From an uncultured Paracoccaceae bacterium (GTDB taxonomy: Bacteria > Pseudomonadota > Alphaproteobacteria > Rhodobacterales > Rhodobacteraceae), in assembly GCA_937895435.1 (NCBI GenBank), contig CALAXT010000027.1, positions 1 through 64,000 of the forward strand: a stretch of DNA of 64,000 nucleotides, written 5' to 3'. A program made the translations under genes and the position numbers. Shown one piece after another: positions 1 to 64,000 of the stretch. The stretch's first letter is position 1, and each line of letters opens with the position of its first letter. A model generated the notes under the pieces. That model ran no database searches, had not been told where the DNA came from, and saw only the letters and a program-made list of their open reading frames with translations.

Positions 1-59
1 ATTTGGCAAGCTGGATATCAAATTGCCATATCTGCGGTTTGCCAAAGCGCCTAAACCCG
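1..59. other. Left flank of the IS element
   Basis: These bases lie outside the left inverted repeat of the IS. The second plus-strand frame is open across the whole stretch and could encode the interior of a larger protein cut by the IS, for example the missing part of the toxin whose tail lies right of the IS. That link is only an inference: no target-site duplication joins the two flanks, and the stretch is too short to recognise. Confidence 0.25.
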
Positions 60-1719
60 CATTCCCCAAGTAGTCCGCTGATTTCGCTGTCCTGATCTTG
101 GTATTTCGCATATAAATCATGGTGTTGATAGCTGTGAAGGGCGTGTTTCATGGATCACCCAGAGGGTGCGGGCTTGCAGCGGGCAGATCGGGTGGATTTT
201 GACCCTCGTGTTCGGTTGGAATTCAAAGGCACGCAGCTCAGTTCGGACGGCGGCTTGCTGGTGATGCGCGAACTTGATGACGCGCTCGGGCTGTCCGATC
301 TTGCGGCGGCAACATTGCGCGACACCCGGCGCGGCAAGAACACGGTCCACCGGCTCGACGGGCTGTTTCGGCAGTCGGTGTTCGGACGGCTGGCTGGATA
401 CGAAGATGTCAACGATGCCGACCGGCTGGCCCTCGATCCTGTCATGCGCCAGATCGTGGGTGGCCGCGCCGTCGATGCACAAGCGGCCTCGGCCTCGCAG
501 ATGGGGCGGTTCGAGACCGAGACGCTGGCCCTGCCCGAGAACCGGGAAGCGCTGGCCGATCTGAATGGGCAATGGATCGACCGGTTCCATGACCGTAACG
601 GGTTGAAGTATATCGTGCTGGACATGGACAGCTCGGTCAGCCCGACCCATGGGGATCAGGAAGGGTCCGCTTGGAACGGGCATTTCGACTGCACCTGTTA
701 TCATCCCAACTTCCTGTTCAACCAGTTCGGCATGCTGGAACGCTGCGCCCTGCGCAATGGCAACGTCCACAGCGCCGATGGCTGGCGCGACGTCCTCGAT
801 CCAGTCATCGCCCGGTATGCGAAGCTCAACATCATGCGGTTCTTCCGGGCCGATGCCGCCTATGCAATGCCAGACCTGTATAAACGCCTTGAAGGTGCGA
901 GCTATTTCTACGCCATCCGGCTGCCCGCCAACAAAGTCCTGCGAGAGAAGATCGCGCACCGGCTGACGCGCCCTGTGGGGCGGCCGTCGCTGAGCAAGGT
1001 CAAGCGGTTCTACGAAGACTTTGAGTATCAGGCGGCATCCTGGGGCAAACCGCGCCGTGTGATCGCCAAGATCGAATGGCATCCGGGCGAGCTGTTCCCG
1101 CGTGTTGGCTTCATCGTCACCAACCTGCCCATGGAGCCAGACTGGGTGGTGCGGTTCTATAACCAGCGCGGCACCGCCGAGCAGCACATCAAGGAAGGCA
1201 AATATGCCTTTCGCTGGACGCGGCTATCGTGCCGGAAGTTCCGCGACAACGAGGTGCGGCTGCACCTCCATGCGCTGGCCTACAACCTCGCCACCTTCTT
1301 GCGCTCCATTGAGTTGCCCGAGGCCATGGCGGACTGGTCGTTGACCAGCCTGCAGCTCAAGCTGATCAAGATTGGGGCGCGTGCCGTGCGTCATGCCCGT
1401 GCCATCACCTTCCAGTTGGCCGAGGTCGCCGTCACCGGCCCGATGGTGCGCGCCATCCTTGCCGCCATCCGCCGATTGCGAGCGCCTCCGTCATGCGCAT
1501 GACCGCGATACAGGTCCAAACTGAACGAAAGCGGCAGGACAGGTCTGCCCGCTGTGCCGAAAAACACCGCCGACAAGCCAGAACACGGCGGCTTCGCGGT
1601 CTGATCTGCTCTTTTCCAGCAGCCCGCCCGGCCCCAGACGCCGCTCAGTGCGGAAATTGCTTGTCCAGCGGTTGGATTCAGGCGATCTTCACGTCAGACG
1701 CTAGGTCACTTGGGGAATG
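60..1719 (+). mobile_element. IS1380-family insertion sequence, apparently complete
   Basis: A 1660-bp element bounded by a perfect 12-bp inverted repeat, cattccccaagt at 60-71 and its complement acttggggaatg at 1708-1719, holding a single full-length transposase gene. The size and the one-gene layout fit IS1380. No clear target-site duplication is seen: the bases before 60 and after 1719 do not match. That suggests an IS-mediated deletion next to the element, or ends slightly different from those I chose. A decayed second copy of the 3' end lies at the right end of the window in the same orientation. Confidence 0.85.
150..1502 (+). CDS. IS1380-family transposase
   Basis: A 450-residue DDE transposase that cuts and rejoins the IS ends. 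The N-terminal part has the family's opening with SSDGGLLVMREL (about 31-42). The likely catalytic acids are Asp158 or Asp160 in LDMDSS, Asp235 in FFRADAAY, and a Glu in the RGTAEQHIKEGK block (about 340-351). A possible ribosome site gaagg lies nine bases before the ATG. The reading frame is uninterrupted and of normal family length, so the enzyme may be active. The 217 bases between its stop and the right repeat carry no gene. Confidence 0.93.
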   Translation: MDHPEGAGLQRADRVDFDPRVRLEFKGTQLSSDGGLLVMRELDDALGLSDLAAATLRDTRRGKNTVHRLDGLFRQSVFGRLAGYEDVNDADRLALDPVMRQIVGGRAVDAQAASASQMGRFETETLALPENREALADLNGQWIDRFHDRNGLKYIVLDMDSSVSPTHGDQEGSAWNGHFDCTCYHPNFLFNQFGMLERCALRNGNVHSADGWRDVLDPVIARYAKLNIMRFFRADAAYAMPDLYKRLEGASYFYAIRLPANKVLREKIAHRLTRPVGRPSLSKVKRFYEDFEYQAASWGKPRRVIAKIEWHPGELFPRVGFIVTNLPMEPDWVVRFYNQRGTAEQHIKEGKYAFRWTRLSCRKFRDNEVRLHLHALAYNLATFLRSIELPEAMADWSLTSLQLKLIKIGARAVRHARAITFQLAEVAVTGPMVRAILAAIRRLRAPPSCA

Positions 1720-1720
1720 T

Positions 1721-1852
1721 CGGTTGAGACTGTATCGCCCCGTTACGTACAAACCAGCTTTAGGCATAAACCAAGCAAATCTCCATCAGCGATTGCCTGG
1801 AGAAACCGATTGGCAATACGCCAATGGTCACATTTGGATCAGAGCACAATGA
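1721..1852 (+). pseudogene. C-terminal tail of a toxin-like protein, truncated by the IS
   Basis: Directly right of the IS terminal repeat an open frame runs to a TGA at 1850-1852. Its last 40 or so residues look like real protein (they include LGINQANLHQRLPGETDW and end GHIWIRAQ). The TGA overlaps the ATG of the Imm8 gene as ATGA. A polymorphic toxin followed at once by its immunity gene is the usual arrangement, so I read this as the end of the toxin's C-terminal domain, its 5' part lost to the IS or to a deletion beside it. The toxin family is not recognised and the catalytic part is probably gone. The open frame continues leftward into the IS only by chance. Confidence 0.5.
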
Positions 1853-2256
1853 AAGCAGAAATCAAAAGTATCTCTATGGTTGGGGGAGAAATTGCGAATT
1901 ATTGCCCCGTTGAAGAAGACAAGTTCATGATCGGAATTGATTTGACGATTGGTCCAGAGGGAGAAAAAGGCGGAGATTTCTTCTCGGTCCAAGTTTGTTC
2001 ACCCAAGTGGCTTATCGAAAACTGCAAAGAACCCATTTTTTGCAGGAATCTCATCGTCATGAACGCGTATGATAATACAGCAATAAAAATGAACTTGGTG
2101 CGGGTCGTGAGTGAAGTTGATCGTCCAACATGGCATGAGTTGGCACTGTATTTGGCAAGGTACTTTCATTGGGAGTTTGAAGATTATTCCCGAACTGAAG
2201 ACTTTTTTTATGCGCCATCGTTCCCATTCGGTATGTGGTTAGGCAATAATAAGTAG
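1849..2256 (+). CDS. Imm8-family immunity protein
   Basis: A 135-residue protein beginning MKAEIKSISM. It matches my knowledge of the Imm8 (immunity protein 8) family: an early acidic segment, the LTIGPEGEKGGDFFSVQVC stretch at about 32-50 and the signature VQVCSPKWL at 47-55, with a C-terminal aromatic segment. Such proteins bind and neutralise the C-terminal toxin domain of a partner delivered by contact-dependent or type VI systems. The ATG at 1849 is chosen because it starts the conserved family region and overlaps the preceding stop as ATGA, implying translational coupling. The partner toxin is truncated, so this is now an orphan, perhaps kept as protection against neighbours. Base composition looks more AT-rich than the core genes, which suggests transfer. 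Confidence 0.75.
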   Translation: MKAEIKSISMVGGEIANYCPVEEDKFMIGIDLTIGPEGEKGGDFFSVQVCSPKWLIENCKEPIFCRNLIVMNAYDNTAIKMNLVRVVSEVDRPTWHELALYLARYFHWEFEDYSRTEDFFYAPSFPFGMWLGNNK

Positions 2257-2274
2257 ACTGCATCCTTTGGCCTA

Positions 2275-2497
2275 TCACCACGTTTTCATATCCAGACGAA
2301 GTTGTGCCACCGGCTTGCCGATCCGCAGTCTGTCATCGCGTATCAACGGCGCACCAATTGCCCCCGACAGCGTAAAGCGGTCGTGATAGTACGACAGGCC
2401 CAGCCCAAAGCCCGCCGCCTTTTCGGTCACTTTGCGCGCGTTGTCATAGGTTAACCCGGCATCCAGAAACAGGTGAGTCTGGGTTTTCTGCGCTAAA
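2275..2497 (-). pseudogene. 3' fragment of a TpsB/FhaC-like two-partner-secretion transporter
   Basis: Read on the minus strand, this stretch encodes about 70 residues ending in DDRLRIGKPVAQLRLDMKTW and a TGA at 2275-2277. Upstream is HLFLDAGLTYDN, then GFGLGLSYYHDRFTLSGAIG. The alternating aromatic strands, the 'FLDAG' and 'GxGLGLxY' turns and the closing strand are typical of the end of the beta-barrel of ShlB/FhaC/HecB outer-membrane transporters. There is no start and homology fades near 2497, so only the last strands remain. It converges on the Imm8 gene and may be debris of the same secreted-toxin locus. Confidence 0.6.
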
Positions 2498-2521
2498 TGA
2501 AGTCGTGAATTGAATATGAAT

Positions 2522-2552
2522 AAAAAAGGGATGCTTTTTGCATCCCTTTTTT
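2522..2552. terminator. Bidirectional intrinsic terminator
   Basis: A perfect 13-bp stem, aaaaaagggatgc at 2522-2534 and its complement at 2540-2552, with a 5-base T loop and A/T runs on both sides. It can stop transcription from either direction. It lies beyond the exopolysaccharide operon on the minus strand and beyond the Imm8 gene on the plus strand. Confidence 0.85.
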
Positions 2553-2626
2553 AGCGCTTTCGTTCAGATCAGGAAAATTCATCTTTTAGTGTGGTTGCAA
2601 ACAAATTTGATAACCGCCTGCCATAT

Positions 2627-2658
2627 AAAAGGCTCCTGACGACATGCAGGAGCCTTTT
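2627..2658. terminator. Terminator at the end of the exopolysaccharide operon
   Basis: A perfect 12-bp stem, aaaaggctcctg at 2627-2638 and caggagcctttt at 2647-2658, with an 8-base loop. It sits 64 bases past the stop of the last YjbE-like gene on the minus strand. With the hairpin at 2522 it forms a tandem pair. Confidence 0.85.
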
Positions 2659-2721
2659 AGAACCTAATCAAACTAACTCACAGCCAACCTTAGTTGATGG
2701 CGTGATCCGACCTGTCGGTTA

Positions 2722-3081
2722 TCAATTCGACGTGGATGTCGTGGTTGATGAGCTGTCGTTGGAAACCGCAGCAGCCACAGCGGCAACAGCAGCGATGCCT
2801 GCCGCGATACCAGCCAAGCCCAGGCCACCAATGGCGCCCAAGGTTCCTGCTGCGGCACCTGCCGCTGCGGCACCGGCCCCTGCTGCGCCTGCAGCACCGG
2901 CGCTGGCGCCCGCACCGGCGCCCGCGCTTGCGCCTGTAGCACCAGAGGTCGCACCTGTGGTGCCTGAAGTGGCACCGGTTGTGCCTGAGGTGGATGTCGA
3001 AGACGCTTCCTGAGCGAGTGCCGCTGACATGGGTGCAAGTGCCAATGACGCAGCAAGAACGAGTGTTGTGATGTTTTTCAT
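2722..3081 (-). CDS. YjbE-like secreted low-complexity protein (copy 1)
   Basis: A 119-residue protein with a clear signal peptide (MKNITTLVLAASLALAPMSAALA, cleavage about 23) and then almost only Ser, Thr, Gly and Ala. A repeated GTTGATS unit spans about 33-50, an Ala/Gly-rich hydrophobic stretch about 50-105, and a Ser/Thr tail ends it. This composition and layout match E. coli YjbE, the small protein of the yjbEFGH exopolysaccharide operon, although alignment of such sequence proves little. The ATG is preceded by ggag eight bases upstream. It is the last gene of the run and a near relative lies just upstream at 3411-3710. Its exact role is unknown. Confidence 0.7.
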   Translation of the reverse strand: MKNITTLVLAASLALAPMSAALAQEASSTSTSGTTGATSGTTGATSGATGASAGAGAGASAGAAGAAGAGAAAAGAAAGTLGAIGGLGLAGIAAGIAAVAAVAAAVSNDSSSTTTSTSN

Positions 3082-3410
3082 TTTGGTTACTCCATATACA
3101 AATCTTTTTCAGGTTATCAAAATTAGCGTCTTGATAAAACCGGTCACGGCCACCTGATTTGTATCTTAAGTATGTACCGAATGATTTATTTTTAGGTTTA
3201 TAGATGCGAGAATTTGAAAAAATTTAATTGGTTTTTGCAGCAGATGAGGGCTGCTAGCTGTCTTTTTGTGGTGACGGTTGTTTTTGCTTTGGCGCAATAA
3301 ACAAGGCCCCCACAATTCTGTGAGGGCCTTATATTATTTTTGTGTTAATCTTGTTTGATCGTTTTGCACATGGGTCTAAGACCGAACCGCTGCTTGGGCG
3401 TATGAAACTA
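3082..3410. other. AT-rich spacer between the two YjbE-like genes
   Basis: About 330 bases without a gene. The left half, upstream of YjbE copy 1, is AT-rich and holds a 9-bp inverted repeat, atacaaatc at 3096-3104 and gatttgtat at 3156-3164, which could be an operator or an RNA hairpin in the leader of copy 1. The right half contains the terminator of copy 2 at 3303-3330. Copy 1 therefore probably has its own promoter here, but I cannot place it firmly. Confidence 0.4.
3303..3330 (-). terminator. Terminator after YjbE-like copy 2
   Basis: Arms aaggcccccaca and tgtgagggcctt (one mismatch) form a 12-bp stem with a 4-base loop, followed by AT-rich sequence on both sides. On the minus strand it lies about 80 bases after the stop of the 3411-3710 gene and separates the two YjbE-like genes into different transcripts or levels. 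Confidence 0.65.
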
Positions 3411-3710
3411 TCAGTTCGGCGTTGTGGTTGTGCTGTTTGAGCCGTTATCGATAACAGCGCCCACAAACACGACGCCGGCAACCCCAGCCGCAATTGCGCC
3501 AGCTGTGAGGCCTGTGCCCAGAACGCCAGTGGTTGTCGCTGCAGCAGCTGTAGTGGTTCCGCCAACGCCTGCTGCGGTGGTTGCCGTGCCTGTTCCAGTT
3601 CCTGTACCAGCCGCCGCGCCGCCTGTCCCAGCGTCTTGGGCACTAACCAATGATGCGCTGGTTGACAATGCAATGGCTGCGGCTGCCAAAATTTTTACAA
3701 AAGATGTCAT
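3411..3710 (-). CDS. YjbE-like secreted low-complexity protein (copy 2)
   Basis: A 99-residue protein with a signal peptide (MTSFVKILAAAAIALS then SASLVSAQ, cleavage about 25), a Gly/Thr-rich repeat of GTG units around 30-42, an Ala/Thr/Gly region, one predicted membrane-like segment (LTAGAIAAGVAGVVFVGAVI, about 70-89) and a Ser/Thr tail. The layout is the same as copy 1, but the sequences are only loosely alike. The start at 3710 is chosen over an upstream frame extension because gggag lies at the right distance and the signal peptide begins there. It follows YjbF by about 84 bases, so it belongs to the same exopolysaccharide operon. Confidence 0.7.
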   Translation of the reverse strand: MTSFVKILAAAAIALSTSASLVSAQDAGTGGAAAGTGTGTGTATTAAGVGGTTTAAAATTTGVLGTGLTAGAIAAGVAGVVFVGAVIDNGSNSTTTTPN

Positions 3711-3794
3711 ATCGGATGCTCCCAAAGAAATCACAACCTTTGGTAGCACATGGTGGCATTGGTGGAAAGTAAAAACTATCGAAAGAATGTATAC

Positions 3795-4445
3795 TTATGG
3801 ATAGAGAACATCAATCTGCACTGATTTGATCTCGGGGCTGATCCATTGTGTGGATCGGCGAATACTCCCGCCTTTTTCGAACCAATAGTGGTTTTCAAAC
3901 GCCACATCCGTGCCCGTGCAGCTTTCGCTGATATGACGTGTGCGATAGCTACGTTCGACGATTTCGATGGTTTCATCACCCATGGCGCGCACTTCACATC
4001 TGAGGGTCAGTGCCAGACCTTTGTCACGGCCATCAATATAATAATGTGATCTGGTCAGCGTGCCTGCCGCTTGCGCGAGCACATTCGCGGTGGGTGCATA
4101 GCTTGACATCAGGTCGTCGCCCAAGCCCCGTGTTGCGATCGCAACGCCATCACGCAGTGCGATTGTGGCGCCATCGGCGGCGACCCATGTCACTACTGGG
4201 CCGTTGACCGCCAGTTTGCCCAAAATTGCAGTCATTTTCCGGCTGTCGATGGCCACCTTGATGCGGGGCAGGGCGTCTGCCTCTAATCGGGCGCGGGTGA
4301 TTTGCGGCACGCTGTTGGTGCGCGATTGCATCACTTTTGAAAGATAGTCGCGCACGATGCGCGAATCAGCTGTGGCATCAATATCTGATCCACATCCCAC
4401 CAGTGCCAACAGACCGGCTGTGGCTGCTGCTGCTGTCCAATTCAT
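3795..4445 (-). CDS. YjbF/GfcB-family exopolysaccharide lipoprotein
   Basis: A 216-residue outer-membrane lipoprotein. The signal peptide ends in the lipobox LVGC, with Cys18 as the acylated residue. The body matches the YjbF/GfcB (DUF2886) type by context, length and features such as the RSYRT segment late in the protein and several paired Trp/Tyr strands. In E. coli the homologue acts with YjbH in export of a polysaccharide. The start at 4445 overlaps the YjbH stop as ATGA, indicating translational coupling; an in-frame start 18 bases upstream is possible but less likely. Confidence 0.8.
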   Translation of the reverse strand: MNWTAAAATAGLLALVGCGSDIDATADSRIVRDYLSKVMQSRTNSVPQITRARLEADALPRIKVAIDSRKMTAILGKLAVNGPVVTWVAADGATIALRDGVAIATRGLGDDLMSSYAPTANVLAQAAGTLTRSHYYIDGRDKGLALTLRCEVRAMGDETIEIVERSYRTRHISESCTGTDVAFENHYWFEKGGSIRRSTQWISPEIKSVQIDVLYP

Positions 4446-6574
4446 CGCAGCACCCTTTCCCATTGCGCGTCCATTCGTTTGGTGTGGTAATCCCGCACCA
4501 GTGCATTCAGCCGGCCGTTCACAGCCAGTCGCGCGCCGCCATCCCGCGTGACAGGGCGGATTGTCGTCGAATAGACTTTGCGTGATGAATAGCCCGTCAG
4601 CCAGTTTAGCGGGATTGTAAGATTGATCCCTTTGTCAAATGAGCCTTCACCAAAATCTTCGGCTGACATGTCAGTCAGCGTGGCAAAGGCACCGATGCGC
4701 CAGCCGCTGTCAAATTCGCGCGCCAATGTAAATGTGGCCCCGATATCCCCCGCCAGATACCGTCCAGCATCCAGTTGTGCCAGATAGCCCTCGCCAAATT
4801 CATAATATGCCGAAACATGGCCTGTCAGCACGCGATAGTCATATTCATCAAAGCCAAGCCGCTGATCGGTGTTGCGCTGCGCCACATAGTTCAGTTCAGC
4901 CCCAAGGGCCAGTTTGCTGTCGATTGGGCGCCACAGAACCTCGCCCGACATCCCACCAAACATCCGCTCTAAGTAGCCGCCGCTGAGCCGGGTATAGATG
5001 TTGCGTGCCGGGTGCTGGTACCATGCCAGTGTCATCGATTCCATCACAGGGGTGTCATTATCATTATACTTTGTGGCTTCAGAGCGGACGCGTTGCACGC
5101 TGGCCACTGTGTTTGAAGCACGGGCCTGATCCAAGTTGCCGCCTGCTTTTTGGGCAAAAGCACCCGACAAAATCAAATTCGGGCTGATTTCATAATTGCC
5201 GCTGAGCCGAACGCCAACATCCATCCGAACTGGGTTGCCGGGGTCAAAAAAGCTAAAGCGGGTAAAGGGCCGCAGCCCCCATGTCAGCGGTTGGCGATTG
5301 TCGTCGGATACCATTTCAGCAACACCGCCAACATCAGAATAGCTGACGCGCAGCCGCAAAGCGGCCTCGCCCTGTGGGGCGAATTCAAGCGCCTCAAGAT
5401 CTGAACGTTGCAGTGTGACACGGGTCAATGGCATGCCTTTGACCACAGGAATCAGATCAAATGTTTCCACCGATGCGGGCAAAACGCGCGATAAGGCGCG
5501 GGCGGCACGGCCGATTGCCTGCGCCTCGGCGCCAAAGGTTTTGTTGCGAAAACGCAACTCGGCCCGCGTCGCACTGAGTGTCAGACGCTCTAACATCATA
5601 TCATCGGCGGCCAGCAAGGGTGCCACTGCAGCTTTGATTTTATCATCAAGTCCGGGCACATTCACCCAATCTTGGGACCACATCTGGGGTTGTGCAGTTC
5701 GGCTGGGGCGCACGGCAACGGGAAAGGGGGCCATGCCCTGAATGGCCATGTTGCGTGGTCTGCGGCTTGGGTCGATCAGCAATTGGCCGGTGACGCCCAC
5801 CTCTGATCCATAGAGATAATAGGCACCAAAACGAAATCTCTCTGATAGTTGATAGCCCACACCAAAGTTCCAAGGGCTTTTGTGGATAAAGATATCGCGT
5901 GGCCCAGTCTCAGACGTATAGGCGTCAGACGAATATTCGGCTTTTAGCGATATTTTGTCGGTGGCTTGCCATTCGACACCGCCAAAGGGGGCCATTGGGC
6001 CGCGGAACCATTGTGCGTAATTGGCCTTGCCCCCCAGGCCAATATTATTGGTGGGGCGCTCGCCAAAAGGTGATCCGACAGAATTGTAAGACCCAAGCCG
6101 CCCCCAGCCAATCCCGCCTGTCACGCGAAACTTGGGCGTCAGGTTCTTTGTCGCTGCAACATATTCGCCAGAAAACAAACCAGTTCCCAGGAAATCCTGC
6201 AAGCCGATCGTCACTGATGGCAGGATTTCGCTTTCCTTTAGCAGTTGATAGCGCGCATCAAAGCTGCGGTCATAATAGGTGTCAAACCCACCAAAGTTCC
6301 AATTTAAAATCCCAGTGTAGCGAAAACTGCCCGACAACCGGGGGGCCAGCTGAAAGCTGAGCGTGGTGCGGCTGATACCGGCAAAGCGCGAGTGCGTGGT
6401 GGAGTATTCGCCATCAGGTGCCGGTTGGCCCGATGGCATATCGATCCCCCCTGCTGCACCATAAAGATTGAGCGTGGGGCGTGGAAACTCTTGTGCGCGT
6501 GCCGCGGCTGTTAGGGTTAGAACCGCCGCACCAAAAGCTGCAATTTTCACACAAACCCGTGTTACATCCACCAT
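4442..6574 (-). CDS. yjbH: YjbH-family outer-membrane exopolysaccharide protein
   Basis: About 710 residues, as expected for YjbH (DUF940). A signal peptide ends near residue 27 (AARAQ). After it come YGAAGGIDMPSG (about 38-49) and long runs of alternating amphipathic strands with paired Gly and Tyr, typical of a large beta-barrel. It is thought to form an outer-membrane route for a secreted polysaccharide with YjbF and YjbE. I place the start at the ATG at 6574, six bases after aggg; a TTG two codons upstream is the other option. The gene follows the sugar transferase by 83 bases and is coupled to yjbF. Confidence 0.88.
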   Translation of the reverse strand: MVDVTRVCVKIAAFGAAVLTLTAAARAQEFPRPTLNLYGAAGGIDMPSGQPAPDGEYSTTHSRFAGISRTTLSFQLAPRLSGSFRYTGILNWNFGGFDTYYDRSFDARYQLLKESEILPSVTIGLQDFLGTGLFSGEYVAATKNLTPKFRVTGGIGWGRLGSYNSVGSPFGERPTNNIGLGGKANYAQWFRGPMAPFGGVEWQATDKISLKAEYSSDAYTSETGPRDIFIHKSPWNFGVGYQLSERFRFGAYYLYGSEVGVTGQLLIDPSRRPRNMAIQGMAPFPVAVRPSRTAQPQMWSQDWVNVPGLDDKIKAAVAPLLAADDMMLERLTLSATRAELRFRNKTFGAEAQAIGRAARALSRVLPASVETFDLIPVVKGMPLTRVTLQRSDLEALEFAPQGEAALRLRVSYSDVGGVAEMVSDDNRQPLTWGLRPFTRFSFFDPGNPVRMDVGVRLSGNYEISPNLILSGAFAQKAGGNLDQARASNTVASVQRVRSEATKYNDNDTPVMESMTLAWYQHPARNIYTRLSGGYLERMFGGMSGEVLWRPIDSKLALGAELNYVAQRNTDQRLGFDEYDYRVLTGHVSAYYEFGEGYLAQLDAGRYLAGDIGATFTLAREFDSGWRIGAFATLTDMSAEDFGEGSFDKGINLTIPLNWLTGYSSRKVYSTTIRPVTRDGGARLAVNGRLNALVRDYHTKRMDAQWERVLR

Positions 6575-6657
6575 TTTCAACCCTTTTTTATCCCAACCTT
6601 ATTATGCAGACGAATGCTTAACGGCAATGCAGCATATGGCCAAAGATATAAAATCCT

Positions 6658-7266
6658 CTATCGCGCAAACATCCCAGTGATTGTGCGCCAGATCAACCAC
6701 ATATCCAGCGCCAAAGACTGGCGCTGGCAATATATCAGATCCAGCCGTGCTTTGCGCGGGATGCAGCGCTGGACGTAAACGCGTTCGGTTTCTTGTGGGG
6801 TTTTGCACGGCGCAAGCAGCCGTTCTTCGGTGCGGTGAAAGATCACGGTCGCCAGACCCGTGACGCCGGGGCGACAGGCCAGAACGCGGGCGTAAAGATC
6901 AGGGTGGCTGTCCACATAGCGGCGCAGCGGTGGCCTGGGGCCAACAAAGCTGATATCACCGCGCAGAATGTTCCAAAGTTGCGGCAGCTCATCCAATCGG
7001 GTGCGACGCAAGAACCGCCCCATTGGTGTGATCCGGGTTTGTTTGTCACCCCCAGATACGCCGCCGCTGTCCGCTGCGACATGCATGGTGCGAAATTTTA
7101 GCAGCCGAAAGCCCTGATCAACGCTGCGCATGCGCTCACCCGCGTAAAAGAGTGGCCTGCCTTGCAGCACCAAGAGTGCAAGCGTCAACCCAAGGATCAC
7201 CGGCCCCAATACGACACAAAGGGCCAATGCAAATAAGATATCGAACATACGTTTAGAAAAGGTCAT
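6658..7266 (-). CDS. Undecaprenyl-phosphate sugar-1-phosphate transferase, monotopic type
   Basis: A 202-residue phosphoglycosyl transferase (bacterial sugar transferase, PF02397). It moves a sugar-1-phosphate from a nucleotide sugar to undecaprenyl phosphate, the first membrane step in repeat-unit polysaccharide synthesis. One re-entrant or membrane helix lies at about 8-34. The motifs KFRTMH (about 57-62) and LDELPQLWNILRGDISFVGP (about 91-110) include the catalytic Asp-Glu pair at 92-93. It lacks the extra N-terminal membrane domain of WcaJ and so resembles the short PglC type. Its ATG at 7266 overlaps the stop of the epimerase gene as ATGA. Sugar specificity cannot be read. Confidence 0.88.
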   Translation of the reverse strand: MTFSKRMFDILFALALCVVLGPVILGLTLALLVLQGRPLFYAGERMRSVDQGFRLLKFRTMHVAADSGGVSGGDKQTRITPMGRFLRRTRLDELPQLWNILRGDISFVGPRPPLRRYVDSHPDLYARVLACRPGVTGLATVIFHRTEERLLAPCKTPQETERVYVQRCIPRKARLDLIYCQRQSLALDMWLIWRTITGMFAR

Positions 7267-8183
7267 GCGCTGTCCCCGCGCAGGGCTAACCATTGCCCCA
7301 GCATCGTGCCTGCGTCTGACTCTGTTGGCGCAAAACGATGCATGGCTTGCAGGCGCGCAGTATCAAGTGACAATGATGCCAGCGCTTGGGCGGGGGCTGG
7401 CGTGCGCACGACGGGCACATTCTGTCCGTGCTGGGCCAAAGCGGGCAAAAAGGCCGCCATATCTTGCGGTTCGCCGGGGCTTGCAATGTTGATGACCGGG
7501 GGCAATGCGGTTTGCTGGGTGCAAAGCGTTTCTAAAACTTGGGCCAGCGTGGCTGGGCCAATGTGGTTGCGCCGTGGCCCGTGTGTCTGGCCATCTGGGC
7601 CGATAAAAAGATCCAGCCTTAACGGATTGGCGCTGCTTGCGCCGTGCATATTGTCAAAGAACTGTCCTGCCCCGACCACGTTGCCAATCCGCATTTGGCA
7701 AATCTGGGTGGCAGGGTTGCAGCGCGCCCACGCGCTGCAGGCCTCTTCCATTGCCCATTTGGCATGGCCGTAATCAGTTATGGGGGCCGCAGGCGTTTCC
7801 TCATACGTTAAACCGGTGCAAGCCCCATATATTGCGGATGAAGAGGCAATAAAGACCTGTTGCACCCCGGATGCAGCGGCGGCGTTAAGCGTGGCCAGGG
7901 CAAGTGCGGAATTTTGTGCCAACTCTGCCCCTTGGGTGGCCCCGGCCATCAACAAGATGGTATCAATGCGTCCATCCTGTGGTTGGGTATTCAGCTGGTG
8001 CGCCAAGCTTTGCGCGCCGTCGGACAGTTGCCATTCCACCCAATCTGGCGCCGCATCCGGGTGGCTGGGCCGGGCCTGAAACTGCATCTTAAGGCGATTG
8101 GGGGGATATGCCTGCCAATAACGGCGCAGCATTTTGCCCACCCGTCCTGTTGCCCCCATCAAAAGAACGTGCCGTGCCGCCAT
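7263..8183 (-). CDS. NAD(P)-dependent epimerase/dehydratase family protein
   Basis: A 306-residue extended short-chain dehydrogenase. The Rossmann motif GATGRVG is at about 10-16, the conserved serines at 114-116 (IASSSAIYG) and the catalytic Tyr138-x3-Lys142 in YGHAK. The family converts nucleotide sugars (epimerase, dehydratase or reductase), which fits the sugar transferase whose start overlaps its stop. It begins seven bases after mtaB ends, so it may be transcribed with dapF-mtaB. The substrate is unknown; a role in making the sugar for the exopolysaccharide is inferred from position. Confidence 0.82.
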   Translation of the reverse strand: MAARHVLLMGATGRVGKMLRRYWQAYPPNRLKMQFQARPSHPDAAPDWVEWQLSDGAQSLAHQLNTQPQDGRIDTILLMAGATQGAELAQNSALALATLNAAAASGVQQVFIASSSAIYGACTGLTYEETPAAPITDYGHAKWAMEEACSAWARCNPATQICQMRIGNVVGAGQFFDNMHGASSANPLRLDLFIGPDGQTHGPRRNHIGPATLAQVLETLCTQQTALPPVINIASPGEPQDMAAFLPALAQHGQNVPVVRTPAPAQALASLSLDTARLQAMHRFAPTESDAGTMLGQWLALRGDSA

Positions 8184-8190
8184 CTGCCGT

Positions 8191-9465
8191 TCAGGCCTGC
8201 AGGGCGGTCAGCCCATGCCCAAGGATCTGGGCTGTGACGATCTGGCCCTCGGGTTGGTCGCTGTCAAACAGCACTTCGGTAAATTGTTCGGTGCGCCCAC
8301 GCCGGGCACCTTCCATCAAAATCGAGTGGCTTTGCCCAATTTGGCTTTGCAAATGTTGGGTCAGCCGCTCTTGGCCCAGGGCGCGCAGGCGCGCGGCACG
8401 GGCGCGGATTTCCCCGCCAGGCACGGCAGGCATACGGGCGGCAGGCGTGCCTTTGCGCGCGGAATAGGGAAAGACATGCAGCCATGTCAGCCCACATTCT
8501 TGGACCAGCCGCAGTGAATTTTCGAACATCTGTTCTGTTTCAGTTGGAAATCCTGCAATGATATCGGCGCCAAACACCATATCTGGCCGCAGACGGCGCA
8601 CCTCTTCGCAAAAGGCGATGGCATCATCGCGCAAATGCCGACGCTTCATACGTTTCAAAATCAGGTCGTCCCCAGCCTGCAAACTGAGATGAAGATGGGG
8701 CATAAGCCGGGGTTGGGTTGCAATGGCCTCCATCAGGGCGTCGTCGGCCTCAATCGAATCGATGGAAGACAGACGCAGCCGCGCCAAATCGGGCACCAGC
8801 CGCAAGATCCGCGCGACAAGATCACCCAAACGGGGCGCGGCGGGCAGATCTGCCCCCCAACTGGTCAGATCAACGCCGGTCAGCACGACCTCAAGAAATC
8901 CACGGTCTACCAGCCGCTTGATCTGATCTACCACAACCCCCGCCGGGACAGATCGCGAATTGCCCCGCCCGTAGGGAATGATGCAAAAGGTGCAGCGGTG
9001 ATCGCAGCCGTTTTGAATTTGGACGTAGGCGCGGTGGCGGCCAAAGCCATCGATCAAATGGCCCGCAGTTTCACGCACCGACATGATATCGTCGACCTGC
9101 ACCCGTTCACTTTGGCCAATAAAATCAGCCTGGCGTGCCAGCCGGCCCCATGTATCGGCCTGCATTTTTTCAGTGTTGCCAATAACATGGCTTACCTCGG
9201 GCATAGCGGCAAAGGTGTCGGGTTCGGTCTGTGCTGCGCAACCTGTGACGATCAGCGTGGCATTGGGGTGGGCATGGCGCAGCTTGCGAATTTCTTGCTT
9301 GGCTTTGCGCACGGCTTCGGCAGTGACGGCACAGGTGTTCACGATTACCGCATTGCCAAGGCCTGCACCTGCAGCCAGTTCCCGCATGGCCTCAGATTCA
9401 TAGGCGTTCAATCGGCAGCCAAGCGTGGCAAAGATAGGTGCACCGGATGGCGTTGCGCTGTTCAT
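8191..9465 (-). CDS. mtaB: tRNA t6A37 methylthiotransferase MtaB
   Basis: A 424-residue radical-SAM enzyme that adds a methylthio group to N6-threonylcarbamoyladenosine at tRNA position 37. Cys17, Cys45 and Cys76 of the N-terminal UPF0004 domain bind the auxiliary cluster. The radical-SAM cluster motif CDHRCTFC has Cys154, Cys158 and Cys161, and the following segment IIPYGRGNSRS is family-typical. The opening FATLGCRLNAYESEAM distinguishes MtaB from MiaB and RimO. A C-terminal TRAM-like part follows. Its ATG overlaps the dapF stop as ATGA. Confidence 0.93.
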   Translation of the reverse strand: MNSATPSGAPIFATLGCRLNAYESEAMRELAAGAGLGNAVIVNTCAVTAEAVRKAKQEIRKLRHAHPNATLIVTGCAAQTEPDTFAAMPEVSHVIGNTEKMQADTWGRLARQADFIGQSERVQVDDIMSVRETAGHLIDGFGRHRAYVQIQNGCDHRCTFCIIPYGRGNSRSVPAGVVVDQIKRLVDRGFLEVVLTGVDLTSWGADLPAAPRLGDLVARILRLVPDLARLRLSSIDSIEADDALMEAIATQPRLMPHLHLSLQAGDDLILKRMKRRHLRDDAIAFCEEVRRLRPDMVFGADIIAGFPTETEQMFENSLRLVQECGLTWLHVFPYSARKGTPAARMPAVPGGEIRARAARLRALGQERLTQHLQSQIGQSHSILMEGARRGRTEQFTEVLFDSDQPEGQIVTAQILGHGLTALQA

Positions 9466-10346
9466 AAAAGGGCCTGCAAAAACGTAGCGCTTAGCACGCC
9501 ATCAAAGACATGCATGGTTGGGCCGGTCATCCAAACACCGTCTTCGCGCCAGTCAATTTGCAAAAGACCACCATCAACATGAACGCTAACGGCCCGATCT
9601 GTCAGCCCGCGTCGCGCTGCTGCAACCGCAGCGGCGCAAGAACATGACCCTGATGCCAACGTGACACCAGTGCCGCGTTCCCATATTCGCAGGCGGATGG
9701 TTTGGCGGTCAAGAATTTGGACAAATTCAACATTGGTGCGTTCAGGAAACAATGGATGATGTTCAATCTTTGCGCCATCTGCCTCAAGCGCGATCTGTGC
9801 GATATCATCGACAAAAAACGTGCAATGCGGGTTGCCCATACCAGTGGCTGTGGGCGCACCCTCAATGGGCAGGTGCAGTGTGTTCATCGGGTGGGCCAGT
9901 GGCACATCGGCCCAATCCAGCAGTGGTGCCCCCATATTGACACGCGTCATGCCCCCGCCTGCATCCTCTGCCAACAAAATGCCACGAGCGGTGCGAATGC
10001 GCAGACGGGTCTTGCCTGTCGCATCCATTTCCGTCCGGGCAATGCAGCGGGTGGCATTACCACATGCAGCCGAAGCGGACCCGTCCGCGTTGAAAAACGA
10101 AATACTCAAATCGCAAGTGCTGGCGCCCTCAGGCGTGCTATGCTCAGACACGCTGCCGTCAGACACCAGCGCCAGTTGATCAAAACCAACGCCACGGTGG
10201 CGATCACCCAAGGCGCAGATCATCGAACCACTCAGCACGTCACACGCAGCTGATGACAAATCGCGAGCATCGATGACCACAAAGTCATTGCCCAAACCAT
10301 GCATCTTGCGAAACGCGAGACCCTGCGAGATATCCCAAATATTCAT
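9462..10346 (-). CDS. dapF: Diaminopimelate epimerase
   Basis: A 294-residue protein that converts LL- to meso-diaminopimelate for lysine and peptidoglycan. KMHGLGNDFVVID (about 14-26) and the first catalytic cysteine, Cys95 in AACGNATRC, are present. The second active-site block reads ERGTGVTLASGSCSC (about 223-237): the usual Cys of 'ACGSG' is Ser232 and a Cys appears at 235. Whether this is a lineage variant or a change in activity is open. An ATG at 10346 is chosen because the upstream extension is not conserved in the family. It is coupled to mtaB by an ATGA overlap. Confidence 0.9.
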   Translation of the reverse strand: MNIWDISQGLAFRKMHGLGNDFVVIDARDLSSAACDVLSGSMICALGDRHRGVGFDQLALVSDGSVSEHSTPEGASTCDLSISFFNADGSASAACGNATRCIARTEMDATGKTRLRIRTARGILLAEDAGGGMTRVNMGAPLLDWADVPLAHPMNTLHLPIEGAPTATGMGNPHCTFFVDDIAQIALEADGAKIEHHPLFPERTNVEFVQILDRQTIRLRIWERGTGVTLASGSCSCAAAVAAARRGLTDRAVSVHVDGGLLQIDWREDGVWMTGPTMHVFDGVLSATFLQALL

Positions 10347-10428
10347 GGAATGTCTTCTAGCTGACGCCACAGATTTTGGCCAGATATTGGTTTTTCTATC
10401 TAATCGCACCCCGCAGGGCGATTTGCCC

Positions 10429-10457
10429 TTGACCCCGGTGGGCGATGTTTCTAATTG
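10429..10457 (+). promoter_or_regulatory. Probable promoter of tRNA-Lys
   Basis: TTGACC at 10429-10434 and TAATTG at 10452-10457 are separated by 17 bases and end 12 bases before the tRNA, a good sigma-70-type arrangement. The -35 is close to consensus; the -10 is only moderate. Confidence 0.5.
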
Positions 10458-10469
10458 CAGCCCTCAAGT

Positions 10470-10545
10470 GGGCTCGTAGCTCAGTTGGTAGAGCAACTGA
10501 CTTTTAATCAGTGGGTCACCGGTTCGAGCCCGGTCGAGCTCACCA
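10470..10545 (+). tRNA. tRNA-Lys (anticodon TTT)
   Basis: A complete 76-base tRNA including an encoded CCA. The acceptor stem GGGCTCG pairs with CGAGCTC (one G-T pair), the D arm contains AGTTGGTAGA, the anticodon stem CTGA/TCAG holds the loop CTTTTAA with anticodon TTT at 10503-10505, and the T arm contains GGTTCGAGCC. Confidence 0.97.
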
Positions 10546-10654
10546 CTTAATTTGGCTGTGTTATGCACCAAAAGCGCCCTTGTGGCGCCTTTGGTGCATA
10601 AGATCGTGCGCTGCGCCTGCGCCAATCTTGCCTGCCACGCCAAAGGAAATGCCG

Positions 10655-11230
10655 ATGTCGCTTGAATCAGACTTGACCGGACGCAGTGGCGGAATGTGTG
10701 AGTTGTGTGGCATGCAAAACGCCCGCACCGCCTGTGATGTGCCCCCCAGTGCTGATGGCTCTGCTGATACGGCCATTCTCGTGTGTCGCACATGCCTAAA
10801 GGGCATCACGGGCGAGTTGGTGGATAACCCGCATTGGCGCTGCCTGACAGAGGCTGTTTGGAGCCCACACGCCCCGGTGCAAGTCACATGCTATCGGCTG
10901 TTGCAGCGTCTGGCGGCCGAGCCTTGGGCGCGTGACACGTTGGAAATTGTTTATCTTGAACCCGATGTACTGGCGTGGGCCGAGCGCAGCAGCGAACCCG
11001 GCGATCTGCCCGAAATCATCCACCGAGACGCCCATGGTTCAGTGCTTGCGGCGGGTGATACTGTCACTTTAATCAAAGATCTGGTGGTCAAGGGGGGTGG
11101 GTTCACAGCCAAACGTGGCACTTCCGTGCGTGGAATCGCCTTGGTCCCAGACAATGAGACGCAGATTGAGGGCCGTGTGAATGGCCAGAGAATCGTAATC
11201 TTGACAGAATTCACCAAGAAATCCGCGTAA
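10655..11230 (+). CDS. PhnA (YjdM)-like zinc-ribbon protein
   Basis: A 191-residue protein with two CxxC pairs, Cys15/Cys18 (MCELCG) and Cys44/Cys47 (VCRTC), forming a zinc ribbon, and a C-terminal PhnA domain around 125-190 with GDTVTLIKDLVVKG and RGTSVRGIALV. The family was named for the phosphonate gene region of E. coli, but it is not a phosphonoacetate hydrolase there and its role is unknown. The ATG at 10655 is preferred because aaagga lies seven bases before it; another ATG two codons upstream is too close to that site. It follows tRNA-Lys and stands alone. Confidence 0.85.
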   Translation: MSLESDLTGRSGGMCELCGMQNARTACDVPPSADGSADTAILVCRTCLKGITGELVDNPHWRCLTEAVWSPHAPVQVTCYRLLQRLAAEPWARDTLEIVYLEPDVLAWAERSSEPGDLPEIIHRDAHGSVLAAGDTVTLIKDLVVKGGGFTAKRGTSVRGIALVPDNETQIEGRVNGQRIVILTEFTKKSA

Positions 11231-11553
11231 ACTCAGGTAGATATCGCGGGGTTTCGCGTGGGGCCCTCAAAGGGAATGGGGGGACAAAAATTGCTGCAGA
11301 ACATACATCTCCTGCATCTGCCGGGCGGTGACGCTCTGCAGATTAGGATACTTGTAAAACGCTGCGCTTTCTGTCGCCTGACCGAAGTGGCTACCCTTCA
11401 GCCTGAACCCCACATTTAATATGGGCCCCCACCCTAACCGGCGCGATCTGTGCGCCGGTATCCCGAAAGATCTGGGTATGGGCTCTTATGGTGCCGTAAT
11501 CCCTTCGGCAGAGCTAACGGCACCTAAAAATTTTATAAAATTGTTGGTAAATT
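11231..11553. other. Gene-poor stretch with a possible gene remnant
   Basis: About 320 bases between convergent genes. On the minus strand an open frame from about 11490 to a TGA at 11267-11269 reads like a protein C-terminus (it includes GSHFGQATESAAFYKYP and ends LQQFLSPHSL) but has no start; I do not recognise the family. A 7-bp perfect hairpin, ccggcgc/gcgccgg, is at 11438-11458. ggtgccg/cggcacc at about 11489-11524 and an AT-rich inverted repeat at about 11524-11560 may end the helicase transcript. Confidence 0.35.
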
Positions 11554-12927
11554 TTAGGCGACTGCCGCCCGTCCACTTGAGGCCCGCCCGTTGGATGACC
11601 GCTGGCCTGACGAGCGTCCACCCGCAGACGATCCACCGGGGGCTCTGCCACCGGCACCCTTACCGCCAAAGCTTGGCTTTTTACCCGCGCCACCACCAGG
11701 TTTTGCGGCAAAGCCACCAGCGGGCTTGGCACCCGCGCGACCACTAGGCTTTTGGCCCGCCCGCCCGCCTGGCGCTTTTGGGATAATAAATCCCTCGGCT
11801 GGTGCCTCGCCACCAATGACGGGCAGCGACATTTTCAGTGTCTTTTCAATGGCGCGCAATTCGCCATATTCAGCGGGCGCACAAAAAGCGACCGCGCGCC
11901 CCTCGGCCCCGGCCCGCGCCGTGCGGCCAATCCGGTGGACATAGTTTTCGGGAACATTTGGCAGATCAAAGTTGTAGACATGCCGCACACCCGGAATATC
12001 GATCCCACGCGCCGCAACATCGGTGGCTACCAACACCATCAACTGGCCATCCCGAAACGATTTCAACGTGCGTTCCCGTTGGCTCTGGCTTTTGTTGCCA
12101 TGGATCGATCCGGCCGAAAACCCCCATGAAACAAGCAGCTTCATAAGCTTTTCCGCCCCGTGTTTGGTGCGCGAAAACACCAACGCCATCTCACTCTCAT
12201 GTTCGCCCAAATAGCGGCGCAACAGATTGGCTTTGTCACCCTGGCTGACGAAATGTACGGCCTGCGTGACCTTGTCAGCAGGCTTGCCCGGGGGGGCCAC
12301 TTCAATGCGGATCGGGTTTTTCAGATAGCTTTCTGCCAGCTCAGACATCAGCTTGGGCATTGTTGCGGAAAACAGCAATGTCTGCCGCTCTTCTGGCAAA
12401 AGCCGCGCGATTTTGCGCAAAGCGTGGATAAAACCCAGATCCAACATCTGGTCTGCCTCATCCAAAACCAGATATTGCGTCTCTTCCAAGGTCACCGCCC
12501 GCCGATCCAGCAGGTCAATCAAACGCCCAGGTGTCGCCACCAAAATATCTGTGCCGCGGGCAAGTTTTGTGCTTTGAGCAAAGAGCGACGCACCACCCAC
12601 GACGGTGACAACCTTCAAATGCGTGCCACGCGTAAAGGCAGACAGATTGTCTGCAATCTGGTTTACCAATTCGCGAGTCGGCGCCAAAATCAAAGCGCGC
12701 ACAGTCTTTGGTTGCGGTGCGCGGCCAATTTCCATGATGCGGTGAACAACAGGCAAACCAAATGCAGCCGTCTTACCTGTGCCTGTCTGTGCCAAGCCCA
12801 TGATATCACGACCGGCCATGACCTCGGGGATCGCGCGGACCTGAATTGGTGTGGGCTGGGTAAAGCCCGCTTTAACAAGTGCTTTCAAAAGCGTTGGGTT
12901 TAACCCAAGCGTATCAAATTCCGACAT
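11554..12927 (-). CDS. DEAD-box ATP-dependent RNA helicase (RhlE-like)
   Basis: A 457-residue RNA helicase. The Q motif lies around 22-29, Walker A AQTGTGKT at 46-53, PTREL at 83-87, the DEAD box at 156-159, SAT at 187-189, and the second RecA domain carries ARGIDIP and HRIGRTARAG. From about residue 385 the tail is rich in Gly, Ala, Lys, Arg and Ser, a disordered RNA-binding extension common in RhlE-type helicases. These enzymes unwind RNA in ribosome assembly, mRNA decay and cold adaptation. The ATG at 12927 follows aaagg and begins the conserved region. It is monocistronic. Confidence 0.92.
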   Translation of the reverse strand: MSEFDTLGLNPTLLKALVKAGFTQPTPIQVRAIPEVMAGRDIMGLAQTGTGKTAAFGLPVVHRIMEIGRAPQPKTVRALILAPTRELVNQIADNLSAFTRGTHLKVVTVVGGASLFAQSTKLARGTDILVATPGRLIDLLDRRAVTLEETQYLVLDEADQMLDLGFIHALRKIARLLPEERQTLLFSATMPKLMSELAESYLKNPIRIEVAPPGKPADKVTQAVHFVSQGDKANLLRRYLGEHESEMALVFSRTKHGAEKLMKLLVSWGFSAGSIHGNKSQSQRERTLKSFRDGQLMVLVATDVAARGIDIPGVRHVYNFDLPNVPENYVHRIGRTARAGAEGRAVAFCAPAEYGELRAIEKTLKMSLPVIGGEAPAEGFIIPKAPGGRAGQKPSGRAGAKPAGGFAAKPGGGAGKKPSFGGKGAGGRAPGGSSAGGRSSGQRSSNGRASSGRAAVA

Positions 12928-13450
12928 TTCAAAACCTTTCAGGAGCTGGGGTGCTTGGCACCCGCAGCGCATAAACAAAGGTCTTTCCAGCAACCCACAC
13001 CCCAATGGTGCAGGTTTGAAAAAACCGCAAAGGTTGCGGCCTTGCCCAACCCAAGGACCGATTGCCCAAAGGTCGCATGACCGCCGGACCCCTGCGTGAA
13101 ATGGGAACCATTTTCAGCCCAAAAAGAGGGCTATGTTCATATCTTTGGCCCCAAGAGGCGGCTGCTCACGCGGCAGCGGATATGACGGATCAACCGATGC
13201 TCTTACAACAAAGCAAAGTCAAGTCTGATCATGGAATCTTATGAAAATGTCATCAAAGCTTTCATCGTTCTTCTGTTTCTAAGTATCCCCGCCGGAGGCC
13301 TATATCGATGCCGCCAGCGCTTTGCTGCATGGGAGGGTGCCTCCGGCGGGGATATTTGGAAACGAAAGATTTGCCGGTTTTCTGTCTATGAAACGGTTAG
13401 CGCAACTGGGTGATACCTGGGCATGCTGTTCATGAGAGTGTTTTGATGGA
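12928..13450. other. Intergenic region upstream of the helicase
   Basis: About 520 bases with no supported gene. The part next to the helicase probably holds its promoter and leader; it includes the 8-bp pair gggtgctt..., too weak to call. The middle has no clear structure. The left-most useful feature is the large inverted repeat at 13284-13354, described separately. Short open frames here have no ribosome site or family signature. Confidence 0.4.
13284..13370. repeat. Rhodobacteraceae-type intergenic inverted repeat
   Basis: Arms tatccccgccggaggc (13284-13299) and gcctccggcggggata (13339-13354) are perfect 16-bp complements with a 39-base loop. The right arm runs into gggatatttggaaacgaaag (about 13348-13368). 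A second copy of that motif follows a G/C hairpin at 54960-55004. Related motifs are common between genes in this family; here the hairpin could act as a terminator for neighbouring transcripts. Confidence 0.6.
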
Positions 13451-14218
13451 TTAGCTTGCAGACATGGCGTCATAGATTAACTTTGCAGCCAGCGTGACCG
13501 ATGTCGTCACGAGTAGGGGGCGGATTAGGCGGGCGCCAATACGCATGGCCACGCGGCTGCCCAATTGAGCACCCGCGACTTGTGCCAAACCCATCATTAT
13601 GCCGACCCCCCAAAGTGGGCTGGCGAAGAGTGTAAAAGCCAGAAGGCCACCGACATTGGAGGAAAAATTCAGAAACTTTGTGTGGGCTGTTGCGCGTAAC
13701 AGGCCCTGACCTGCAAGGATCACAAAGGCCAGCATATAAAACGCTCCGGCGCCGGGGCCCACCAATCCGTCATAGGCTGCGACTATTGGAACAACGCCCA
13801 AGCCAAAGGCCAGGGGTTCCATCTTACGCGTACGATCTTGGTCACTGAGACCGGGCTTTAAGGCGAAAAAGAGGGCAATTGCTACAAGCAAGACCGGCAG
13901 CACCATTCGCAGCGCATCGGTTGGCACATGAGATATCAAAGCCGCACCTGCCAAAGATGCACCAAATGCCATGCCGGCCCATGGCAATTGGCCACGCAGA
14001 TCCACCAATCCGGCACGACTGTAGGAAATGGCGGCCGAACCTGCACCAAAAAGCCCCTGAATTTTGTTGGTTGCCAGTGCTTCAATCGGGCTGGCGCCGG
14101 CCAACAGCAGCGCGGGCAGTGTAATAAGACCTCCGCCACCTGCGATTGAATCAATAAAACCCGCAACAAATGCGGCGCCCGCCAAAAGGGCGAGTGTTTC
14201 AGGGCCGAGTGTGATCAT
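13451..14218 (-). CDS. TauE/SafE (TSUP) family anion exporter
   Basis: A 255-residue inner-membrane protein with about eight hydrophobic segments. The family opening AGFIDSIAGGGGLITLPALL (about 20-39) and the second-half repeat around VAAYDGLVGPGAG (about 145-157) identify TauE/SafE, sulfite, sulfonate or sulfoacetate exporters among others. Its ATG overlaps the serB stop as ATGA, so it is co-translated with serB although no functional link is obvious. Substrate unknown. Confidence 0.87.
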   Translation of the reverse strand: MITLGPETLALLAGAAFVAGFIDSIAGGGGLITLPALLLAGASPIEALATNKIQGLFGAGSAAISYSRAGLVDLRGQLPWAGMAFGASLAGAALISHVPTDALRMVLPVLLVAIALFFALKPGLSDQDRTRKMEPLAFGLGVVPIVAAYDGLVGPGAGAFYMLAFVILAGQGLLRATAHTKFLNFSSNVGGLLAFTLFASPLWGVGIMMGLAQVAGAQLGSRVAMRIGARLIRPLLVTTSVTLAAKLIYDAMSAS

Positions 14219-15111
14219 GGGCGAATTCCGGTGCAGGGGTGCTGAAATTCATCTGCGCTGTAGCCTTGCAGGTACAAAAGCGCGGTTAAATCGCCGTGAT
14301 TTATGCGCAGGGAGCATTGGCGCGCAACGCTGGATTTTGCATGCAGGGCGACCCCGGCTCCGGCGGCACCCAGCATGCCGAGATCATTGGCGCCATCGCC
14401 CACGGTCATTGCGTCATCATGGTTTAGCCCAAGCCGGGTGCAGATGTCGCTGAGTGCGTCGATTTTGGCCGCACGGCCCAAAATGGGTTCTGCCACCTGC
14501 CCAGTCAGCATGCCATTTTCCAGCAGCAGGATGTTGGCGCGGTGTTCATCAAAGCCCAAGTGCTGCGCGACGGGGCCGCTGAACGCTGTGAATCCCCCCG
14601 AGACAAGCGCGGTGTAACAGCCATGCGCGCGCAACGTGGCAATGAGAATGCCGCCACCGGGGGCATAGCTGATCTGTCGTGTCAGCACATTTTTGATGAT
14701 ATCGGCAGGCTGTCCTGCCAGCAGTGCCACGCGGGCCCGAAGTGATTGTTCAAATTCCAAGCCGCCGTCCATCGCCTGTGCTGTGATGGCAGCGACTTTG
14801 TCGCCGACACCTGCCACGGCAGCCAGCTCGTCAATACATTCCTGCTCAATCATGGTGCTGTCCATGTCGGCCAACAACAGTTGGCGCTTTCGCCCAGCAG
14901 CAGGCTGCACTGCCAGATCGACGCTGATTTCTTGCAGATTGGCCCAGACCTTCCACGGATTTGAGGGTTTGGTTTCCAGTGGAAACTCGGCGGCGATGCC
15001 GGGGTTGAGCCATCTGATTGCCCCGCCGCCCCAAGCGTTGCGTAGCGATTGGACAGTGGCAATTTCAAGCCCAGCCTTGGCCGGATGACTGAGCAGGGTG
15101 GCGATGAACAT
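14215..15111 (-). CDS. serB: Phosphoserine phosphatase
   Basis: A 298-residue HAD-family phosphatase making the last step of serine synthesis. An N-terminal regulatory-type part (1-75) precedes the catalytic motif DMDSTMIE at 82-89 (nucleophile and general acid Asp), SGGFTAF in the middle, and GDGANDLGML for Mg binding near the end. The ATG at 15111 sits six bases after ggag; a TTG four codons earlier is unlikely. It is divergent from serC-serA, giving a complete phosphorylated serine pathway in 4 kb. Confidence 0.93.
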   Translation of the reverse strand: MFIATLLSHPAKAGLEIATVQSLRNAWGGGAIRWLNPGIAAEFPLETKPSNPWKVWANLQEISVDLAVQPAAGRKRQLLLADMDSTMIEQECIDELAAVAGVGDKVAAITAQAMDGGLEFEQSLRARVALLAGQPADIIKNVLTRQISYAPGGGILIATLRAHGCYTALVSGGFTAFSGPVAQHLGFDEHRANILLLENGMLTGQVAEPILGRAAKIDALSDICTRLGLNHDDAMTVGDGANDLGMLGAAGAGVALHAKSSVARQCSLRINHGDLTALLYLQGYSADEFQHPCTGIRP

Positions 15112-15194
15112 CGCGGGCTCCAATGGTCTGGATCGTCTTGTGAGGGCAGGGTTTACCCCTGCCGCGCTCTAGGTGAAAAAAGCGCCTTGCGCCA

Positions 15195-15248
15195 GAGCCC
15201 ATGTCACCCTATCAACGCAGGTGGGCCACCTCTCCCCACCGAGAGGCA
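15195..15248 (+). ncRNA. serC leader RNA motif
   Basis: The leader of serC forms two hairpins: gcccat (15197-15202) with gtgggc (15221-15226), and the perfect cctctc (15229-15234) with gagagg (15241-15246). The second stem ends about 20 bases before the serC ATG. Position, order and the cctctcccc loop agree with the serC cis-regulatory motif known upstream of serC in alphaproteobacteria (Corbino and co-workers). The motif's ligand or mechanism is not settled; control of serC or serC-serA expression is likely. Confidence 0.75.
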
Positions 15249-15266
15249 TTTATCTGGAAGGATACT

Positions 15267-16412
15267 ATGTCGATACTACAGACCCCGGGCGCGCGCCCGG
15301 CCAATCCGCGTTTCTCCTCTGGCCCTTGTGCCAAATTCCCTGGCTACAGCATTGATCTGTTATCCGATTGTCCGATGGGGCGTTCGCATCGCGCAGGTGT
15401 GGGCAAAGCAAAGCTGAAAGCTGCTATAGATCAAACCCGCGCTATTTTGGGCGTGCCGGATGATTACGTGATTGGCATTGTTCCTGCCTCGGACACTGGT
15501 GCGGTTGAGATGGCGATGTGGTCATTGTTGGGGGAAAGGCCGGCTGAAATGCTGGCTTGGGAAAGCTTTGGTGAGGGCTGGGTTGGAGATGTCATCAAAG
15601 AACTGAAAATCGCTGCCACAGCCCACCGTGCAGACTATGGCCAGATTGTTGATTTCACCACGATTAATTTTGACCACGATGTGGTTTTCACCTGGAATGG
15701 CACAACATCAGGGGTGCGTCTGCCCGATGGTGCCGCCATTCCCGCTGATCGGCAGGGTTTGACGATCTGTGATGCGACATCCGCGGCGTTTGCAATGGAT
15801 CTGCCATGGGACAAGCTGGATGTGGTGACGTTCAGCTGGCAAAAAGTTTTGGGTGGCGAAGGGGCGCATGGCATGTTGGTGTTGGGCCCGCGTGCAGTGG
15901 AACGGCTGGAAAGCTATAAACCGGCGTGGCCACTTCCCAAGATTTTTCGGCTGACCAAGGGGGGTAAGTTGATCGCAGGCATTTTTGAGGGCGAGACGAT
16001 CAACACGCCCTCGATGTTGGCGGTTGAGGATTATCTGCTGGCGCTCGATTGGGCCGTGCGGATTGGTGGTCTGCCTGCGCTGATCGCGCGGGCCACAGCC
16101 AATGCCGCCGTCGTGGCCGATTTCGTCGCATGCCATGACTGGATCGAAAATCTGGCGGCAGATCCGGCGACAGCATCGACCACCTCGGTTTGTCTGCGCT
16201 TTGTTGATGACCGTATCACAGATGGGGCGGCTTTTGCCAAGGCTGTGGTGAAACGGTTGGAAAAAGAAGGTGTGGCCTATGATATCGGGGCGTACCGTGA
16301 TGCGCCGGCGGGCTTGCGGATTTGGTGTGGTTCTACGGTGGAAACCACTGATGTCTCCGCATTGATGCCGTGGATCGATTGGGCTTTTCAGGCCGAAATC
16401 GCCGCGCTTTGA
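15267..16412 (+). CDS. serC: Phosphoserine aminotransferase
   Basis: A 381-residue PLP enzyme converting 3-phosphohydroxypyruvate to phosphoserine; it may also serve pyridoxine synthesis. The substrate and cofactor regions [14 protein letters not shown] (about 13-26), [11 protein letters not shown] (about 75-85) and the PLP lysine Lys193 in [13 protein letters not shown] are clear. It belongs to the longer methanosarcina/alphaproteobacterial type. The ATG at 15267 follows ggaagg; an upstream in-frame ATG lies inside the leader RNA and is rejected. serA follows after 79 bases. Confidence 0.94.
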
Positions 16413-16491
16413 TCTGATGATTGGCTGTATGAACCGTCATGTCATCTGACGGGCGCGGCCCCCTTTTTTCTCTTTTTTAAAGGAGCCAAAC

Positions 16492-18087
16492 ATGGCACCC
16501 AAAGTTCTCGTTTCTGATGCGCTGTCTGAAACTGCTGTACAAATTTTCCGCGATCGCGGGATTGAAGTGGATTATCTGCCGAAGCTTGGCAAAGACAAAG
16601 ACGCACTGGCGGCAGTCATCGATCAATATGATGGTCTGGCCATTCGGTCTGCCACAAAGGTCACGGAAAAGCTGCTGGCCCATGCAACCCGGCTTAAGGT
16701 GATTGGTCGTGCGGGCATTGGGGTTGATAACGTTGATCTGCCCGCCGCATCACGTCGTGGGGTGATTGTGATGAACACGCCCTTTGGCAACTCTATCACC
16801 ACTGCCGAACATGCGATTGCCATGATGTTTGCCGTGGCCCGTCAGATCCCCGAGGCGAACGCCTCAACCCATGCTGGCAAATGGGAGAAATCACGTTTTA
16901 TGGGGGTGGAGCTGTTTAACAAGACCCTCGGTGTGATTGGTGCGGGTAATATTGGTGCGATTGTGTGTGATCGGGCTTTGGGGCTGCATATGAAGGTCGT
17001 GGCCTATGATCCGTTTCTGTCGGAAGAGCGCGCAAAAACGCTGGGTGTGACCAAGGTGGAACTGGATGAACTGCTGGCGCGCGCCGATTTTATTACCCTG
17101 CACGTGCCGCTGACCGATAAGACCCGCAATATTTTGTCGGCTGAGGCAATTGCTCGGATGAAGCCGGGGGTGCGGTTGATCAATTGTGCGCGTGGTGGGC
17201 TGATTGATGAGGCGGCGCTGGCTGCCGCGTTAGATACGGGCCACGTGGCGGGGGCGGCGCTTGACGTGTTTGCCGAAGAGCCAGCCACCGAAAATGTGCT
17301 TTTCAATCATCCTAATGTTGTGGTCACCCCGCATCTTGGGGCTGCCACGACCGAGGCACAGGAAAACGTAGCCCTGCAAGTTGCTGAACAGATGGCTGAT
17401 TATCTGCTGACGGGTGCTGTACAAAATGCGCTGAACATGCCGTCTGTCACGGCTGAAGAAGCGGCGGTGATGGGGCCATGGTTGCAGCTTGCGCAGCATT
17501 TGGGCAGCTTTGTCGGCCAAATGACGGATGAGCCGATTAAGGCCGTCAATGTGCTGTACGATGGCGTGGTGGCCGAAATGAACTTGCAGGCGCTCAATTG
17601 TGCGGTGATTGCCGGGTTGATGCGGGAAAGCAGTGCGGATGTGAATATGGTTTCAGCGCCGATTGTGGCGCGCGAACGTGGCATTCAGGTATCAACCACC
17701 CGGCAGGAAAAGACCGGAGTGTTTGATGCCTATATCAAGCTGACCGTTGTAACGGACAAGCGTGAGCGCACCGTGGCGGGCACGTGTTTTTCGGATGACA
17801 AGCCAAGGTTTATCCAGATCAAGGGCATCAATATTGATGCAGAGATCGGACGGCATATGCTTTACACCACCAACGAAGACGTGCCAGGCATCATCGGGCT
17901 GTTGGGTATGACAATGGGTAAGAATGGCGTCAACATCGCAAACTTTACACTTGGGCGCTCTGGTGTGGGGCAGGATGCAATAGCGATTTTGTATCTGGAT
18001 CAAAAGATTGACCCCAAGGTTGTCGATGTTTTGGAAGGTTCGGGCCTGTTTCAACAGGTCAAGGCGTTGGAATTCGATGTGGGCTGA
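16492..18087 (+). CDS. serA: D-3-phosphoglycerate dehydrogenase
   Basis: A 531-residue enzyme for the first committed step of serine synthesis. The N-terminal substrate domain contains RSATKVT and AGIGVDN, the NAD motif GAGNIG is at 150-155, and the catalytic His lies in PHLGAATTEAQ. The long C-terminus holds an intervening domain and an ACT domain (about 455-527, with VPGIIG and NIANFTLGR), the usual site of serine feedback. The length fits the long type 1 form. A strong aaaggag ribosome site precedes the ATG. It is the distal gene of serC-serA. Confidence 0.95.
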   Translation: MAPKVLVSDALSETAVQIFRDRGIEVDYLPKLGKDKDALAAVIDQYDGLAIRSATKVTEKLLAHATRLKVIGRAGIGVDNVDLPAASRRGVIVMNTPFGNSITTAEHAIAMMFAVARQIPEANASTHAGKWEKSRFMGVELFNKTLGVIGAGNIGAIVCDRALGLHMKVVAYDPFLSEERAKTLGVTKVELDELLARADFITLHVPLTDKTRNILSAEAIARMKPGVRLINCARGGLIDEAALAAALDTGHVAGAALDVFAEEPATENVLFNHPNVVVTPHLGAATTEAQENVALQVAEQMADYLLTGAVQNALNMPSVTAEEAAVMGPWLQLAQHLGSFVGQMTDEPIKAVNVLYDGVVAEMNLQALNCAVIAGLMRESSADVNMVSAPIVARERGIQVSTTRQEKTGVFDAYIKLTVVTDKRERTVAGTCFSDDKPRFIQIKGINIDAEIGRHMLYTTNEDVPGIIGLLGMTMGKNGVNIANFTLGRSGVGQDAIAILYLDQKIDPKVVDVLEGSGLFQQVKALEFDVG

Positions 18088-18115
18088 TGCCCCGCATCAT
18101 ACCAGAATATCAAAT

Positions 18116-18143
18116 AAAAACGCGCCCATCCGGGCGCGTTTTT
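18116..18143. terminator. Bidirectional terminator between serA and bioY
   Basis: A perfect stem aaaaacgcgccc/gggcgcgttttt with an atcc loop lies between the convergent serA and bioY genes. A and T runs on both sides allow it to work in both directions. Confidence 0.92.
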
Positions 18144-18171
18144 CAGTTTTTCTTATAAAAATCTCATCGTG

Positions 18172-18777
18172 TCAGCGGCGTGCGCGGCCCAACAGCGTCC
18201 ACAGTCCCGGCACCAAAAGGGCAGCCAGCGCCAGTTTGATCGCATCGCCAACCACAAAGGGTGTGAACCCCCAAGCCAGCGTTTGCGCCCAGCCATCGGT
18301 CATTGTGTGCAGCCACAGCAGGCCGGGCACGTAGATCAATGCATTGCCCACCAGCAAAGTTGCCGCCATTTTCATGATCGAACGGTCCCAGCCGCGGGCA
18401 GCCAATGTGCCAAGTGCAACCGTTGCCAGCACATAGCCCAGCAAATAGCCACCAGTGCCACCCAATATATATTCAAGCCCGCTCAAAGTCGCTGATGAAC
18501 TGGCAAACACATCAAAGCCCAACGCACCGAGCATGATATAGCCCAAAATTGTGGTAAGGCCCAAACGTGCGCCATAGCTGGCCCCGATGGTCAGCACCGC
18601 AAACGTGCCCAACGAAATAGGAACGGGCGAGGGCCACATCGGCACTTTTATTTTGGCGCAAACAGCCAGTGCCAAAATGCCCGCAACCACCATTGCTACA
18701 CGTGCCAGCAGCAGCGCGGTGCCACCTGTGGGCAGAACCCGATCTGCCAGAACGCCTTTTGTCGCAATAACCGTCAT
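18172..18777 (-). CDS. bioY: Biotin transporter BioY
   Basis: A 201-residue membrane protein, the substrate-binding S component for biotin uptake. Six hydrophobic segments are visible. The family features VPMWPSPVPISLGTFAVL (about 42-59), LGGTGGYLLGY around 105-115 and a C-terminal FVVGDAIKLALAALL are present. The ATG at 18777 is chosen for the strong aagggggcc upstream. No bioMN genes or BioR-type palindrome are seen nearby, so it may work alone or with a distant ECF module. A terminator lies just past its end. Confidence 0.92.
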   Translation of the reverse strand: MTVIATKGVLADRVLPTGGTALLLARVAMVVAGILALAVCAKIKVPMWPSPVPISLGTFAVLTIGASYGARLGLTTILGYIMLGALGFDVFASSSATLSGLEYILGGTGGYLLGYVLATVALGTLAARGWDRSIMKMAATLLVGNALIYVPGLLWLHTMTDGWAQTLAWGFTPFVVGDAIKLALAALLVPGLWTLLGRARR

Positions 18778-18839
18778 AACGGCCCCCTTTTTAAAACCTG
18801 CCCCAACATTTGCCTCAAGCGCCGCCATGGTGCAAGCCT

Positions 18840-19274
18840 TCATGGATCGTGCCGCCGGCGATAGTGGGTTTGCATTGTGTAATCTTTGCGAGGGCCGCTG
18901 ACCCGCCATTGGGTCTGCCAAACAGGTGCGGTCTCTGTCCAATCTGAAAAATCATATTGCACCAGATAAAGATCTGGCGGGCAATTGTGATGGGTGCTTG
19001 CGCGTGGGGCCGTGGGATCAAAGTGGTGAAACGCGCGCCCATCAGCAAAGAAAACTGCAATATCTGCCCCATCTGTGCGCCAAAGAGTTCGGCGGCTTGC
19101 GGCACTGGGCGGTTGGCCCTGCATCTGCAACGTGCCGTGTTCGGTACAGACCAGCCCAACATCATCGGTTGTAAATTCAGCCCAGCCGTTCAGCCGGCCA
19201 TCCGGGCCGATGGAGTTGGTAATCTTGCGGTCTATCGCCCAACGCCCCAAAAAATCGGCCAATTGCCGTGCCAT
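18840..19274 (-). CDS. DUF6314 family protein
   Basis: A 144-residue soluble protein of unknown function. The family pattern as I know it is visible: LADFLGRWAIDRKI (about 5-18), an aromatic and Gly-containing strand around 30-40, FFADGRAFHHFD (about 75-86), HHNCPPDLYLVQYDF (about 95-109) and the end WRVSGPRKDYTMQTHYRR. The fold is probably a small beta-barrel. The ATG at 19274 is preferred over a GTG two codons upstream because of the agggggtgg spacing. bioY starts 62 bases after its stop, so the two may be co-transcribed. Confidence 0.82.
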   Translation of the reverse strand: MARQLADFLGRWAIDRKITNSIGPDGRLNGWAEFTTDDVGLVCTEHGTLQMQGQPPSAASRRTLWRTDGADIAVFFADGRAFHHFDPTAPRASTHHNCPPDLYLVQYDFSDWTETAPVWQTQWRVSGPRKDYTMQTHYRRRHDP

Positions 19275-19362
19275 TGCCACCCCCTTTGCCCATCGCCCGT
19301 TGTAATTGGCGTGGCGGCAGACTAATCACGCCCGCAACATCCCACAACCACGTGAGGCCCTG

Positions 19363-20670
19363 ATGATCCCCCGTTATTCCCGTCCCGAAATGGTCGCCAT
19401 CTGGTCGCCGGAAACCCGCTTTCGTATTTGGTTTGAAATTGAGGCCCATGCTTGTGATGCTATGGCCCAATTGGGCGTCATCCCTCAGGCCAATGCCGAC
19501 GCCGTGTGGACGGCGGCGAAAGCCGATTTCAACGTGGCGCGGATTGATGAAATTGAGGCTGTGACCAAGCATGATGTCATCGCCTTTTTGACCCATCTGG
19601 GCGAAATTATCGGCCCCGATCAGGCGCGTTTTGTGCATCAGGGCATGACCAGTTCCGACGTGTTGGATACTTGTTTTAACATCCAGCTGGTGCGTGCTGC
19701 TGATCTGCTGATCGCCGATCTGGATATGTTGCTGGCCGCATTAAAGCGCCGGGCGCTGGAACATAAATTTACGGTCTGTATCGGTCGCAGCCACGGCATT
19801 CACGCAGAACCTGTGACCTTTGGGCTGAAAATGGCGCAAGCCTATGCCGAAATGGATCGTGCGCGCAGCCGCATGATTGCCGCCCGCGCCGAAGTGGCGA
19901 CAGGCGCTGTTTCGGGTGCGGTTGGTACGTTTGCCAATATCGATCCTCGTGTTGAAGAACATGTTTGCGCCAAATTGGGCCTGACGCCCGAGCCGGTTTC
20001 AACCCAAGTCATACCGCGTGACCGCCATGCGATGTTCTTTGCTACATTGGGTGTGGTAGCCAGCTCATTGGAACGGATTGCGACGGAAATTCGGCATTTG
20101 CAGCGCACCGAAGTGCTCGAGGTCGAAGAATATTTCAGCCCCGGGCAAAAAGGCTCAAGCGCCATGCCGCACAAGCGCAACCCGGTCTTGACTGAAAACC
20201 TGACAGGCCTTGCGCGTTTGGTGCGCGGTATGGCTATGCCTGCCATGGAAAATGTGGCGCTGTGGCATGAGCGCGATATTTCCCATTCATCCGTGGAACG
20301 CAACATTGGCCCAGACGCCACTGTCACGCTAGATTTTGCGCTGGCCCGTTTGACATCGGTAATCGACAAGTTGCTGGTTTATCCCGACAACATGGAAAGA
20401 AATATGAACAAATTCCGTGGGTTGGTGCATTCACAGCGCGTTTTGCTTGCACTGACCCAAAAAGGTGTCAGCCGTGAGGACAGCTATCGTTTGGTGCAGC
20501 GCAATGCGATGCGGGTTTGGGAGCAGGGTGCGGATTTCATGACCGAACTCAAAGCAGACCCCGAGGTTCGCGCCGCCATGACTGAGGCCGAGATTGAGTC
20601 GAATTTTGACATTGGCTATCATACCAAACATGTTGATACGATTTTTGCGCGCGTATTTGGCGAAGCCTAG
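19363..20670 (+). CDS. purB: Adenylosuccinate lyase
   Basis: A 435-residue homotetrameric lyase acting twice in purine synthesis (SAICAR cleavage and adenylosuccinate cleavage). The N-terminus MIPRYSRPEM and the family signature GSSAMPHKRNP (around 263-273, with the mobile catalytic Ser) identify it; the His segment GRSHGIHAEP and the TSSDVLDT motif also match. The ATG at 19363 begins the conserved sequence and follows gtgagg. It is divergent from the DUF6314 gene and followed by its own terminator. Confidence 0.95.
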   Translation: MIPRYSRPEMVAIWSPETRFRIWFEIEAHACDAMAQLGVIPQANADAVWTAAKADFNVARIDEIEAVTKHDVIAFLTHLGEIIGPDQARFVHQGMTSSDVLDTCFNIQLVRAADLLIADLDMLLAALKRRALEHKFTVCIGRSHGIHAEPVTFGLKMAQAYAEMDRARSRMIAARAEVATGAVSGAVGTFANIDPRVEEHVCAKLGLTPEPVSTQVIPRDRHAMFFATLGVVASSLERIATEIRHLQRTEVLEVEEYFSPGQKGSSAMPHKRNPVLTENLTGLARLVRGMAMPAMENVALWHERDISHSSVERNIGPDATVTLDFALARLTSVIDKLLVYPDNMERNMNKFRGLVHSQRVLLALTQKGVSREDSYRLVQRNAMRVWEQGADFMTELKADPEVRAAMTEAEIESNFDIGYHTKHVDTIFARVFGEA

Positions 20671-20684
20671 GCCAAACACGTCTG

Positions 20685-20712
20685 GCCGGGCCAAAACAGG
20701 CCCGGCGTTTTT
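20685..20712 (+). terminator. Intrinsic terminator of purB
   Basis: gccgggcc (20685-20692) and ggcccggc (20699-20706) form a perfect 8-bp stem with loop aaaaca, followed by gttttt, 15 bases after the purB stop. Confidence 0.9.
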
Positions 20713-20834
20713 GCAGAGTTTTGTTTTTTCGCAAGAAAAGGACGCTCTGTCGTAATATCCCCTTAACCGCTTTGGCGCTAACGCTGTTGCACAGCACTGG
20801 CTATTTTGGCCTTGCGCTAAGGGGGTGGTGTTCT

Positions 20835-21914
20835 GTGTCTACGATGATGCCTTCGCAGCGATCAGGTCAGGTGCTTGGCACCATCCATGCGGCTGCCCAG
20901 CCTGTGCCGCGTCCACGCCCCAAGCTGACCCAAAAACAAAAAGCAGCGGTGATTGTGCGGCTTTTGCTGGCGGAGGGCGCGCCGCTGGAACTCACGCGCT
21001 TGCCTGATGAGATGCAGGCTGATTTGACCGAACAGATCGCGCGGATGCGTCGCGTCGATATGGATACGCTGCAAGATGTGGCCCAAGATTTTATTGCTGA
21101 ACTTGAGGGGTTGGGCCTGTCGTTTCCCGGTGGGATTGATGGCGCTTTAAGCCTGTTGGATGGCTATATTTCGAACGGGGCCGCCAATCGTTTGCGCCGC
21201 CAAATGGGCCGTGATGAGGGGGCTGACCCGTGGCAGCGGTTGTCCCGGCTTGAGCTGGCAAAGCTTCTGGGGGTTCTGGAACAAGAAAGTATCGAGGTGG
21301 GCGCGGTGATGCTGTCAAAGCTGCCTGTGCCCCAATCTGCTGAATTGCTCAGCAAACTGCCCGGTGAACGTGCGCGCCGGATTGCCTATGCGATGTCACT
21401 GACTGGATCTGTTGCGCCTGATACGGTGGCGCGAATCGGCCAGTCGTTGATTTCTGAACTGGACGCCCAACCCCTGCGCGCGTTTGAAGAAAGCCCTGCT
21501 GAACGCGTCGGTGCCATCTTGAATTATTCGGCGGCGATGACGCGCGAAGATGTTCTGCAAAGCCTGTTGGAAGCCGATGCAAGTTTCGCCGAAAGTGTGC
21601 GCAAAGAGCTGTTCACCTTTGCCGACATCCCATCCAAGCTGCATCCGAGCGATGTGCCGCGCGTGTTGCGCGTCTTGGCGCAGAATATTTTGATCACCGC
21701 GCTGGCTGCGCCAAGCAGCGCCGGTGATCAGGCTGCCGCAGAGTTTTTATTGACGAATATGTCGCAACGCATGGCCACCGCCCTGCGCGAAGAAATGGCA
21801 GAAGTTGGGGCAATTCGTGCGAAAGATGGCGAAGAGGCGATGAATGGTGTGATTGCCGCAATCCGGGAATGCGAGTCTGCTGCTGAAATTACGCTGCTTC
21901 GCGAAGACGACTAG
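20835..21914 (+). CDS. fliG: FliG-like flagellar motor switch protein, isolated
   Basis: A 359-residue protein with the FliG layout: KLTQKQKAAVIVRLLLAEG (about 30-48) as the N-terminal start, a middle domain around DPWQRLSRLELAKLLGVLEQ, and a C-terminal domain with TFADIPSKLHPSDVPRVLRVL (about 265-285), the torque-generating region. FliG links the flagellar rotor to the stator. No other flagellar gene lies nearby; a lone fliG-like gene is known in the Roseobacter group. I chose the GTG at 20835, eight bases after aaggggg; an ATG at 20844 is the alternative. Function in motility is not shown. Confidence 0.75.
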   Translation: MSTMMPSQRSGQVLGTIHAAAQPVPRPRPKLTQKQKAAVIVRLLLAEGAPLELTRLPDEMQADLTEQIARMRRVDMDTLQDVAQDFIAELEGLGLSFPGGIDGALSLLDGYISNGAANRLRRQMGRDEGADPWQRLSRLELAKLLGVLEQESIEVGAVMLSKLPVPQSAELLSKLPGERARRIAYAMSLTGSVAPDTVARIGQSLISELDAQPLRAFEESPAERVGAILNYSAAMTREDVLQSLLEADASFAESVRKELFTFADIPSKLHPSDVPRVLRVLAQNILITALAAPSSAGDQAAAEFLLTNMSQRMATALREEMAEVGAIRAKDGEEAMNGVIAAIRECESAAEITLLREDD

Positions 21915-22034
21915 CCTGTGAAAGCTGCTTGGGCGCATTGCGCCAGCCTAGAAATACACCTAGGTGTCGCACTGATGCGCGTTCCTGCGCCGGGCCATAA
22001 ATGAGGGCGCAATGCGAATATTGGGCGGGCGTCA

Positions 22035-22916
22035 ATGAACGCTTGGAACAGGCTGTCGCCCACGTCGCAGGGGATCTGTTTGATGATCTTTGCGATTTTT
22101 TGTTTTACGCTGTTGGATGCCCAAGCCAAAGGTTTGGTGGGTCACTATAATGCGGTCCAGGTCGCCTGGGCGCGCTATGCCGGGCAGACAATTTTGGTGG
22201 CTGTGCTGGTAATACGGCAGTTGGGCCCTATGCTGCGCACGCGCTTTCCGGGATTGCAGCTGTTGCGATCAGGCTTTCAATTGACAGCAACACTTTTGTT
22301 TTTTTCCAGTCTGTCGTTTATCGGGTTGGCTGAAGCGACGGCGATTGTCGATTTGAACCCTGTGTTGATCACGTTGGGGGCCGCGCTTTTTTTGGGTGAA
22401 AAAATTGGGCTACGCCGGTTTTTGGGGGTGGCTGTGGCACTTTTGGGGGCGATGATCATCATCCGCCCAGGGGTGGGGGTTTTTTCGCCGGGGGCGTTTT
22501 TGGCGCTGGGCTGTGGGGTCTGCTATGCAGGCTATTCTTTGGTGACCCGGGCTGTGGGCACGCGCGAAAGTGTTTGGACATCGCTGCTTTACACCGGCCT
22601 GTTTGGCACTGTGATGTTGTCGGGCTTATTGCCTTGGGTATGGCAGCCGATGGCGCTGGCCGATCTGCCGGGTTTTGCCGCAGTCGGGGCATTGGGGGCG
22701 GTGGCGCAGCTATGCTTGATCCGGGCGTTGATGCTGGCCGAGGCGTCGGTTGTTGCGCCGTTCAGCTATTTGGGTCTTGTGTATGCTTTGGTGTGGGGCT
22801 GGCTGTTTTTTGACGAATGGCCCGATGGTTGGACGCTTTTGGGGGCACTTGTGATCGTTCTGGCGGGTCTTTATGTTTGGCACCGCGAGGCACGGCAGCG
22901 TGGGCGTGCGCAATGA
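22035..22916 (+). CDS. EamA/DMT-family transporter
   Basis: A 293-residue inner-membrane protein with ten predicted helices arranged as two EamA repeats, the first ending near 140 (AMIIIRPG) and the second near 285. The segment SLSFIGLAEATAIVDLNPVLI is typical of metabolite exporters of the RhaT/YdcZ type. These proteins export amino acids, nucleosides or related metabolites; the substrate is unknown. The acyltransferase gene starts 13 bases after the stop, so the two are probably one transcript. Confidence 0.87.
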   Translation: MNAWNRLSPTSQGICLMIFAIFCFTLLDAQAKGLVGHYNAVQVAWARYAGQTILVAVLVIRQLGPMLRTRFPGLQLLRSGFQLTATLLFFSSLSFIGLAEATAIVDLNPVLITLGAALFLGEKIGLRRFLGVAVALLGAMIIIRPGVGVFSPGAFLALGCGVCYAGYSLVTRAVGTRESVWTSLLYTGLFGTVMLSGLLPWVWQPMALADLPGFAAVGALGAVAQLCLIRALMLAEASVVAPFSYLGLVYALVWGWLFFDEWPDGWTLLGALVIVLAGLYVWHREARQRGRAQ

Positions 22917-22929
22917 CAGCGAAGGTTTG

Positions 22930-23808
22930 ATGGCAAAAAAAAACCCTCTGTCGCACAAGATCCGCGATTGGCTGCAAGATCGCGCATTGCGCGTGATGAT
23001 TGGTGGCGCGCTGCTGCTGCCCTACAGTGTCAGGGTGCGGGCAGGGGGGTGGCTGTTTGCCCGTGTTTTGGCGCCAATTGCTGGTTACTCCACGCGTATT
23101 CGCGACAATCTCAACCTGATTTTTCCAGATTTGCCTGTGGCTGAGGTCACGCGGTTAATTGATGCGGTGGCCAATAATACCGGCCGCACGGTGATTGAAA
23201 TTTATTCTGGCGCGCAATTTGTGCAGCGGGTCACCCAAACGCCGCTGACAGGGCCAGGCCTCGCCGCGCTTGAGGCCGCGCACAAGACAAAGCGGCCCGT
23301 TATTTTGGTAACGGGGCATTTTGGCAATTATGATGCCTCGCGTGCTGGGTTGATTGCGCGTGGTTTCCGGGTGGGCGCGCTTTATAACCCAATGGGGAAC
23401 CGGTTTTTTAACAGCCATTATGTCCGCGCTATATCAAGAATTGGAACGCCGCTGTTTCCGCGGGGGAAGCGTGGGCTGGGCGAAATGGTGCGGTTTTTGC
23501 GGGGGGGGGGCATGCTTGGTCTGTTGATGGATCAGCGTATCCACCGCGCGCCACTGTTGCCGTTTTTGGGCCAACCGGCGCGCACAGCGTTTTCGGCGGC
23601 TGATTTGGCATTGCGCTATGATGCGCTATTGGTGCCAACCTATGCGATTCGTCGTGCTGATGGGCTGTCGTTTGATATTGTGATTGAACCGCCAATCCCA
23701 CACTCTACCCCGCAAGAGATGACACTTGCGCTTAACGCCAGCCTTGAGGCCCAAGTGCGTCATCATCCAGACCAATGGTTTTGGATACACCGCAGGTGGC
23801 GGCCCTAG
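22930..23808 (+). CDS. LpxL/HtrB-family lysophospholipid acyltransferase
   Basis: A 292-residue membrane-bound acyltransferase of the lipid A biosynthesis type (PF03279). An N-terminal hydrophobic segment (about 25-45) anchors it. The catalytic HxxxxD motif is HFGNYDASR (about 132-140), followed by NPMGNRFFNSHY, and GMLGLLMDQRIHRAP matches the family's second block. It adds a secondary acyl chain to lipid A or acylates a similar lipid (ornithine lipid routes exist in this group). The ATG at 22930 follows gaagg; the transporter gene is directly upstream. Confidence 0.85.
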   Translation: MAKKNPLSHKIRDWLQDRALRVMIGGALLLPYSVRVRAGGWLFARVLAPIAGYSTRIRDNLNLIFPDLPVAEVTRLIDAVANNTGRTVIEIYSGAQFVQRVTQTPLTGPGLAALEAAHKTKRPVILVTGHFGNYDASRAGLIARGFRVGALYNPMGNRFFNSHYVRAISRIGTPLFPRGKRGLGEMVRFLRGGGMLGLLMDQRIHRAPLLPFLGQPARTAFSAADLALRYDALLVPTYAIRRADGLSFDIVIEPPIPHSTPQEMTLALNASLEAQVRHHPDQWFWIHRRWRP

Positions 23809-23837
23809 GCGCACGATATGTCAGGTCCTGTTTGGGG

Positions 23838-24551
23838 TCATTGCAAGCTTGCCGCCAGCACGCGCCCCATACCGGCCTCTTGGATAAAGACCACAAGCGG
23901 CTGGTCTGTAGCAATCGTGGTTGTCGCGGAATAAGGGCCATTGCCTGCCCAAGTGGCCAGTGGTTGCCAGCTTGTTACCACATTTTGGTAAGCCAATTCC
24001 TTGCCATGGTTTTCGCCCGCACCAATCCGGGCCTGTGCTTTGGGCAGATATTGCACCACATTCACTTCGCGCAGCTCGGTCCCTGTGGTTGGCTGGGCAC
24101 CTGCGACAAATGCAGCCTTAATCGTTACCTGAGTGCCTTGACGACTTACGCGCAGATCAATTGGGGCTGGCAAGGTGCTGTGGCGCCTGAGCAGCATGTC
24201 AATCTGGCGTTTGCGCATGCCCTCAACCGTATCGATTCCACCGATGATGAAATGTGGGGTAAAGACCGCGCGGGCCCCGTGGGCGCGCGCATAGCGTTTT
24301 TGCCGTTCTGTAAAGGCCGGGTTGGCAAAAACATCGGGCCAGCCCAGATAATCCCAGTAATCAACATGCAACGACAGCGCAATCACGCCTTCGCGTTTGG
24401 CCAGTTCGCCCAAAAGCGCGTCGGCGGGGGGGCAGCTTGAACAGCCCTGTGCGGTAAAAAGCTCAACCAAAACCGGCAGGCGCGCCTGTGAAATGGCCGC
24501 AGAGAGCGTGCCCAACCAAAGACCAAATGCAAGAAAGATTGCAGAGCGCAT
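23838..24551 (-). CDS. DUF1223 thioredoxin-like secreted protein
   Basis: A 237-residue protein with a signal peptide (residues 1-23, cleavage near ISQA) and a thioredoxin-like fold of the DUF1223 family. The dithiol GCSSCPPAD has Cys37 and Cys40, followed by the conserved HVDYWDYLGWPD (about 62-73) and TPHFIIGG (about 98-105). The family's function is unknown; a periplasmic redox or chaperone role is plausible. It is convergent with the acyltransferase gene and divergent from acnA. Confidence 0.87.
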   Translation of the reverse strand: MRSAIFLAFGLWLGTLSAAISQARLPVLVELFTAQGCSSCPPADALLGELAKREGVIALSLHVDYWDYLGWPDVFANPAFTERQKRYARAHGARAVFTPHFIIGGIDTVEGMRKRQIDMLLRRHSTLPAPIDLRVSRQGTQVTIKAAFVAGAQPTTGTELREVNVVQYLPKAQARIGAGENHGKELAYQNVVTSWQPLATWAGNGPYSATTTIATDQPLVVFIQEAGMGRVLAASLQ

Positions 24552-24680
24552 CTATCAGCCCCAATTCTGTTTTCTGTTACAAAGGGCTACATTCATAAAC
24601 GGGTCAAGGCCAATCACTGTTTTGCGAGAGCATTGATCGTTGCGCACTATACATGCCTTGGGTACGTGCTGGCCCAGTTT

Positions 24681-24708
24681 TTGAAAAAACTGTACACCAT
24701 CGTATACA
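24681..24708 (+). promoter_or_regulatory. Candidate acnA promoter
   Basis: TTGAAA at 24681-24686 and TATACA at 24703-24708 with a 16-base spacer give a good sigma-70-like promoter about 105 bases before the acnA ATG. The -35 overlaps the small palindrome cagttttt/aaaaactg (24674-24691), a possible operator. Confidence 0.5.
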
Positions 24709-24812
24709 AAAACGTGGATCCCCCCTTGATCGTCTGCCCACATTGGGGCATCACGCATGCAATTCCATCCTTACCCCGCCCGATTTTGGGCACCACGAAA
24801 GGCAGGCCATAG

Positions 24813-27503
24813 ATGACCGTTCTCGTTGGGCACGACAGCGCCAAAACCCGCCGCACGCTAAGTGTTGGCGACAAGACAATTGCCTATTACGCCATTCCGG
24901 CGGCGCAAGACGCTGGCTTGGGCGATTTCTCTCGCCTGCCTGCCGCGCTGAAAGTTGTGCTGGAAAACATGCTGCGGTTTGAAGATGGCAAGACCGTGAC
25001 GGTTGATGACATTCGCGCTTTTGCCGAATGGGGCGCAAAAGGTGGGCAAAACCCCCGCGAAATCGCATATCGGCCGGCGCGCGTTTTGTTGCAAGATTTC
25101 ACCGGTGTTCCTGCTGTGGTTGACCTGGCCGCGATGCGGGATGGTATTTTGGCGCTGGGCGGCGACCCGGAAAAGATCAACCCGCTGAGCCCGGTTGATT
25201 TGGTCATTGACCACTCGGTCATGGCCGACGAGTTTGGCACCCCGCGCGCCTTTCAGATGAACGTTGATCGCGAATATCAGCGCAATGGCGAACGCTATGA
25301 ATTTCTGAAATGGGGGCAGGGCGCGTTTGATAACTTTCGCGTTGTGCCGCCCGGCACCGGAATCTGCCACCAGGTAAACCTGGAATATCTGTCGCAGACC
25401 GTTTGGACCGATAAAGACCAATCTGGGGCCGAGGTGGCCTATCCCGATACCTTGCTGGGCACTGACAGCCACACAACCATGGTCAATGGCTTGGCGGTTC
25501 TGGGCTGGGGCGTTGGTGGGATTGAGGCCGAGGCCGCAATGCTGGGCCAGCCGGTTTCAATGCTGATCCCGGAAGTTGTGGGTTTCAAGCTGACCGGTGA
25601 AATGGTTGAGGGCACCACCGCGACTGATTTGGTGCTTAAAGTCGTTCAGATGCTGCGGGCGCATGGCGTTGTGAACAAATTTGTCGAATTCTATGGGGCG
25701 GGTCTTGACCACTTGCCGCTGGCTGACCGGGCAACCATCGCCAACATGGCGCCCGAATATGGCGCCACGTGCGGATTTTTTCCGATCGATGCTGAAACCC
25801 TGCGCTTTTTGCGCCAAACCGGACGCGATGAAGACCGGATTGCCTTGGTTGAGGCCTATGCCAAGGCCAATGGCATGTGGCGCGATGCAGATTATGCACC
25901 GATTTATACTTCGACGCTGGAGTTGGACATGGGCACGATTGTGCCAGCCATTTCGGGGCCAAAGCGTCCACAGGATTTCTTGGCACTGACCGATTCAAAG
26001 GCCAGCTTTGCCAAAGAAATGGCCAACACGTTCAAGCGCCCGATGGATAAGCAAGTGGCCGTTGAAGGCGAAGATTACACGCTGGCCTCGGGCAAGGTGG
26101 TGATTGCGGCGATAACGTCTTGCACCAACACCTCTAACCCTTACGTGATGATCGCGGCGGGGCTTGTTGCGCGCAAGGCCCGTGCACTGGGTCTGACCCG
26201 CAAACCTTGGGTGAAAACCACGCTGGCGCCTGGCTCACAGGTAGTGTCAGAATATCTTGAGGCTGCAGGCCTGCAGGACGATCTGGACGCGATTGGGTTC
26301 AACTTGGTGGGCTATGGCTGCACCACTTGTATCGGAAACTCAGGCCCGTTGCAGCCCGAAATCTCGGCGGCCATCGCCGAGGGTGATTTGGTTGCGACCT
26401 CTGTTTTGTCGGGCAATCGCAACTTTGAGGGCCGGATCAGCCCCGATGTCCGTGCGAACTATCTGGCCTCGCCGCCGCTGGTTGTGGCTTATGCGCTGGC
26501 TGGTGACATGTGCATTGATCTGACGACCGAGCCGCTGGGCATTGGCTCGAACGGACAGCCGGTTTATCTGAAAGATGTTTGGCCCAGCAACCGTGAGATT
26601 TCCGATACGGTCGAGGCCACCGTGACCCGCGCTGCGTTCCAGAAACGCTATGCCAACGTGTTTGAGGGCGATGCCAAATGGCAATCGGTCGAAACCACAG
26701 ACAGCTTGACCTATCATTGGCCATCAACCTCGACTTATGTGCAAAATCCGCCCTATTTCCGTGGAATGACGGCAGAGCCGGGTGTGATCTCTGATCTTAA
26801 AGGCGGGCGTATTCTGGCGCTTTTAGGTGACATGATCACGACCGATCACATCAGCCCGGCCGGTTCTTTTAAAGGAACGACACCTGCTGGAAAATATCTG
26901 TTGGACCGTCAGGTGCCGGTGGCTGAATTCAATAGCTATGGCGCGCGGCGTGGCAACCATGAAATCATGATGCGCGGCACTTTCGCCAATATCCGGATCA
27001 AGAACGAAATGCTGGATGGTGTGGAAGGTGGCTATACCACCGGCCCAGATGGCGCGCAGGCTGCTATTTTTGATGCGGCGATGGCTTGGGTGGAACAGGG
27101 CACACCGCTGGTAATTTTTGGTGGTGTGGAATACGGCGCCGGCTCAAGCCGCGATTGGGCGGCCAAAGGCACCGCACTTTTGGGCGTTAAGGCTGTTATT
27201 GCTGAAAGCTTTGAGCGTATTCACCGGTCAAACTTGGTGGGCATGGGGGTTATCCCGTTTGAATTCACCGGCGGTGACACGCGCAAGACCTTGGGTCTGA
27301 CCGGGGATGAGGTGATTGATATTGCTGGTCTTGCGGGCGATCTAAAGCCGCTGAGCATCGTTGATTGCACCATCACATCGCCCGATGGCACCGCGCGCAC
27401 GATACAGTTGAAATGCCGCATCGATACCGAAATCGAGATTGAATATGTTGAGCATGGTGGTGTGCTGCAATACGTGCTGCGTGATCTGGCCAAATCAGCC
27501 TGA
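24813..27503 (+). CDS. acnA: Aconitate hydratase A
   Basis: An 896-residue [4Fe-4S] enzyme of the citrate cycle, interconverting citrate and isocitrate. The cluster ligands lie in TSCTNTSNP (Cys about 436) and GYGCTTCIGNSGPL (Cys about 502 and 505). GTDSHTTMVNGLAVLGWGVG and the C-terminal swivel-domain motif YGAGSSRDWAAKGT identify the AcnA/IRP type. Length and layout are normal. It is a single-gene unit with a likely promoter upstream and a strong terminator at 27526. Divergent from the DUF1223 gene. Confidence 0.96.
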   Translation: MTVLVGHDSAKTRRTLSVGDKTIAYYAIPAAQDAGLGDFSRLPAALKVVLENMLRFEDGKTVTVDDIRAFAEWGAKGGQNPREIAYRPARVLLQDFTGVPAVVDLAAMRDGILALGGDPEKINPLSPVDLVIDHSVMADEFGTPRAFQMNVDREYQRNGERYEFLKWGQGAFDNFRVVPPGTGICHQVNLEYLSQTVWTDKDQSGAEVAYPDTLLGTDSHTTMVNGLAVLGWGVGGIEAEAAMLGQPVSMLIPEVVGFKLTGEMVEGTTATDLVLKVVQMLRAHGVVNKFVEFYGAGLDHLPLADRATIANMAPEYGATCGFFPIDAETLRFLRQTGRDEDRIALVEAYAKANGMWRDADYAPIYTSTLELDMGTIVPAISGPKRPQDFLALTDSKASFAKEMANTFKRPMDKQVAVEGEDYTLASGKVVIAAITSCTNTSNPYVMIAAGLVARKARALGLTRKPWVKTTLAPGSQVVSEYLEAAGLQDDLDAIGFNLVGYGCTTCIGNSGPLQPEISAAIAEGDLVATSVLSGNRNFEGRISPDVRANYLASPPLVVAYALAGDMCIDLTTEPLGIGSNGQPVYLKDVWPSNREISDTVEATVTRAAFQKRYANVFEGDAKWQSVETTDSLTYHWPSTSTYVQNPPYFRGMTAEPGVISDLKGGRILALLGDMITTDHISPAGSFKGTTPAGKYLLDRQVPVAEFNSYGARRGNHEIMMRGTFANIRIKNEMLDGVEGGYTTGPDGAQAAIFDAAMAWVEQGTPLVIFGGVEYGAGSSRDWAAKGTALLGVKAVIAESFERIHRSNLVGMGVIPFEFTGGDTRKTLGLTGDEVIDIAGLAGDLKPLSIVDCTITSPDGTARTIQLKCRIDTEIEIEYVEHGGVLQYVLRDLAKSA

Positions 27504-27525
27504 TTTGGCATTTATGGCAAAGAAA

Positions 27526-27555
27526 GGGCGCAGCCGATCTGGCTGCGCCCTTTTT
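27526..27555 (+). terminator. acnA terminator
   Basis: gggcgcagcc (27526-27535) and ggctgcgccc (27541-27550) form a perfect 10-bp stem with a gatct loop and a following ttttt, 22 bases after the acnA stop. On the other strand it faces the end of ccmG and may serve both. Confidence 0.93.
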
Positions 27556-27590
27556 GTTAAACAACCCACTTATGAACAGGGTGGCCCGTT

Positions 27591-28139
27591 TTAGTTGTTG
27601 GGGTTCGCCGCTTGCGCGGCGCGCAATGCGGGCAAAAAGCGCTGCTGGTAATCACTGCCGACCATGGGGCCAACAAAGCGAAACACCACGCGCCCTTGGG
27701 TATCAACCAAAAACGTTTCAGGTGGGGCGGTCACACCCCAGTCAATCGCGGTGCGGCCCTTGGGGTCATAGCCGGTGGCAAAAAATGGATTGCCCTCACG
27801 CGCAAGATAGGCGCTGGCATCGCTGGCTTTGTCTTTGAAATTTACGCCCGCCACACGCAGACCTTCGGAGGCCAAAGCTTTCAGCGTGGGATGTTCGGCG
27901 CGGCATGGTGGGCACCAGCTGGCCCAGAAATTCACCACCGTCAGCCCAGAGCCAGTAAGATCTGTCGCCTGCAGCAATGGCTGGCCAGGCAACGCCTCGG
28001 CTGGAAGTGGGGGGGCTGGTTGGCCCAAAAAGGTCGATGGCAGCTCATCAGGGTTTTGACGAAACATACCAGTGTAAAAAAGAACTGCCATTCCCGCGAA
28101 AAGCACCGGTGGCAGCAGGGCGAGTGGGCTAATGCGCAT
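27591..28139 (-). CDS. ccmG: Thiol:disulfide interchange protein CcmG (DsbE)
   Basis: A 182-residue membrane-anchored periplasmic thioredoxin that reduces apocytochrome c or CcmH before heme attachment. An N-terminal anchor (about 4-24) precedes the thioredoxin domain with NFWASWCPPCRAEHP; the active-site cysteines are Cys76 and Cys79. The typical 'GVNFKDK' strand and a cis-proline region (GVTAPPETF) follow. The start at 28139 overlaps the end of ccmD by 11 bases. It is the last gene of a long minus-strand run; ccmH, ccmE and ccmF are not in the window. Confidence 0.93.
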   Translation of the reverse strand: MRISPLALLPPVLFAGMAVLFYTGMFRQNPDELPSTFLGQPAPPLPAEALPGQPLLQATDLTGSGLTVVNFWASWCPPCRAEHPTLKALASEGLRVAGVNFKDKASDASAYLAREGNPFFATGYDPKGRTAIDWGVTAPPETFLVDTQGRVVFRFVGPMVGSDYQQRFLPALRAAQAANPNN

Positions 28140-28317
28140 GATCTGTCTCGGTGGCTTGGGCCGCGGCCTCGGCATCTGCTTCGGCTTGGCGCAGCGCACG
28201 CACCATACGGGCACCTTGCCAGACCGTCAGCCCCACCAGTGCGGCCAGCAAAGCCAAGCTGGCCACATAAGACCCGATCACTGGCACCGCATATTTGCCC
28301 AGATCAACCATAGTCAT
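28129..28317 (-). CDS. ccmD: Heme exporter protein CcmD
   Basis: A 62-residue protein with one membrane helix (about 13-34), beginning MTMVDLGKYAVPVIGSYVAS and ending in a charged Ala/Glu tail. CcmD stabilises the CcmABC complex and helps release holo-CcmE. The start overlaps the ccmC stop as ATGA and the stop overlaps ccmG. An ATG two codons later is equally placed for the gggggg ribosome site. Confidence 0.9.
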   Translation of the reverse strand: MTMVDLGKYAVPVIGSYVASLALLAALVGLTVWQGARMVRALRQAEADAEAAAQATETDHAH

Positions 28318-29048
28318 GCCCCCCTTTGCCGCGCCATCAGCGCCCGCAGACGGCGGCCGCGAATTTCTGTGCGGGTGCGCAGCAGCATCAGCGCCACAAA
28401 CAGCGCCACAAACCCTGCAATTGATACCAAAAGTGGAAAATAAAAGACGTCCGACACGTTTTCTTTTTTGTCGAGCGACAAGGACGCCCCTTGGTGGAGG
28501 CCCTGCGACCAAAAATTGACAGCATAGCGTGACAGCAATGCAAATACCGACCCCACCAAACACAAAACGGCCGTCAAATCTGCTGCGGTGTCGGGGTTAT
28601 CGATTGCTTGCCACAGCGCCATATAGCCCAAATAAAACAAACACAGGATCAAAAAGGATGTCAGCCGCGGATCCCAGGCCCACCATGTGCCCCACATTGG
28701 CTGGCCCCACAGCGCACCGGTGGCCAGCGCGATCAGGGTCATTGTAAGGCCAATCGGTGCGGCCGCTTTGGCTGCCAGCGCTGACACATGATGCCGGCGC
28801 ACCAGCCAGATCAGCGATGTCACTAACATCATCACCCAAATGTTGATGGCCATCATGGCGGATGGCACATGGATATAGATGATTTTGACGGTAGACCCCT
28901 GCCGGTAATCATCGGGGGTAAAGAAAAACCCCCAAACCAAACCAACACACAGCGCAACTGCGGCCAGCCCCGAGGCCCAAGGCAAAATGCGCCCTGAGGT
29001 TTCCATGAATTTCTTGGGGTTCGCATATTCCCAAAGCGACATCGGCAT
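28314..29048 (-). CDS. ccmC: Heme exporter protein CcmC
   Basis: A 244-residue, six-helix inner-membrane protein that loads heme onto CcmE. The tryptophan-rich WWD motif GTWWAWDPRLTS lies at 120-131. The heme-ligand histidines are His60 (IIYIHVPSA) and His184 (WSQGLHQGAS). The start at 29048 follows aaagg; an ATG two codons later is possible. It is coupled to ccmD and lies 54 bases after ccmB. Confidence 0.95.
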   Translation of the reverse strand: MPMSLWEYANPKKFMETSGRILPWASGLAAVALCVGLVWGFFFTPDDYRQGSTVKIIYIHVPSAMMAINIWVMMLVTSLIWLVRRHHVSALAAKAAAPIGLTMTLIALATGALWGQPMWGTWWAWDPRLTSFLILCLFYLGYMALWQAIDNPDTAADLTAVLCLVGSVFALLSRYAVNFWSQGLHQGASLSLDKKENVSDVFYFPLLVSIAGFVALFVALMLLRTRTEIRGRRLRALMARQRGA

Positions 29049-29102
29049 TTACCTTTGGCTGGGCTGAAATGGTTTGCAAAGTGCCATAACCCTGCCCACC
29101 GC

Positions 29103-29759
29103 TTAGCGCAAGTTCATGCGCAGCGCAGCCGCTGAGGCAAAGGGCAGCAGCCCAATGGCACCGGCGGTGATGCCGGCCAAAAGGATCAGTGGTGGTGTGG
29201 CTGTCATGCCGACCGCGCCGCGCCGCACCACTTCGGCGCCGAAAATCAGGGTGGGGATGTAAAGCGGCAAAACCAGCAACGACAGCAACAATCCGCCGCG
29301 TTTTAAGCCCACCGTCAGTGCTGCACCAAAGGTGCCAATGGCGGATAGCGCGGGCGTGCCCAGAAAAAGGGCAGCAACAAGCCATGGATACCCCGCAGCG
29401 GGCAGGTTCAGCAGCATCGCCACAACGGGTGACGCCAGCGTCAATGGCAGGCCAGTTGTCACCCAATGTGCTGCAGTTTTTGCTGTGGCCACGCTTTCCA
29501 GCGGCAGCGGCGCTGTGGCCAGCAGATCAAGTGAGCCGTCCTCTTGGTCCAATGCGAACAGCCGGTCAAGCGAGAGCAGGCTGGCCAAAAGGGCTGCCAC
29601 CCAACAAATGCCGGGCGCAATACGCGCCAGGGTCGTGGGCTCGGGCCCGACCCCCAGTGGTACCAGCACCGCCACGATAAAAAAGAACGCAAGCCCCAAC
29701 CCAAAGCCGCCGCCAGCCCGCAGCGCCAGCCGCAAATCTCGCCAAAAAAGTGCAGTCAT
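29103..29759 (-). CDS. ccmB: Heme exporter protein CcmB
   Basis: A 218-residue membrane permease with six predicted helices, partner of the CcmA ATPase in the release of heme-loaded CcmE. The opening [14 protein letters not shown] and the central [18 protein letters not shown] (about 68-85) are family hallmarks. Its ATG overlaps the ccmA stop as ATGA. Confidence 0.93.
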
Positions 29760-30382
29760 AGAAAGGCCTCATCAAAGCCATCAGGGGCCTGTGTATTTGG
29801 ATCGGCACGATAAGGTGTAAGATCAAGCAATTGAGCGGTGGCCAGATCGATTGGAATATGTGTGGCCAGCAATGCACCGCCACCCATTTCCAGATGCCGC
29901 GCCAGCATGGCCACGAACAAATCACAGGCGTGCGTGTCCAGCGACACTGTCGGCTCGTCAAGCAGCCACAACGGCCGCCCCGTCACCATCAAGCGCGCAA
30001 GGCCAAGGCGGCGCTTTTGCCCCGCTGACAGGTTCTGCGCGGCACGGTTGGCCAAGCTGTGCAGATCCATCGCCACCAGTGCTGGTTCAATATCAGTCTG
30101 CCCAAATATCGAAGCCCAAAAGGTCAGATTTTCCACAACGCTCAGCGTAGCCTTCAGGCCATCGGCATGGGCCGCATAGGCCATACTGTCGGTCGGGCAG
30201 GTGATCGTGCCTGACAGTGGCGGTTGTAACCCCGCAAGCGTGCGTAAAAGTGTGGTTTTGCCACAGCCATTTGGCCCGCGCAGCACCAGCGCTTGGCCAG
30301 GCTCTAGCGTTAGGCTCAGCCCTTGCAACACAGCAATTCCGCCGCGCGCGCAGTGCAAATCTGATACGGTCAACAAACCCAT
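29756..30382 (-). CDS. ccmA: Cytochrome c biogenesis ATP-binding protein CcmA
   Basis: A 208-residue ABC ATPase. Walker [10 protein letters not shown] is at 36-44, the signature [14 protein letters not shown] follows around 130-143, and Walker [13 protein letters not shown] comes next. It powers the CcmABCD complex. The start at 30382 begins the conserved domain; an upstream extension of the frame would overlap the Mth938 gene and is not family-like. It stands 62 bases after that gene. Confidence 0.93.
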
Positions 30383-30443
30383 AGCCACTCGATAGCCGAT
30401 GGCACAGGGCAGGAAAAGGGTTGGTTGCGTGAAAGCGTGGTGG

Positions 30444-30797
30444 TCAGACCGGCAGAAGGGCCGCGCCAATTCGCCGCCCCTCGGACAACACCACGTTAAA
30501 TGTCCGTGCCGCTGTGGGCGAAGACATCAGTTCAACCCCGATCCCCGCGGCTTCCAGTGTTTGGCGAAAGGCGGTGGGCAGGGGGGCGATTTCAGGGCCA
30601 GTGCCCACAAACAGCACATCAATTTCATCGGTCAGTGCCAGCAGGGGCACCTGATCGTCAAAGCCACCCCAACTTGTCACACCGCCCGCCCAGATCACGA
30701 CGCCACCTTGCCAGACTTGGCCGCCCACCCGGAAAAAACCGGGGCCATAGCCATCAACGGGTGTTGCGCTGTCAAAGTGCATTTCACTGAGCTGCAT
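30444..30797 (-). CDS. Mth938-like domain protein (DUF498)
   Basis: A 117-residue protein of the Mth938/NDUFAF3-like family. [20 protein letters not shown] (about 15-34), the [13 protein letters not shown] loop (about 62-74) and [20 protein letters not shown] (about 88-107) match it. The mitochondrial relative NDUFAF3 assists complex I assembly; in bacteria the gene is often beside secDF and its role is unknown. It begins three bases after secF ends and is part of the same transcript. Confidence 0.87.
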
Positions 30798-30800
30798 CGG

Positions 30801-31778
30801 TCAGGCCTTGGGCTTGGTGGTGAATTGCGTGCCGGGTGTGTCATCTTGCGTTTTGGACCAGTCACGTTTCACGCCCAGCCGCCACAAGATCACAGTTGCC
30901 ACATACACCGTTGAATAGCAGCCAACAAACACGCCAAAGATCATCGCAAAGACAAAGCCACGGATCACATCCCCCCCAAAGGCAAACAGTGCGATCAGTG
31001 CGAGCAATGTCGTGATTGAGGTCATCAACGTGCGTGACAGCGTTTCATTAATAGTTAGATTCAGGACATCTTTTAGGGGCATCTGTTTGAATTTTATCAG
31101 ATTTTCGCGCACACGGTCAAAAATAACCACCGTGTCGTTTACCGAATAGCCAATGATTGTGAGCAACGCGGCAATGGTTGTTAGATCAAACTTGATCTGA
31201 AACAGCGAAAACACCCCCACAGTCATCAGCGCATCATGCACCAACGCCACAGCCGCGCCGACGGCAAACTGCCATTCAAATCTTAGCCAGATATAGGCCA
31301 TCATGCCAAAATTGGCCAAGATCACCGAGATTAGCGCAGTCTTGATAAGTTCTTGCGACACTTTGGGGCCAACAGATTCGACCGACGGAAAGGTCACCGA
31401 AGGGTCAACAGTGTGCAGTGCCGCCTCAACCGCGGCAATCATTTCAGGGGAAACCGCTTCTTGGCCATCTTGGGCTTGAATGCGGACCATGGCGACAAAT
31501 TGGTCAGCGCGAAATCCGGGGTCAAACACCTCGGTGATGGTCACATCGCCCAAGCCCAGCGTGCCGATTGCCTGACGGTAAGCACCAACATCAACGGCTT
31601 GGCTGGATTCGGTGCGGATGGTTGTACCGCCACGGAAATCGATGCCAAAATTTAATCCCATCGTGAAGAGTGAGACAATCGTGATCATCAACCCCAGAAC
31701 TGAAGCGCCAAACGTTAGCCGCCAAAAACGGAAGAAATTGATTGTTGTGGTGTCGGGAACCAGCTTGAGACGAAACAT
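30801..31778 (-). CDS. secF: Protein translocase subunit SecF
   Basis: A 325-residue membrane protein with six predicted helices and a periplasmic loop. FGIDFRGGTTIRTES near 45-59, the TM4 region SVNDTVVIFDR and the closing TLLALIALFAFGG segment identify SecF. With SecD it uses the proton gradient to pull exported proteins through SecYEG. It follows secD by nine bases. Confidence 0.95.
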   Translation of the reverse strand: MFRLKLVPDTTTINFFRFWRLTFGASVLGLMITIVSLFTMGLNFGIDFRGGTTIRTESSQAVDVGAYRQAIGTLGLGDVTITEVFDPGFRADQFVAMVRIQAQDGQEAVSPEMIAAVEAALHTVDPSVTFPSVESVGPKVSQELIKTALISVILANFGMMAYIWLRFEWQFAVGAAVALVHDALMTVGVFSLFQIKFDLTTIAALLTIIGYSVNDTVVIFDRVRENLIKFKQMPLKDVLNLTINETLSRTLMTSITTLLALIALFAFGGDVIRGFVFAMIFGVFVGCYSTVYVATVILWRLGVKRDWSKTQDDTPGTQFTTKPKA

Positions 31779-31787
31779 GTTACCCTC

Positions 31788-33452
31788 TCAGACCGCAATT
31801 TTCTTGGGGCGCTTTATGTTGAACCAAGCCAACACAAACACTCGCGTGACGTAAATGGCCGTAAAGACCGAGGTAAAAAGCCCGATCCCTAATGTGACCG
31901 AAAAGCCCCGAATCGGACCAGAACCCATGGCAAACATGATCAAAGCGATGATCAGCGTGGTGATGTTGGCATCTAAAATCGCCGACAAAGCTTTCTCATA
32001 GCCCATTTCAATTGCACGGGCGGGGTTGCGGCCAGCACGCAATTCTTCTCGAATGCGTTCAAAAATCAAAACGTTGGCGTCAACCGACATGCCCATGGTC
32101 AGCACAATGCCGGCAATGCCGGGCAACGTCAGCGTCGCACCAATGGCCGACAGCAACGCAAAGATCAGTGCTACGTTCACCAAAAGTGCGATATTGGCAA
32201 ACAGCCCAAACAGGCCATAGCTGGCGATCATATAGGCCATCACTGCCCCAAAGCCGATCATCGCAGCAATCTTACCCGCAGCAATACTGTCTGCCCCCAG
32301 TTCAGGGCCAATGGTGCGCTCTTCCAAAAAACTGAGCCCCGCAGGCAGGGCCCCTGCGCGCAGCAAAACGGCCAGTTTGGTTGATTCTTCAACACTGAAC
32401 CGCCCGGTGATAATTCCAGAGCCACCGGGAATATGCGATTGAATAACTGGCGCTGAAATCACTTCGTCGTCCAAGACGATCGCAAAGGGCGAGCCGATGT
32501 TTTCGGCGGTGTAGTCGCCAAATTTGCGCGCGCCGGTCGGGTTAAAGCGAAAGTTCACCGCTGGGCGGCCGTTTTGGTCAAATGCAGGTTGGGCATCCAC
32601 CAGTTCTTCGCCTGTCACAACGGCTGTTTTCTCTAATCTGTAAAAAACACCAGGCTCATCAACAGATGGGAAAATCACATTGCCAGGCCCGGCAGCGTCG
32701 CTTGCGGATGCGGCGCGCCCGACAACCGGGTTAAACGTCAACCGCGCCGTGGTGCCAATCAGCGCCTTAAGTTCGGCGGCAGACCCAATGCCTGGCACCT
32801 GAATCAAAACGCGATCTTCGCCCTGGCGCTGAATTGTCGGCTCTCGGGTGCCGACCTCATCCACACGGCGGCGGACGATTTCTAGCGTTTGTTGCAGGGT
32901 GCGGGTGTCCGTAGCGGTGCGTTCTGCCTCGGACAGGGTGATAATCAGATCTTGGCCTTGGGCATTTATTTCAAGATCATTTTGACCGACGCCGCTCAAA
33001 GAAACAATCGGGCTTGCCAAGCCACGCAGGGCTGTCAGGGCTTTGTGTATCCCATCCGGATCTGAGATCTGCACCCGCAGACTGCCCGGTGGGCTTTGCT
33101 GGCGGCGCACATTGCCAACATCAGCCCGAAGAGCCCGCAGCGTATCGCGGACCTCGGGCCAAAGATTGTCCATGCGGTCGGCATAGACATCCGCCAGCTT
33201 AACCTCAGCCAACAAATGCGCGCCACCGCGCAGATCAAGCCCCAGGTTGACCAAGGCACTTGGCAAAAATTCTGGCCAGCCCGCTTGGGCTGTGGCCAGC
33301 GTCTCTGATGGAGCAGCGCCCTTTTCGAGCGCCGCTATGGCATCGTTATGCCCCTCAACCCGGTTGTAGAAGACATTGGGCATTGCAAACAGCAACCCCA
33401 GTGCCATCACGCCCCAAATAACCAGCCGTTTCCAAAGGTCGAGATGCAGCAT
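31788..33452 (-). CDS. secD: Protein translocase subunit SecD
   Basis: A 554-residue membrane protein. The first helix lies at about 9-27, [15 protein letters not shown] at about 69-83 is the D1 motif, and the large periplasmic P1 domain runs to about 360. The second half has five helices including [23 protein letters not shown], with the conserved acidic proton-path residue. Partner of SecF and YajC. It starts 12 bases after yajC ends. Confidence 0.95.
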
Positions 33453-33464
33453 AGCGCGTTCCGA

Positions 33465-33785
33465 TCAGGCGGCAGGTTCAGTTTTGCTGAGAACCTGCGC
33501 AATGCTGGCCCGCAGAATGCGCACACGCACGCCTTCGGCGATTTCAACCTCAACTTCGGTCTCCATGGTTTTGGAAACCTTGCCCAACATGCCGCCTTGG
33601 GTGACGACCTGATCACCCTTGCGCAGGGCCTCGACCATGGCTTTGTGTTGTTTCATCTTTTTCTGCTGTGGGCGGATCATCAGAAAATACATGATCCCAA
33701 AAATCAGGATCAGCGGCATAAAGCTGGTCAGGGCGCCGGCTGCGCCACCGGTGGCGGCCTGAGCAAAAGCGGGTGTTGCAAACAT
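33465..33785 (-). CDS. yajC: Preprotein translocase subunit YajC
   Basis: A 106-residue protein with one N-terminal membrane helix (about 20-38, [15 protein letters not shown]) and the YajC domain ([38 protein letters not shown]). It is an accessory of the SecDF complex. The ATG at 33785 follows aagga. It is the first gene of the minus-strand run yajC-secD-secF-Mth938-ccm and lies opposite serS, with a 220-base divergent promoter region between. Confidence 0.94.
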
Positions 33786-34007
33786 TGGTCTGTCCTTGTT
33801 GGGCCCAAAGCGCGGGCAGAATGCGGGAAGCTGTGCGCCGGGCACAGCCTTTGGTTTGGCGCGAACCCTATCGCTGGACAGGGGGGATTGGCAAGGCAAG
33901 CTGGCCCACAATCCCCCAGATCACAGGGTTGTTTTTCCCGGTTCAAAACCGGGCCGCGATGGGGCATATGGGGGCAAAGCGGCTGTGATCAACCAAGGAT
34001 TTGCCAA

Positions 34008-35300
34008 ATGCATGATATCCGTGCCATCCGAGAAAACCCTGAAGCCTTCGATGCGGGCCTTGCCCTGCGGGGGCTTGGGCCGCGTTCGGCCGAGATTTTG
34101 GCGTTGGATGAGGCGCGCCGCAGTAAAATTCTGGCCGCAGAAACCGGCCAAGCCGAACAGAATCGTGCATCCAAGGATGTCGGGGCCGCCAAAGCCCGTG
34201 GTGATGATGTTGAATTTGAACGCCTGCGCACTGTGATTGCCAGCAAAAAGGCCGAAATTGCTGCGTTGGATGATGCAGCAAAATCCGATGACGTTGCGCT
34301 GCGCGATCTGTTGATGCTTTTGCCCAACCTGCCGCTTGCCTCGGTGCCGGAAGGGCCAGATGAGACGGGCAATGTGGAAATGCGCCGCTGGGGCCAGCCG
34401 CGCGCGTTGGCATTCCAGCCCGTGGAACATTTTGACATTGCGGGCGTCAAACCCGGAATGGATTTCGAAACGGCAGCCAAATTATCGGGTGCGCGGTTCG
34501 TTGTGCTGACAGGGGCCGTGGCGCGGCTGCACCGGGCGCTGGCGCAGTTTATGCTGGATACCCATGTCAGTGAACATGAATTGCGTGAGACTTGGACACC
34601 TGTCTTGGTGCGCGAAGAAATGATGATGGGCACGGGCCAGTTGCCTAAATTTGGCGAAGACAGCTATCAAACCACCAACGGGTGGTGGCTGGTGCCCACG
34701 GCCGAGGTGACACTGACCAATATTGTGAACAATGAAACCGTTGCGCTGGAAAGCCTGCCGCGCCGTTATGTGGCCCACACCCAGTGTTTCCGATCTGAGG
34801 CCGGATCGGCGGGGCGCGATACATCGGGAATGCTGCGCCAGCATCAGTTTGAAAAGGTTGAGATGGTCACCATCTGCACGCCTGAAACCAGTCAGGCGGA
34901 ACATACCCGCATGACCCGCTGTGCAGAAGTTATTTTGGAAAAGCTTGGCCTGCCGTATCGGACCTTGGTTCTTTGCACCGGTGATATGGGCTTTGGTGCG
35001 CAGCGCACCCACGACCTAGAGGTGTGGCTGCCTGGACAAAACACGTATCGTGAAATCAGTTCGGTGTCAGTCTGTGGTGATTTTCAGGCCCGCCGGATGA
35101 ATGCGCGCTTTAAGCCTGCGGGTGGGGGAAAGCCCGAATTTGTGCACACGTTGAATGGCTCAGGGCTGGCGGTTGGTCGCACATTGATTGCCGTTCTGGA
35201 AAATGGCCAGACTGCCGAGGGGGCTGTGATGCTGCCCGAGGTTTTGCACCCCTATCTGGGGGGCAAAACTATGCTAAGCGCGCAGGGCGTTCTGGTCTGA
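34008..35300 (+). CDS. serS: Serine-tRNA ligase
   Basis: A 430-residue class II aminoacyl-tRNA synthetase. The N-terminus [18 protein letters not shown] starts a coiled-coil tRNA-binding arm (about 25-110). The catalytic core holds motif 2 ([21 protein letters not shown]) and motif 3 ([17 protein letters not shown]). The start is the ATG at 34008, seven bases after aagga; the reading frame extends far upstream only because it stays open opposite yajC. The last 17 bases including the stop are repeated just downstream. Confidence 0.96.
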
Positions 35301-35318
35301 GAGGGCGTTCTGGTCTGA
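35284..35318. repeat. 18-bp tandem duplication across the serS stop
   Basis: agggcgttctggtctga occurs at 35284-35300 and again at 35302-35318 with one base between. The first copy contains the serS stop codon; the second lies wholly downstream. It is most simply a recent slippage or duplication. Confidence 0.85.
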
Positions 35319-35342
35319 TTTGGCCGAAAAACCTAGGGGCGG

Positions 35343-36509
35343 TCAGGCCGCAGGCATCGCGGTTTCAATGATGCCTGCCCACCAACTGCAACCTGCCGGT
35401 ATCGCTTCATCGTTAAAGTTATAGGCGGCGTGGTGTACAGATGCGCTGTCGCCATTCCCAATGAGAATATAAGCGCCGGGGCGCGATTGCAGCATATAGG
35501 CGAAATCTTCGCCCGCCATAATTGGGGCTGACTGTTCTGTGGGGCGGCCCGATACCTGTTCGGCAACTGCGGCAGCAAATTCCGTTTCTTCGGGGGAATT
35601 GGCCATGACCGGATAGCCCTTTTTCCAGGCAACATCGGCCTGAGCACCAAAGGTTTCGGCGCTGTGATGGGCAATTTGACGCAGCCGCGATTCGGCCATT
35701 ATGCGCAGGTCATCATCATGTGTGCGCACCGTGCCGCGCAATTCGACAAGTTCAGGGATGACGTTATAGGCATCGCTTTCGGTGCGAAACGATGTGACGG
35801 AGACCACGATTGATTGTGTGGGGTCAGTGTTGCGCGATGCAATGGATTGCAACGCCACCACCAAATGCGCCCCAACCAAAGTGGTATCGATGGTGTCATG
35901 GGGTTTACCCGCATGCCCGCCCCGCCCCTTGAGCGAAATCGTGAATTCATCGGTTGCGGCAAAAAATCCACCCGCACGAATGGCAAACTGGCCCAGTGGC
36001 AGACCCGGCCAGTTGTGCATGCCAAAGACCTGCTGAATGCCAAACCGTTCCATCATGCCGTCTTCGACCATTTCACGCCCGCCACCACCGCCCTCTTCTG
36101 CGGGTTGGAAAATGACGACGGCTGTACCATCAAAATTGCGGGTTTCCGCCAGATATTGCGCAGCCCCCAGCAGCATGGCGGTGTGGCCATCATGGCCACA
36201 AGCATGCATCACACCGGGCGTTTGAGAGGCATAGGGCAGGCCAGTCGTCTCAAAAATCGGCAGCGCATCCATATCGGCGCGCAAGCCTACAACGCGCCCC
36301 TTTGTGTTGCTGCGCCCATGAATAACCCCCACCACGCCTGTGCGGCCGATGCCAGTCGCCACTTCATCACAGCCAAATTCCCGCAGTTTTTCAGCCACAA
36401 ATGCTGCGGTGCGATGGGTGTCAAACATCAATTCTGGGTGGATGTGCAGATCATGCCGCCAAGCTGTGATATCGGGCAAAAGCTCGGAAAAACGGTTTTT
36501 GATTGGCAT
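35343..36509 (-). CDS. M20-family amidohydrolase (hippurate hydrolase/aminoacylase type)
   Basis: A 388-residue metal-dependent amidohydrolase. Metal ligands lie in HACGHDGHTA (Cys104, His106) and PAEEGGGGG (Glu138-Glu139), with a further His in FGMHNWPG (about 164). The dimerisation domain begins near 185. The ending AGEDFAYML contributes another ligand Glu. Such enzymes remove the acyl group from N-acyl amino acids or similar amides; the substrate is unknown. The ATG at 36509 follows ggagg. Its position next to amine and amide genes suggests catabolism of N-acyl compounds. Confidence 0.87.
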   Translation of the reverse strand: MPIKNRFSELLPDITAWRHDLHIHPELMFDTHRTAAFVAEKLREFGCDEVATGIGRTGVVGVIHGRSNTKGRVVGLRADMDALPIFETTGLPYASQTPGVMHACGHDGHTAMLLGAAQYLAETRNFDGTAVVIFQPAEEGGGGGREMVEDGMMERFGIQQVFGMHNWPGLPLGQFAIRAGGFFAATDEFTISLKGRGGHAGKPHDTIDTTLVGAHLVVALQSIASRNTDPTQSIVVSVTSFRTESDAYNVIPELVELRGTVRTHDDDLRIMAESRLRQIAHHSAETFGAQADVAWKKGYPVMANSPEETEFAAAVAEQVSGRPTEQSAPIMAGEDFAYMLQSRPGAYILIGNGDSASVHHAAYNFNDEAIPAGCSWWAGIIETAMPAA

Positions 36510-36630
36510 GGGAACCTCCGGGTGGTTTGGGTGGGGCAGGGTGGCGCAAATTCCGCCCCATCGCAAGTTAATCTGGGCACAAGCCCGATTGCACATCAGC
36601 CAGCCTGTACAAAAACCACTTTGACCGAGG

Positions 36631-37983
36631 CTACAGCGTTGGCCCAAGCGTAATTGGCGAGCCATCGGAAAATCGCGACAATCGGAACCGGCCCAAATCA
36701 TGGCCGGTGCTGCGGCCCAAGGCAAGATCCGCGATAACACGGCCAAACCCTGGCCCAATGCCAAAGCCATGCCCGCTCATGCCGGTAGCGATGATCAGGC
36801 CCGGCAATTGGGCGGCGTGATCGATGACGGGCACCACATCGGGCATGGTGTCAATCATACCAGCCCAAGCTTTGCGCACCTTTGGCGTGCCAATTTCCGG
36901 AAACGCACGGGCAAAAAACTTTTGAATACGGGCTATTGCAATGGGGCTTGGGTCTGGGTTGAGAATGCGGATCTTTTCAAAGGGTGATGGCCTATCGCCG
37001 CCCCAATGGCGGGGCGTGCCCCAAGCATCAGGGTAGCTGGCTGGGGCTTTGGGCAAAAAACGTGCGGCAAAGGGTGCTTTTTGCAATTGGGCGCGGTATT
37101 TCAGGATATGGCGAAACGCATCAGGCCCAACCATGAATTCGTGCCAACCGCCGGGCGCAAGCGTATAGCCACCATCTTGGCGTCTGCGAAAGGCGAAATC
37201 ATCATCGGCGGCGTTGCCTGCAAAAATCTCGGGCAGGGGTTCGGTGGCAAAGACGGTGGCGCGGACCGACAGTTGCGGCAGGTTTACGCCATGGTTGCGT
37301 GCAAAAAGCGCTGACCATGCGCCACCTGCCAAAATAACCTGATCACAGGCAATTCGGCCCTGTTCGGTTACCACACCCGCCACCCGGCCGCCCTGAATAT
37401 CCAGCAAACGCACCGCACACTCTTCGGCTATCTGCGCGCCGGCCCGTTCGGCCATGCGGGCAAGGGCGGGCACGGCCTTGGCGGGTTCCGCCCGCCCATC
37501 GCTGGCGGTCCACAGCCCCCCCAGCCATTGCGCGGCATTTGAGGGGATTTTTTGCCGAACTTCGGCGGCCGTCAGCAGGCGCGTGTCGATTTGGTGGGCA
37601 CGGGCATGTTCCGTCCATGCCTCAAAATCTGCCATCTCTTTTTCTGTTTTGGCCAGATACAGAACGCCGGTTTGGGTAAACCCCAAATCTTCGCCCGCCT
37701 GTTGTCCCAAGCCCTGCCACAGTCGATTGCTTTCCACCATAATCGGCAATTCTGCCGGGTCACGCCCCTGCTGGCGGATCCAACCCCAGTTGCGCGAAGA
37801 TTGTTCGCCAGCAATTCGCCCCTTTTCGCACAAAACGACGCGCGCACCGCTTTGTGCCAAGTAAAACGCCGACATAACCCCAATTACCCCGCCGCCGATA
37901 ATCACAATATCTGCAGATTTTGGCAGTGGGGTGGCATGTGCGATGGGGGAATTAAGCGAGATTGGAAATCCGGTCATCATCAT
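36631..37983 (-). CDS. FAD-dependent oxidoreductase of the DAO family
   Basis: A 450-residue flavoprotein. The FAD motif GGGVIG is at about 30-35, followed by SSRNWGWIRQQGRDPAE (about 60-76), typical of the sarcosine/D-amino-acid/gamma-glutamylputrescine oxidase group, and a C-terminal GMSGHGFGIGPGFGRVIADL for FAD. It probably oxidises an amine or amino acid. The ATG at 37983 is one of three in a row; any may be used. It lies 121 bases upstream of the M20 gene, so the two may act on the same substrate class. Confidence 0.85.
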   Translation of the reverse strand: MMMTGFPISLNSPIAHATPLPKSADIVIIGGGVIGVMSAFYLAQSGARVVLCEKGRIAGEQSSRNWGWIRQQGRDPAELPIMVESNRLWQGLGQQAGEDLGFTQTGVLYLAKTEKEMADFEAWTEHARAHQIDTRLLTAAEVRQKIPSNAAQWLGGLWTASDGRAEPAKAVPALARMAERAGAQIAEECAVRLLDIQGGRVAGVVTEQGRIACDQVILAGGAWSALFARNHGVNLPQLSVRATVFATEPLPEIFAGNAADDDFAFRRRQDGGYTLAPGGWHEFMVGPDAFRHILKYRAQLQKAPFAARFLPKAPASYPDAWGTPRHWGGDRPSPFEKIRILNPDPSPIAIARIQKFFARAFPEIGTPKVRKAWAGMIDTMPDVVPVIDHAAQLPGLIIATGMSGHGFGIGPGFGRVIADLALGRSTGHDLGRFRLSRFSDGSPITLGPTL

Positions 37984-38143
37984 ATCTGGCCTGTGGTTGC
38001 TTTGCAGCACGGTTATCCGGCGCAAGCGCGCGGTCAAGCCCTGTTGAAAATGCGCAATCAGGGGTTGTTTCGCGAGACTGTTCGGGCAAAGTTAAACGGG
38101 CGGGCAGCTGCTCGTTGATTTGATACAAGCTGAGGGATCGCCG

Positions 38144-38917
38144 ATGCCGTATGACAAACTTCAAATCCCAAGCATCGCCGCCGCCGCAGTGCTTTTTCTG
38201 ACGATGACGGGCTGCGCGCCGCAAGCCACTGTCAGCATGGAATATGCAACCTCGGGCATTGGCACGCATAACGCCGCCAAATACACGGTTGGCCGTGTTT
38301 TGCGATGGGTGCCGGGCCAGCCGCCCATTGATCTTGCGCAGGTGGCGGCGACCCCCAAAGATATATACGTGGCCAAAGACTCACGCGACAGGAGTTCAAA
38401 CGCGAACGGCTTTGTAGTTGCGACCAATTTTAAGGCCACAGCTCAGCAGCGCGCTGCGATTGAGGCAAAATCTGAGAGCAATGTCACGCTGCAGTATGAA
38501 AACCTGCGCATTGAGGAATCAAACGATTCCCGTGGCGAGATGGCCGCCTATCTCAATGCAGGGGGGCCGCCGGTTGCGATTGACTGGGGCTTGGAGGATG
38601 CCATTGCCAGCCATGCGCCCGATGCGCAGACTGCACCGGTTTATTACGTTATGGTTCATCGCACGGTTGAAACGGACAGTGCAAACTTGAGCGTCACAGG
38701 AAATTCTGGGCTTTCGGTCAAGATTGCTGATTTGCAACAGCCTGTGCATGTGACGTTTTCAGACACGGCTGCCATTGACTGTCAGGGCCGCCAAAAATGC
38801 TTTTTCGATATTCGTATCTATGAACCTTACAAAAACACTAAGGGAAACTATGACTTCAAGACCGCCAGTGTGGCGAAGCGGGAATTTTTGTCAGATTTGG
38901 CAACGGGCTTAAATTGA
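38144..38917 (+). CDS. Putative lipoprotein of unknown function
   Basis: A 257-residue protein. The N-terminal hydrophobic stretch (about 10-23) ends in MTGC, a fair lipobox with Cys24. The rest is soluble with beta-strand-like character and an Asp/Lys-rich end (YEPYKNTKGNYDFK). I do not recognise a family. A pair of cysteines late in the chain (DCQGRQKCFFD) may form a disulfide. The ATG at 38144 follows gaggga. It is divergent from the oxidoreductase gene and convergent with an amidase gene. Confidence 0.7.
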   Translation: MPYDKLQIPSIAAAAVLFLTMTGCAPQATVSMEYATSGIGTHNAAKYTVGRVLRWVPGQPPIDLAQVAATPKDIYVAKDSRDRSSNANGFVVATNFKATAQQRAAIEAKSESNVTLQYENLRIEESNDSRGEMAAYLNAGGPPVAIDWGLEDAIASHAPDAQTAPVYYVMVHRTVETDSANLSVTGNSGLSVKIADLQQPVHVTFSDTAAIDCQGRQKCFFDIRIYEPYKNTKGNYDFKTASVAKREFLSDLATGLN

Positions 38918-38936
38918 TTTGGATGACATGGCGCTG

Positions 38937-40376
38937 TCATAACAGGGCTGGATGCCGTTGCGGCCATTCTGTGCGCTGATGATAGGCATGGCCCAGCTGC
39001 AAGATTTGGGCATCTTGTCCGGCGGCGCCAAAAATCTGCATGCCCATCGGCAGGGCGGGGGCGCCGTCGTGCGCTGGGCTAAAGCCTATCGGCACGTTCA
39101 GCGCGGGCACACCAGCCAACGAGACCGGCACCACAACCTGCATCCAGCGGTGATAGGTATCCATGCTGTGCCCACTGATGCTTTCTGGATAGCGTATATC
39201 GATTGAAAATGGCCAAACCTGCGCCGAGGGCAGTACAAGCGCATCATATCGGGTGAAAAGATCCGCCAAAGTCGCATACCACTGCGACCGGATCGTGCTG
39301 GCCCGATGAACATCCAGTGCGCTTAACGCTTGGCCGCGTTGAATCTCCCATGCCAGCTCTGGCTTTATCAGGGCTTGGCGTGCCGGGTCTGCCCAATCTT
39401 CGGCCATGCTGGCGGCATTTGACCATTGGCGCAGTTGGCACCAGCTTTCCCACATGTCATCAGCGCTAAAGGGCGTTGCCACTGGTGTGACGGTACAGCC
39501 CATTTCCGTAAATTCGGTCAGAGCTGTTTCGCATTGCGCCAAAATGCCCGGCTCCATCGGCAAGGCCCCCCCCCAATCGCCCAACCAGCCAATCCGGCGC
39601 CCACGCACATCTGTGGGCAACCCGGCAAGATAAGATGCAGCTGGGGGGCGGCCATGTGGCTGACGTGGGTTAACCCCGGCCATTACATCCAACAAAAGCG
39701 CCAGATCGCGGGGGCTGCGCGCCATGGGACCATTTGTCGACATCACATGCAAATAGGTGTCACCCGTCGCATCGCCTGCGATCAAATCCCATGTCGGTCG
39801 AAATCCATAGACATTACAAAACGCAGCCGGGTTGCGCAGACTGCCCATCATATCTGACCCATCCGCCAAAGCCACCATGCGGGTGGCCAACGCTGCTGCT
39901 GCCCCACCTGATGATCCGCCTGGTGTTTTGCCTGTGGCATAGGGGTTCTGGGTTGCGCCATGCACCGGGTTAAAGGTGTGCGAGCCAAGCCCCATTTCGG
40001 GCGTGTTGGTCTTGCCAATGATGATCGCACCCGCTTTGCGCAAGCACGCGGCCAAAGCATCATCTTTTGCCGGAATGAAATCCGCATAAAGCGGTGAGCC
40101 CCATGTGGTGCGCAGGCCCGCAGTGGCGCAAAGATCTTTAATGGCAAAGGGTAAGCCTGTCAGCGACCCGGCTGTGCCTGCATTTAGGGCGGCATCGGCG
40201 GCCTCGGCCTCGGCCAGCAGCACATCTGTCGGGCGCAGTGATACGATTGCGTTGATCGCAGGGTTCACGGCGGAAATCCGCGATAGCGTTTCTTGCATAA
40301 GATCCCGCGCGCTCAGGCGTCGCGTGCGCAGTGCGGCCAGAATATCTTCGCCGCTTTGATCAAGAATATCACCCAT
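38937..40376 (-). CDS. Amidase (amidase signature family), 1
   Basis: A 479-residue serine amidase with a Ser-cisSer-Lys triad: Lys80 in FAIKDL, Ser155 or Ser156 in GGSSGG and Ser179 in [22 protein letters not shown] and NPVHGATQNPY are family-typical. These enzymes hydrolyse carboxamides, with varied substrates. A homologous but distinct amidase lies at 44462-45931 on the far side of a polyamine-type importer, in the same direction, which suggests that this group degrades an imported amide. Specificity is not readable. Confidence 0.9.
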   Translation of the reverse strand: MGDILDQSGEDILAALRTRRLSARDLMQETLSRISAVNPAINAIVSLRPTDVLLAEAEAADAALNAGTAGSLTGLPFAIKDLCATAGLRTTWGSPLYADFIPAKDDALAACLRKAGAIIIGKTNTPEMGLGSHTFNPVHGATQNPYATGKTPGGSSGGAAAALATRMVALADGSDMMGSLRNPAAFCNVYGFRPTWDLIAGDATGDTYLHVMSTNGPMARSPRDLALLLDVMAGVNPRQPHGRPPAASYLAGLPTDVRGRRIGWLGDWGGALPMEPGILAQCETALTEFTEMGCTVTPVATPFSADDMWESWCQLRQWSNAASMAEDWADPARQALIKPELAWEIQRGQALSALDVHRASTIRSQWYATLADLFTRYDALVLPSAQVWPFSIDIRYPESISGHSMDTYHRWMQVVVPVSLAGVPALNVPIGFSPAHDGAPALPMGMQIFGAAGQDAQILQLGHAYHQRTEWPQRHPALL

Positions 40377-40419
40377 GTCCGACCTTTATTGCAAAGAGTT
40401 GGGCACCGCCATTTTTGGC

Positions 40420-40475
40420 GATGCCCGAGTTTAGGGATGCCCGAGTTCAGGGATGTCCGAATTTAGGGATATCCC
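40420..40475. repeat. 16-bp tandem repeat, about 3.5 units
   Basis: Units gatgcccgagtttagg (40420-40435), gatgcccgagttcagg (40436-40451), gatgtccgaatttagg (40452-40467) and a partial gatatccc (40468-40475) lie between the binding-protein gene and the amidase gene. Drift between units shows that it is not brand new. It may influence the amidase leader. Confidence 0.85.
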
Positions 40476-40481
40476 AAAGCG

Positions 40482-41507
40482 TTACTTCATCAACTCGGTC
40501 CAGATTGCGGCCAGATATTCTTGTGCCTTGGGCGAACAGGTCGGCAGGAACCGCCCCGCAGCCTTATGTTCGGCCGGTGTGACCACTTCGGGTGCAGTCT
40601 TCATGTCGTCGGGCATGAACGCGTCAGATCCGGCAATGCCGTTGGCATAGCGGGCATAAGCCGAGATCATCGCGGCGTTTTCTGGCACCATGATGAAATC
40701 AAGGAATTGATACGCTTGATCGACGTTTTTGGCATCTGACAGCAGAGCAACCGAATCCATGAACAGTGGATAGCCCTCACGTGGGTAGCCATAGACGACA
40801 TCGGGATTGGCCAGACGAATACGCATGGTTGATCCGTTCCAGTTGACCGAAGAAGCCCAATCATTGTTCGACATCTTTTCGGTCGCGCCGTAATCCATGC
40901 TGATCCAATTGGGCTTGGCGGCTAACAACACATCGCGAGCTTTTTTCAGCACGGCCGTGTCTTCGGTGCAGGGCTCACCACCAACATACATTATGGCCAA
41001 GTTCACGACATCGTTCATTTCCGGCACGACGTTGATCTTGCCCTTGAGTTCATCGGGCACTTCCAAAAACACCGCCGAAGTGTTCACATCCCCGCCATAG
41101 ACCGAGGTGTTGACCGCAACACCGGTCGATCCCCACTGCCAAGGCACAGTGAATTTGCGCCCAGCATCCCATGGTACATCAACCCATTCCGGCGCGATAT
41201 TGCCGTGGTTTGGCAGCTTTGTCAGATCAAGTTCAGAAATAAGGCCCTTTTCGGCAAAAATTGGAATGTAGTTGTGCGATGGGACAACCAGATCAAAGCC
41301 ATGGCCGCCCGCCTCAATCTTGGCCAAGGCGGTGTCGTTGCTGTCATAATCTGTGACGGTGACCTTGATGCCGGTTTCGGCCTCGAATTTTGCCAGCAGT
41401 TCGGGGCTGGTATAGTTGCCCCAGTTAAAGAGGTTCAGCGAACCATCGGCGGCCGCCATTTGCACGCTTGTCAGGCACAGCGTTGTGGCCAGAAGAAGTT
41501 TTTTCAT
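40482..41507 (-). CDS. ABC transporter substrate-binding protein, spermidine/putrescine type
   Basis: A 341-residue periplasmic protein with a signal peptide (residues 1-20, MKKLLLATTLCLTSVQMAAA). LNLFNWGNYTSPELLAKFE (about 24-42) and FDLVVPSHNYIP match PotD/PotF-type binding proteins. The ligand is probably a polyamine or a related amine, but conserved acidic contacts cannot be verified by eye. A strong gggag lies before the ATG. It is the last transport gene of the four-gene ABC run and lies 105 bases before the amidase. Confidence 0.9.
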   Translation of the reverse strand: MKKLLLATTLCLTSVQMAAADGSLNLFNWGNYTSPELLAKFEAETGIKVTVTDYDSNDTALAKIEAGGHGFDLVVPSHNYIPIFAEKGLISELDLTKLPNHGNIAPEWVDVPWDAGRKFTVPWQWGSTGVAVNTSVYGGDVNTSAVFLEVPDELKGKINVVPEMNDVVNLAIMYVGGEPCTEDTAVLKKARDVLLAAKPNWISMDYGATEKMSNNDWASSVNWNGSTMRIRLANPDVVYGYPREGYPLFMDSVALLSDAKNVDQAYQFLDFIMVPENAAMISAYARYANGIAGSDAFMPDDMKTAPEVVTPAEHKAAGRFLPTCSPKAQEYLAAIWTELMK

Positions 41508-41545
41508 TGTTTCAAGCTCCCTTGGGTTGGTGGTTTCAGTGCAGA

Positions 41546-42352
41546 TCAATCACGTCTTCGGGTCAACAGAAAAAAAGCAGTCAAAAGCAAAACCGTCAGC
41601 GCCAGCAGGCCGGTAGATATCGCATTTACCTCTGGTGAAATTGCACGGCGCATTTGGCCCAGCATATAAGTGGGCAGCGTTTCCTGACCGCCCGTTTTGA
41701 CAAATTCAGTGATCACAACATCATCAAGCGATATCACAAAGGCCAGCATGGCGCCTGCGGCAATGCCCGGTGCCAACAGCGGGAGGGTAATACGGCGCAG
41801 CGTCATCCAGCGGTTGGCATAAAGATCTGCGGCCGCGGTCTCCAGCGACAGGTCCATACCTTCCAGTCGGGCGCGAATGGGCAAATAGGCAAAGGGCACA
41901 CAAAAGGCGGCATGTGCTGCAATCAGATATCCCAACCCCAGATAGTCAGTGGCCTTTTTGATGATTCCAAAAAATATCAACAGCGCCACCGCTGTGACAA
42001 TTTCGGGCACCATAAGCGGCTGGTTGATCATGGCATAAATCGCGGTCTGGCCCTTGAACGGCGCGGTGCGGGTGGTGCCAAGGGCGGCAAGGGTGGCCAC
42101 CGTGGTTGCGATGACCGATGCTGACGTTGCAATAATCAGCGATCGTAGCGTGGCCTCTTTTACGGCGGTGTTTTGCCAAGCGATTTCATACCAACGCAAG
42201 GAAAACCCACCCCAGACCGTGATCGAGCTGGCATCGTTGAAGCTGTAGACGACAAGCGTCAAGATGGGGGCGTAAAGTGCCAAAAACGCTAAGATAGCAA
42301 TCGTGGTGAAGCCGGGCAGGTCGGTCACGTTAAAGCTGCGCTGTTTGCTCAT
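41546..42352 (-). CDS. ABC transporter permease, PotC type
   Basis: A 268-residue inner-membrane permease with six predicted helices. The family opening YAPILTLVVYSFNDASSITVWGG and the EAA-like loop (ETAAADLYANRWMTLRRITLPLLAPG, about 175-200 region) match PotC. It begins with an ATGA overlap at the upstream permease stop. The binding-protein gene follows after 38 bases. Confidence 0.92.
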   Translation of the reverse strand: MSKQRSFNVTDLPGFTTIAILAFLALYAPILTLVVYSFNDASSITVWGGFSLRWYEIAWQNTAVKEATLRSLIIATSASVIATTVATLAALGTTRTAPFKGQTAIYAMINQPLMVPEIVTAVALLIFFGIIKKATDYLGLGYLIAAHAAFCVPFAYLPIRARLEGMDLSLETAAADLYANRWMTLRRITLPLLAPGIAAGAMLAFVISLDDVVITEFVKTGGQETLPTYMLGQMRRAISPEVNAISTGLLALTVLLLTAFFLLTRRRD

Positions 42353-43275
42353 TTCCCAACCTCGCGATTGGCTGCACGCACGTAAAAGAGCAGGGCCACC
42401 ATGACAATCACCAGCAAAAGAATTGAAAGCGCAGCGCCCAGCGGCCAATTGCGGCCTTGGCCAAACTGCAATTCAATGAAATTGCCGATCATCATGTTTT
42501 TCCCACCACCAAGCACCCGCGGCGTGACGTAGGCCCCAAGCGAGGGCACAAAAACCAGGATTGAGCCTGCGATTATGCCGGGTTTGACAATCGGCAATAT
42601 CACTCGGCGCAGCACCTGCCAGCGGCTTGCGTAAAGGTCATAGCCCGCTTCAACCAAGCGCATGTCAAAGCGATCAATCGCAGCAAAAAGTGGCAGCACC
42701 ATGAGTGGAAGATAGACGTAAGCCATGCCGATCAGAACAGCGGTGTCGGTATAGACAATCTGAATCGGGCGCGAAATGACACCAGCCCAAATCAGCGCCG
42801 AATTCACGATGCCCTCGTTTCGGATCACCTCATTGATGGCAAAGGTGCGGATCAGCAGATTGGTCCAAAATGGAATGGTAATCAGAAAAAGCCACAGCGC
42901 GCGCGCCTTGGGTGGGCGGGTTGCAATGAACCAGGCCGTGGGAAAGCCCACCCCAAACGTGATCATTGTGGTCAGAAGTGACAATCTGACAGAGCGCCAA
43001 AATATCTTTAGATGCGCATCGGCTAGCCCGAGCGTGCCATCAAAAATATCGCGGGTGAACAAAATACCCACCCAACCATCCAGAGAAAACGCCCATTCAA
43101 CATTGCCGTATTTGCCGGGCGTCAGAAAAGAATAAACCAGAACGATCAGCAGTGGCCCGGTTGCAGCCAAGCTTAACAATACAAGTGCGGGCGTTGAAAA
43201 CAGCCAGTTGCGCCGCACTGTGTCGCGGGTGATGGCCTGTTCGACCGCAGAGAGGGGCAGGGGCTGCGGGCTCAT
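42349..43275 (-). CDS. ABC transporter permease, PotB type
   Basis: A 308-residue permease with six predicted helices and a long N-terminal cytoplasmic segment. [22 protein letters not shown] and the EAA-loop [22 protein letters not shown] (about 205-226) match PotB. Its ATG overlaps the ATPase stop as ATGA. Forms the channel with the PotC-type partner. Confidence 0.92.
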
Positions 43276-44381
43276 GCGCCGATCACGCGCAATGCGCCCG
43301 GGTTAAAGGCAACGCCCACCGATGCGCCCACATCCAAGCCTGCACTGCCCGACACCGGGCTTTGCAAGCGCACAACGATTTGTGCCCCCTCGGTGCCATT
43401 CAGGGTGATGTTGCAATGGGTATCTGTGCCAAAATAGACCGATCCCGATACAATGCCTGCAATCGTATCGGGGCTGTTGGCGGGCAAGATTCGGATTTGT
43501 TCGGGGCGAATGGCCAGATCAACGGATTGACCGGCGTGCATACCGGCCGCCTGCGTACCGGCGGCCTGCGCACCAACGGCCACTGCCAGCACCTCGCCGC
43601 CCGGCAAGGCTACTTGGGTATCGTCAACCATAGTTCCTTTAAGAAAATTCGTTTCACCAATAAAGCTGGCAACAAAACGGTTGGTGGGTTCTGTGTAAAT
43701 TTCGCGTGGGCTACCCACTTGCAAAATATGGCCTGCGCGCATCACCGCGATGCGGTCGCTCATGGTCAGGGCCTCTTCTTGGTCATGGGTGACAAAGATA
43801 AAGGTGATGCCCGTCTCGCGTTGCAGGCGCTTTAATTCGCCCTGCATTTCTTTGCGCAGTTGTAAATCCAATGCAGAAAGTGGCTCATCGAGCAACAAAA
43901 CCTTGGGCTGGGGGGCCAAGGCGCGGGCCAGCGCCACCCGCTGTTGTTGACCGCCCGAAAGTTGGCTGGTTTTACGATTGGCCAGCGTTTCCATCCGCAC
44001 AAGGGCCAGCATACGCTCGGTGGTTGCAGTAATTTCCGCCCTGGGGCGGCCCAGCATTTCAAGCCCGAAAGATACATTTTGTGCCACGCTAAGGTGGGGA
44101 AACAGTGCATAGCTTTGAAAAACTGTGTTCACAGGCCGTTGGTTTGGCGCAAGGGCGGTGACATCAGCACCTTCCAGCACGATTTGGCCCGCACTTGGCG
44201 CCTCAAACCCTGCGATCAGGCGCAACAGGGTGGTTTTACCACACCCTGAGGGGCCAAGCAGTGTAAAAAACTCACCCGTTTTGATTGCGACGGAAACGTG
44301 ATCAAGCGCGCGGACCACATGATCGCCTTGCCCAAACTGTTTGACAATATCGATCGCCTCAACGGCTGTGCCTTCTGCCAC
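43272..44381 (-). CDS. ABC transporter ATP-binding protein, PotA type
   Basis: A 369-residue ATPase. Walker [10 protein letters not shown] is at 43-51, the signature LSGGQQQR around 138-145, Walker [12 protein letters not shown] after it, and a C-terminal TOBE domain runs from about 240. The start is GTG with aaggag before it. Within the TOBE part a short in-frame duplication (accggccgcctgcgt, about 43542-43571) gives the repeated [10 protein letters not shown] peptide. First gene of the transport operon, 80 bases after the second amidase. Confidence 0.93.
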
Positions 44382-44461
44382 GCGGATCTCTCCTTTAACT
44401 GTTAGGGTTAATGTTAAACGCCGTGTTTAGAAATTTGCAAGCACCGCCATGGGTTGGCGCG

Positions 44462-45931
44462 CTATAGGGGGGCTGTGGCCAGCGCAGGGCGGCGGTGAAA
44501 CCACGGCTTGGCGGTTTCCAAGGCGCTGCAAAGTGCCATCAGCTGGGTGTCATGGCCAAATGGCGCGGCCAAATGCACCCCGACCGGCAGGCCGTGGTCA
44601 TTCCAGTGCAGCGGAACCGAGGCTGCGGGTTGACCGGATGCATTAAAGGCCGCGCAAAAAGGCGAATAGGCAAAAATACCATCAGGCCCGGTACGATAGG
44701 CCACATAATCCTGTGTTGTGTGAGCAAAGCGGCCAATCTTGGCTGGAGGCTCTGCCAGCGTGGCGGTCAGCAAAATGTCAAAGCCATTTGACGAATCTCC
44801 ATCAAAAAAGCGTGCCATTTGGCGGCCAAAGCTGTGGATCTTGCCCACTGCATCCAGATAATCCGCCCCAGAGATCGTAGCGGCATAGGCCATCGCCCCT
44901 CGGGCCACCCCTTCAATCTCATCTTGACCAAGCGCGGTGCCGCGTGCGGCCAGTGTCTTTTCAATCCAAAGTGCCGTGCCACAGGCCACAATTTTGGTCC
45001 ATGCCAGCATCATGCCATTTATATCGGCACGCGGCAGTGCCGGTGTGACGCTGTGGCCCATATGTTCAAGCAATGCTGCCGTTTCATGCACGGCCCTGCG
45101 GCAATCGGGGTGCAGTGGCGCACCGGTTAGCGTGGTGTCACACATTGCCACGCGCAGCCTTAGTGGTGGACGCTCGAGCGCGGCGCAGAAGCTTTCGGAC
45201 AAAGGTGGTGCGTAATAGGGCGCACCCAAGTCGGCCCCTTCGGTCACATCCAAAAGCAGCGCAGTGTCGCGCACAGACCGGGTTAAAAACCCATCAATCG
45301 CCATCCCGGCCCAGCCTTCGCCTGCATAGGGGCCATCTGGCAGCCGGGCGCGCGTGGGTTTAAACCCAAAGAGCCCGCAGCTGGATGCTGGGATGCGCAC
45401 TGATCCTCCGCCATCTGATCCATGCGCTGCAGGCACGATTCCGGCGGCAACCGCTGCCCCCGACCCGCCCGACGATCCGCCGGGCGTGTGATCAAAATGC
45501 CAAGGGTTGCGGGTTGGGCCGCCGTAAACCGCAGATTCGGTCGCCGCGCCAATGCCGCCCTCGGGTGATGTGGTGCGACCAAATGTAACCAATCCGGCCG
45601 CCGCTAAGCGTTCGTAAATCGCGCTGTTGCGGGGGTAGTGCGTGTTGGCCAGCAGCTTTGATCCGTTGTGCGAGGGGAAAGCCACCGCCTCGGCCCCAAG
45701 ATCTTTCAGCAAGAATGGAACACCGTGCAGCGGTCCCTGCGGCAGCCCTGCTGTGATCATTTGGCGTGCGGTATCATCTTGGCGCAGGACGACGGCATTG
45801 ATGGCGGGGTTTCGGGCATCGGCGCGGGCCATCGCTTCGGTCAGCAATTCTTGGGGGGATACCTGCTTTTTGGCGACCAGTGCAGCCATTCGGGTGGCAT
45901 CCCAATCGTCATATTCGGCTATCGTCGACAT
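44462..45931 (-). CDS. Amidase (amidase signature family), 2
   Basis: A 489-residue serine amidase, a paralogue type of the enzyme at 38937. Triad residues are Lys76 (FLLKDL), Ser153 or Ser154 (GGSSGG) and Ser177 ([11 protein letters not shown]). The full signature [19 protein letters not shown] is present, as in true amidases. It precedes the ABC importer and is likely in the same transcript, so its substrate may be what the importer brings in. No signal peptide is seen, so it acts in the cytoplasm. Confidence 0.9.
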
Positions 45932-46168
45932 GGCGCTGACCCCTTTGCTATGATTCTAATCGGATGCACTGGGTTACGTACGCGGTGAGTGTGCTTTGCT
46001 TAACCTTTGCCGTCTATCGCTTTTTTCCGCACCTGCTCAGATTGTGGCCGCGCTTTGCGATCGGGTTCAGGGAAATGACCCGCTGCCCTTGCAGGTGTCG
46101 GGCTGACGACTTAAACAAGTGGCTGCGGTAATGGTGCGCGTGGCACCCGAGAAAATAGGCAGGCAAAG

Positions 46169-46801
46169 ATGAAAGATCCGGTCAATACCCTCGTCAACAC
46201 TTTGGTCCCTATGGTGGTCGAACAGACCAGCCGTGGTGAGCGTGCCTATGATATCTATTCGCGCCTTCTGAAAGAGCGCATCATTTTCATGTCGGGCCCT
46301 GTGTTTGACGAAATGGCATCGCTGATCGTGGCGCAGCTGCTGCATCTTGAGGCTGAGAACCCATCGAAAGAAATTTCGATGTATATCAACTCGCCCGGCG
46401 GTGTGGTGACGGCCGGCCTGTCGATCTATGACACGATGCAATACATCCGCCCAAAAGTCTCGACGCTTGTGATCGGTCAGGCGGCCTCGATGGGCTCGCT
46501 TTTGTTGGCTGCCGGTGAAAAGGGCATGCGGTTCTCACTGCCCAACAGCCGTGTGATGGTGCACCAGCCGTCGGGCGGTTTTCAGGGCCAGGCCACTGAT
46601 ATTATGATCCATGCGCAAGAAACCCAGAAGCTCAAAGACCGTTTGAACAAGATCTATGTCAAACATACGGGCCAGCCGCTGGATAAGGTTGAGGCAGCGC
46701 TAGAGCGTGATAATTTCATGTCAGCTGAAGAAGCCCGTGACTGGGGGCTGATTGACGAAATCGTAGAGAATCGGGCGCGCCCGGAAGATGCCGCGACGTG
46801 A
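46169..46801 (+). CDS. clpP: ATP-dependent Clp protease proteolytic subunit
   Basis: A 210-residue serine protease of the ClpP tetradecamer. The catalytic residues are Ser107 in GQAASMGS, His132 in VHQPSGG and Asp181. YINSPGGVV and the hydrophobic-patch region are standard. It pairs with ClpX encoded 152 bases downstream. Cytoplasmic protein quality control and regulated proteolysis. Confidence 0.97.
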
Positions 46802-46953
46802 TGCGTTGCGCTGATCACACCAAGAATGCCGTGCGTGCGTGCGGGGCGTTTTTGGATTGTGAAGGATATTTGGCTGTCCTAATCTTGTCCAACGATGGGG
46901 CAATTTTTGGGCGCCGCTCTCATTCTTCAGATACTTGGCCGCAGGGGTAGATC

Positions 46954-48219
46954 ATGGCAAACAATTCGAGCAGCGACAGTAAAAACACGCTCTATTGTTC
47001 CTTTTGCGGCAAAAGCCAGCATGAGGTGCGCAAACTTATTGCCGGTCCGACTGTGTTCATCTGTGATGAGTGTGTTGAACTTTGCATGGACATCATCCGC
47101 GAAGAAACCAAAACGTCATCGTTGAAATCAACCGATGGTGTGCCCACCCCGCGCGATATCTGTGCAGTTTTGGATGATTACGTGATTGGCCAAGAACACG
47201 CCAAACGTGTTTTGTCTGTTGCCGTGCATAACCACTATAAGCGTCTGAAACATGCCGCAAAATCTGGCGATATTGAGCTTGCGAAATCAAACATTTTGCT
47301 AATCGGGCCGACAGGCTGTGGTAAGACGCTGCTGGCCCAGACATTGGCCCGTATTCTCGATGTGCCGTTCACAATGGCCGATGCTACCACGTTGACCGAG
47401 GCAGGTTATGTCGGAGAAGATGTTGAAAACATCATTCTAAAGCTGCTGCAGGCCAGTGAATATAACGTCGAACGCGCCCAGCGCGGCATCGTCTATATCG
47501 ATGAAGTCGACAAAATCACGCGCAAATCTGACAACCCATCCATCACGCGCGACGTGTCGGGTGAGGGTGTGCAGCAGGCGTTGTTGAAAATTATGGAAGG
47601 CACGGTTGCAAGCGTACCCCCACAGGGTGGGCGCAAACATCCGCAGCAAGAATTCCTGCAAGTTGACACCACCAATATTCTATTCATCTGTGGTGGGGCG
47701 TTCGCTGGGCTGGAAAAGATCATCGCGCAGCGCGGCAAAGGGTCAGGCATTGGGTTTGGTGCTGATGTCAAAGACCCAGACGGGCGCGGTGTCGGCGAAA
47801 TGTTCAAAGAGCTTGAACCGGAAGATTTGCTGAAATTCGGATTGATCCCGGAATTTGTCGGCCGTCTGCCCGTCCTTGCCACGCTGACCGATCTGGACGA
47901 AGATGCGCTGATCATCATTTTGACACAGCCGAAAAATGCTTTGGTCAAGCAATATCAGCGTTTGTTTGAAATTGAAGATGTCACGCTGACCTTCACCGAT
48001 GATTCGCTCAGCGCGATTGCCAAACGTGCGATCAAGCGCAAGACCGGTGCGCGGGGCCTGCGTTCGATCATGGAAGATATCTTGCTGGAAACCATGTTTG
48101 AACTGCCCGGTATGGAAGGCGTTGACGAAGTTGTTGTCAATGAAGACGCCGTTACCATCGGGGCAAAGCCGTTGCTGGTGTACAAAGATACCAAAAAAGA
48201 GCCCGCTGCCGCGCGGTGA
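46954..48219 (+). CDS. clpX: ATP-dependent Clp protease ATP-binding subunit ClpX
   Basis: A 421-residue AAA+ unfoldase. The N-terminal zinc domain has Cys15/Cys18 and Cys37/Cys40. Walker A GPTGCGKT is near 119-126, Walker [11 protein letters not shown] follows, then the pore GYVGEDVE and RKH-type loop, and a ClpX-specific [14 protein letters not shown] segment. It feeds substrates into ClpP. A gap of 64 bases precedes the NDUFA12 gene. Confidence 0.97.
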
Positions 48220-48283
48220 TCCGCTGCGGCTTTGGGCCAATCCAACCCTGCCCCTTTGGGGCGTGCCATGCAGGAACGAACAG

Positions 48284-48661
48284 ATGCAGTTTTTGAAACG
48301 CTTGGTAACATGGTGGACCGATCAGACGCTGGGCATGCAGATTTTTACCCTGCGCAAAGGTTTGCGCGTGGGGCAAGATGATCAGGGCAATGTTTTTTAC
48401 CAAAATAAAGATGGCAGCCGCCGTTGGGTGATCTTTAATGGCGAGGTTGAAGCCAGTCGCGTATCCCCTGATTGGCATGGTTGGTTGCATTTCACATGGG
48501 ATCAGCCGCCCAGTGCCGCGCCATTGTCGCATAAATCTTGGGAATTGCCGCATCAGCCGAACCTGACTGGAACAGATGCCGCCTATGTACCTGCGGGCGC
48601 GATGCGGGCAGCCGGTGGCGCCGTAAGCCGCCGCGATTACGAAGCCTGGCAGCCGGAATAA
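48284..48661 (+). CDS. NADH:ubiquinone oxidoreductase subunit NDUFA12-like
   Basis: A 125-residue protein of the NDUFA12 (17.2 kDa subunit) family, an accessory subunit of complex I kept in alphaproteobacteria. [16 protein letters not shown] and [21 protein letters not shown] (about 48-68) followed by [14 protein letters not shown] are the family blocks. The ATG at 48284 begins the conserved sequence, downstream of caggaac. It is followed by mlaD after six bases. Confidence 0.92.
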
Positions 48662-48667
48662 TCACCC

Positions 48668-49135
48668 ATGGCCGAAAGCACGACAGAGGTTTTGGTGGGC
48701 GCAGCTGTTCTTGGAGCAGCGGTTGGTTTTCTTTTTTATGCGGGGCAAGCAACAGGTTTTTCAACCGGTGCAAAAAGCTATGATTTGCACGCCAGCTTTC
48801 GCTCGGTTGAGGGGGTGGCGCTGGGCACAGATGTGCGCTTGGCCGGTGTTAAGGTTGGCACAGTCACGGCGTTAAATCTAAACCCCAATACGTTTTTTGC
48901 AGATGCAACAATCTCGGTCAAAGATGGGGTGGTGTTGCCCGCCGATACGGCCATTTTGATTTCATCTGAGGGTCTGTTGGGTGGCAATTTCATGGAGTTG
49001 TTACCAGGTGGATCGCCAGAAAACCTCGCATCAGGTGATGAAATTGAGGACACCCAAGGGGCTGTCAGCTTGGTCTCATTGCTGATGAAATTTGTTGGCA
49101 GCTCGGCCACACAACCTGCGCCGGGCCAGCCGTGA
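48668..49135 (+). CDS. mlaD: Outer membrane lipid asymmetry protein MlaD
   Basis: A 155-residue MCE-domain protein. One N-terminal membrane helix (about 8-28) is followed by the MCE domain with FRSVEGVALGTDVRLAGVKVG (about 44-64) and GLLGGNFMELLPGG. It shuttles phospholipids between membranes with MlaFEB, which are not encoded here. Its TGA overlaps the GTG start of the DUF2155 gene. Confidence 0.92.
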   Translation: MAESTTEVLVGAAVLGAAVGFLFYAGQATGFSTGAKSYDLHASFRSVEGVALGTDVRLAGVKVGTVTALNLNPNTFFADATISVKDGVVLPADTAILISSEGLLGGNFMELLPGGSPENLASGDEIEDTQGAVSLVSLLMKFVGSSATQPAPGQP

Positions 49136-49560
49136 AACGGCTTTGGCTGTGGCCATTGGCCGGGCTTTTGATGATATTTGCAGGTGCAGCTGCGGCGCAA
49201 TCAGGTTTGGATTTGGCACCAGAACAGCCACTTCTGCCACCCCAGCAAACGGAACAGCAGATTGTTACAACACAGGCCGCAGGCGCAGTGCTACGGGGCT
49301 TGGATAAGGTTTCAGGCAGCTTAACCGATCTGGAAATTTGGCGCGGTGAAACGGTGCAATTTGGCCGGTTGGAAATCACACTGTCTGATTGTCGCTTTCC
49401 CAGCGAAGATCCTGCCAGCGATGCGTTTGCCCATGTGGATATCGTTGACACCCTAAGCCAATCGTTGGCGTTTTCTGGGTGGATGATTGCATCAAGCCCC
49501 GCGCTGAATGCACTGGATCATGCACGTTATGATGTCTGGGTGATGCGCTGCACCAGCTGA
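49132..49560 (+). CDS. DUF2155 domain secreted protein
   Basis: A 142-residue protein starting at GTG, overlapping the mlaD stop as GTGA. A signal peptide (residues 1-22, ending AAAAQ) precedes a Pro/Gln-rich linker and the DUF2155 domain: AVLRGLDKVSGSLTDLEI, FGRLEITLSDCRFP and FSGWMIASSPALNALDHARYDVWVMRC. Its function is unknown; it is a conserved alphaproteobacterial neighbour of mlaD and aat. Its last 34 bases overlap the convergent aat gene. Confidence 0.9.
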   Translation: MKRLWLWPLAGLLMIFAGAAAAQSGLDLAPEQPLLPPQQTEQQIVTTQAAGAVLRGLDKVSGSLTDLEIWRGETVQFGRLEITLSDCRFPSEDPASDAFAHVDIVDTLSQSLAFSGWMIASSPALNALDHARYDVWVMRCTS

Positions 49561-50168
49561 TCATGGTTGGGTGCAGGCCCTAGCGGTGGAAAATGCGCAA
49601 TGGTTTTCAATGCCACGGCCAATCGGGCATGATAGGCGGTGCGGCTGATTTCAATCGCCCCAAGTGAGGCCAGATGCGGTGTTAAAAACTGCGTATCAAA
49701 CAGCTGAAATCCACCTGCCCGCAGCTGATCTATCAAAACAGCCAGTGCTATTTTCGACCCATCCGTGCGGCGTGAGAACATGCTTTCGCCAAAGAATGCC
49801 CCACCAAGGTTCAGGCCAAAAACCCCGCCGATCAGAGTCTCATTTTCCCAAATTTCAAGTGAATGGGCATGGCCCTGATCGTGCAGTGCCCGATAGAGGG
49901 CTACAAGGGGGGCGTTTATCCATGTTTCTGGCCGATCTGCACAATGTTCAAGCACGGCATCAAAAGCGCCATTGATTTGCACGCGAAACGGCATGCGCCT
50001 GATCCGCCGGGCCAACGAACGTGACACGTGAAAGCCATCCAATGGAAAGACCCCACGTTTTCGAGGGTCAATCCAATGCAGCGTGTCATCGCCGCGCGAT
50101 TGTGCCATTGGAAAAATGCCAGCTGCATAGGCACGCAGCAAAATCTGTGGTGTCAGTGCGCCAGACAT
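49527..50168 (-). CDS. aat: Leucyl/phenylalanyl-tRNA-protein transferase
   Basis: A 213-residue enzyme that adds Leu or Phe to N-terminal Arg or Lys, marking proteins for ClpAP. LLRAYAAGIFPMA (about 10-22), the HWIDPRKRGVFPLD segment, and the family core HSLEIWENETLIGGVFGLNLGGAFFGESMFSR (split across about 98-130) identify it. The start at 50168 begins the conserved part; the open frame runs upstream into accC. It lies 43 bases after accC and its end overlaps the DUF2155 gene. Confidence 0.93.
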   Translation of the reverse strand: MSGALTPQILLRAYAAGIFPMAQSRGDDTLHWIDPRKRGVFPLDGFHVSRSLARRIRRMPFRVQINGAFDAVLEHCADRPETWINAPLVALYRALHDQGHAHSLEIWENETLIGGVFGLNLGGAFFGESMFSRRTDGSKIALAVLIDQLRAGGFQLFDTQFLTPHLASLGAIEISRTAYHARLAVALKTIAHFPPLGPAPNHDQLVQRITQTS

Positions 50169-50211
50169 TTTGGCCCAGAGACGCCCCCAGTTTTTGCTGC
50201 GCGGCTGCAGG

Positions 50212-51558
50212 TCACGAAAAACGATCCGCCAACCATTGTTCAAGCCAGTGGATGTTATAGTTGCCCGATTGCACATCGGGTTCATCAAGCAGGGCGTGAA
50301 ACAGCGGCACTGTGGTATCGACGCCATCCACGATCAGCTCGCCCAAAGCGCGGCGTAAACGGGCCAAGGCCTCGGGGCGGTCGCGGCCATGCACGATCAG
50401 CTTACCGATCAGACTGTCGTAATAGGGCGGAATGGAATAGCCACCATACAGCGCCGAATCCATCCGCACGCCCAATCCGCCTGGCGCGTGAAACACACGC
50501 ACCTTGCCGGGGCAGGGTGAAAAGTTTGGCAGCTTCTCGGCGTTGATCCGCACCTCAATGGCGTGACCATTCACCTCCATCTCATCTTGCACCAGTGACA
50601 TCGGCAGACCAGCGGCCACACGAATCTGCTCGCGCACAAGATCGACACCAAAAATAGCCTCAGTTACGGGGTGTTCGACTTGCAGTCTTGTGTTCATTTC
50701 AATGAAGTAGAATTCATTGTTTTCATAAAGGAATTCGATGGTGCCAGCGCCGATATAATTGATCCGTGCGACAGCTTCGGCGCAGATCTTGCCGATACGG
50801 GCGCGTGTTTCGGCATCGATGGTGGGGCCGGGGGCCTCTTCCAGAACTTTTTGGTGGCGGCGCTGCAACGAACAATCCCGCTCACCCAAATGCACGGCGC
50901 GGCCTTTGCCATCCCCAAACACCTGAATTTCGATATGCCGCGGCGTGGTCAGATATTTTTCAATATAGACTTCATCATTGCCAAACGCGGCCTTGGCCTC
51001 GGCCCGGGCTGACCGAAACGCCACCTCAAGTTCAGCGGCGTTGTGGGCGACTTTCATGCCGCGCCCACCACCACCAGCAGTCGCTTTGATGATAACTGGA
51101 AATCCGATGTCGCGCGCGGTGGATTGTGCTGTGGCGAAATCTGCCACGCCCCCCTCAGAGCCGGGTACACAGGGCACACCAAGTGCCCGCATGGTTTCCT
51201 TGGCCGTGATTTTGTCGCCCATCACCCGGATATGTTCTGAGGTTGGGCCAATAAATGTGATGTCGTGATCTTCCAAGATACGCACAAAATTCGCGTTCTC
51301 ACTGAGAAAGCCGTAGCCGGGATGAATAGCCTCAGCACCAGTGATCTCACATGCGGAAACAATCGCTGGGATTGAAAGATAGCTGTCGGTGGACGAGGCT
51401 GGGCCGATACAGATCGCCTCATCTGCCATGCGCACATGCATGGCATCGCTATCGGCGGTCGAATGCACAGCAACCGATTTGATCCCCATTTCGCGGCAGG
51501 CCCGAATGACGCGCAGCGCAATTTCCCCACGATTGGCGATCAGAATTTTGTTAAACAT
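50212..51558 (-). CDS. accC: Acetyl-CoA carboxylase biotin carboxylase subunit
   Basis: A 448-residue ATP-grasp enzyme that carboxylates the biotin on Acc[14 protein letters not shown] (about 9-21), the ATP loop [12 protein letters not shown] (about 159-170) and [26 protein letters not shown] give the catalytic core. Nine bases separate it from accB. First step of fatty-acid synthesis. Confidence 0.96.
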
Positions 51559-51567
51559 CTTGCGCCC

Positions 51568-52050
51568 TTATTCGATGATCATCAGCGGAGCGCCGTATTC
51601 AACCGGGCTTCCATCGGTCACAAGAATCCGCTTGATTGTACCTGCTTTTGGTGCGGCGATCTGGTTCATCGTTTTCATGGCTTCAATGATCAAAACGGTT
51701 TGTCCGGCGCTGACAGTGCTGCCAACGTTGGCAAAGGGTGCGGCACCCGGCTCGGCTGCCAAATAGACCGTGCCGACCATCGGTGATGTCAGTGCATTTG
51801 GGTTTTGCGCGGGGTCAGACTCGGTTGGGGTGGCAGCGGCAACGGGCGCTGCAGTGGCGGCTGGTGCTGCGGCCATGGGCGCGGGGGCGTAATTGGCCAC
51901 CATTTGGGTCTGGCGTGACACGCGCACATTCAGGGTGTCATTTTCGCCATAGTCCCGTTTAACGGCCAATTCCGTCAGGTCATTGTTGTTCAGAAGTTCT
52001 GCAAGGGCCTGAATAAAGGCTACGTCGGTTTCATGGGGATGTTTTGTCAT
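51568..52050 (-). CDS. accB: Acetyl-CoA carboxylase biotin carboxyl carrier protein
   Basis: A 160-residue carrier. The N-terminal helix pair (about 8-35) is followed by an Ala/Pro linker (about 54-85) and the biotinyl domain with Lys126 in EAMKTMNQI. The ATG at 52050 follows gagga. It opens the accB-accC-aat transcript and is divergent from the DedA-type gene. Confidence 0.95.
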   Translation of the reverse strand: MTKHPHETDVAFIQALAELLNNNDLTELAVKRDYGENDTLNVRVSRQTQMVANYAPAPMAAAPAATAAPVAAATPTESDPAQNPNALTSPMVGTVYLAAEPGAAPFANVGSTVSAGQTVLIIEAMKTMNQIAAPKAGTIKRILVTDGSPVEYGAPLMIIE

Positions 52051-52238
52051 GCCGTCCTCGATCGATCTTTTCTGCCTTTTTCTGCCCGATTTGCAGCGGG
52101 CCTGGCCTGTGTGGGGGGTGTTATACGCCACGCGCGGCGGGGTGAAAAGCACCAGTTGCAGTCTGGACCGGGTTGAGAGGGGAGATTGGCGCCAAAACGG
52201 GCCTTGCAGCTTTGCAGGTGGGGCGCTAGGCGAAAGAA

Positions 52239-52781
52239 ATGATTGAATCGGTCATCAGCCAATTGATTGAATTTGTCGGCCAGCATCGGGATTGGGCGAT
52301 GTGGCTGGCTTTTGTGTTTGCCGCGGCTGAAACAACTGCGATTTTGTCAATTCTTATTCCATCGACGGCGATTTTGGTTGGGGTCGGGGCTTTGGTGGCC
52401 GCCGGGGGGCTAGATTTTCGCCCCATCTGGATTGGTGCATCACTGGGGGCGCTGACGGGCTCAAGCTTTTCGTGGTGGCTGGGGTGGCGTTATGGCGACA
52501 AGATTTTGCAGATGTGGCCGTTGCGCGATCACCCGGAATTTGTGGCGCGAGGGCAGGTAAGCTTTGCCAAATATGGTGGATTTGCCATTATCATTGGACA
52601 TTTTGTTGGGCCGTTGCGCCCGGTGATGTTCTTGATGACGGGAATGTCGGCGATGCCATTCTGGCGCTTTGCGATGTTTAACATCGTGGGGGGCACGGCT
52701 TGGGCCTATGCCATTCCCAAATCTGGGCAGATTGGCGGCACCGTTCTGGGGGCGCTTTGGGCTTTGATAACGGGGGCCTGA
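52239..52781 (+). CDS. DedA-family membrane protein (VTT domain)
   Basis: A 180-residue membrane protein of the DedA/VTT family, now linked to lipid scrambling and undecaprenyl-phosphate recycling. Four or five hydrophobic segments are seen. The acidic AETTAILSILIPSTAILVGVG block and GHFVGPLRPVMFLMTGMSAM match it, with the conserved ARG/R residues near the latter. Slightly short compared with 200-residue E. coli DedA. Confidence 0.85.
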   Translation: MIESVISQLIEFVGQHRDWAMWLAFVFAAAETTAILSILIPSTAILVGVGALVAAGGLDFRPIWIGASLGALTGSSFSWWLGWRYGDKILQMWPLRDHPEFVARGQVSFAKYGGFAIIIGHFVGPLRPVMFLMTGMSAMPFWRFAMFNIVGGTAWAYAIPKSGQIGGTVLGALWALITGA

Positions 52782-52830
52782 CGGCACCTGTTTGGTCGCG
52801 CGGCTTACACGCTTTTCTCTTAAAGCCAGT

Positions 52831-52881
52831 ATGTCATCCGACTGCTTATGTCAGCCGACTTCTGGTGTCAGCCGACCTGGG
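52831..52881. repeat. 17-bp tandem repeat, three units
   Basis: atgtcatccgactgctt (52831-52847), atgtcagccgacttctg (52848-52864) and gtgtcagccgacctggg (52865-52881). The third unit covers the stop of the minus-strand gene at 52868. Confidence 0.85.
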
Positions 52882-53392
52882 CCAAGACTTCGGTTGTTTT
52901 GGATTGCGCTGTTTCAGCAGCTTGTGGGATGGGGGCCGCATCCTCTGTCGCTACTTTATCGGCGACGCGGTTCTCTGCGGGCTTGGCGCGGTCAGTGCCA
53001 GATGTTTTTGCATCAGTTTGTTTTGCACCGCTGGCCTCACCCTGCGCGGCGGTCCGCTCGGCGTCAATCCGGGCCAACGACAGCTGCAAATCAGCCTGCA
53101 ATTCCAGAAAGCTGGCCTGAAAGGTCGGGGGGGGGCCTGTGATGATATCAAGGTCCATCGGTGCACGGGGCGCGAGTGTGGCGTTTTTCGAGCCTGCATC
53201 GGCATTGGTGGGCTTCGCGCCACCCATCATTGGGCGTTGACCCATGTTACGGTCGCTGGTGACACTGCTGCCCGCTGATGCGGTGATGCTGGCAACAGCC
53301 CGGTCAGATGTGACGGGGGCCGGTGGTGGGGCGGTCACGTTCGCAGGCGGCAAAGGCGCCCCGAATCGTAGAAGTCCAATAAGGTCAGGCAT
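52868..53392 (-). CDS. Hypothetical Pro/Ala-rich protein
   Basis: A 174-residue protein that I do not recognise. It begins MPDLIGLLRFGAPLPPANV, then is rich in Ala, Pro, Ser and Thr and probably disordered; a helix with coiled-coil character lies around 95-120 (FLELQADLQLSLARIDAERTA), then a charged disordered tail. No signal peptide or membrane segment is visible. The ATG at 53392 is preferred by ribosome-site spacing (aggga). It converges with the DedA gene, its stop lies in a tandem repeat. Confidence 0.6.
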   Translation of the reverse strand: MPDLIGLLRFGAPLPPANVTAPPPAPVTSDRAVASITASAGSSVTSDRNMGQRPMMGGAKPTNADAGSKNATLAPRAPMDLDIITGPPPTFQASFLELQADLQLSLARIDAERTAAQGEASGAKQTDAKTSGTDRAKPAENRVADKVATEDAAPIPQAAETAQSKTTEVLAQVG

Positions 53393-53596
53393 GGTATTCA
53401 TCCCTAGCGTGCGTCAAATTAAAGTTCTTGTTAGCACAAAAAAATTAACGTTGGGCTAAGACGTTCTGCGTCTGGCACAGAATTGCTGTGCACGGATATT
53501 CGGCGCACCCTTGACCATAATGAAAATTGATCTGATGGTTGCGCCCATCGCCCTTGTGTTGGGCTCTACCCGATCTTTTATCAAAGGAAAGCCCAC

Positions 53597-54925
53597 ATGG
53601 CCTTGGATCGCAACTCAGTTCCAAATGATTTGAACGCGTTTTGGATGCCGTTTACCGCGAATCGGCAGTTTAAAAAGGCGCCGCGGATGTTCGTGGCCGC
53701 CGATGGGATGTATTATACTACGTCTGACGGGCGGCAGGTGTTGGATGGAACGGCGGGGCTTTGGTGCTGTAACGCGGGGCATCGACGGCCAAAAATTGTC
53801 GAGGCGATCGCCAAACAGGCGGCCGAATTGGATTATGCACCTGCGTTCCAGATGGGGCATCCCAAAGCATTTGAATTGGCCAACCGGATTATCGAGATTG
53901 CGCCTGATGGGATGGAACATGTGTTCTACACCAATTCCGGGTCGGAGGCAGTCGAAACCGCACTGAAACTGGCCATTGCTTATCATCGTGCCCGGGGTGA
54001 GGGCACGCGGACCCGGTTGATCGGGCGTGAGCGTGGGTATCATGGGGTAAATTTTGGCGGTATTTCCGTGGGCGGGATTGTCAATAACCGCAGGGTGTTT
54101 GGCAGTCTGTTGGCCGGTGTTGACCATTTGCCCCATACCCATCTGCTTGAGCAAAACGCCTTTAGCCGGGGCCAGCCCGAACATGGCGCGCATTTGGCCG
54201 ATGAGTTAGAGCGGATGGTGGCGCTGCACGGGGCAGATACAATTGCCGCAGTCATTGTTGAGCCGATGGCAGGATCTACTGGCGTGTTGATGCCGCCCAA
54301 AGGCTATTTGGAAAAGTTGCGCGCCATCACCGCAAAACATGGCATCTTGTTGATTTTTGATGAGGTGATCACTGGATTTGGCCGCTTGGGTTCGGCATTT
54401 GCAGCGCAGCATTACGGGGTGATGCCCGATTTGATGACCACGGCCAAGGGGCTGACCAATGGTGTGATCCCCATGGGGGCGGTTTTGAGCACTGCGGCCG
54501 TGCATGATGCGTTCATGCAGGGGCCAGAGCATATGATTGAGCTGTTCCATGGCTACACGTATTCGGGCAACCCAATTGCGAGTGCTGCGGGTTTGGCCAC
54601 GCTGGAGACATATAAGGAAGAGGGGCTGTTTGAACGCGCAGCGGCGCTGGCACCTTATTGGGAAGAGGCCTTGCACAGCCTGCGTGGCTTGCCGCATGTG
54701 ATTGATATTCGTAATATGGGGCTGATTGGGGCGGTGGAATTGCAGCCGATTGCAGGCGAGCCCACAAAACGCGCATTTCAGGCGTTTCTGAATGCCTATG
54801 ATAAGGGCATTTTGATCCGGACCACTGGCGATATCATCGCGATGTCGCCGCCACTGATCATTGAAAAGACGGAGATTGATCAGTTGATCGGGACTTTGGC
54901 TGATGTTTTGAAAACCCTGCCGTAA
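53597..54925 (+). CDS. Class III aminotransferase (beta-alanine/omega-amino acid:pyruvate type)
   Basis: A 442-residue PLP enzyme. FWMPFTANRQFKKAPRM (about 15-31) and the end of the first domain DGTAGLWCCNAGHRRPKI are hallmarks of omega-amino-acid:pyruvate transaminases. The PLP lysine is Lys284 in TTAKGLTNG; FDEVITGFGRLG and FYTNSGSEAVE are the other PLP blocks. It probably moves the amino group of beta-alanine or another omega-amine to pyruvate. A strong aaaggaaa ribosome site precedes it. A monocistronic unit ended by the G/C hairpin at 54960. Confidence 0.9.
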   Translation: MALDRNSVPNDLNAFWMPFTANRQFKKAPRMFVAADGMYYTTSDGRQVLDGTAGLWCCNAGHRRPKIVEAIAKQAAELDYAPAFQMGHPKAFELANRIIEIAPDGMEHVFYTNSGSEAVETALKLAIAYHRARGEGTRTRLIGRERGYHGVNFGGISVGGIVNNRRVFGSLLAGVDHLPHTHLLEQNAFSRGQPEHGAHLADELERMVALHGADTIAAVIVEPMAGSTGVLMPPKGYLEKLRAITAKHGILLIFDEVITGFGRLGSAFAAQHYGVMPDLMTTAKGLTNGVIPMGAVLSTAAVHDAFMQGPEHMIELFHGYTYSGNPIASAAGLATLETYKEEGLFERAAALAPYWEEALHSLRGLPHVIDIRNMGLIGAVELQPIAGEPTKRAFQAFLNAYDKGILIRTTGDIIAMSPPLIIEKTEIDQLIGTLADVLKTLP

Positions 54926-54959
54926 GCCCCGGTTTGTGGCGATTTGTTTTGTGACAACG

Positions 54960-55004
54960 CCGGGGGCGCTGCCCCCGGACCCCCGGGATATTTGGCAACG
55001 AAAG
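54960..55004. repeat. G/C hairpin plus the gggatatttgg motif
   Basis: ccgggggc (54960-54967) and gcccccgg (54971-54978) make an 8-bp stem with a 3-base loop, followed by acccccgggatatttggcaacgaaag. The second half is shared with the repeat at 13348. It lies between the aminotransferase and higA genes and may terminate the former. Confidence 0.6.
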
Positions 55005-55033
55005 AGGGGACGGGCGTTTAGAGGCAGCCTGCG

Positions 55034-55354
55034 TTAGCCAAGCCGCATGGCGTTGAAATCGACGCCATTGGCGGCTTTGCGGGCCTCAAGCAATTCGAAA
55101 TGGCTTTGCAGGTTTAGCCAAAAGGCAGCGCTGGTGCCAAAAGCTGCTGCAAGGCGTAATGCCGTATCAGCTGAGATGGCGCGGCGGCCTGCGACGATTT
55201 CAGAGATGCGATTGCTGGGCACGCCGATGTGACGCGCGAGTGCAGTGGCGCTGAGCCGTAATGGGGCCATGAATTCCTGAGCCAAAATCTCGCCCGGGTG
55301 TACCGGTTCAATGCAAGGCTGATTTATAATTTCGTATTGAAACGTCGTGCGCAT
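55034..55354 (-). CDS. higA: HigA-family antitoxin
   Basis: A 106-residue helix-turn-helix antitoxin. PVHPGEILAQEFMAPLRLSA (about 17-36) is the typical HigA opening and the helix-turn-helix runs through LARHIGVPSNRISEIVAGRR (about 39-58) with AAFWLNLQSHFEL after it. The ATG at 55354 follows gggaggg. It overlaps the 3' end of the toxin gene by 47 bases in a different frame. It should bind HigB and repress the pair's promoter. Confidence 0.88.
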   Translation of the reverse strand: MRTTFQYEIINQPCIEPVHPGEILAQEFMAPLRLSATALARHIGVPSNRISEIVAGRRAISADTALRLAAAFGTSAAFWLNLQSHFELLEARKAANGVDFNAMRLG

Positions 55355-55598
55355 CGCCGCCCTCCCATCTAAAACATAGCTTGACCTGAGCGGTGATCGC
55401 AAGTGACCAATAAATACGCTCATCTTCGGAAAATTTTTGTAGGCCAGACATTGGGGCTGCGCGGAGGTCGTCAAGTGTGGTGGCCGATTCAAGTATGGCC
55501 AGTTTGCGCAGTGCCAGGCGTTCAAAGGGCAGGAATTCAGGAACCCGCTCTTTGTGGGCGAACCGGCGTGTCAACTCGTCTGCAAAACTATGGATCAT
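55308..55598 (-). CDS. higB: HigB-family toxin (RelE-like mRNA endonuclease)
   Basis: A 96-residue RelE/HigB-type toxin. MIHSFADELTRRFAHKERV, LPFERLALRKLAILESAT and the C-terminal VKLCFRWEGGDAHDVSIRNY match the family; the usual Arg/Trp residues before the acidic end are present, though a few family positions differ (the middle LAITAQVKL). The end extends five residues past the common YH end and overlaps higA. It should cleave ribosome-bound mRNA when free. Confidence 0.85.
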   Translation of the reverse strand: MIHSFADELTRRFAHKERVPEFLPFERLALRKLAILESATTLDDLRAAPMSGLQKFSEDERIYWSLAITAQVKLCFRWEGGDAHDVSIRNYKSALH

Positions 55599-55726
55599 GC
55601 GTGATACGTACCGCGTATTTTTGGGCTGTCAAGCAGGGTTTGATGGTTGAATTTTATATGTCGTGGCGGTGTGGTCGTTATGAGAGGACGGGGTGAGCGC
55701 TTGGGCGCGAGAAAAGGGATGTGATC

Positions 55727-57430
55727 GTGGGAACACAGGCAGTCGGGCGGGCGCGTGAGATCGTGCTGGGGGTAAGCATCGGGGCGGTGATTGGGCTGGT
55801 GACGGCGCTTATTGCTGGGGGGTTTGTGCGCGGTGTGGGCTGGATCGCACGGCTGTCTGACGCATCTTTGACGCTTGGGGGGACGATTGGCGGGCATTTT
55901 GTCAGCGCGCGCTTTGGTGTGACATTGCTGGTGGCGGCGCTTTTGTTGTTGGTGGTGCGGCGGGTGTTTGGGATTGCGCGTTGGAACGGGCCTGCGGACA
56001 GTATTTATGCTGCGCATCGTGCAGACAATGAGCTGGATCTGCGGGCTGGGTTTGGATCAACCTTGGCGGCGTTTATTTCTGCGAGTGGTGGCGCGTCAGT
56101 TGGCCAATACGGGCCTTTGGTGCATTTTGGCGCGACGATGGGGGCGGCTATTCAACGCTGGACGGGTGCGCGGATTTCGGCGGATGTGTTCATTGGGTGT
56201 GGGGTGTCTGCCGCCATTTCGGCGGGGTTTGATGCACCGCTGGCTGGAATTATCTTTGCGCATGAGGCGGTGCTGCGGCATTTTTCGTTGCGGGCCCTTG
56301 CGCCTATTTCGATCAGTGCGATTTTAGCGGCGGCTGCGATGAAATATCTGTTTCCGTCGGTGCATTTGCTGACCCTTTCTGAGGCGGCGCCGCCGCTGCA
56401 TGGGTTGATTGTGCCGCTTGTGTTGGCGGGTGTTTTGTTTGGGATGATGGCGATTGGGTTCATGACGCTGTTGCGCGCCAGTGCCCGGTTCAATCAGACT
56501 TTGGGGCTGCGGCCTTGGCAATCGCTTATGGTGGCAACTGTTTTGGCTGGGATGATTGGGGCTGTGTTTCCCGATGCCATGGGATTGGGCACACAGGTTG
56601 TGGCGCAGATTTTTCAGGGCAGTTGGGCGGCAGAAGGGCTGTTTGTGTTGGTTTTGGCCAAGCTGTTGGTCACGGCGCTTTGTTTGGGTTTTGGCTTTTT
56701 TGGTGGTGTGTTTTCGCCCGCGTTGTTGATTGGCGCGGCTAGCGGTGCGATTTTGGGCCAGGCGATGGTCGCCCTGGGGGTGACGGTGCCGGGGCCCGCC
56801 ATGGCCTTGGCCGGTATGGCGGCGGTGGCGGCGGCTGTTGTTGGCGCACCGCTGGCCACGGTTGTGATTGTGCTAGAGTTGACGGCATCTTACGAATTTG
56901 CGCTGTTGGCCTTGGTTGCGGTTGTGGTGAGCATGGTTGTGTCATCGCTCTTTTTTGGACAATCGTATTTTGATCGTCAGTTGCTGGACCGTAAAATTGA
57001 CGTCAGCCGTGGGCGTGGGCATTTGCGGATGATGCAAGAGCCGGTGACAGATCATGCCCATGATGGCTATCTGACCCTGCGTATGGGGGACAGCGTGACA
57101 GGGGCATTGGCGGAGATGCGCCGCGCGCATGTGACCGAGGCCTATTGCACGGATGCAGATGGGCGGTTGCGCGGCAAGGTCGCGTTGTTGGCGCTGCTGG
57201 CACAATCAGGGGATGGTCTGTTAGATCACGTGATTGAAATTGCACCCTTGCAGATCAAAAGTGACGCGTCGCTTTTGCAGGCGATTGAGCAGGCCAGTGG
57301 CTTTGTGGGCGAAAGCATTCCGGTTGTGGATACTGAGACCGGGCGGTTGGTTGGGATCGTAACCGAGGCAGATCTTTTCAGTGCCTATCTTGCGCTTGAG
57401 ACCCGAATTCGGGATCTTGAGAAACTCTGA
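55727..57430 (+). CDS. CLC-type chloride channel with C-terminal CBS pair
   Basis: A 567-residue membrane protein of the CLC family with about ten to twelve hydrophobic segments and a tandem CBS domain from about 435 to the end (QEPVTDHAHDGYLTLRMG, then ESIPVVDTETGRLVGIVT). The signature loops are unusual: GQYGP at 126-130 in place of GxEGP puts Tyr128 where the gating Glu lies, and the GSGIP loop looks like GPADS (88-92). The third loop GVFSPALLIG is conserved. This suggests a channel rather than a proton-coupled exchanger. I use the GTG at 55727 (aaggga seven bases upstream); one two codons before is possible. Confidence 0.87.
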   Translation: MGTQAVGRAREIVLGVSIGAVIGLVTALIAGGFVRGVGWIARLSDASLTLGGTIGGHFVSARFGVTLLVAALLLLVVRRVFGIARWNGPADSIYAAHRADNELDLRAGFGSTLAAFISASGGASVGQYGPLVHFGATMGAAIQRWTGARISADVFIGCGVSAAISAGFDAPLAGIIFAHEAVLRHFSLRALAPISISAILAAAAMKYLFPSVHLLTLSEAAPPLHGLIVPLVLAGVLFGMMAIGFMTLLRASARFNQTLGLRPWQSLMVATVLAGMIGAVFPDAMGLGTQVVAQIFQGSWAAEGLFVLVLAKLLVTALCLGFGFFGGVFSPALLIGAASGAILGQAMVALGVTVPGPAMALAGMAAVAAAVVGAPLATVVIVLELTASYEFALLALVAVVVSMVVSSLFFGQSYFDRQLLDRKIDVSRGRGHLRMMQEPVTDHAHDGYLTLRMGDSVTGALAEMRRAHVTEAYCTDADGRLRGKVALLALLAQSGDGLLDHVIEIAPLQIKSDASLLQAIEQASGFVGESIPVVDTETGRLVGIVTEADLFSAYLALETRIRDLEKL

Positions 57431-57451
57431 TGTTCCCGGTGCGGGGCGGGT

Positions 57452-57763
57452 TTAGCCGCCCCGTGCGATTTTCTTAAACCGTGTGATCAGCGCGTCATCG
57501 CTGACCTTCAGTACAATCTGGACCCCATCTTTAAAGCTGATCGCATAGGCACCCACCTTGGCCTGTTGCCCTGTTGCATCGCGCTCGCCGCCATAGCCGC
57601 CGCGCACGGTGATGGAAGTGATATCGGATTGCGCATAGGTTTGTGATTTTGGTTGGAAATATTTGACCGTGATAAACAACCCCCACCGCAGGCCCAAGAG
57701 TTTATGAGAAAACCCTGCGTTGACCGATTTCAGTTTTACATTTGCGCTGAGAAGTTCGGTCAT
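57452..57763 (-). CDS. Hypothetical protein, possibly PH-like
   Basis: A 103-residue protein that I do not recognise. It seems all-beta: ANVKLKSVNAGFSHKLLG, LFITVKYFQPKSQTY, SDITSITVRGGYGG, AYAISFKDGVQIVLKV and a final helix ALITRFKKIARGG. No signal peptide. The ribosome site (agag) is weak. Codon use looks like its neighbours. It converges with the CLC gene 22 bases past that stop and lies upstream of a C/G-rich hairpin. Confidence 0.55.
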   Translation of the reverse strand: MTELLSANVKLKSVNAGFSHKLLGLRWGLFITVKYFQPKSQTYAQSDITSITVRGGYGGERDATGQQAKVGAYAISFKDGVQIVLKVSDDALITRFKKIARGG

Positions 57764-57831
57764 TGCAGATCTCTGTTTGTTGAGGATCGGTGTTGGTTTT
57801 TTAAACGACCAAGGCGCACAATATTTTTAAC

Positions 57832-57872
57832 GCCCCCCCCCAACCCTGTGCGGTGCCAAAGGGTGGGGGGGG
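57832..57872. terminator. C/G-run hairpin
   Basis: Nine Cs followed by aaccct (57833-57847) face agggt followed by eight Gs (57860-57872), forming a long stem with one bulge. It lies between the hypothetical gene and gabD, both minus strand, and could terminate gabD. The homopolymer runs are also slippage- and sequencing-prone. Confidence 0.45.
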
Positions 57873-57890
57873 CAGTCAAACGCCTAAGTC

Positions 57891-59369
57891 TCAGACGCTC
57901 AGGCAGATATATTTCATTTCCAGATATTCTTCGATCCCATGGTGGGATCCTTCGCGGCCCAAACCAGATTGTTTGACCCCGCCAAAGGGGGCCACTTCGG
58001 TTGAGATGATGCCTGTGTTCACCCCCACGATGCCATATTCCAGCGCCTCTTGTACGCGGGTGATACGGCCGATGTCGCGGGCGTAGAAATATGAGGCCAG
58101 ACCAAAAATGGTGTCATTGGCATAGCTGATGACCTCTTGCTCGGTTTCGAACTTGAACAGGGGGGCCAGCGGGCCAAAGGTTTCTTCGTGCGACACGGTC
58201 ATATCTTGGGTAATGTCCGTGATCACGGTGGGCTGAAAGAATGTGCCACCCAAGGCATGGCGTTCGCCGCCCATGGCGATTTTACCGCCCTTTGCCAAGG
58301 CGTCGGCAATGTGGTTTTCGACCTTGGCCACCGCTTTCATGTTGATCAGGGGGCCGGTGTCCACGCCCTCGGTCAAGCCATCGCCCAGTGAAAGTTTAGC
58401 CACCGCCGCGCCCAGTTTTTGGGCAAAGGCATCATAGACGCCCGCCTGCACATAGATGCGGTTGGCGCAGACGCAGGTTTGGCCGTTGTTGCGAAACTTT
58501 GAGGCCATCGCCCCTGTAACCGCGGCATCAAGATCGGCATCGTCAAAAACGATGAAAGGCGCGTTTCCGCCCAATTCCATCGAACATTTCATGACCTGAT
58601 CTGCAGCTTGGCGCAGCAGCGTGCGCCCGACGGCGGTTGACCCGGTAAAGGTCAGTTTGCGCACGCTTGGATTTTCGCAGAACTCTTTGCCGATGTCAGA
58701 GGCATGGGTAGAGGTGACGACCGAAAAGATGCCCTTGGGCAGTCCTGCGCGTTCTGCCAACACCGCAAGCGCCAGCGCTGAGAGGGGTGTTTCATCAGAG
58801 GGGCGCGCGACAAAACCACAGCCTGCCGCCAAGGCTGGGCCACATTTGCGGGTGATCATCGCGTTGGGGAAGTTCCACGGGGTGATGGACCCTACCACCC
58901 CGATGGGTTGTTTGATCACGGTGATGCGTTTGTCGGGCTGATGGCCGGGGATGGTTTCGCCATAGACGCGCTTGGCCTCTTCTGCGAACCATTCGATAAA
59001 GCTGGCGCCATAAGCGATTTCGCCCTTGGCCTCCAAAAACGGTTTGCCCATTTCGGCGGTCAAGATGCGGGCCAGATCATCTTGGTTTTCCATCATCAGG
59101 TTAAACCAAGTGCGCAGGATGTTTGAGCGGTCTTTGGCGGTGCGCGCGGCCCAAGCCTTCATAGCACTTTGGGCTGCGGCAATCGCGCGGGCGGTTTCTG
59201 CCCGGCCAAGATTGGGCACCGTGCCGATAACATCGCCGCGCGCGGGGTTGGAGACGGCAAAGCTGCTGCCATCATCGGCGGTGATCCATTCACCGGCAAC
59301 ATAGGCACGCGTTTCTAGCAAGCTTGGGTCGCGCAAAAGCGCCCGCAGATCTGTTGTTTTGTCCAGCAT
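57891..59369 (-). CDS. gabD: NAD(P)-dependent succinate-semialdehyde dehydrogenase
   Basis: A 492-residue aldehyde dehydrogenase of the GabD type, oxidising succinate semialdehyde to succinate. NFPN with Asn166 (PWNFPNAM), Glu265 (ELGGNAPFIVFDDADLD) and the nucleophile Cys299 (NNGQTCVCANR, with a second Cys at 301 as in GabD) are present. The ending SGLGREGSHHGIEEYLEMKY is GabD-typical. The NAD-contact Lys before PSxxTP is Arg189, a substitution that may be common in this lineage. The ATG at 59369 follows ggagag. Confidence 0.93.
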   Translation of the reverse strand: MLDKTTDLRALLRDPSLLETRAYVAGEWITADDGSSFAVSNPARGDVIGTVPNLGRAETARAIAAAQSAMKAWAARTAKDRSNILRTWFNLMMENQDDLARILTAEMGKPFLEAKGEIAYGASFIEWFAEEAKRVYGETIPGHQPDKRITVIKQPIGVVGSITPWNFPNAMITRKCGPALAAGCGFVARPSDETPLSALALAVLAERAGLPKGIFSVVTSTHASDIGKEFCENPSVRKLTFTGSTAVGRTLLRQAADQVMKCSMELGGNAPFIVFDDADLDAAVTGAMASKFRNNGQTCVCANRIYVQAGVYDAFAQKLGAAVAKLSLGDGLTEGVDTGPLINMKAVAKVENHIADALAKGGKIAMGGERHALGGTFFQPTVITDITQDMTVSHEETFGPLAPLFKFETEQEVISYANDTIFGLASYFYARDIGRITRVQEALEYGIVGVNTGIISTEVAPFGGVKQSGLGREGSHHGIEEYLEMKYICLSV

Positions 59370-59463
59370 GACGCTCTCCGACTTTGTGATGATCTTGGAT
59401 GGCATGGCCAAGCCCGGCTTGTCCAGTTATCAAAGATCCATGCCCACGGGGAAAGGATGCCAA

Positions 59464-60261
59464 ATGGATTGGAATGATGCGTATACAAACGCCAAATACA
59501 TTCCCGGCGCGGCAGACTTTCCGCCGCGCTGGCGGGCCGAGGCTGCGGAATTTCGGGCGCGTTTGGGCGAACGGGCGCGGATTGGGCTGTGTTATGGCGC
59601 TGATCCGCGTCAGGCGTTTGATCTGTTTATGCCTCAGGGCGCGCCGCTGGGAATGATGGTTTTCATTCATGGCGGGTTTTGGCGGGCGTTTGATCGGGGC
59701 GATTGGTCACATTTGGCGGCTGGGGCTCTGGCCCGGGGGTGGGCTGTTGCCATGCCGGGCTATCGGCTGGCCCCGGTGGCGCGCATTTCCGAAATGACCC
59801 GTGAAATTGCGGTTGCGGTGGTTGCGGCGGCCCAAGCTGTGGGGGGCGATTTGCCGATTGTGGCCACGGGGCATTCGGCTGGGGGGCATCTGTCTGCCCG
59901 ATTGGCCTGTCGGGATGTGGTGTTGCCGGTTTCTGGGCGTATCCGCCGCGTGGTGCCGATTTCGCCATTGTCTGATCTGCGGCCCATGATGCTGACGACG
60001 ATGAACGATGATTTTTGCCTGACCGAGGCTGAGGCCCGCGCTGAAAGCCCGATGCTGCTTGAGCGTCAGGCCGATATTGGCGCGCATGTCTGGGTTGGTG
60101 GGGCTGAACGGCCCGCCTTTTTAGACCAAGCACGTTGGTTGTCTGATGCATGGGCCTGTCCGCTGAGCGTGGCCGAGGGGCGGCACCATTTCGATGTCAT
60201 TGATGCACTGTGTGACCCCAGCAGTGCGCTGATGGATGTGCTGTTAGCGGCTGATGGCTGA
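59464..60261 (+). CDS. Alpha/beta hydrolase (kynurenine formamidase-like)
   Basis: A 265-residue serine hydrolase. The oxyanion motif HGGFW is at 69-73, the nucleophile Ser138 in GHSAGGH (136-142), PGYRLAP at about 98-104 and the catalytic His in EGRHHFDVID near 244. The order of these motifs resembles arylformamidase and hormone-sensitive lipase-type esterases. The ATG at 59464 follows aaagga. It is divergent from gabD and convergent with a DUF808 gene. Substrate unknown. Confidence 0.87.
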   Translation: MDWNDAYTNAKYIPGAADFPPRWRAEAAEFRARLGERARIGLCYGADPRQAFDLFMPQGAPLGMMVFIHGGFWRAFDRGDWSHLAAGALARGWAVAMPGYRLAPVARISEMTREIAVAVVAAAQAVGGDLPIVATGHSAGGHLSARLACRDVVLPVSGRIRRVVPISPLSDLRPMMLTTMNDDFCLTEAEARAESPMLLERQADIGAHVWVGGAERPAFLDQARWLSDAWACPLSVAEGRHHFDVIDALCDPSSALMDVLLAADG

Positions 60262-60273
60262 CACAGCCTGCCA

Positions 60274-61218
60274 CTATTTGCCAAAAACCCGCATCATTGG
60301 CAGTAGGATCAGCCCCAAAGCCGCCCCGGCCAGCCCATCCAAAAGCGCAGTCACTGCCCAAATCACGCGGCCATCACTGGCCGCGAGGGCTGCAGCAGCC
60401 TGATCGGCCAAGTCTTCGATCAGATGCGCAGGCGCGCCCAACCCCAATGCGGCCAAGCCGTGCAACACGATAGAGCCGCCCACCCACAGCATCGCGGCTG
60501 TGCCCACTGCGGTCAGGCCCGACAAAACCCCCGGCATCGCCTGCACCAACCCGCGGCCCAAGGCCCGAAGGGCGGCGATGGGGGCGTGGCGGGCCAGATG
60601 TAAACCAACGTCATCTGCCTTTACGATCAGCGCTACGCCGCCGTAAACCAGCGCTGTGATCCCCACTGCAACCACCGCCAATGAGGCGGCCTGAACCCCC
60701 AATGTGTTCGGACCCAGTTCGGACAGCGCGATTGTCATGATTTCGGCAGACAAAATGAAATCGGTCTTGATTGCGCCCACCACGCGGGCCTCTTCAAGGT
60801 GGGCCGGATCATTGGCCGCTCTTTTCACAGATGTGCTGTCTTGATGTGCCGGGCTATGGGGCGAGGGGCTTAAAATATGCGCAATTTTTTCGGCGCCCTC
60901 AAAGCACAAATACCCACCCCCCAGCATTAAAAGTGGTGTGATCGCCCAAGGTGCCCAGCTTGACAGCACCAAGGCCACGGGCAGCAAAATCAACAATTTA
61001 TTGCGCAAAGACCCACGTGCAATGCGCCAAACTATTGGCAATTCGCGGCTGGCTGAAAACCCATGCAGATATTTTGGCGTAACGGCAGCATCGTCAATGA
61101 CAGCCCCCGCAGCTTTGGCCCCGGCTTTGGTGGCTTGGGCGCTGATATCATCGACCGAGGCCGCAGCCACTTTGGCAAGTGCCGCCACATCGTCGAGCAA
61201 TGCCAAAAGCCCACTCAT
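60274..61218 (-). CDS. DUF808 family membrane protein
   Basis: A 314-residue inner-membrane protein of the DUF808 (YedI) family: MSGLLALLDDVAALAKVAAA at the start, DDISAQATKAGAKAAGAVIDD and TPKYLHGFSASRELPIVWRI (about 48-67), then eight or so hydrophobic segments. Its role is unknown. The start region is fully conserved. It converges with the alpha/beta hydrolase gene. Confidence 0.88.
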   Translation of the reverse strand: MSGLLALLDDVAALAKVAAASVDDISAQATKAGAKAAGAVIDDAAVTPKYLHGFSASRELPIVWRIARGSLRNKLLILLPVALVLSSWAPWAITPLLMLGGGYLCFEGAEKIAHILSPSPHSPAHQDSTSVKRAANDPAHLEEARVVGAIKTDFILSAEIMTIALSELGPNTLGVQAASLAVVAVGITALVYGGVALIVKADDVGLHLARHAPIAALRALGRGLVQAMPGVLSGLTAVGTAAMLWVGGSIVLHGLAALGLGAPAHLIEDLADQAAAALAASDGRVIWAVTALLDGLAGAALGLILLPMMRVFGK

Positions 61219-61434
61219 TTTGCCCTGCTTTCATGCGACAATTGGGGCTGTCTGATTTGTGCCCACCCAGTCATCACCCTAGCGTCGACCCCACAAAGGG
61301 CAAGCCCTGCCACTTGTTGATTGATCCTTAACCCCAGTCAGTCCATAGATCGGACGTATCTGGATTGATCTGTGCCTTGCCCAGCCCGTGCAGATGCCTG
61401 CCCTGTGATTGTTTGCCCCACGGAATCGCCTGTC

Positions 61435-61578
61435 ATGACCGACCGCCTTGCCCTGACCCTTGCGCTGATTTTGGCGGTTGCTTTGGGCGCTGATTTCTAT
61501 TGGCAGGGGGGGCAAGGCAGTCTGTCCCTGGCCCAAAAATCAATGAAGTTGCTCGATTGGGTTGTGTTCTGGCGCTAA
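61435..61578 (+). CDS. Small single-helix membrane protein upstream of gap
   Basis: A 47-residue open frame starting MTDRLALTLALILAVALGAD, one membrane helix (about 5-21), then DFYWQGGQGSLSLAQKSMK and LLDWVVFWR. It looks like a conserved small protein that in this group sits before gap, from memory rather than a search. No strong ribosome site. It lies 96 bases before the gap start in the same direction. Confidence 0.55.
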   Translation: MTDRLALTLALILAVALGADFYWQGGQGSLSLAQKSMKLLDWVVFWR

Positions 61579-61674
61579 CAGTTGGTTTTGGGTGATTGAC
61601 CTTTTGATCGAAATCCCGTTTTTGACAAAGGATTTTCCGCGCCCCCTTTGGGGTGCCAGAACAGGAGAGACGCG

Positions 61675-62676
61675 ATGTCAGTAAAAGTGGCAATCAACGG
61701 CTTTGGGCGGATCGGTCGCAATGTGCTGCGCGCGATTATCGAATCTGGGCGCACAGATATTGAAGTGGTGGCGATCAACGATCTGGGTCCGGTGGAAACC
61801 AATGCCCATCTTCTGCGCTTTGATTCGGTGCATGGCCGGTTTCCGGGCACTGTTACGGTTGCTGGCAACACGATTGATGCAGGCCGCGGCCCGATCACCG
61901 TCAGCGCCATTCGTAACCCTGCTGAATTGCCCTGGGGCCATATTGATATCGTCATGGAATGCACTGGTATTTTCACTGACCGTGAAAAGGCAGCGATTCA
62001 CCTGCAAAATGGTGCCAAGCGTGTTCTGGTATCGGCGCCATCGAATGGGGCGGATAAAACGATTGTGTTTGGTGTGAATCACAACACGCTGACGTCTGAT
62101 GACATCGTTGTGTCGAACGCATCGTGTACCACCAACTGCTTGTCACCGGTGGCCAAAGTTTTGAATGACACAATCGGAATGACCCGTGGGTTCATGACCA
62201 CCATCCACAGCTACACGGGTGACCAGCCCTCGCTGGATACCATGCATGGCGATCTTTATCGGGCGCGCGCAGCCTCGCTGAGCATGATCCCTACTTCAAC
62301 CGGGGCTGCCAAGGCGGTGGGGCTGGTTTTGCCCGAGCTGAAAGGCAAGCTGGATGGCGTGGCCATTCGTGTGCCCACCCCGAATGTTTCAGTGGTCGAT
62401 CTGGTGTTTGAAGCTGCGCGCCCGACTTCGGTTGAGGAAATCAACGCAGCGATCCGCGTGGCCGCTGATGGCCCACTTAAAGGTATTTTGGGCTATACCG
62501 ATACGGCAAATGTCAGCTGTGACTTTAATCATGATCCGCGTTCATCAATCTTCCACATGGATCAGACCAAGGTGATGGAGGGGCAGATGTGTCGCATTCT
62601 GACCTGGTATGACAATGAATGGGGCTTCTCAAACCGTATGTCAGACACGGCTGTTGCTATGGCGGCACTGATCTAG
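61675..62676 (+). CDS. gap: Glyceraldehyde-3-phosphate dehydrogenase, type I
   Basis: A 333-residue glycolytic enzyme. [15 protein letters not shown] (about 6-20) binds NAD, Cys151 in [12 protein letters not shown] is the nucleophile, and His in HSYTGDQ lies downstream. The Asn-Asp pair at 35-36 (INDLG) favours NAD. Ribosome site aggaga eight bases before the ATG. A terminator follows at 62704. Confidence 0.96.
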
Positions 62677-62703
62677 CCCAGCCGTTTTTTTGTAAGAATT
62701 GTG

Positions 62704-62733
62704 AAACCCGTCAGAGTAATCTGGCGGGTTTTT
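62704..62733 (+). terminator. Terminator of gap
   Basis: aaacccgtcag (62704-62714) and ctggcgggttt (62721-62731) form an 11-bp stem with one T-G pair and a 6-base loop, followed by tt. It also faces the end of the sulfotransferase gene on the other strand. Confidence 0.88.
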
Positions 62734-62765
62734 CACAGCCGTAAAGGCAGCCGTGGCGTGTTGGG

Positions 62766-63479
62766 TCAGCCCATCAATGGGTAGCCAAAGCGCAGATAGT
62801 CTTGGCGAAACATATCCTCTATCCGGCGGCGCACGGCGGTGATTTCATCCGGTGATAGCAACTCGGCCAAGGGCGTTTGTGGGCCGTGCGTTGTGCTTTG
62901 GGTGGGGGTTGCGTTGCGTTTCGGTACCTCTTGCGCTGACAAGAGGATAGAATGGCGCGCAAGCGTTTGCACCCAGGTGTTTGAGTCTTCTAACCGCAAA
63001 ATCACGTCACAGCTGGGTTTTTCGCGTGACGGATAATCTGTCCAATTGGTTTGGGCTGAAAGCTTTTCAGGAAACTGGGAAATAAAATTCAGATATTCCA
63101 TAGGGCTCAGATCTTTGATCGATGGCCCATAGCGTTTGACCAGCGCGCCGCCATATCGGCTTTTGACGTGATACATATAGCTGGAAACAAAGCGATCGAA
63201 CGGATTTCTGACCGATACGACAAAAAGATTGTCGCACCAGACCGAATTTCGAAACATCAACCTTGGGAACGTATGGGTGGTCTTTTTTGCGCTCACCGCA
63301 AAAAGCGCCTTGAGCGTTGAGCCACCACATTTTGGATTATGCACCAGATAAACCCGCTGCCCGCCAACAGATTGTTCTGTGATCAATGAAGGGTGCACCT
63401 GCCCGGTCAAGCGCCAATAGAATTTTGAGGCAAAATAAAGCTGTGTTTCAAGCGCTGATCTGCGGGCGTAGCTGTTCAT
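62766..63479 (-). CDS. Sulfotransferase family 2 protein
   Basis: A 237-residue PAPS-dependent sulfotransferase (Sulfotransfer_2). The 5'-phosphosulfate loop VHNPKCGGSTLKALF (about 46-60) and the 3'-phosphate motif SVRNPFDRFVSSY (89-101) with the following aromatic YMYH are present. It lacks a signal peptide but has a hydrophobic N-terminus. In bacteria such enzymes modify capsules or exopolysaccharides, which would fit the polysaccharide block at the left of the window, but they are 55 kb apart. It stands alone. Confidence 0.87.
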   Translation of the reverse strand: MNSYARRSALETQLYFASKFYWRLTGQVHPSLITEQSVGGQRVYLVHNPKCGGSTLKALFAVSAKKTTHTFPRLMFRNSVWCDNLFVVSVRNPFDRFVSSYMYHVKSRYGGALVKRYGPSIKDLSPMEYLNFISQFPEKLSAQTNWTDYPSREKPSCDVILRLEDSNTWVQTLARHSILLSAQEVPKRNATPTQSTTHGPQTPLAELLSPDEITAVRRRIEDMFRQDYLRFGYPLMG

Positions 63480-63577
63480 TGTGACGCGGAACTTTCAGGG
63501 CAAGATCGCCAAAGACAAGAACCCTATGTTTATACTGGTTTAGAAAAAAGTGAAACGCCTGACTTGGTGCCATGATG
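63480..63577. other. Short spacer before the IS remnant
   Basis: About 100 bases including the upstream region of the sulfotransferase gene. I see no gene and no clear promoter. Homology to the IS begins at about 63578. Confidence 0.4.
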
Positions 63578-64000
63578 GAGGCCCTACACAACGATGTTGG
63601 CTTGCTTGCAATCGGCCACCGTCTTGCGCTGTGTTGAGCTGCCTGAGGTCATGGCAGACTGATCGCTGGCCAGTCTTCAACTCAAACTAATCAAGATTTG
63701 TGCGGGTATCGTGCGCCACGCCAGCGCCACCACCTTACAGCCGGCTCAGATGACCGTCACCGGCCTGATGGTGCCCGCCATCTTCAATGCCATCCGCCGA
63801 TTGCGAGCGCCACAGCTATGCGCATGAACGCAATCCACGCTCAAACTGAACGAAAGCCGCAGGACAGGTCTGCCCACCGCGCTGAAAAATACCACCAATG
63901 GGGCAGAAAACGGCGCTTTCGCAATCTGATTTTTCCACTTCCTGTAGCGTGCAAGGCCGCGGGTACCGCTTGGGGTAAAAACGCTTGTCCGGCACGCAGA
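63578..64000 (+). pseudogene. Decayed IS1380 copy, 3' part only
   Basis: Bases from about 63578 on align with the transposase gene and IS end from about 1250 onward. The frame has many substitutions; the codon for Trp396 (tgg at 1335) is TGA at 63660-63662, an in-frame stop, and two bases are missing near its left edge. The end runs out of the window before the right inverted repeat. It is a fossil copy, not a mobile element. Confidence 0.88.

Follow-up and report, generated by a model that had tools for sequence, protein, structure and literature searches.

Results

Gene content and boundaries of the locus

The window (the whole 64,000-nucleotide stretch of DNA that was analysed) carries six minus-strand genes, whose places were confirmed from the open reading frame list together with a Pfam search. 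They are given here with their neighbours and intergenic features, in the direction in which the minus strand is read:

8191..10409, minus strand: mtaB-like radical-SAM gene and dapF, directly upstream and in the same run
7263..8183, minus strand: SDR-family NAD(P) sugar epimerase/reductase, 306 aa (PF01370, 60.5 bits)
6658..7266, minus strand: PglC-type small monotopic phosphoglycosyl transferase, 202 aa (PF02397, 173 bits)
4442..6580, minus strand: yjbH, predicted two-barrel outer-membrane protein (PF06082, 680 bits)
3795..4445, minus strand: yjbF, GfcB/YjbF lipoprotein (PF11102, 123.6 bits)
3411..3713 (start at about 3713), minus strand: E2, predicted YjbE/GfcA-like small secreted protein, about 100 aa (profile match)
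3082..3410, no strand: gap between E2 and E1, AT-rich (38% GC)
3296..3338, minus strand: hairpin, likely E2 terminator (-25.5 kcal/mol)
2722..3081, minus strand: E1, predicted second YjbE/GfcA-like small secreted protein, 119 aa (profile match)
2626..2659, minus strand: hairpin, likely E1 terminator (-23.2 kcal/mol; 71 bases folded)
2521..2553, minus strand: further hairpin downstream of E1, with a T run (-22.6 kcal/mol)

Based on the YjbH and YjbF domain scores, the latter against a cut-off of 25.9 bits, the locus is assigned by sequence to the GfcABD/YjbEFH (GfcD/YjbH) type of export locus, a kind already known and common among relatives, and the yjb-type assignment of the initial annotation is thus upheld. 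The fusion of genes by ATGA overlaps, also proposed there, holds for the epimerase and transferase genes (7263-7266) and for yjbH and yjbF (4442-4445), but the transferase gene and yjbH are separated by a gap of 77 bases with no overlap. Position 8183, taken originally as the start of the run, proved to be an arbitrary boundary because the run extends upstream: mtaB ends 7 bases from the epimerase gene and shares another ATGA overlap with dapF. Within the flanks covered, mtaB/dapF beside yjbH was found in 1 of 137 sampled loci, namely the one described here. A transposase is seen at the contig start.

The comparison rests on 60 unnamed loci (nearest relatives or top scorers) and the best 80 of 574 named ones, from which 4 exact duplicates were dropped to give 137 distinct loci; G001, G004, G032 and G304 were left out of the nearest relatives, G114 and G212 out of the top scorers. 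Locus fractions reported below are valid for these sampled loci, not for the whole family. By YjbH, the nearest named kin belong to the Rhodobacteraceae/Paracoccaceae, at 55-56% identity.

YjbH, YjbF and the absence of yjbG

YjbH is present in 171 of 295 family genomes (158 of the 260 good ones), as compared to GfcC/YjbG (PF06251) in 1 of 295 (0 of 260). The same search matched E. coli and found yjbG neither in the run nor anywhere in the genome under study, so that family loci are understood to do without yjbG as a rule; its absence, pointed out initially, is real but not remarkable. The gene yjbF accompanies yjbH in 135 of 137 sampled loci, the exceptions being L060, where the stretch ends at that point, and L176. 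Searched against PDB sequences, YjbF gave nothing at E<=0.01. A lipobox (LVGC) in YjbF and a Sec signal peptide in YjbH were both identified by eye.

The AlphaFold model of YjbH (mean pLDDT 87.3, pTM 0.83) comprises two barrels, with barrel matches at residues 37-271 and 429-678. For residues 31-269 the best fold match is FapF (Z 16.3, 190 residues, 3.3 A), with which the sugar porin KdgM ties (Z 15.7); for residues 425-680, CymA (Z 13.4) ranks above BcsC (Z 10.0). The ranking is a realignment of Foldseek's own matches, and FapF appears only there: the 50 matches listed for whole YjbH are other barrels, FapF being absent among them.

A varied family of small proteins linked to yjbH

The small proteins were found by a composition-based survey of the region after yjbF and later by profiles, whose seeds are biased to Thr because the first survey picked proteins rich in Ala, Gly, Thr, Ser, Val and Pro. 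Their build combines a Sec-like signal, a variable linker, a hydrophobic stretch and a cluster of acidic, Ser, Gly and Asn residues, often with a Thr run; the hydrophobic stretch, taken as the best 19-residue window, ends 10-20 residues before the C terminus. In E2 it covers residues 69-87 and is followed by DNGSNSTTTTPN; in E1 it covers residues 88-106, followed by SNDSSSTTTSTSN. Both proteins match the profile (E 3.8e-11 for E2 and 3.1e-7 for E1, each being itself a profile row), and neither matches any family above cut-off in Pfam or NCBIfam. The Pfam YjbE model (PF11106), which did match E. coli, has no match in the genome under study and none among 21 aligned small proteins, in each case at E<=1. 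The profile built here, by comparison, scores E. coli YjbE at 19.9 bits and GfcA at 18.7 bits, above all 500 shuffles of each with the signal peptide kept (best 14.1 and 15.8). As judged by these scores, the small proteins belong with YjbE/GfcA, with a likeness that goes beyond composition, and their genes are neighbours of yjbF. The initial reading of two YjbE-like genes after yjbF is thereby supported.

Across the 137 loci, 88 small proteins were collected. Their last 15 residues contain TTT in 48 of 88 cases, as compared to 36 of 8576 other small ORFs, and the feature divides by strand: 48 of 66 copies on the yjbH strand have it, against 0 of 22 on the opposite strand. Tails contain D/E in 76 of 88 proteins and are free of K/R in 74 of 88, the latter speaking against a cytosolic tail. 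Aromatic residues are few in the mature proteins (mean 1.8%).

Among 9730 ORFs from 76 loci unused for the profile, some of which, where named, may still be close kin of seeds, all 49 matches adjoin yjbH and 25 of the 49 are TTT-tailed. Whole genomes gave 40 matches at E<=1e-6, of which 21 are profile rows; by hand-entered positions, 36 of the 40 lie within 6 kb of yjbH, as do 15 of the 19 non-members. Weaker matches (to E 0.01), many of them partial matches in long proteins, were set aside. With the 18 member genomes removed, yjbH is present in 16 of 17 genomes with a small-protein match, compared to 153 of 277 (p 4e-4). The matches away from yjbH are G138:C58, G187:C1:2076319, G216:C489 and one in G106; G106 is without a YjbH match, and the yjbH of G216 and a possible second yjbH of G138 are absent among the matches listed. 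The small protein thus forms a family that varies, is linked to yjbH and has multiplied on separate branches, with a mostly acidic tail free of K/R; these features lead us to read it as an exported product more than as a part of the machine.

Copy number and probable separate termination

The pair of YjbE-like genes had been singled out for comparison across relatives, and it is the presence of a gene of this type that recurs, not the pair. Among 128 sampled loci with 3.5 kb downstream, 74 have at least one copy (66 single, 8 double or triple) and 54 have none by profile. The eight multi-copy loci (that of the window, L157, L162, L180, L184, L085, L096 and L109) require 8 separate changes on the yjbH tree, a FastTree phylogeny in which 71 of the 134 inner branches have good support, and the label is unclustered there (8 changes compared to a mean of 7.8 with shuffled labels). 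Given 8 of 128 loci as against 74 of 128, and the 8 separate changes, the single copy is taken as a common part of the locus and the pair as lineage-specific. The DNA of E1 and E2 is not similar beyond chance, hence no recent duplication is seen.

A stable hairpin follows each E gene. That of E2 has z -6.0 and that of E1 z -3.2, with 0 of 200 shuffles as stable in either case, and the further hairpin at 2553-2521 has z -6.2. From their sequence, these hairpins would likely terminate E2 and E1 separately, and the gap at 3082..3410 leaves room for what could be a separate E1 promoter. The separate terminators of the initial annotation stand as structures; their function is likely rather than demonstrated because a consensus terminator scan listed the 2553-2521 hairpin and neither of the two next to E2 and E1, its total (7) being no higher than in shuffles (7.9). 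At L096, which has three copies, stable hairpins with no clear T run follow copies 1 and 2.

Sugar enzymes and a displaced dehydratase

The transferase carries PF02397 but no large N-terminal region, and PglC is its nearest structure by sequence (8e37, E 4e-23), in agreement with its original description as a small monotopic, PglC-type enzyme. From its family, it would transfer the first sugar phosphate to undecaprenyl phosphate. Generic SDR epimerases are the closest PDB sequences to the SDR enzyme, which would probably follow a 4,6-dehydratase in the pathway, as a 4-ketoreductase or an epimerase. Of 59 sampled loci with the transferase nearby, 42 have the SDR gene directly upstream of the transferase gene.

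Of 116 sampled loci with 4.5 kb upstream, 53 have a dehydratase homologue on the same strand as yjbH and immediately upstream of it; in 37 of these 53 the transferase lies within 6 kb, and in 34 the epimerase does. Three such dehydratases were tested and are of the FlaA1/CapD type (PF02719 361-374 bits, 629-649 residues). In the genome under study, PF02719 has a single strong match (371 bits, C75:29896-30771), encoded on another contig and not beside yjbH, besides three weak ones (33-43 bits). The strong match shares 57.6-59.5% identity with its seven top matches among the sampled yjbH loci; its median identity to the dehydratases of these loci is 56.6%, similar to the 58.5% that they show to one another. 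A tRNA-like stretch noticed by eye beside the displaced gene was not found by ARAGORN. A transferase within 300 bases of yjbH and lacking the dehydratase is peculiar to the present locus (1 of 116). The pathways of WbpM/PglF, WbpV/WreQ and PglC/WreU provide the basis for an undecaprenyl-linked 6-deoxy-HexNAc, and dehydratase, SDR enzyme and transferase together would make such a primer.

A same-strand E gene accompanies the dehydratase in 43 of 58 loci and is seen in 12 of 64 loci that lack it (Fisher p 7e-10); for TTT-tailed ones the counts are 35 of 58 and 5 of 64 (p 4e-10), both comparisons ignoring kinship. This association looks strong in raw form, yet it fails the tree-based test, which has only 7 independent pairs (sign test median p 1 and 0.5), and it is not claimed.

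Other capsule parts in the genome

In the genome under study, 99.7% complete, neither Wzz nor Wzy_C (PF04932) was matched, the latter search matching 9 of 14 controls; a PF13425 search matched 0 control genomes and carries no weight. PF02706, which we take to be carried by the Wzc/Etk-type kinase of the group 4 capsule, likewise has no match in this genome (controls 8 of 14). One OPX (GfcE/Wza) gene, of 391 aa, is present but unlinked, on contig C53 between RibD and riboflavin-synthase-like genes.

Discussion

For its family the locus is an ordinary export locus; its particular features are a second YjbE, which is lineage-specific, and the displacement of the dehydratase. We understand it, with a probability of roughly 60%, as an outer-membrane export locus of the GfcABD/YjbEFH type that serves a surface polysaccharide and is joined to glycan-starting enzymes, with the E proteins as hypothetical cargo or anchors. 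To proceed, synthesis would begin with the FlaA1/CapD-type dehydratase encoded on contig C75, making a 4-keto-6-deoxy HexNAc nucleotide that the SDR enzyme would reduce or epimerise, whereupon the PglC-type transferase would put the sugar on the lipid carrier. The chain, built by other enzymes, is proposed to exit through YjbH, acting as pore, with the lipoprotein YjbF at the outer membrane; a complex of their homologues has been reported. The two YjbE-like proteins would be exported by Sec, most likely as cargo or anchors that leave with the polymer or hold it, in amounts that their own terminators may set apart from the machine genes. We count in favour of the export-locus reading the protein families, the recurring linkage, the kinship of the dehydratase, the profile and tails of the small proteins, and the two barrels, the first of them nearest to FapF; we count against it the lack of a Wzz or Wzy_C match, the tie of KdgM with FapF, the 54 of 128 loci without E by profile and the failure of the E-dehydratase link in the tree test.

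What the small proteins do can be construed differently. A possible though doubtful alternative, suggested by the fold match of FapF to the first YjbH barrel, has them as self-assembling matrix proteins that would pass through this barrel while the polysaccharide takes the second. Export of amyloid by a FapF-like barrel has been proposed (PMC9603273), with YjbE/GfcA not named as cargo in the accessible part of that source, and a gene multiplied on separate branches, with a hairpin after each copy, suits a product whose dose is set independently of the machine; however, KdgM matches about as well, a FapF-like fold says nothing certain on cargo, and proteins so poor in aromatic residues are not what the idea would favour. 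Extending this to YjbE/GfcA as polypeptide cargo of the FapF-like YjbH/GfcD barrel, with Thr-tailed proteins leaving with and holding polysaccharide passed by the second barrel, is an improbable proposal; if true, the two separately terminated copies of the window, and the repeated multiplication elsewhere, would tune the share of protein in the matrix. A role of the E proteins in the inner membrane, as small accessories of the export machine or as its regulators, is rather unlikely. In RefSeq, GfcA of E. coli is indeed named as an inner membrane protein, and one hydrophobic stretch is present, but cleavage of the signal peptide would leave the tail cytosolic, at odds with its prevalent D/E and rarity of K/R.

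Thr-rich tails, and the presence in this run of an initiating transferase of the PglC type, could also suggest that the E proteins are acceptors: the polysaccharide would be O-linked to their Ser/Thr tails, and YjbH would export the resulting anchored glycoprotein. The accessible text of PMC8592465 already proposes this for GfcA, with O-antigen modifying its Ser/Thr residues and GfcA sent to GfcD; for the present locus we consider it unlikely, given the missing Wzy_C match and the opposite-strand E copies that all lack TTT tails. Lastly, the locus might be in decay, a vestigial run that lost its dehydratase, with an IS element and gene fragments next door. Its unique arrangement of transferase and yjbH, the transposase and the missing Wzz and Wzy_C matches would fit, but all six frames are open, the gene overlaps persist and the genome still encodes a dehydratase of this group at another place, making decay very unlikely. 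We retain the export-locus reading, with E proteins as hypothetical cargo or anchors.

Our study adds comparative evidence on the small-protein family and a profile that reaches proteins missed by the Pfam YjbE model; together with the natural two- and three-copy loci, the profile offers a direct handle on the role of YjbE/GfcA. In the accessible portions of the sources, GfcA and GfcD, the counterparts of YjbE and YjbH, were called entirely uncharacterized in 2024, with GfcD proposed to export lipid-anchored chains (PMC11494523); GfcB and GfcC are described as interacting with GfcD (PMC8592465, PMC9603273), and loss of any gfc gene as disrupting the capsule phenotype (cited in PMC8592465). Sedimentation resistance of E. 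coli is linked, in the text seen of PMC8117528, to anchored colanic acid that is not on lipid A, the yjb product being described there as a different polysaccharide. The yjbE mRNA is reported as more abundant than yjbFGH through stability (PMC8208086, citing Ferrieres 2007, from its accessible text), which fits separate dosing, and what is accessible of PMC6941253 uses yjbE only as an Rcs reporter. Among the matches listed, no title linking YjbE with Rhodobacteraceae was found, subscription papers being outside the scope.

Compared to known systems, the locus shares with E. coli yjbEFGH the YjbH, YjbF and YjbE-type proteins and the overlapping machine genes; it differs in having no yjbG, in its E genes being last and doubled (first and single in E. 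coli), and in the transferase and SDR enzyme of the run. GfcA-, GfcB- and GfcD-type proteins are common to it and the E. coli group 4 capsule cluster gfcABCDE-etp-etk, from which the genome departs in three ways: GfcC is missing, a search for PF02706 genes found none, and the single OPX gene lies apart on C53. Pseudomonas FapF, the amyloid exporter, resembles the first YjbH barrel in predicted fold, to which YjbH adds a second barrel and a middle domain. The same genes in the same order make up the Rhodobacteraceae module epimerase-transferase-dehydratase-yjbH-yjbF-yjbE of Sulfitobacter (L153), Phaeobacter (L179), Leisingera (L208) and Tateyamaria (L162), whereas the locus described here has its dehydratase displaced, is joined to dapF-mtaB and has two E genes, a trait shared with L162 but not with L153, L179 or L208.

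Export and assembly genes outside the yjbH operon

In the window's own genome, an initiating transferase and YjbH are retained, and a search of the whole genome (99.7% complete) gave no match to Wzz (PF02706) or to Wzy_C (PF04932). Two further genes lie on its other contigs:

L126 (stretch of contig C53), 10093-11268: sole OPX gene of the genome (Poly_export, SLBB)
L125 (stretch of contig C75), 9746-11857: displaced FlaA1/CapD-type dehydratase

The OPX gene is flanked by a RibD gene and a riboflavin-synthase-like gene. The dehydratase lies about 100 bases from the end of its contig, where a tRNA-like stretch beside it was spotted by eye and was not found by ARAGORN.

Small-protein subtype on the opposite strand

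A second subtype of the YjbE/GfcA-like small protein is encoded opposite the yjbH strand (loci L085, L068, L075, L100, L104, L107 and L114), with TTT within the last 15 residues in 0 of its 22 members.

Flank of the operon and contig start

Beside the yjbH operon, the window carries:

2284-2499, minus strand: open fragment of 72 residues, by eye like a barrel end from an outer-membrane transporter
1849-2253, plus strand: immunity-type gene (PF15586 Imm8, 107.8 bits)
150-1502, plus strand: transposase (PF13701, 467 bits)

A Pfam search with the 72-residue fragment returned zero matches at E<=0.1. The transposase is placed close to the very beginning of contig C27, and it may have caused the assembly break there.
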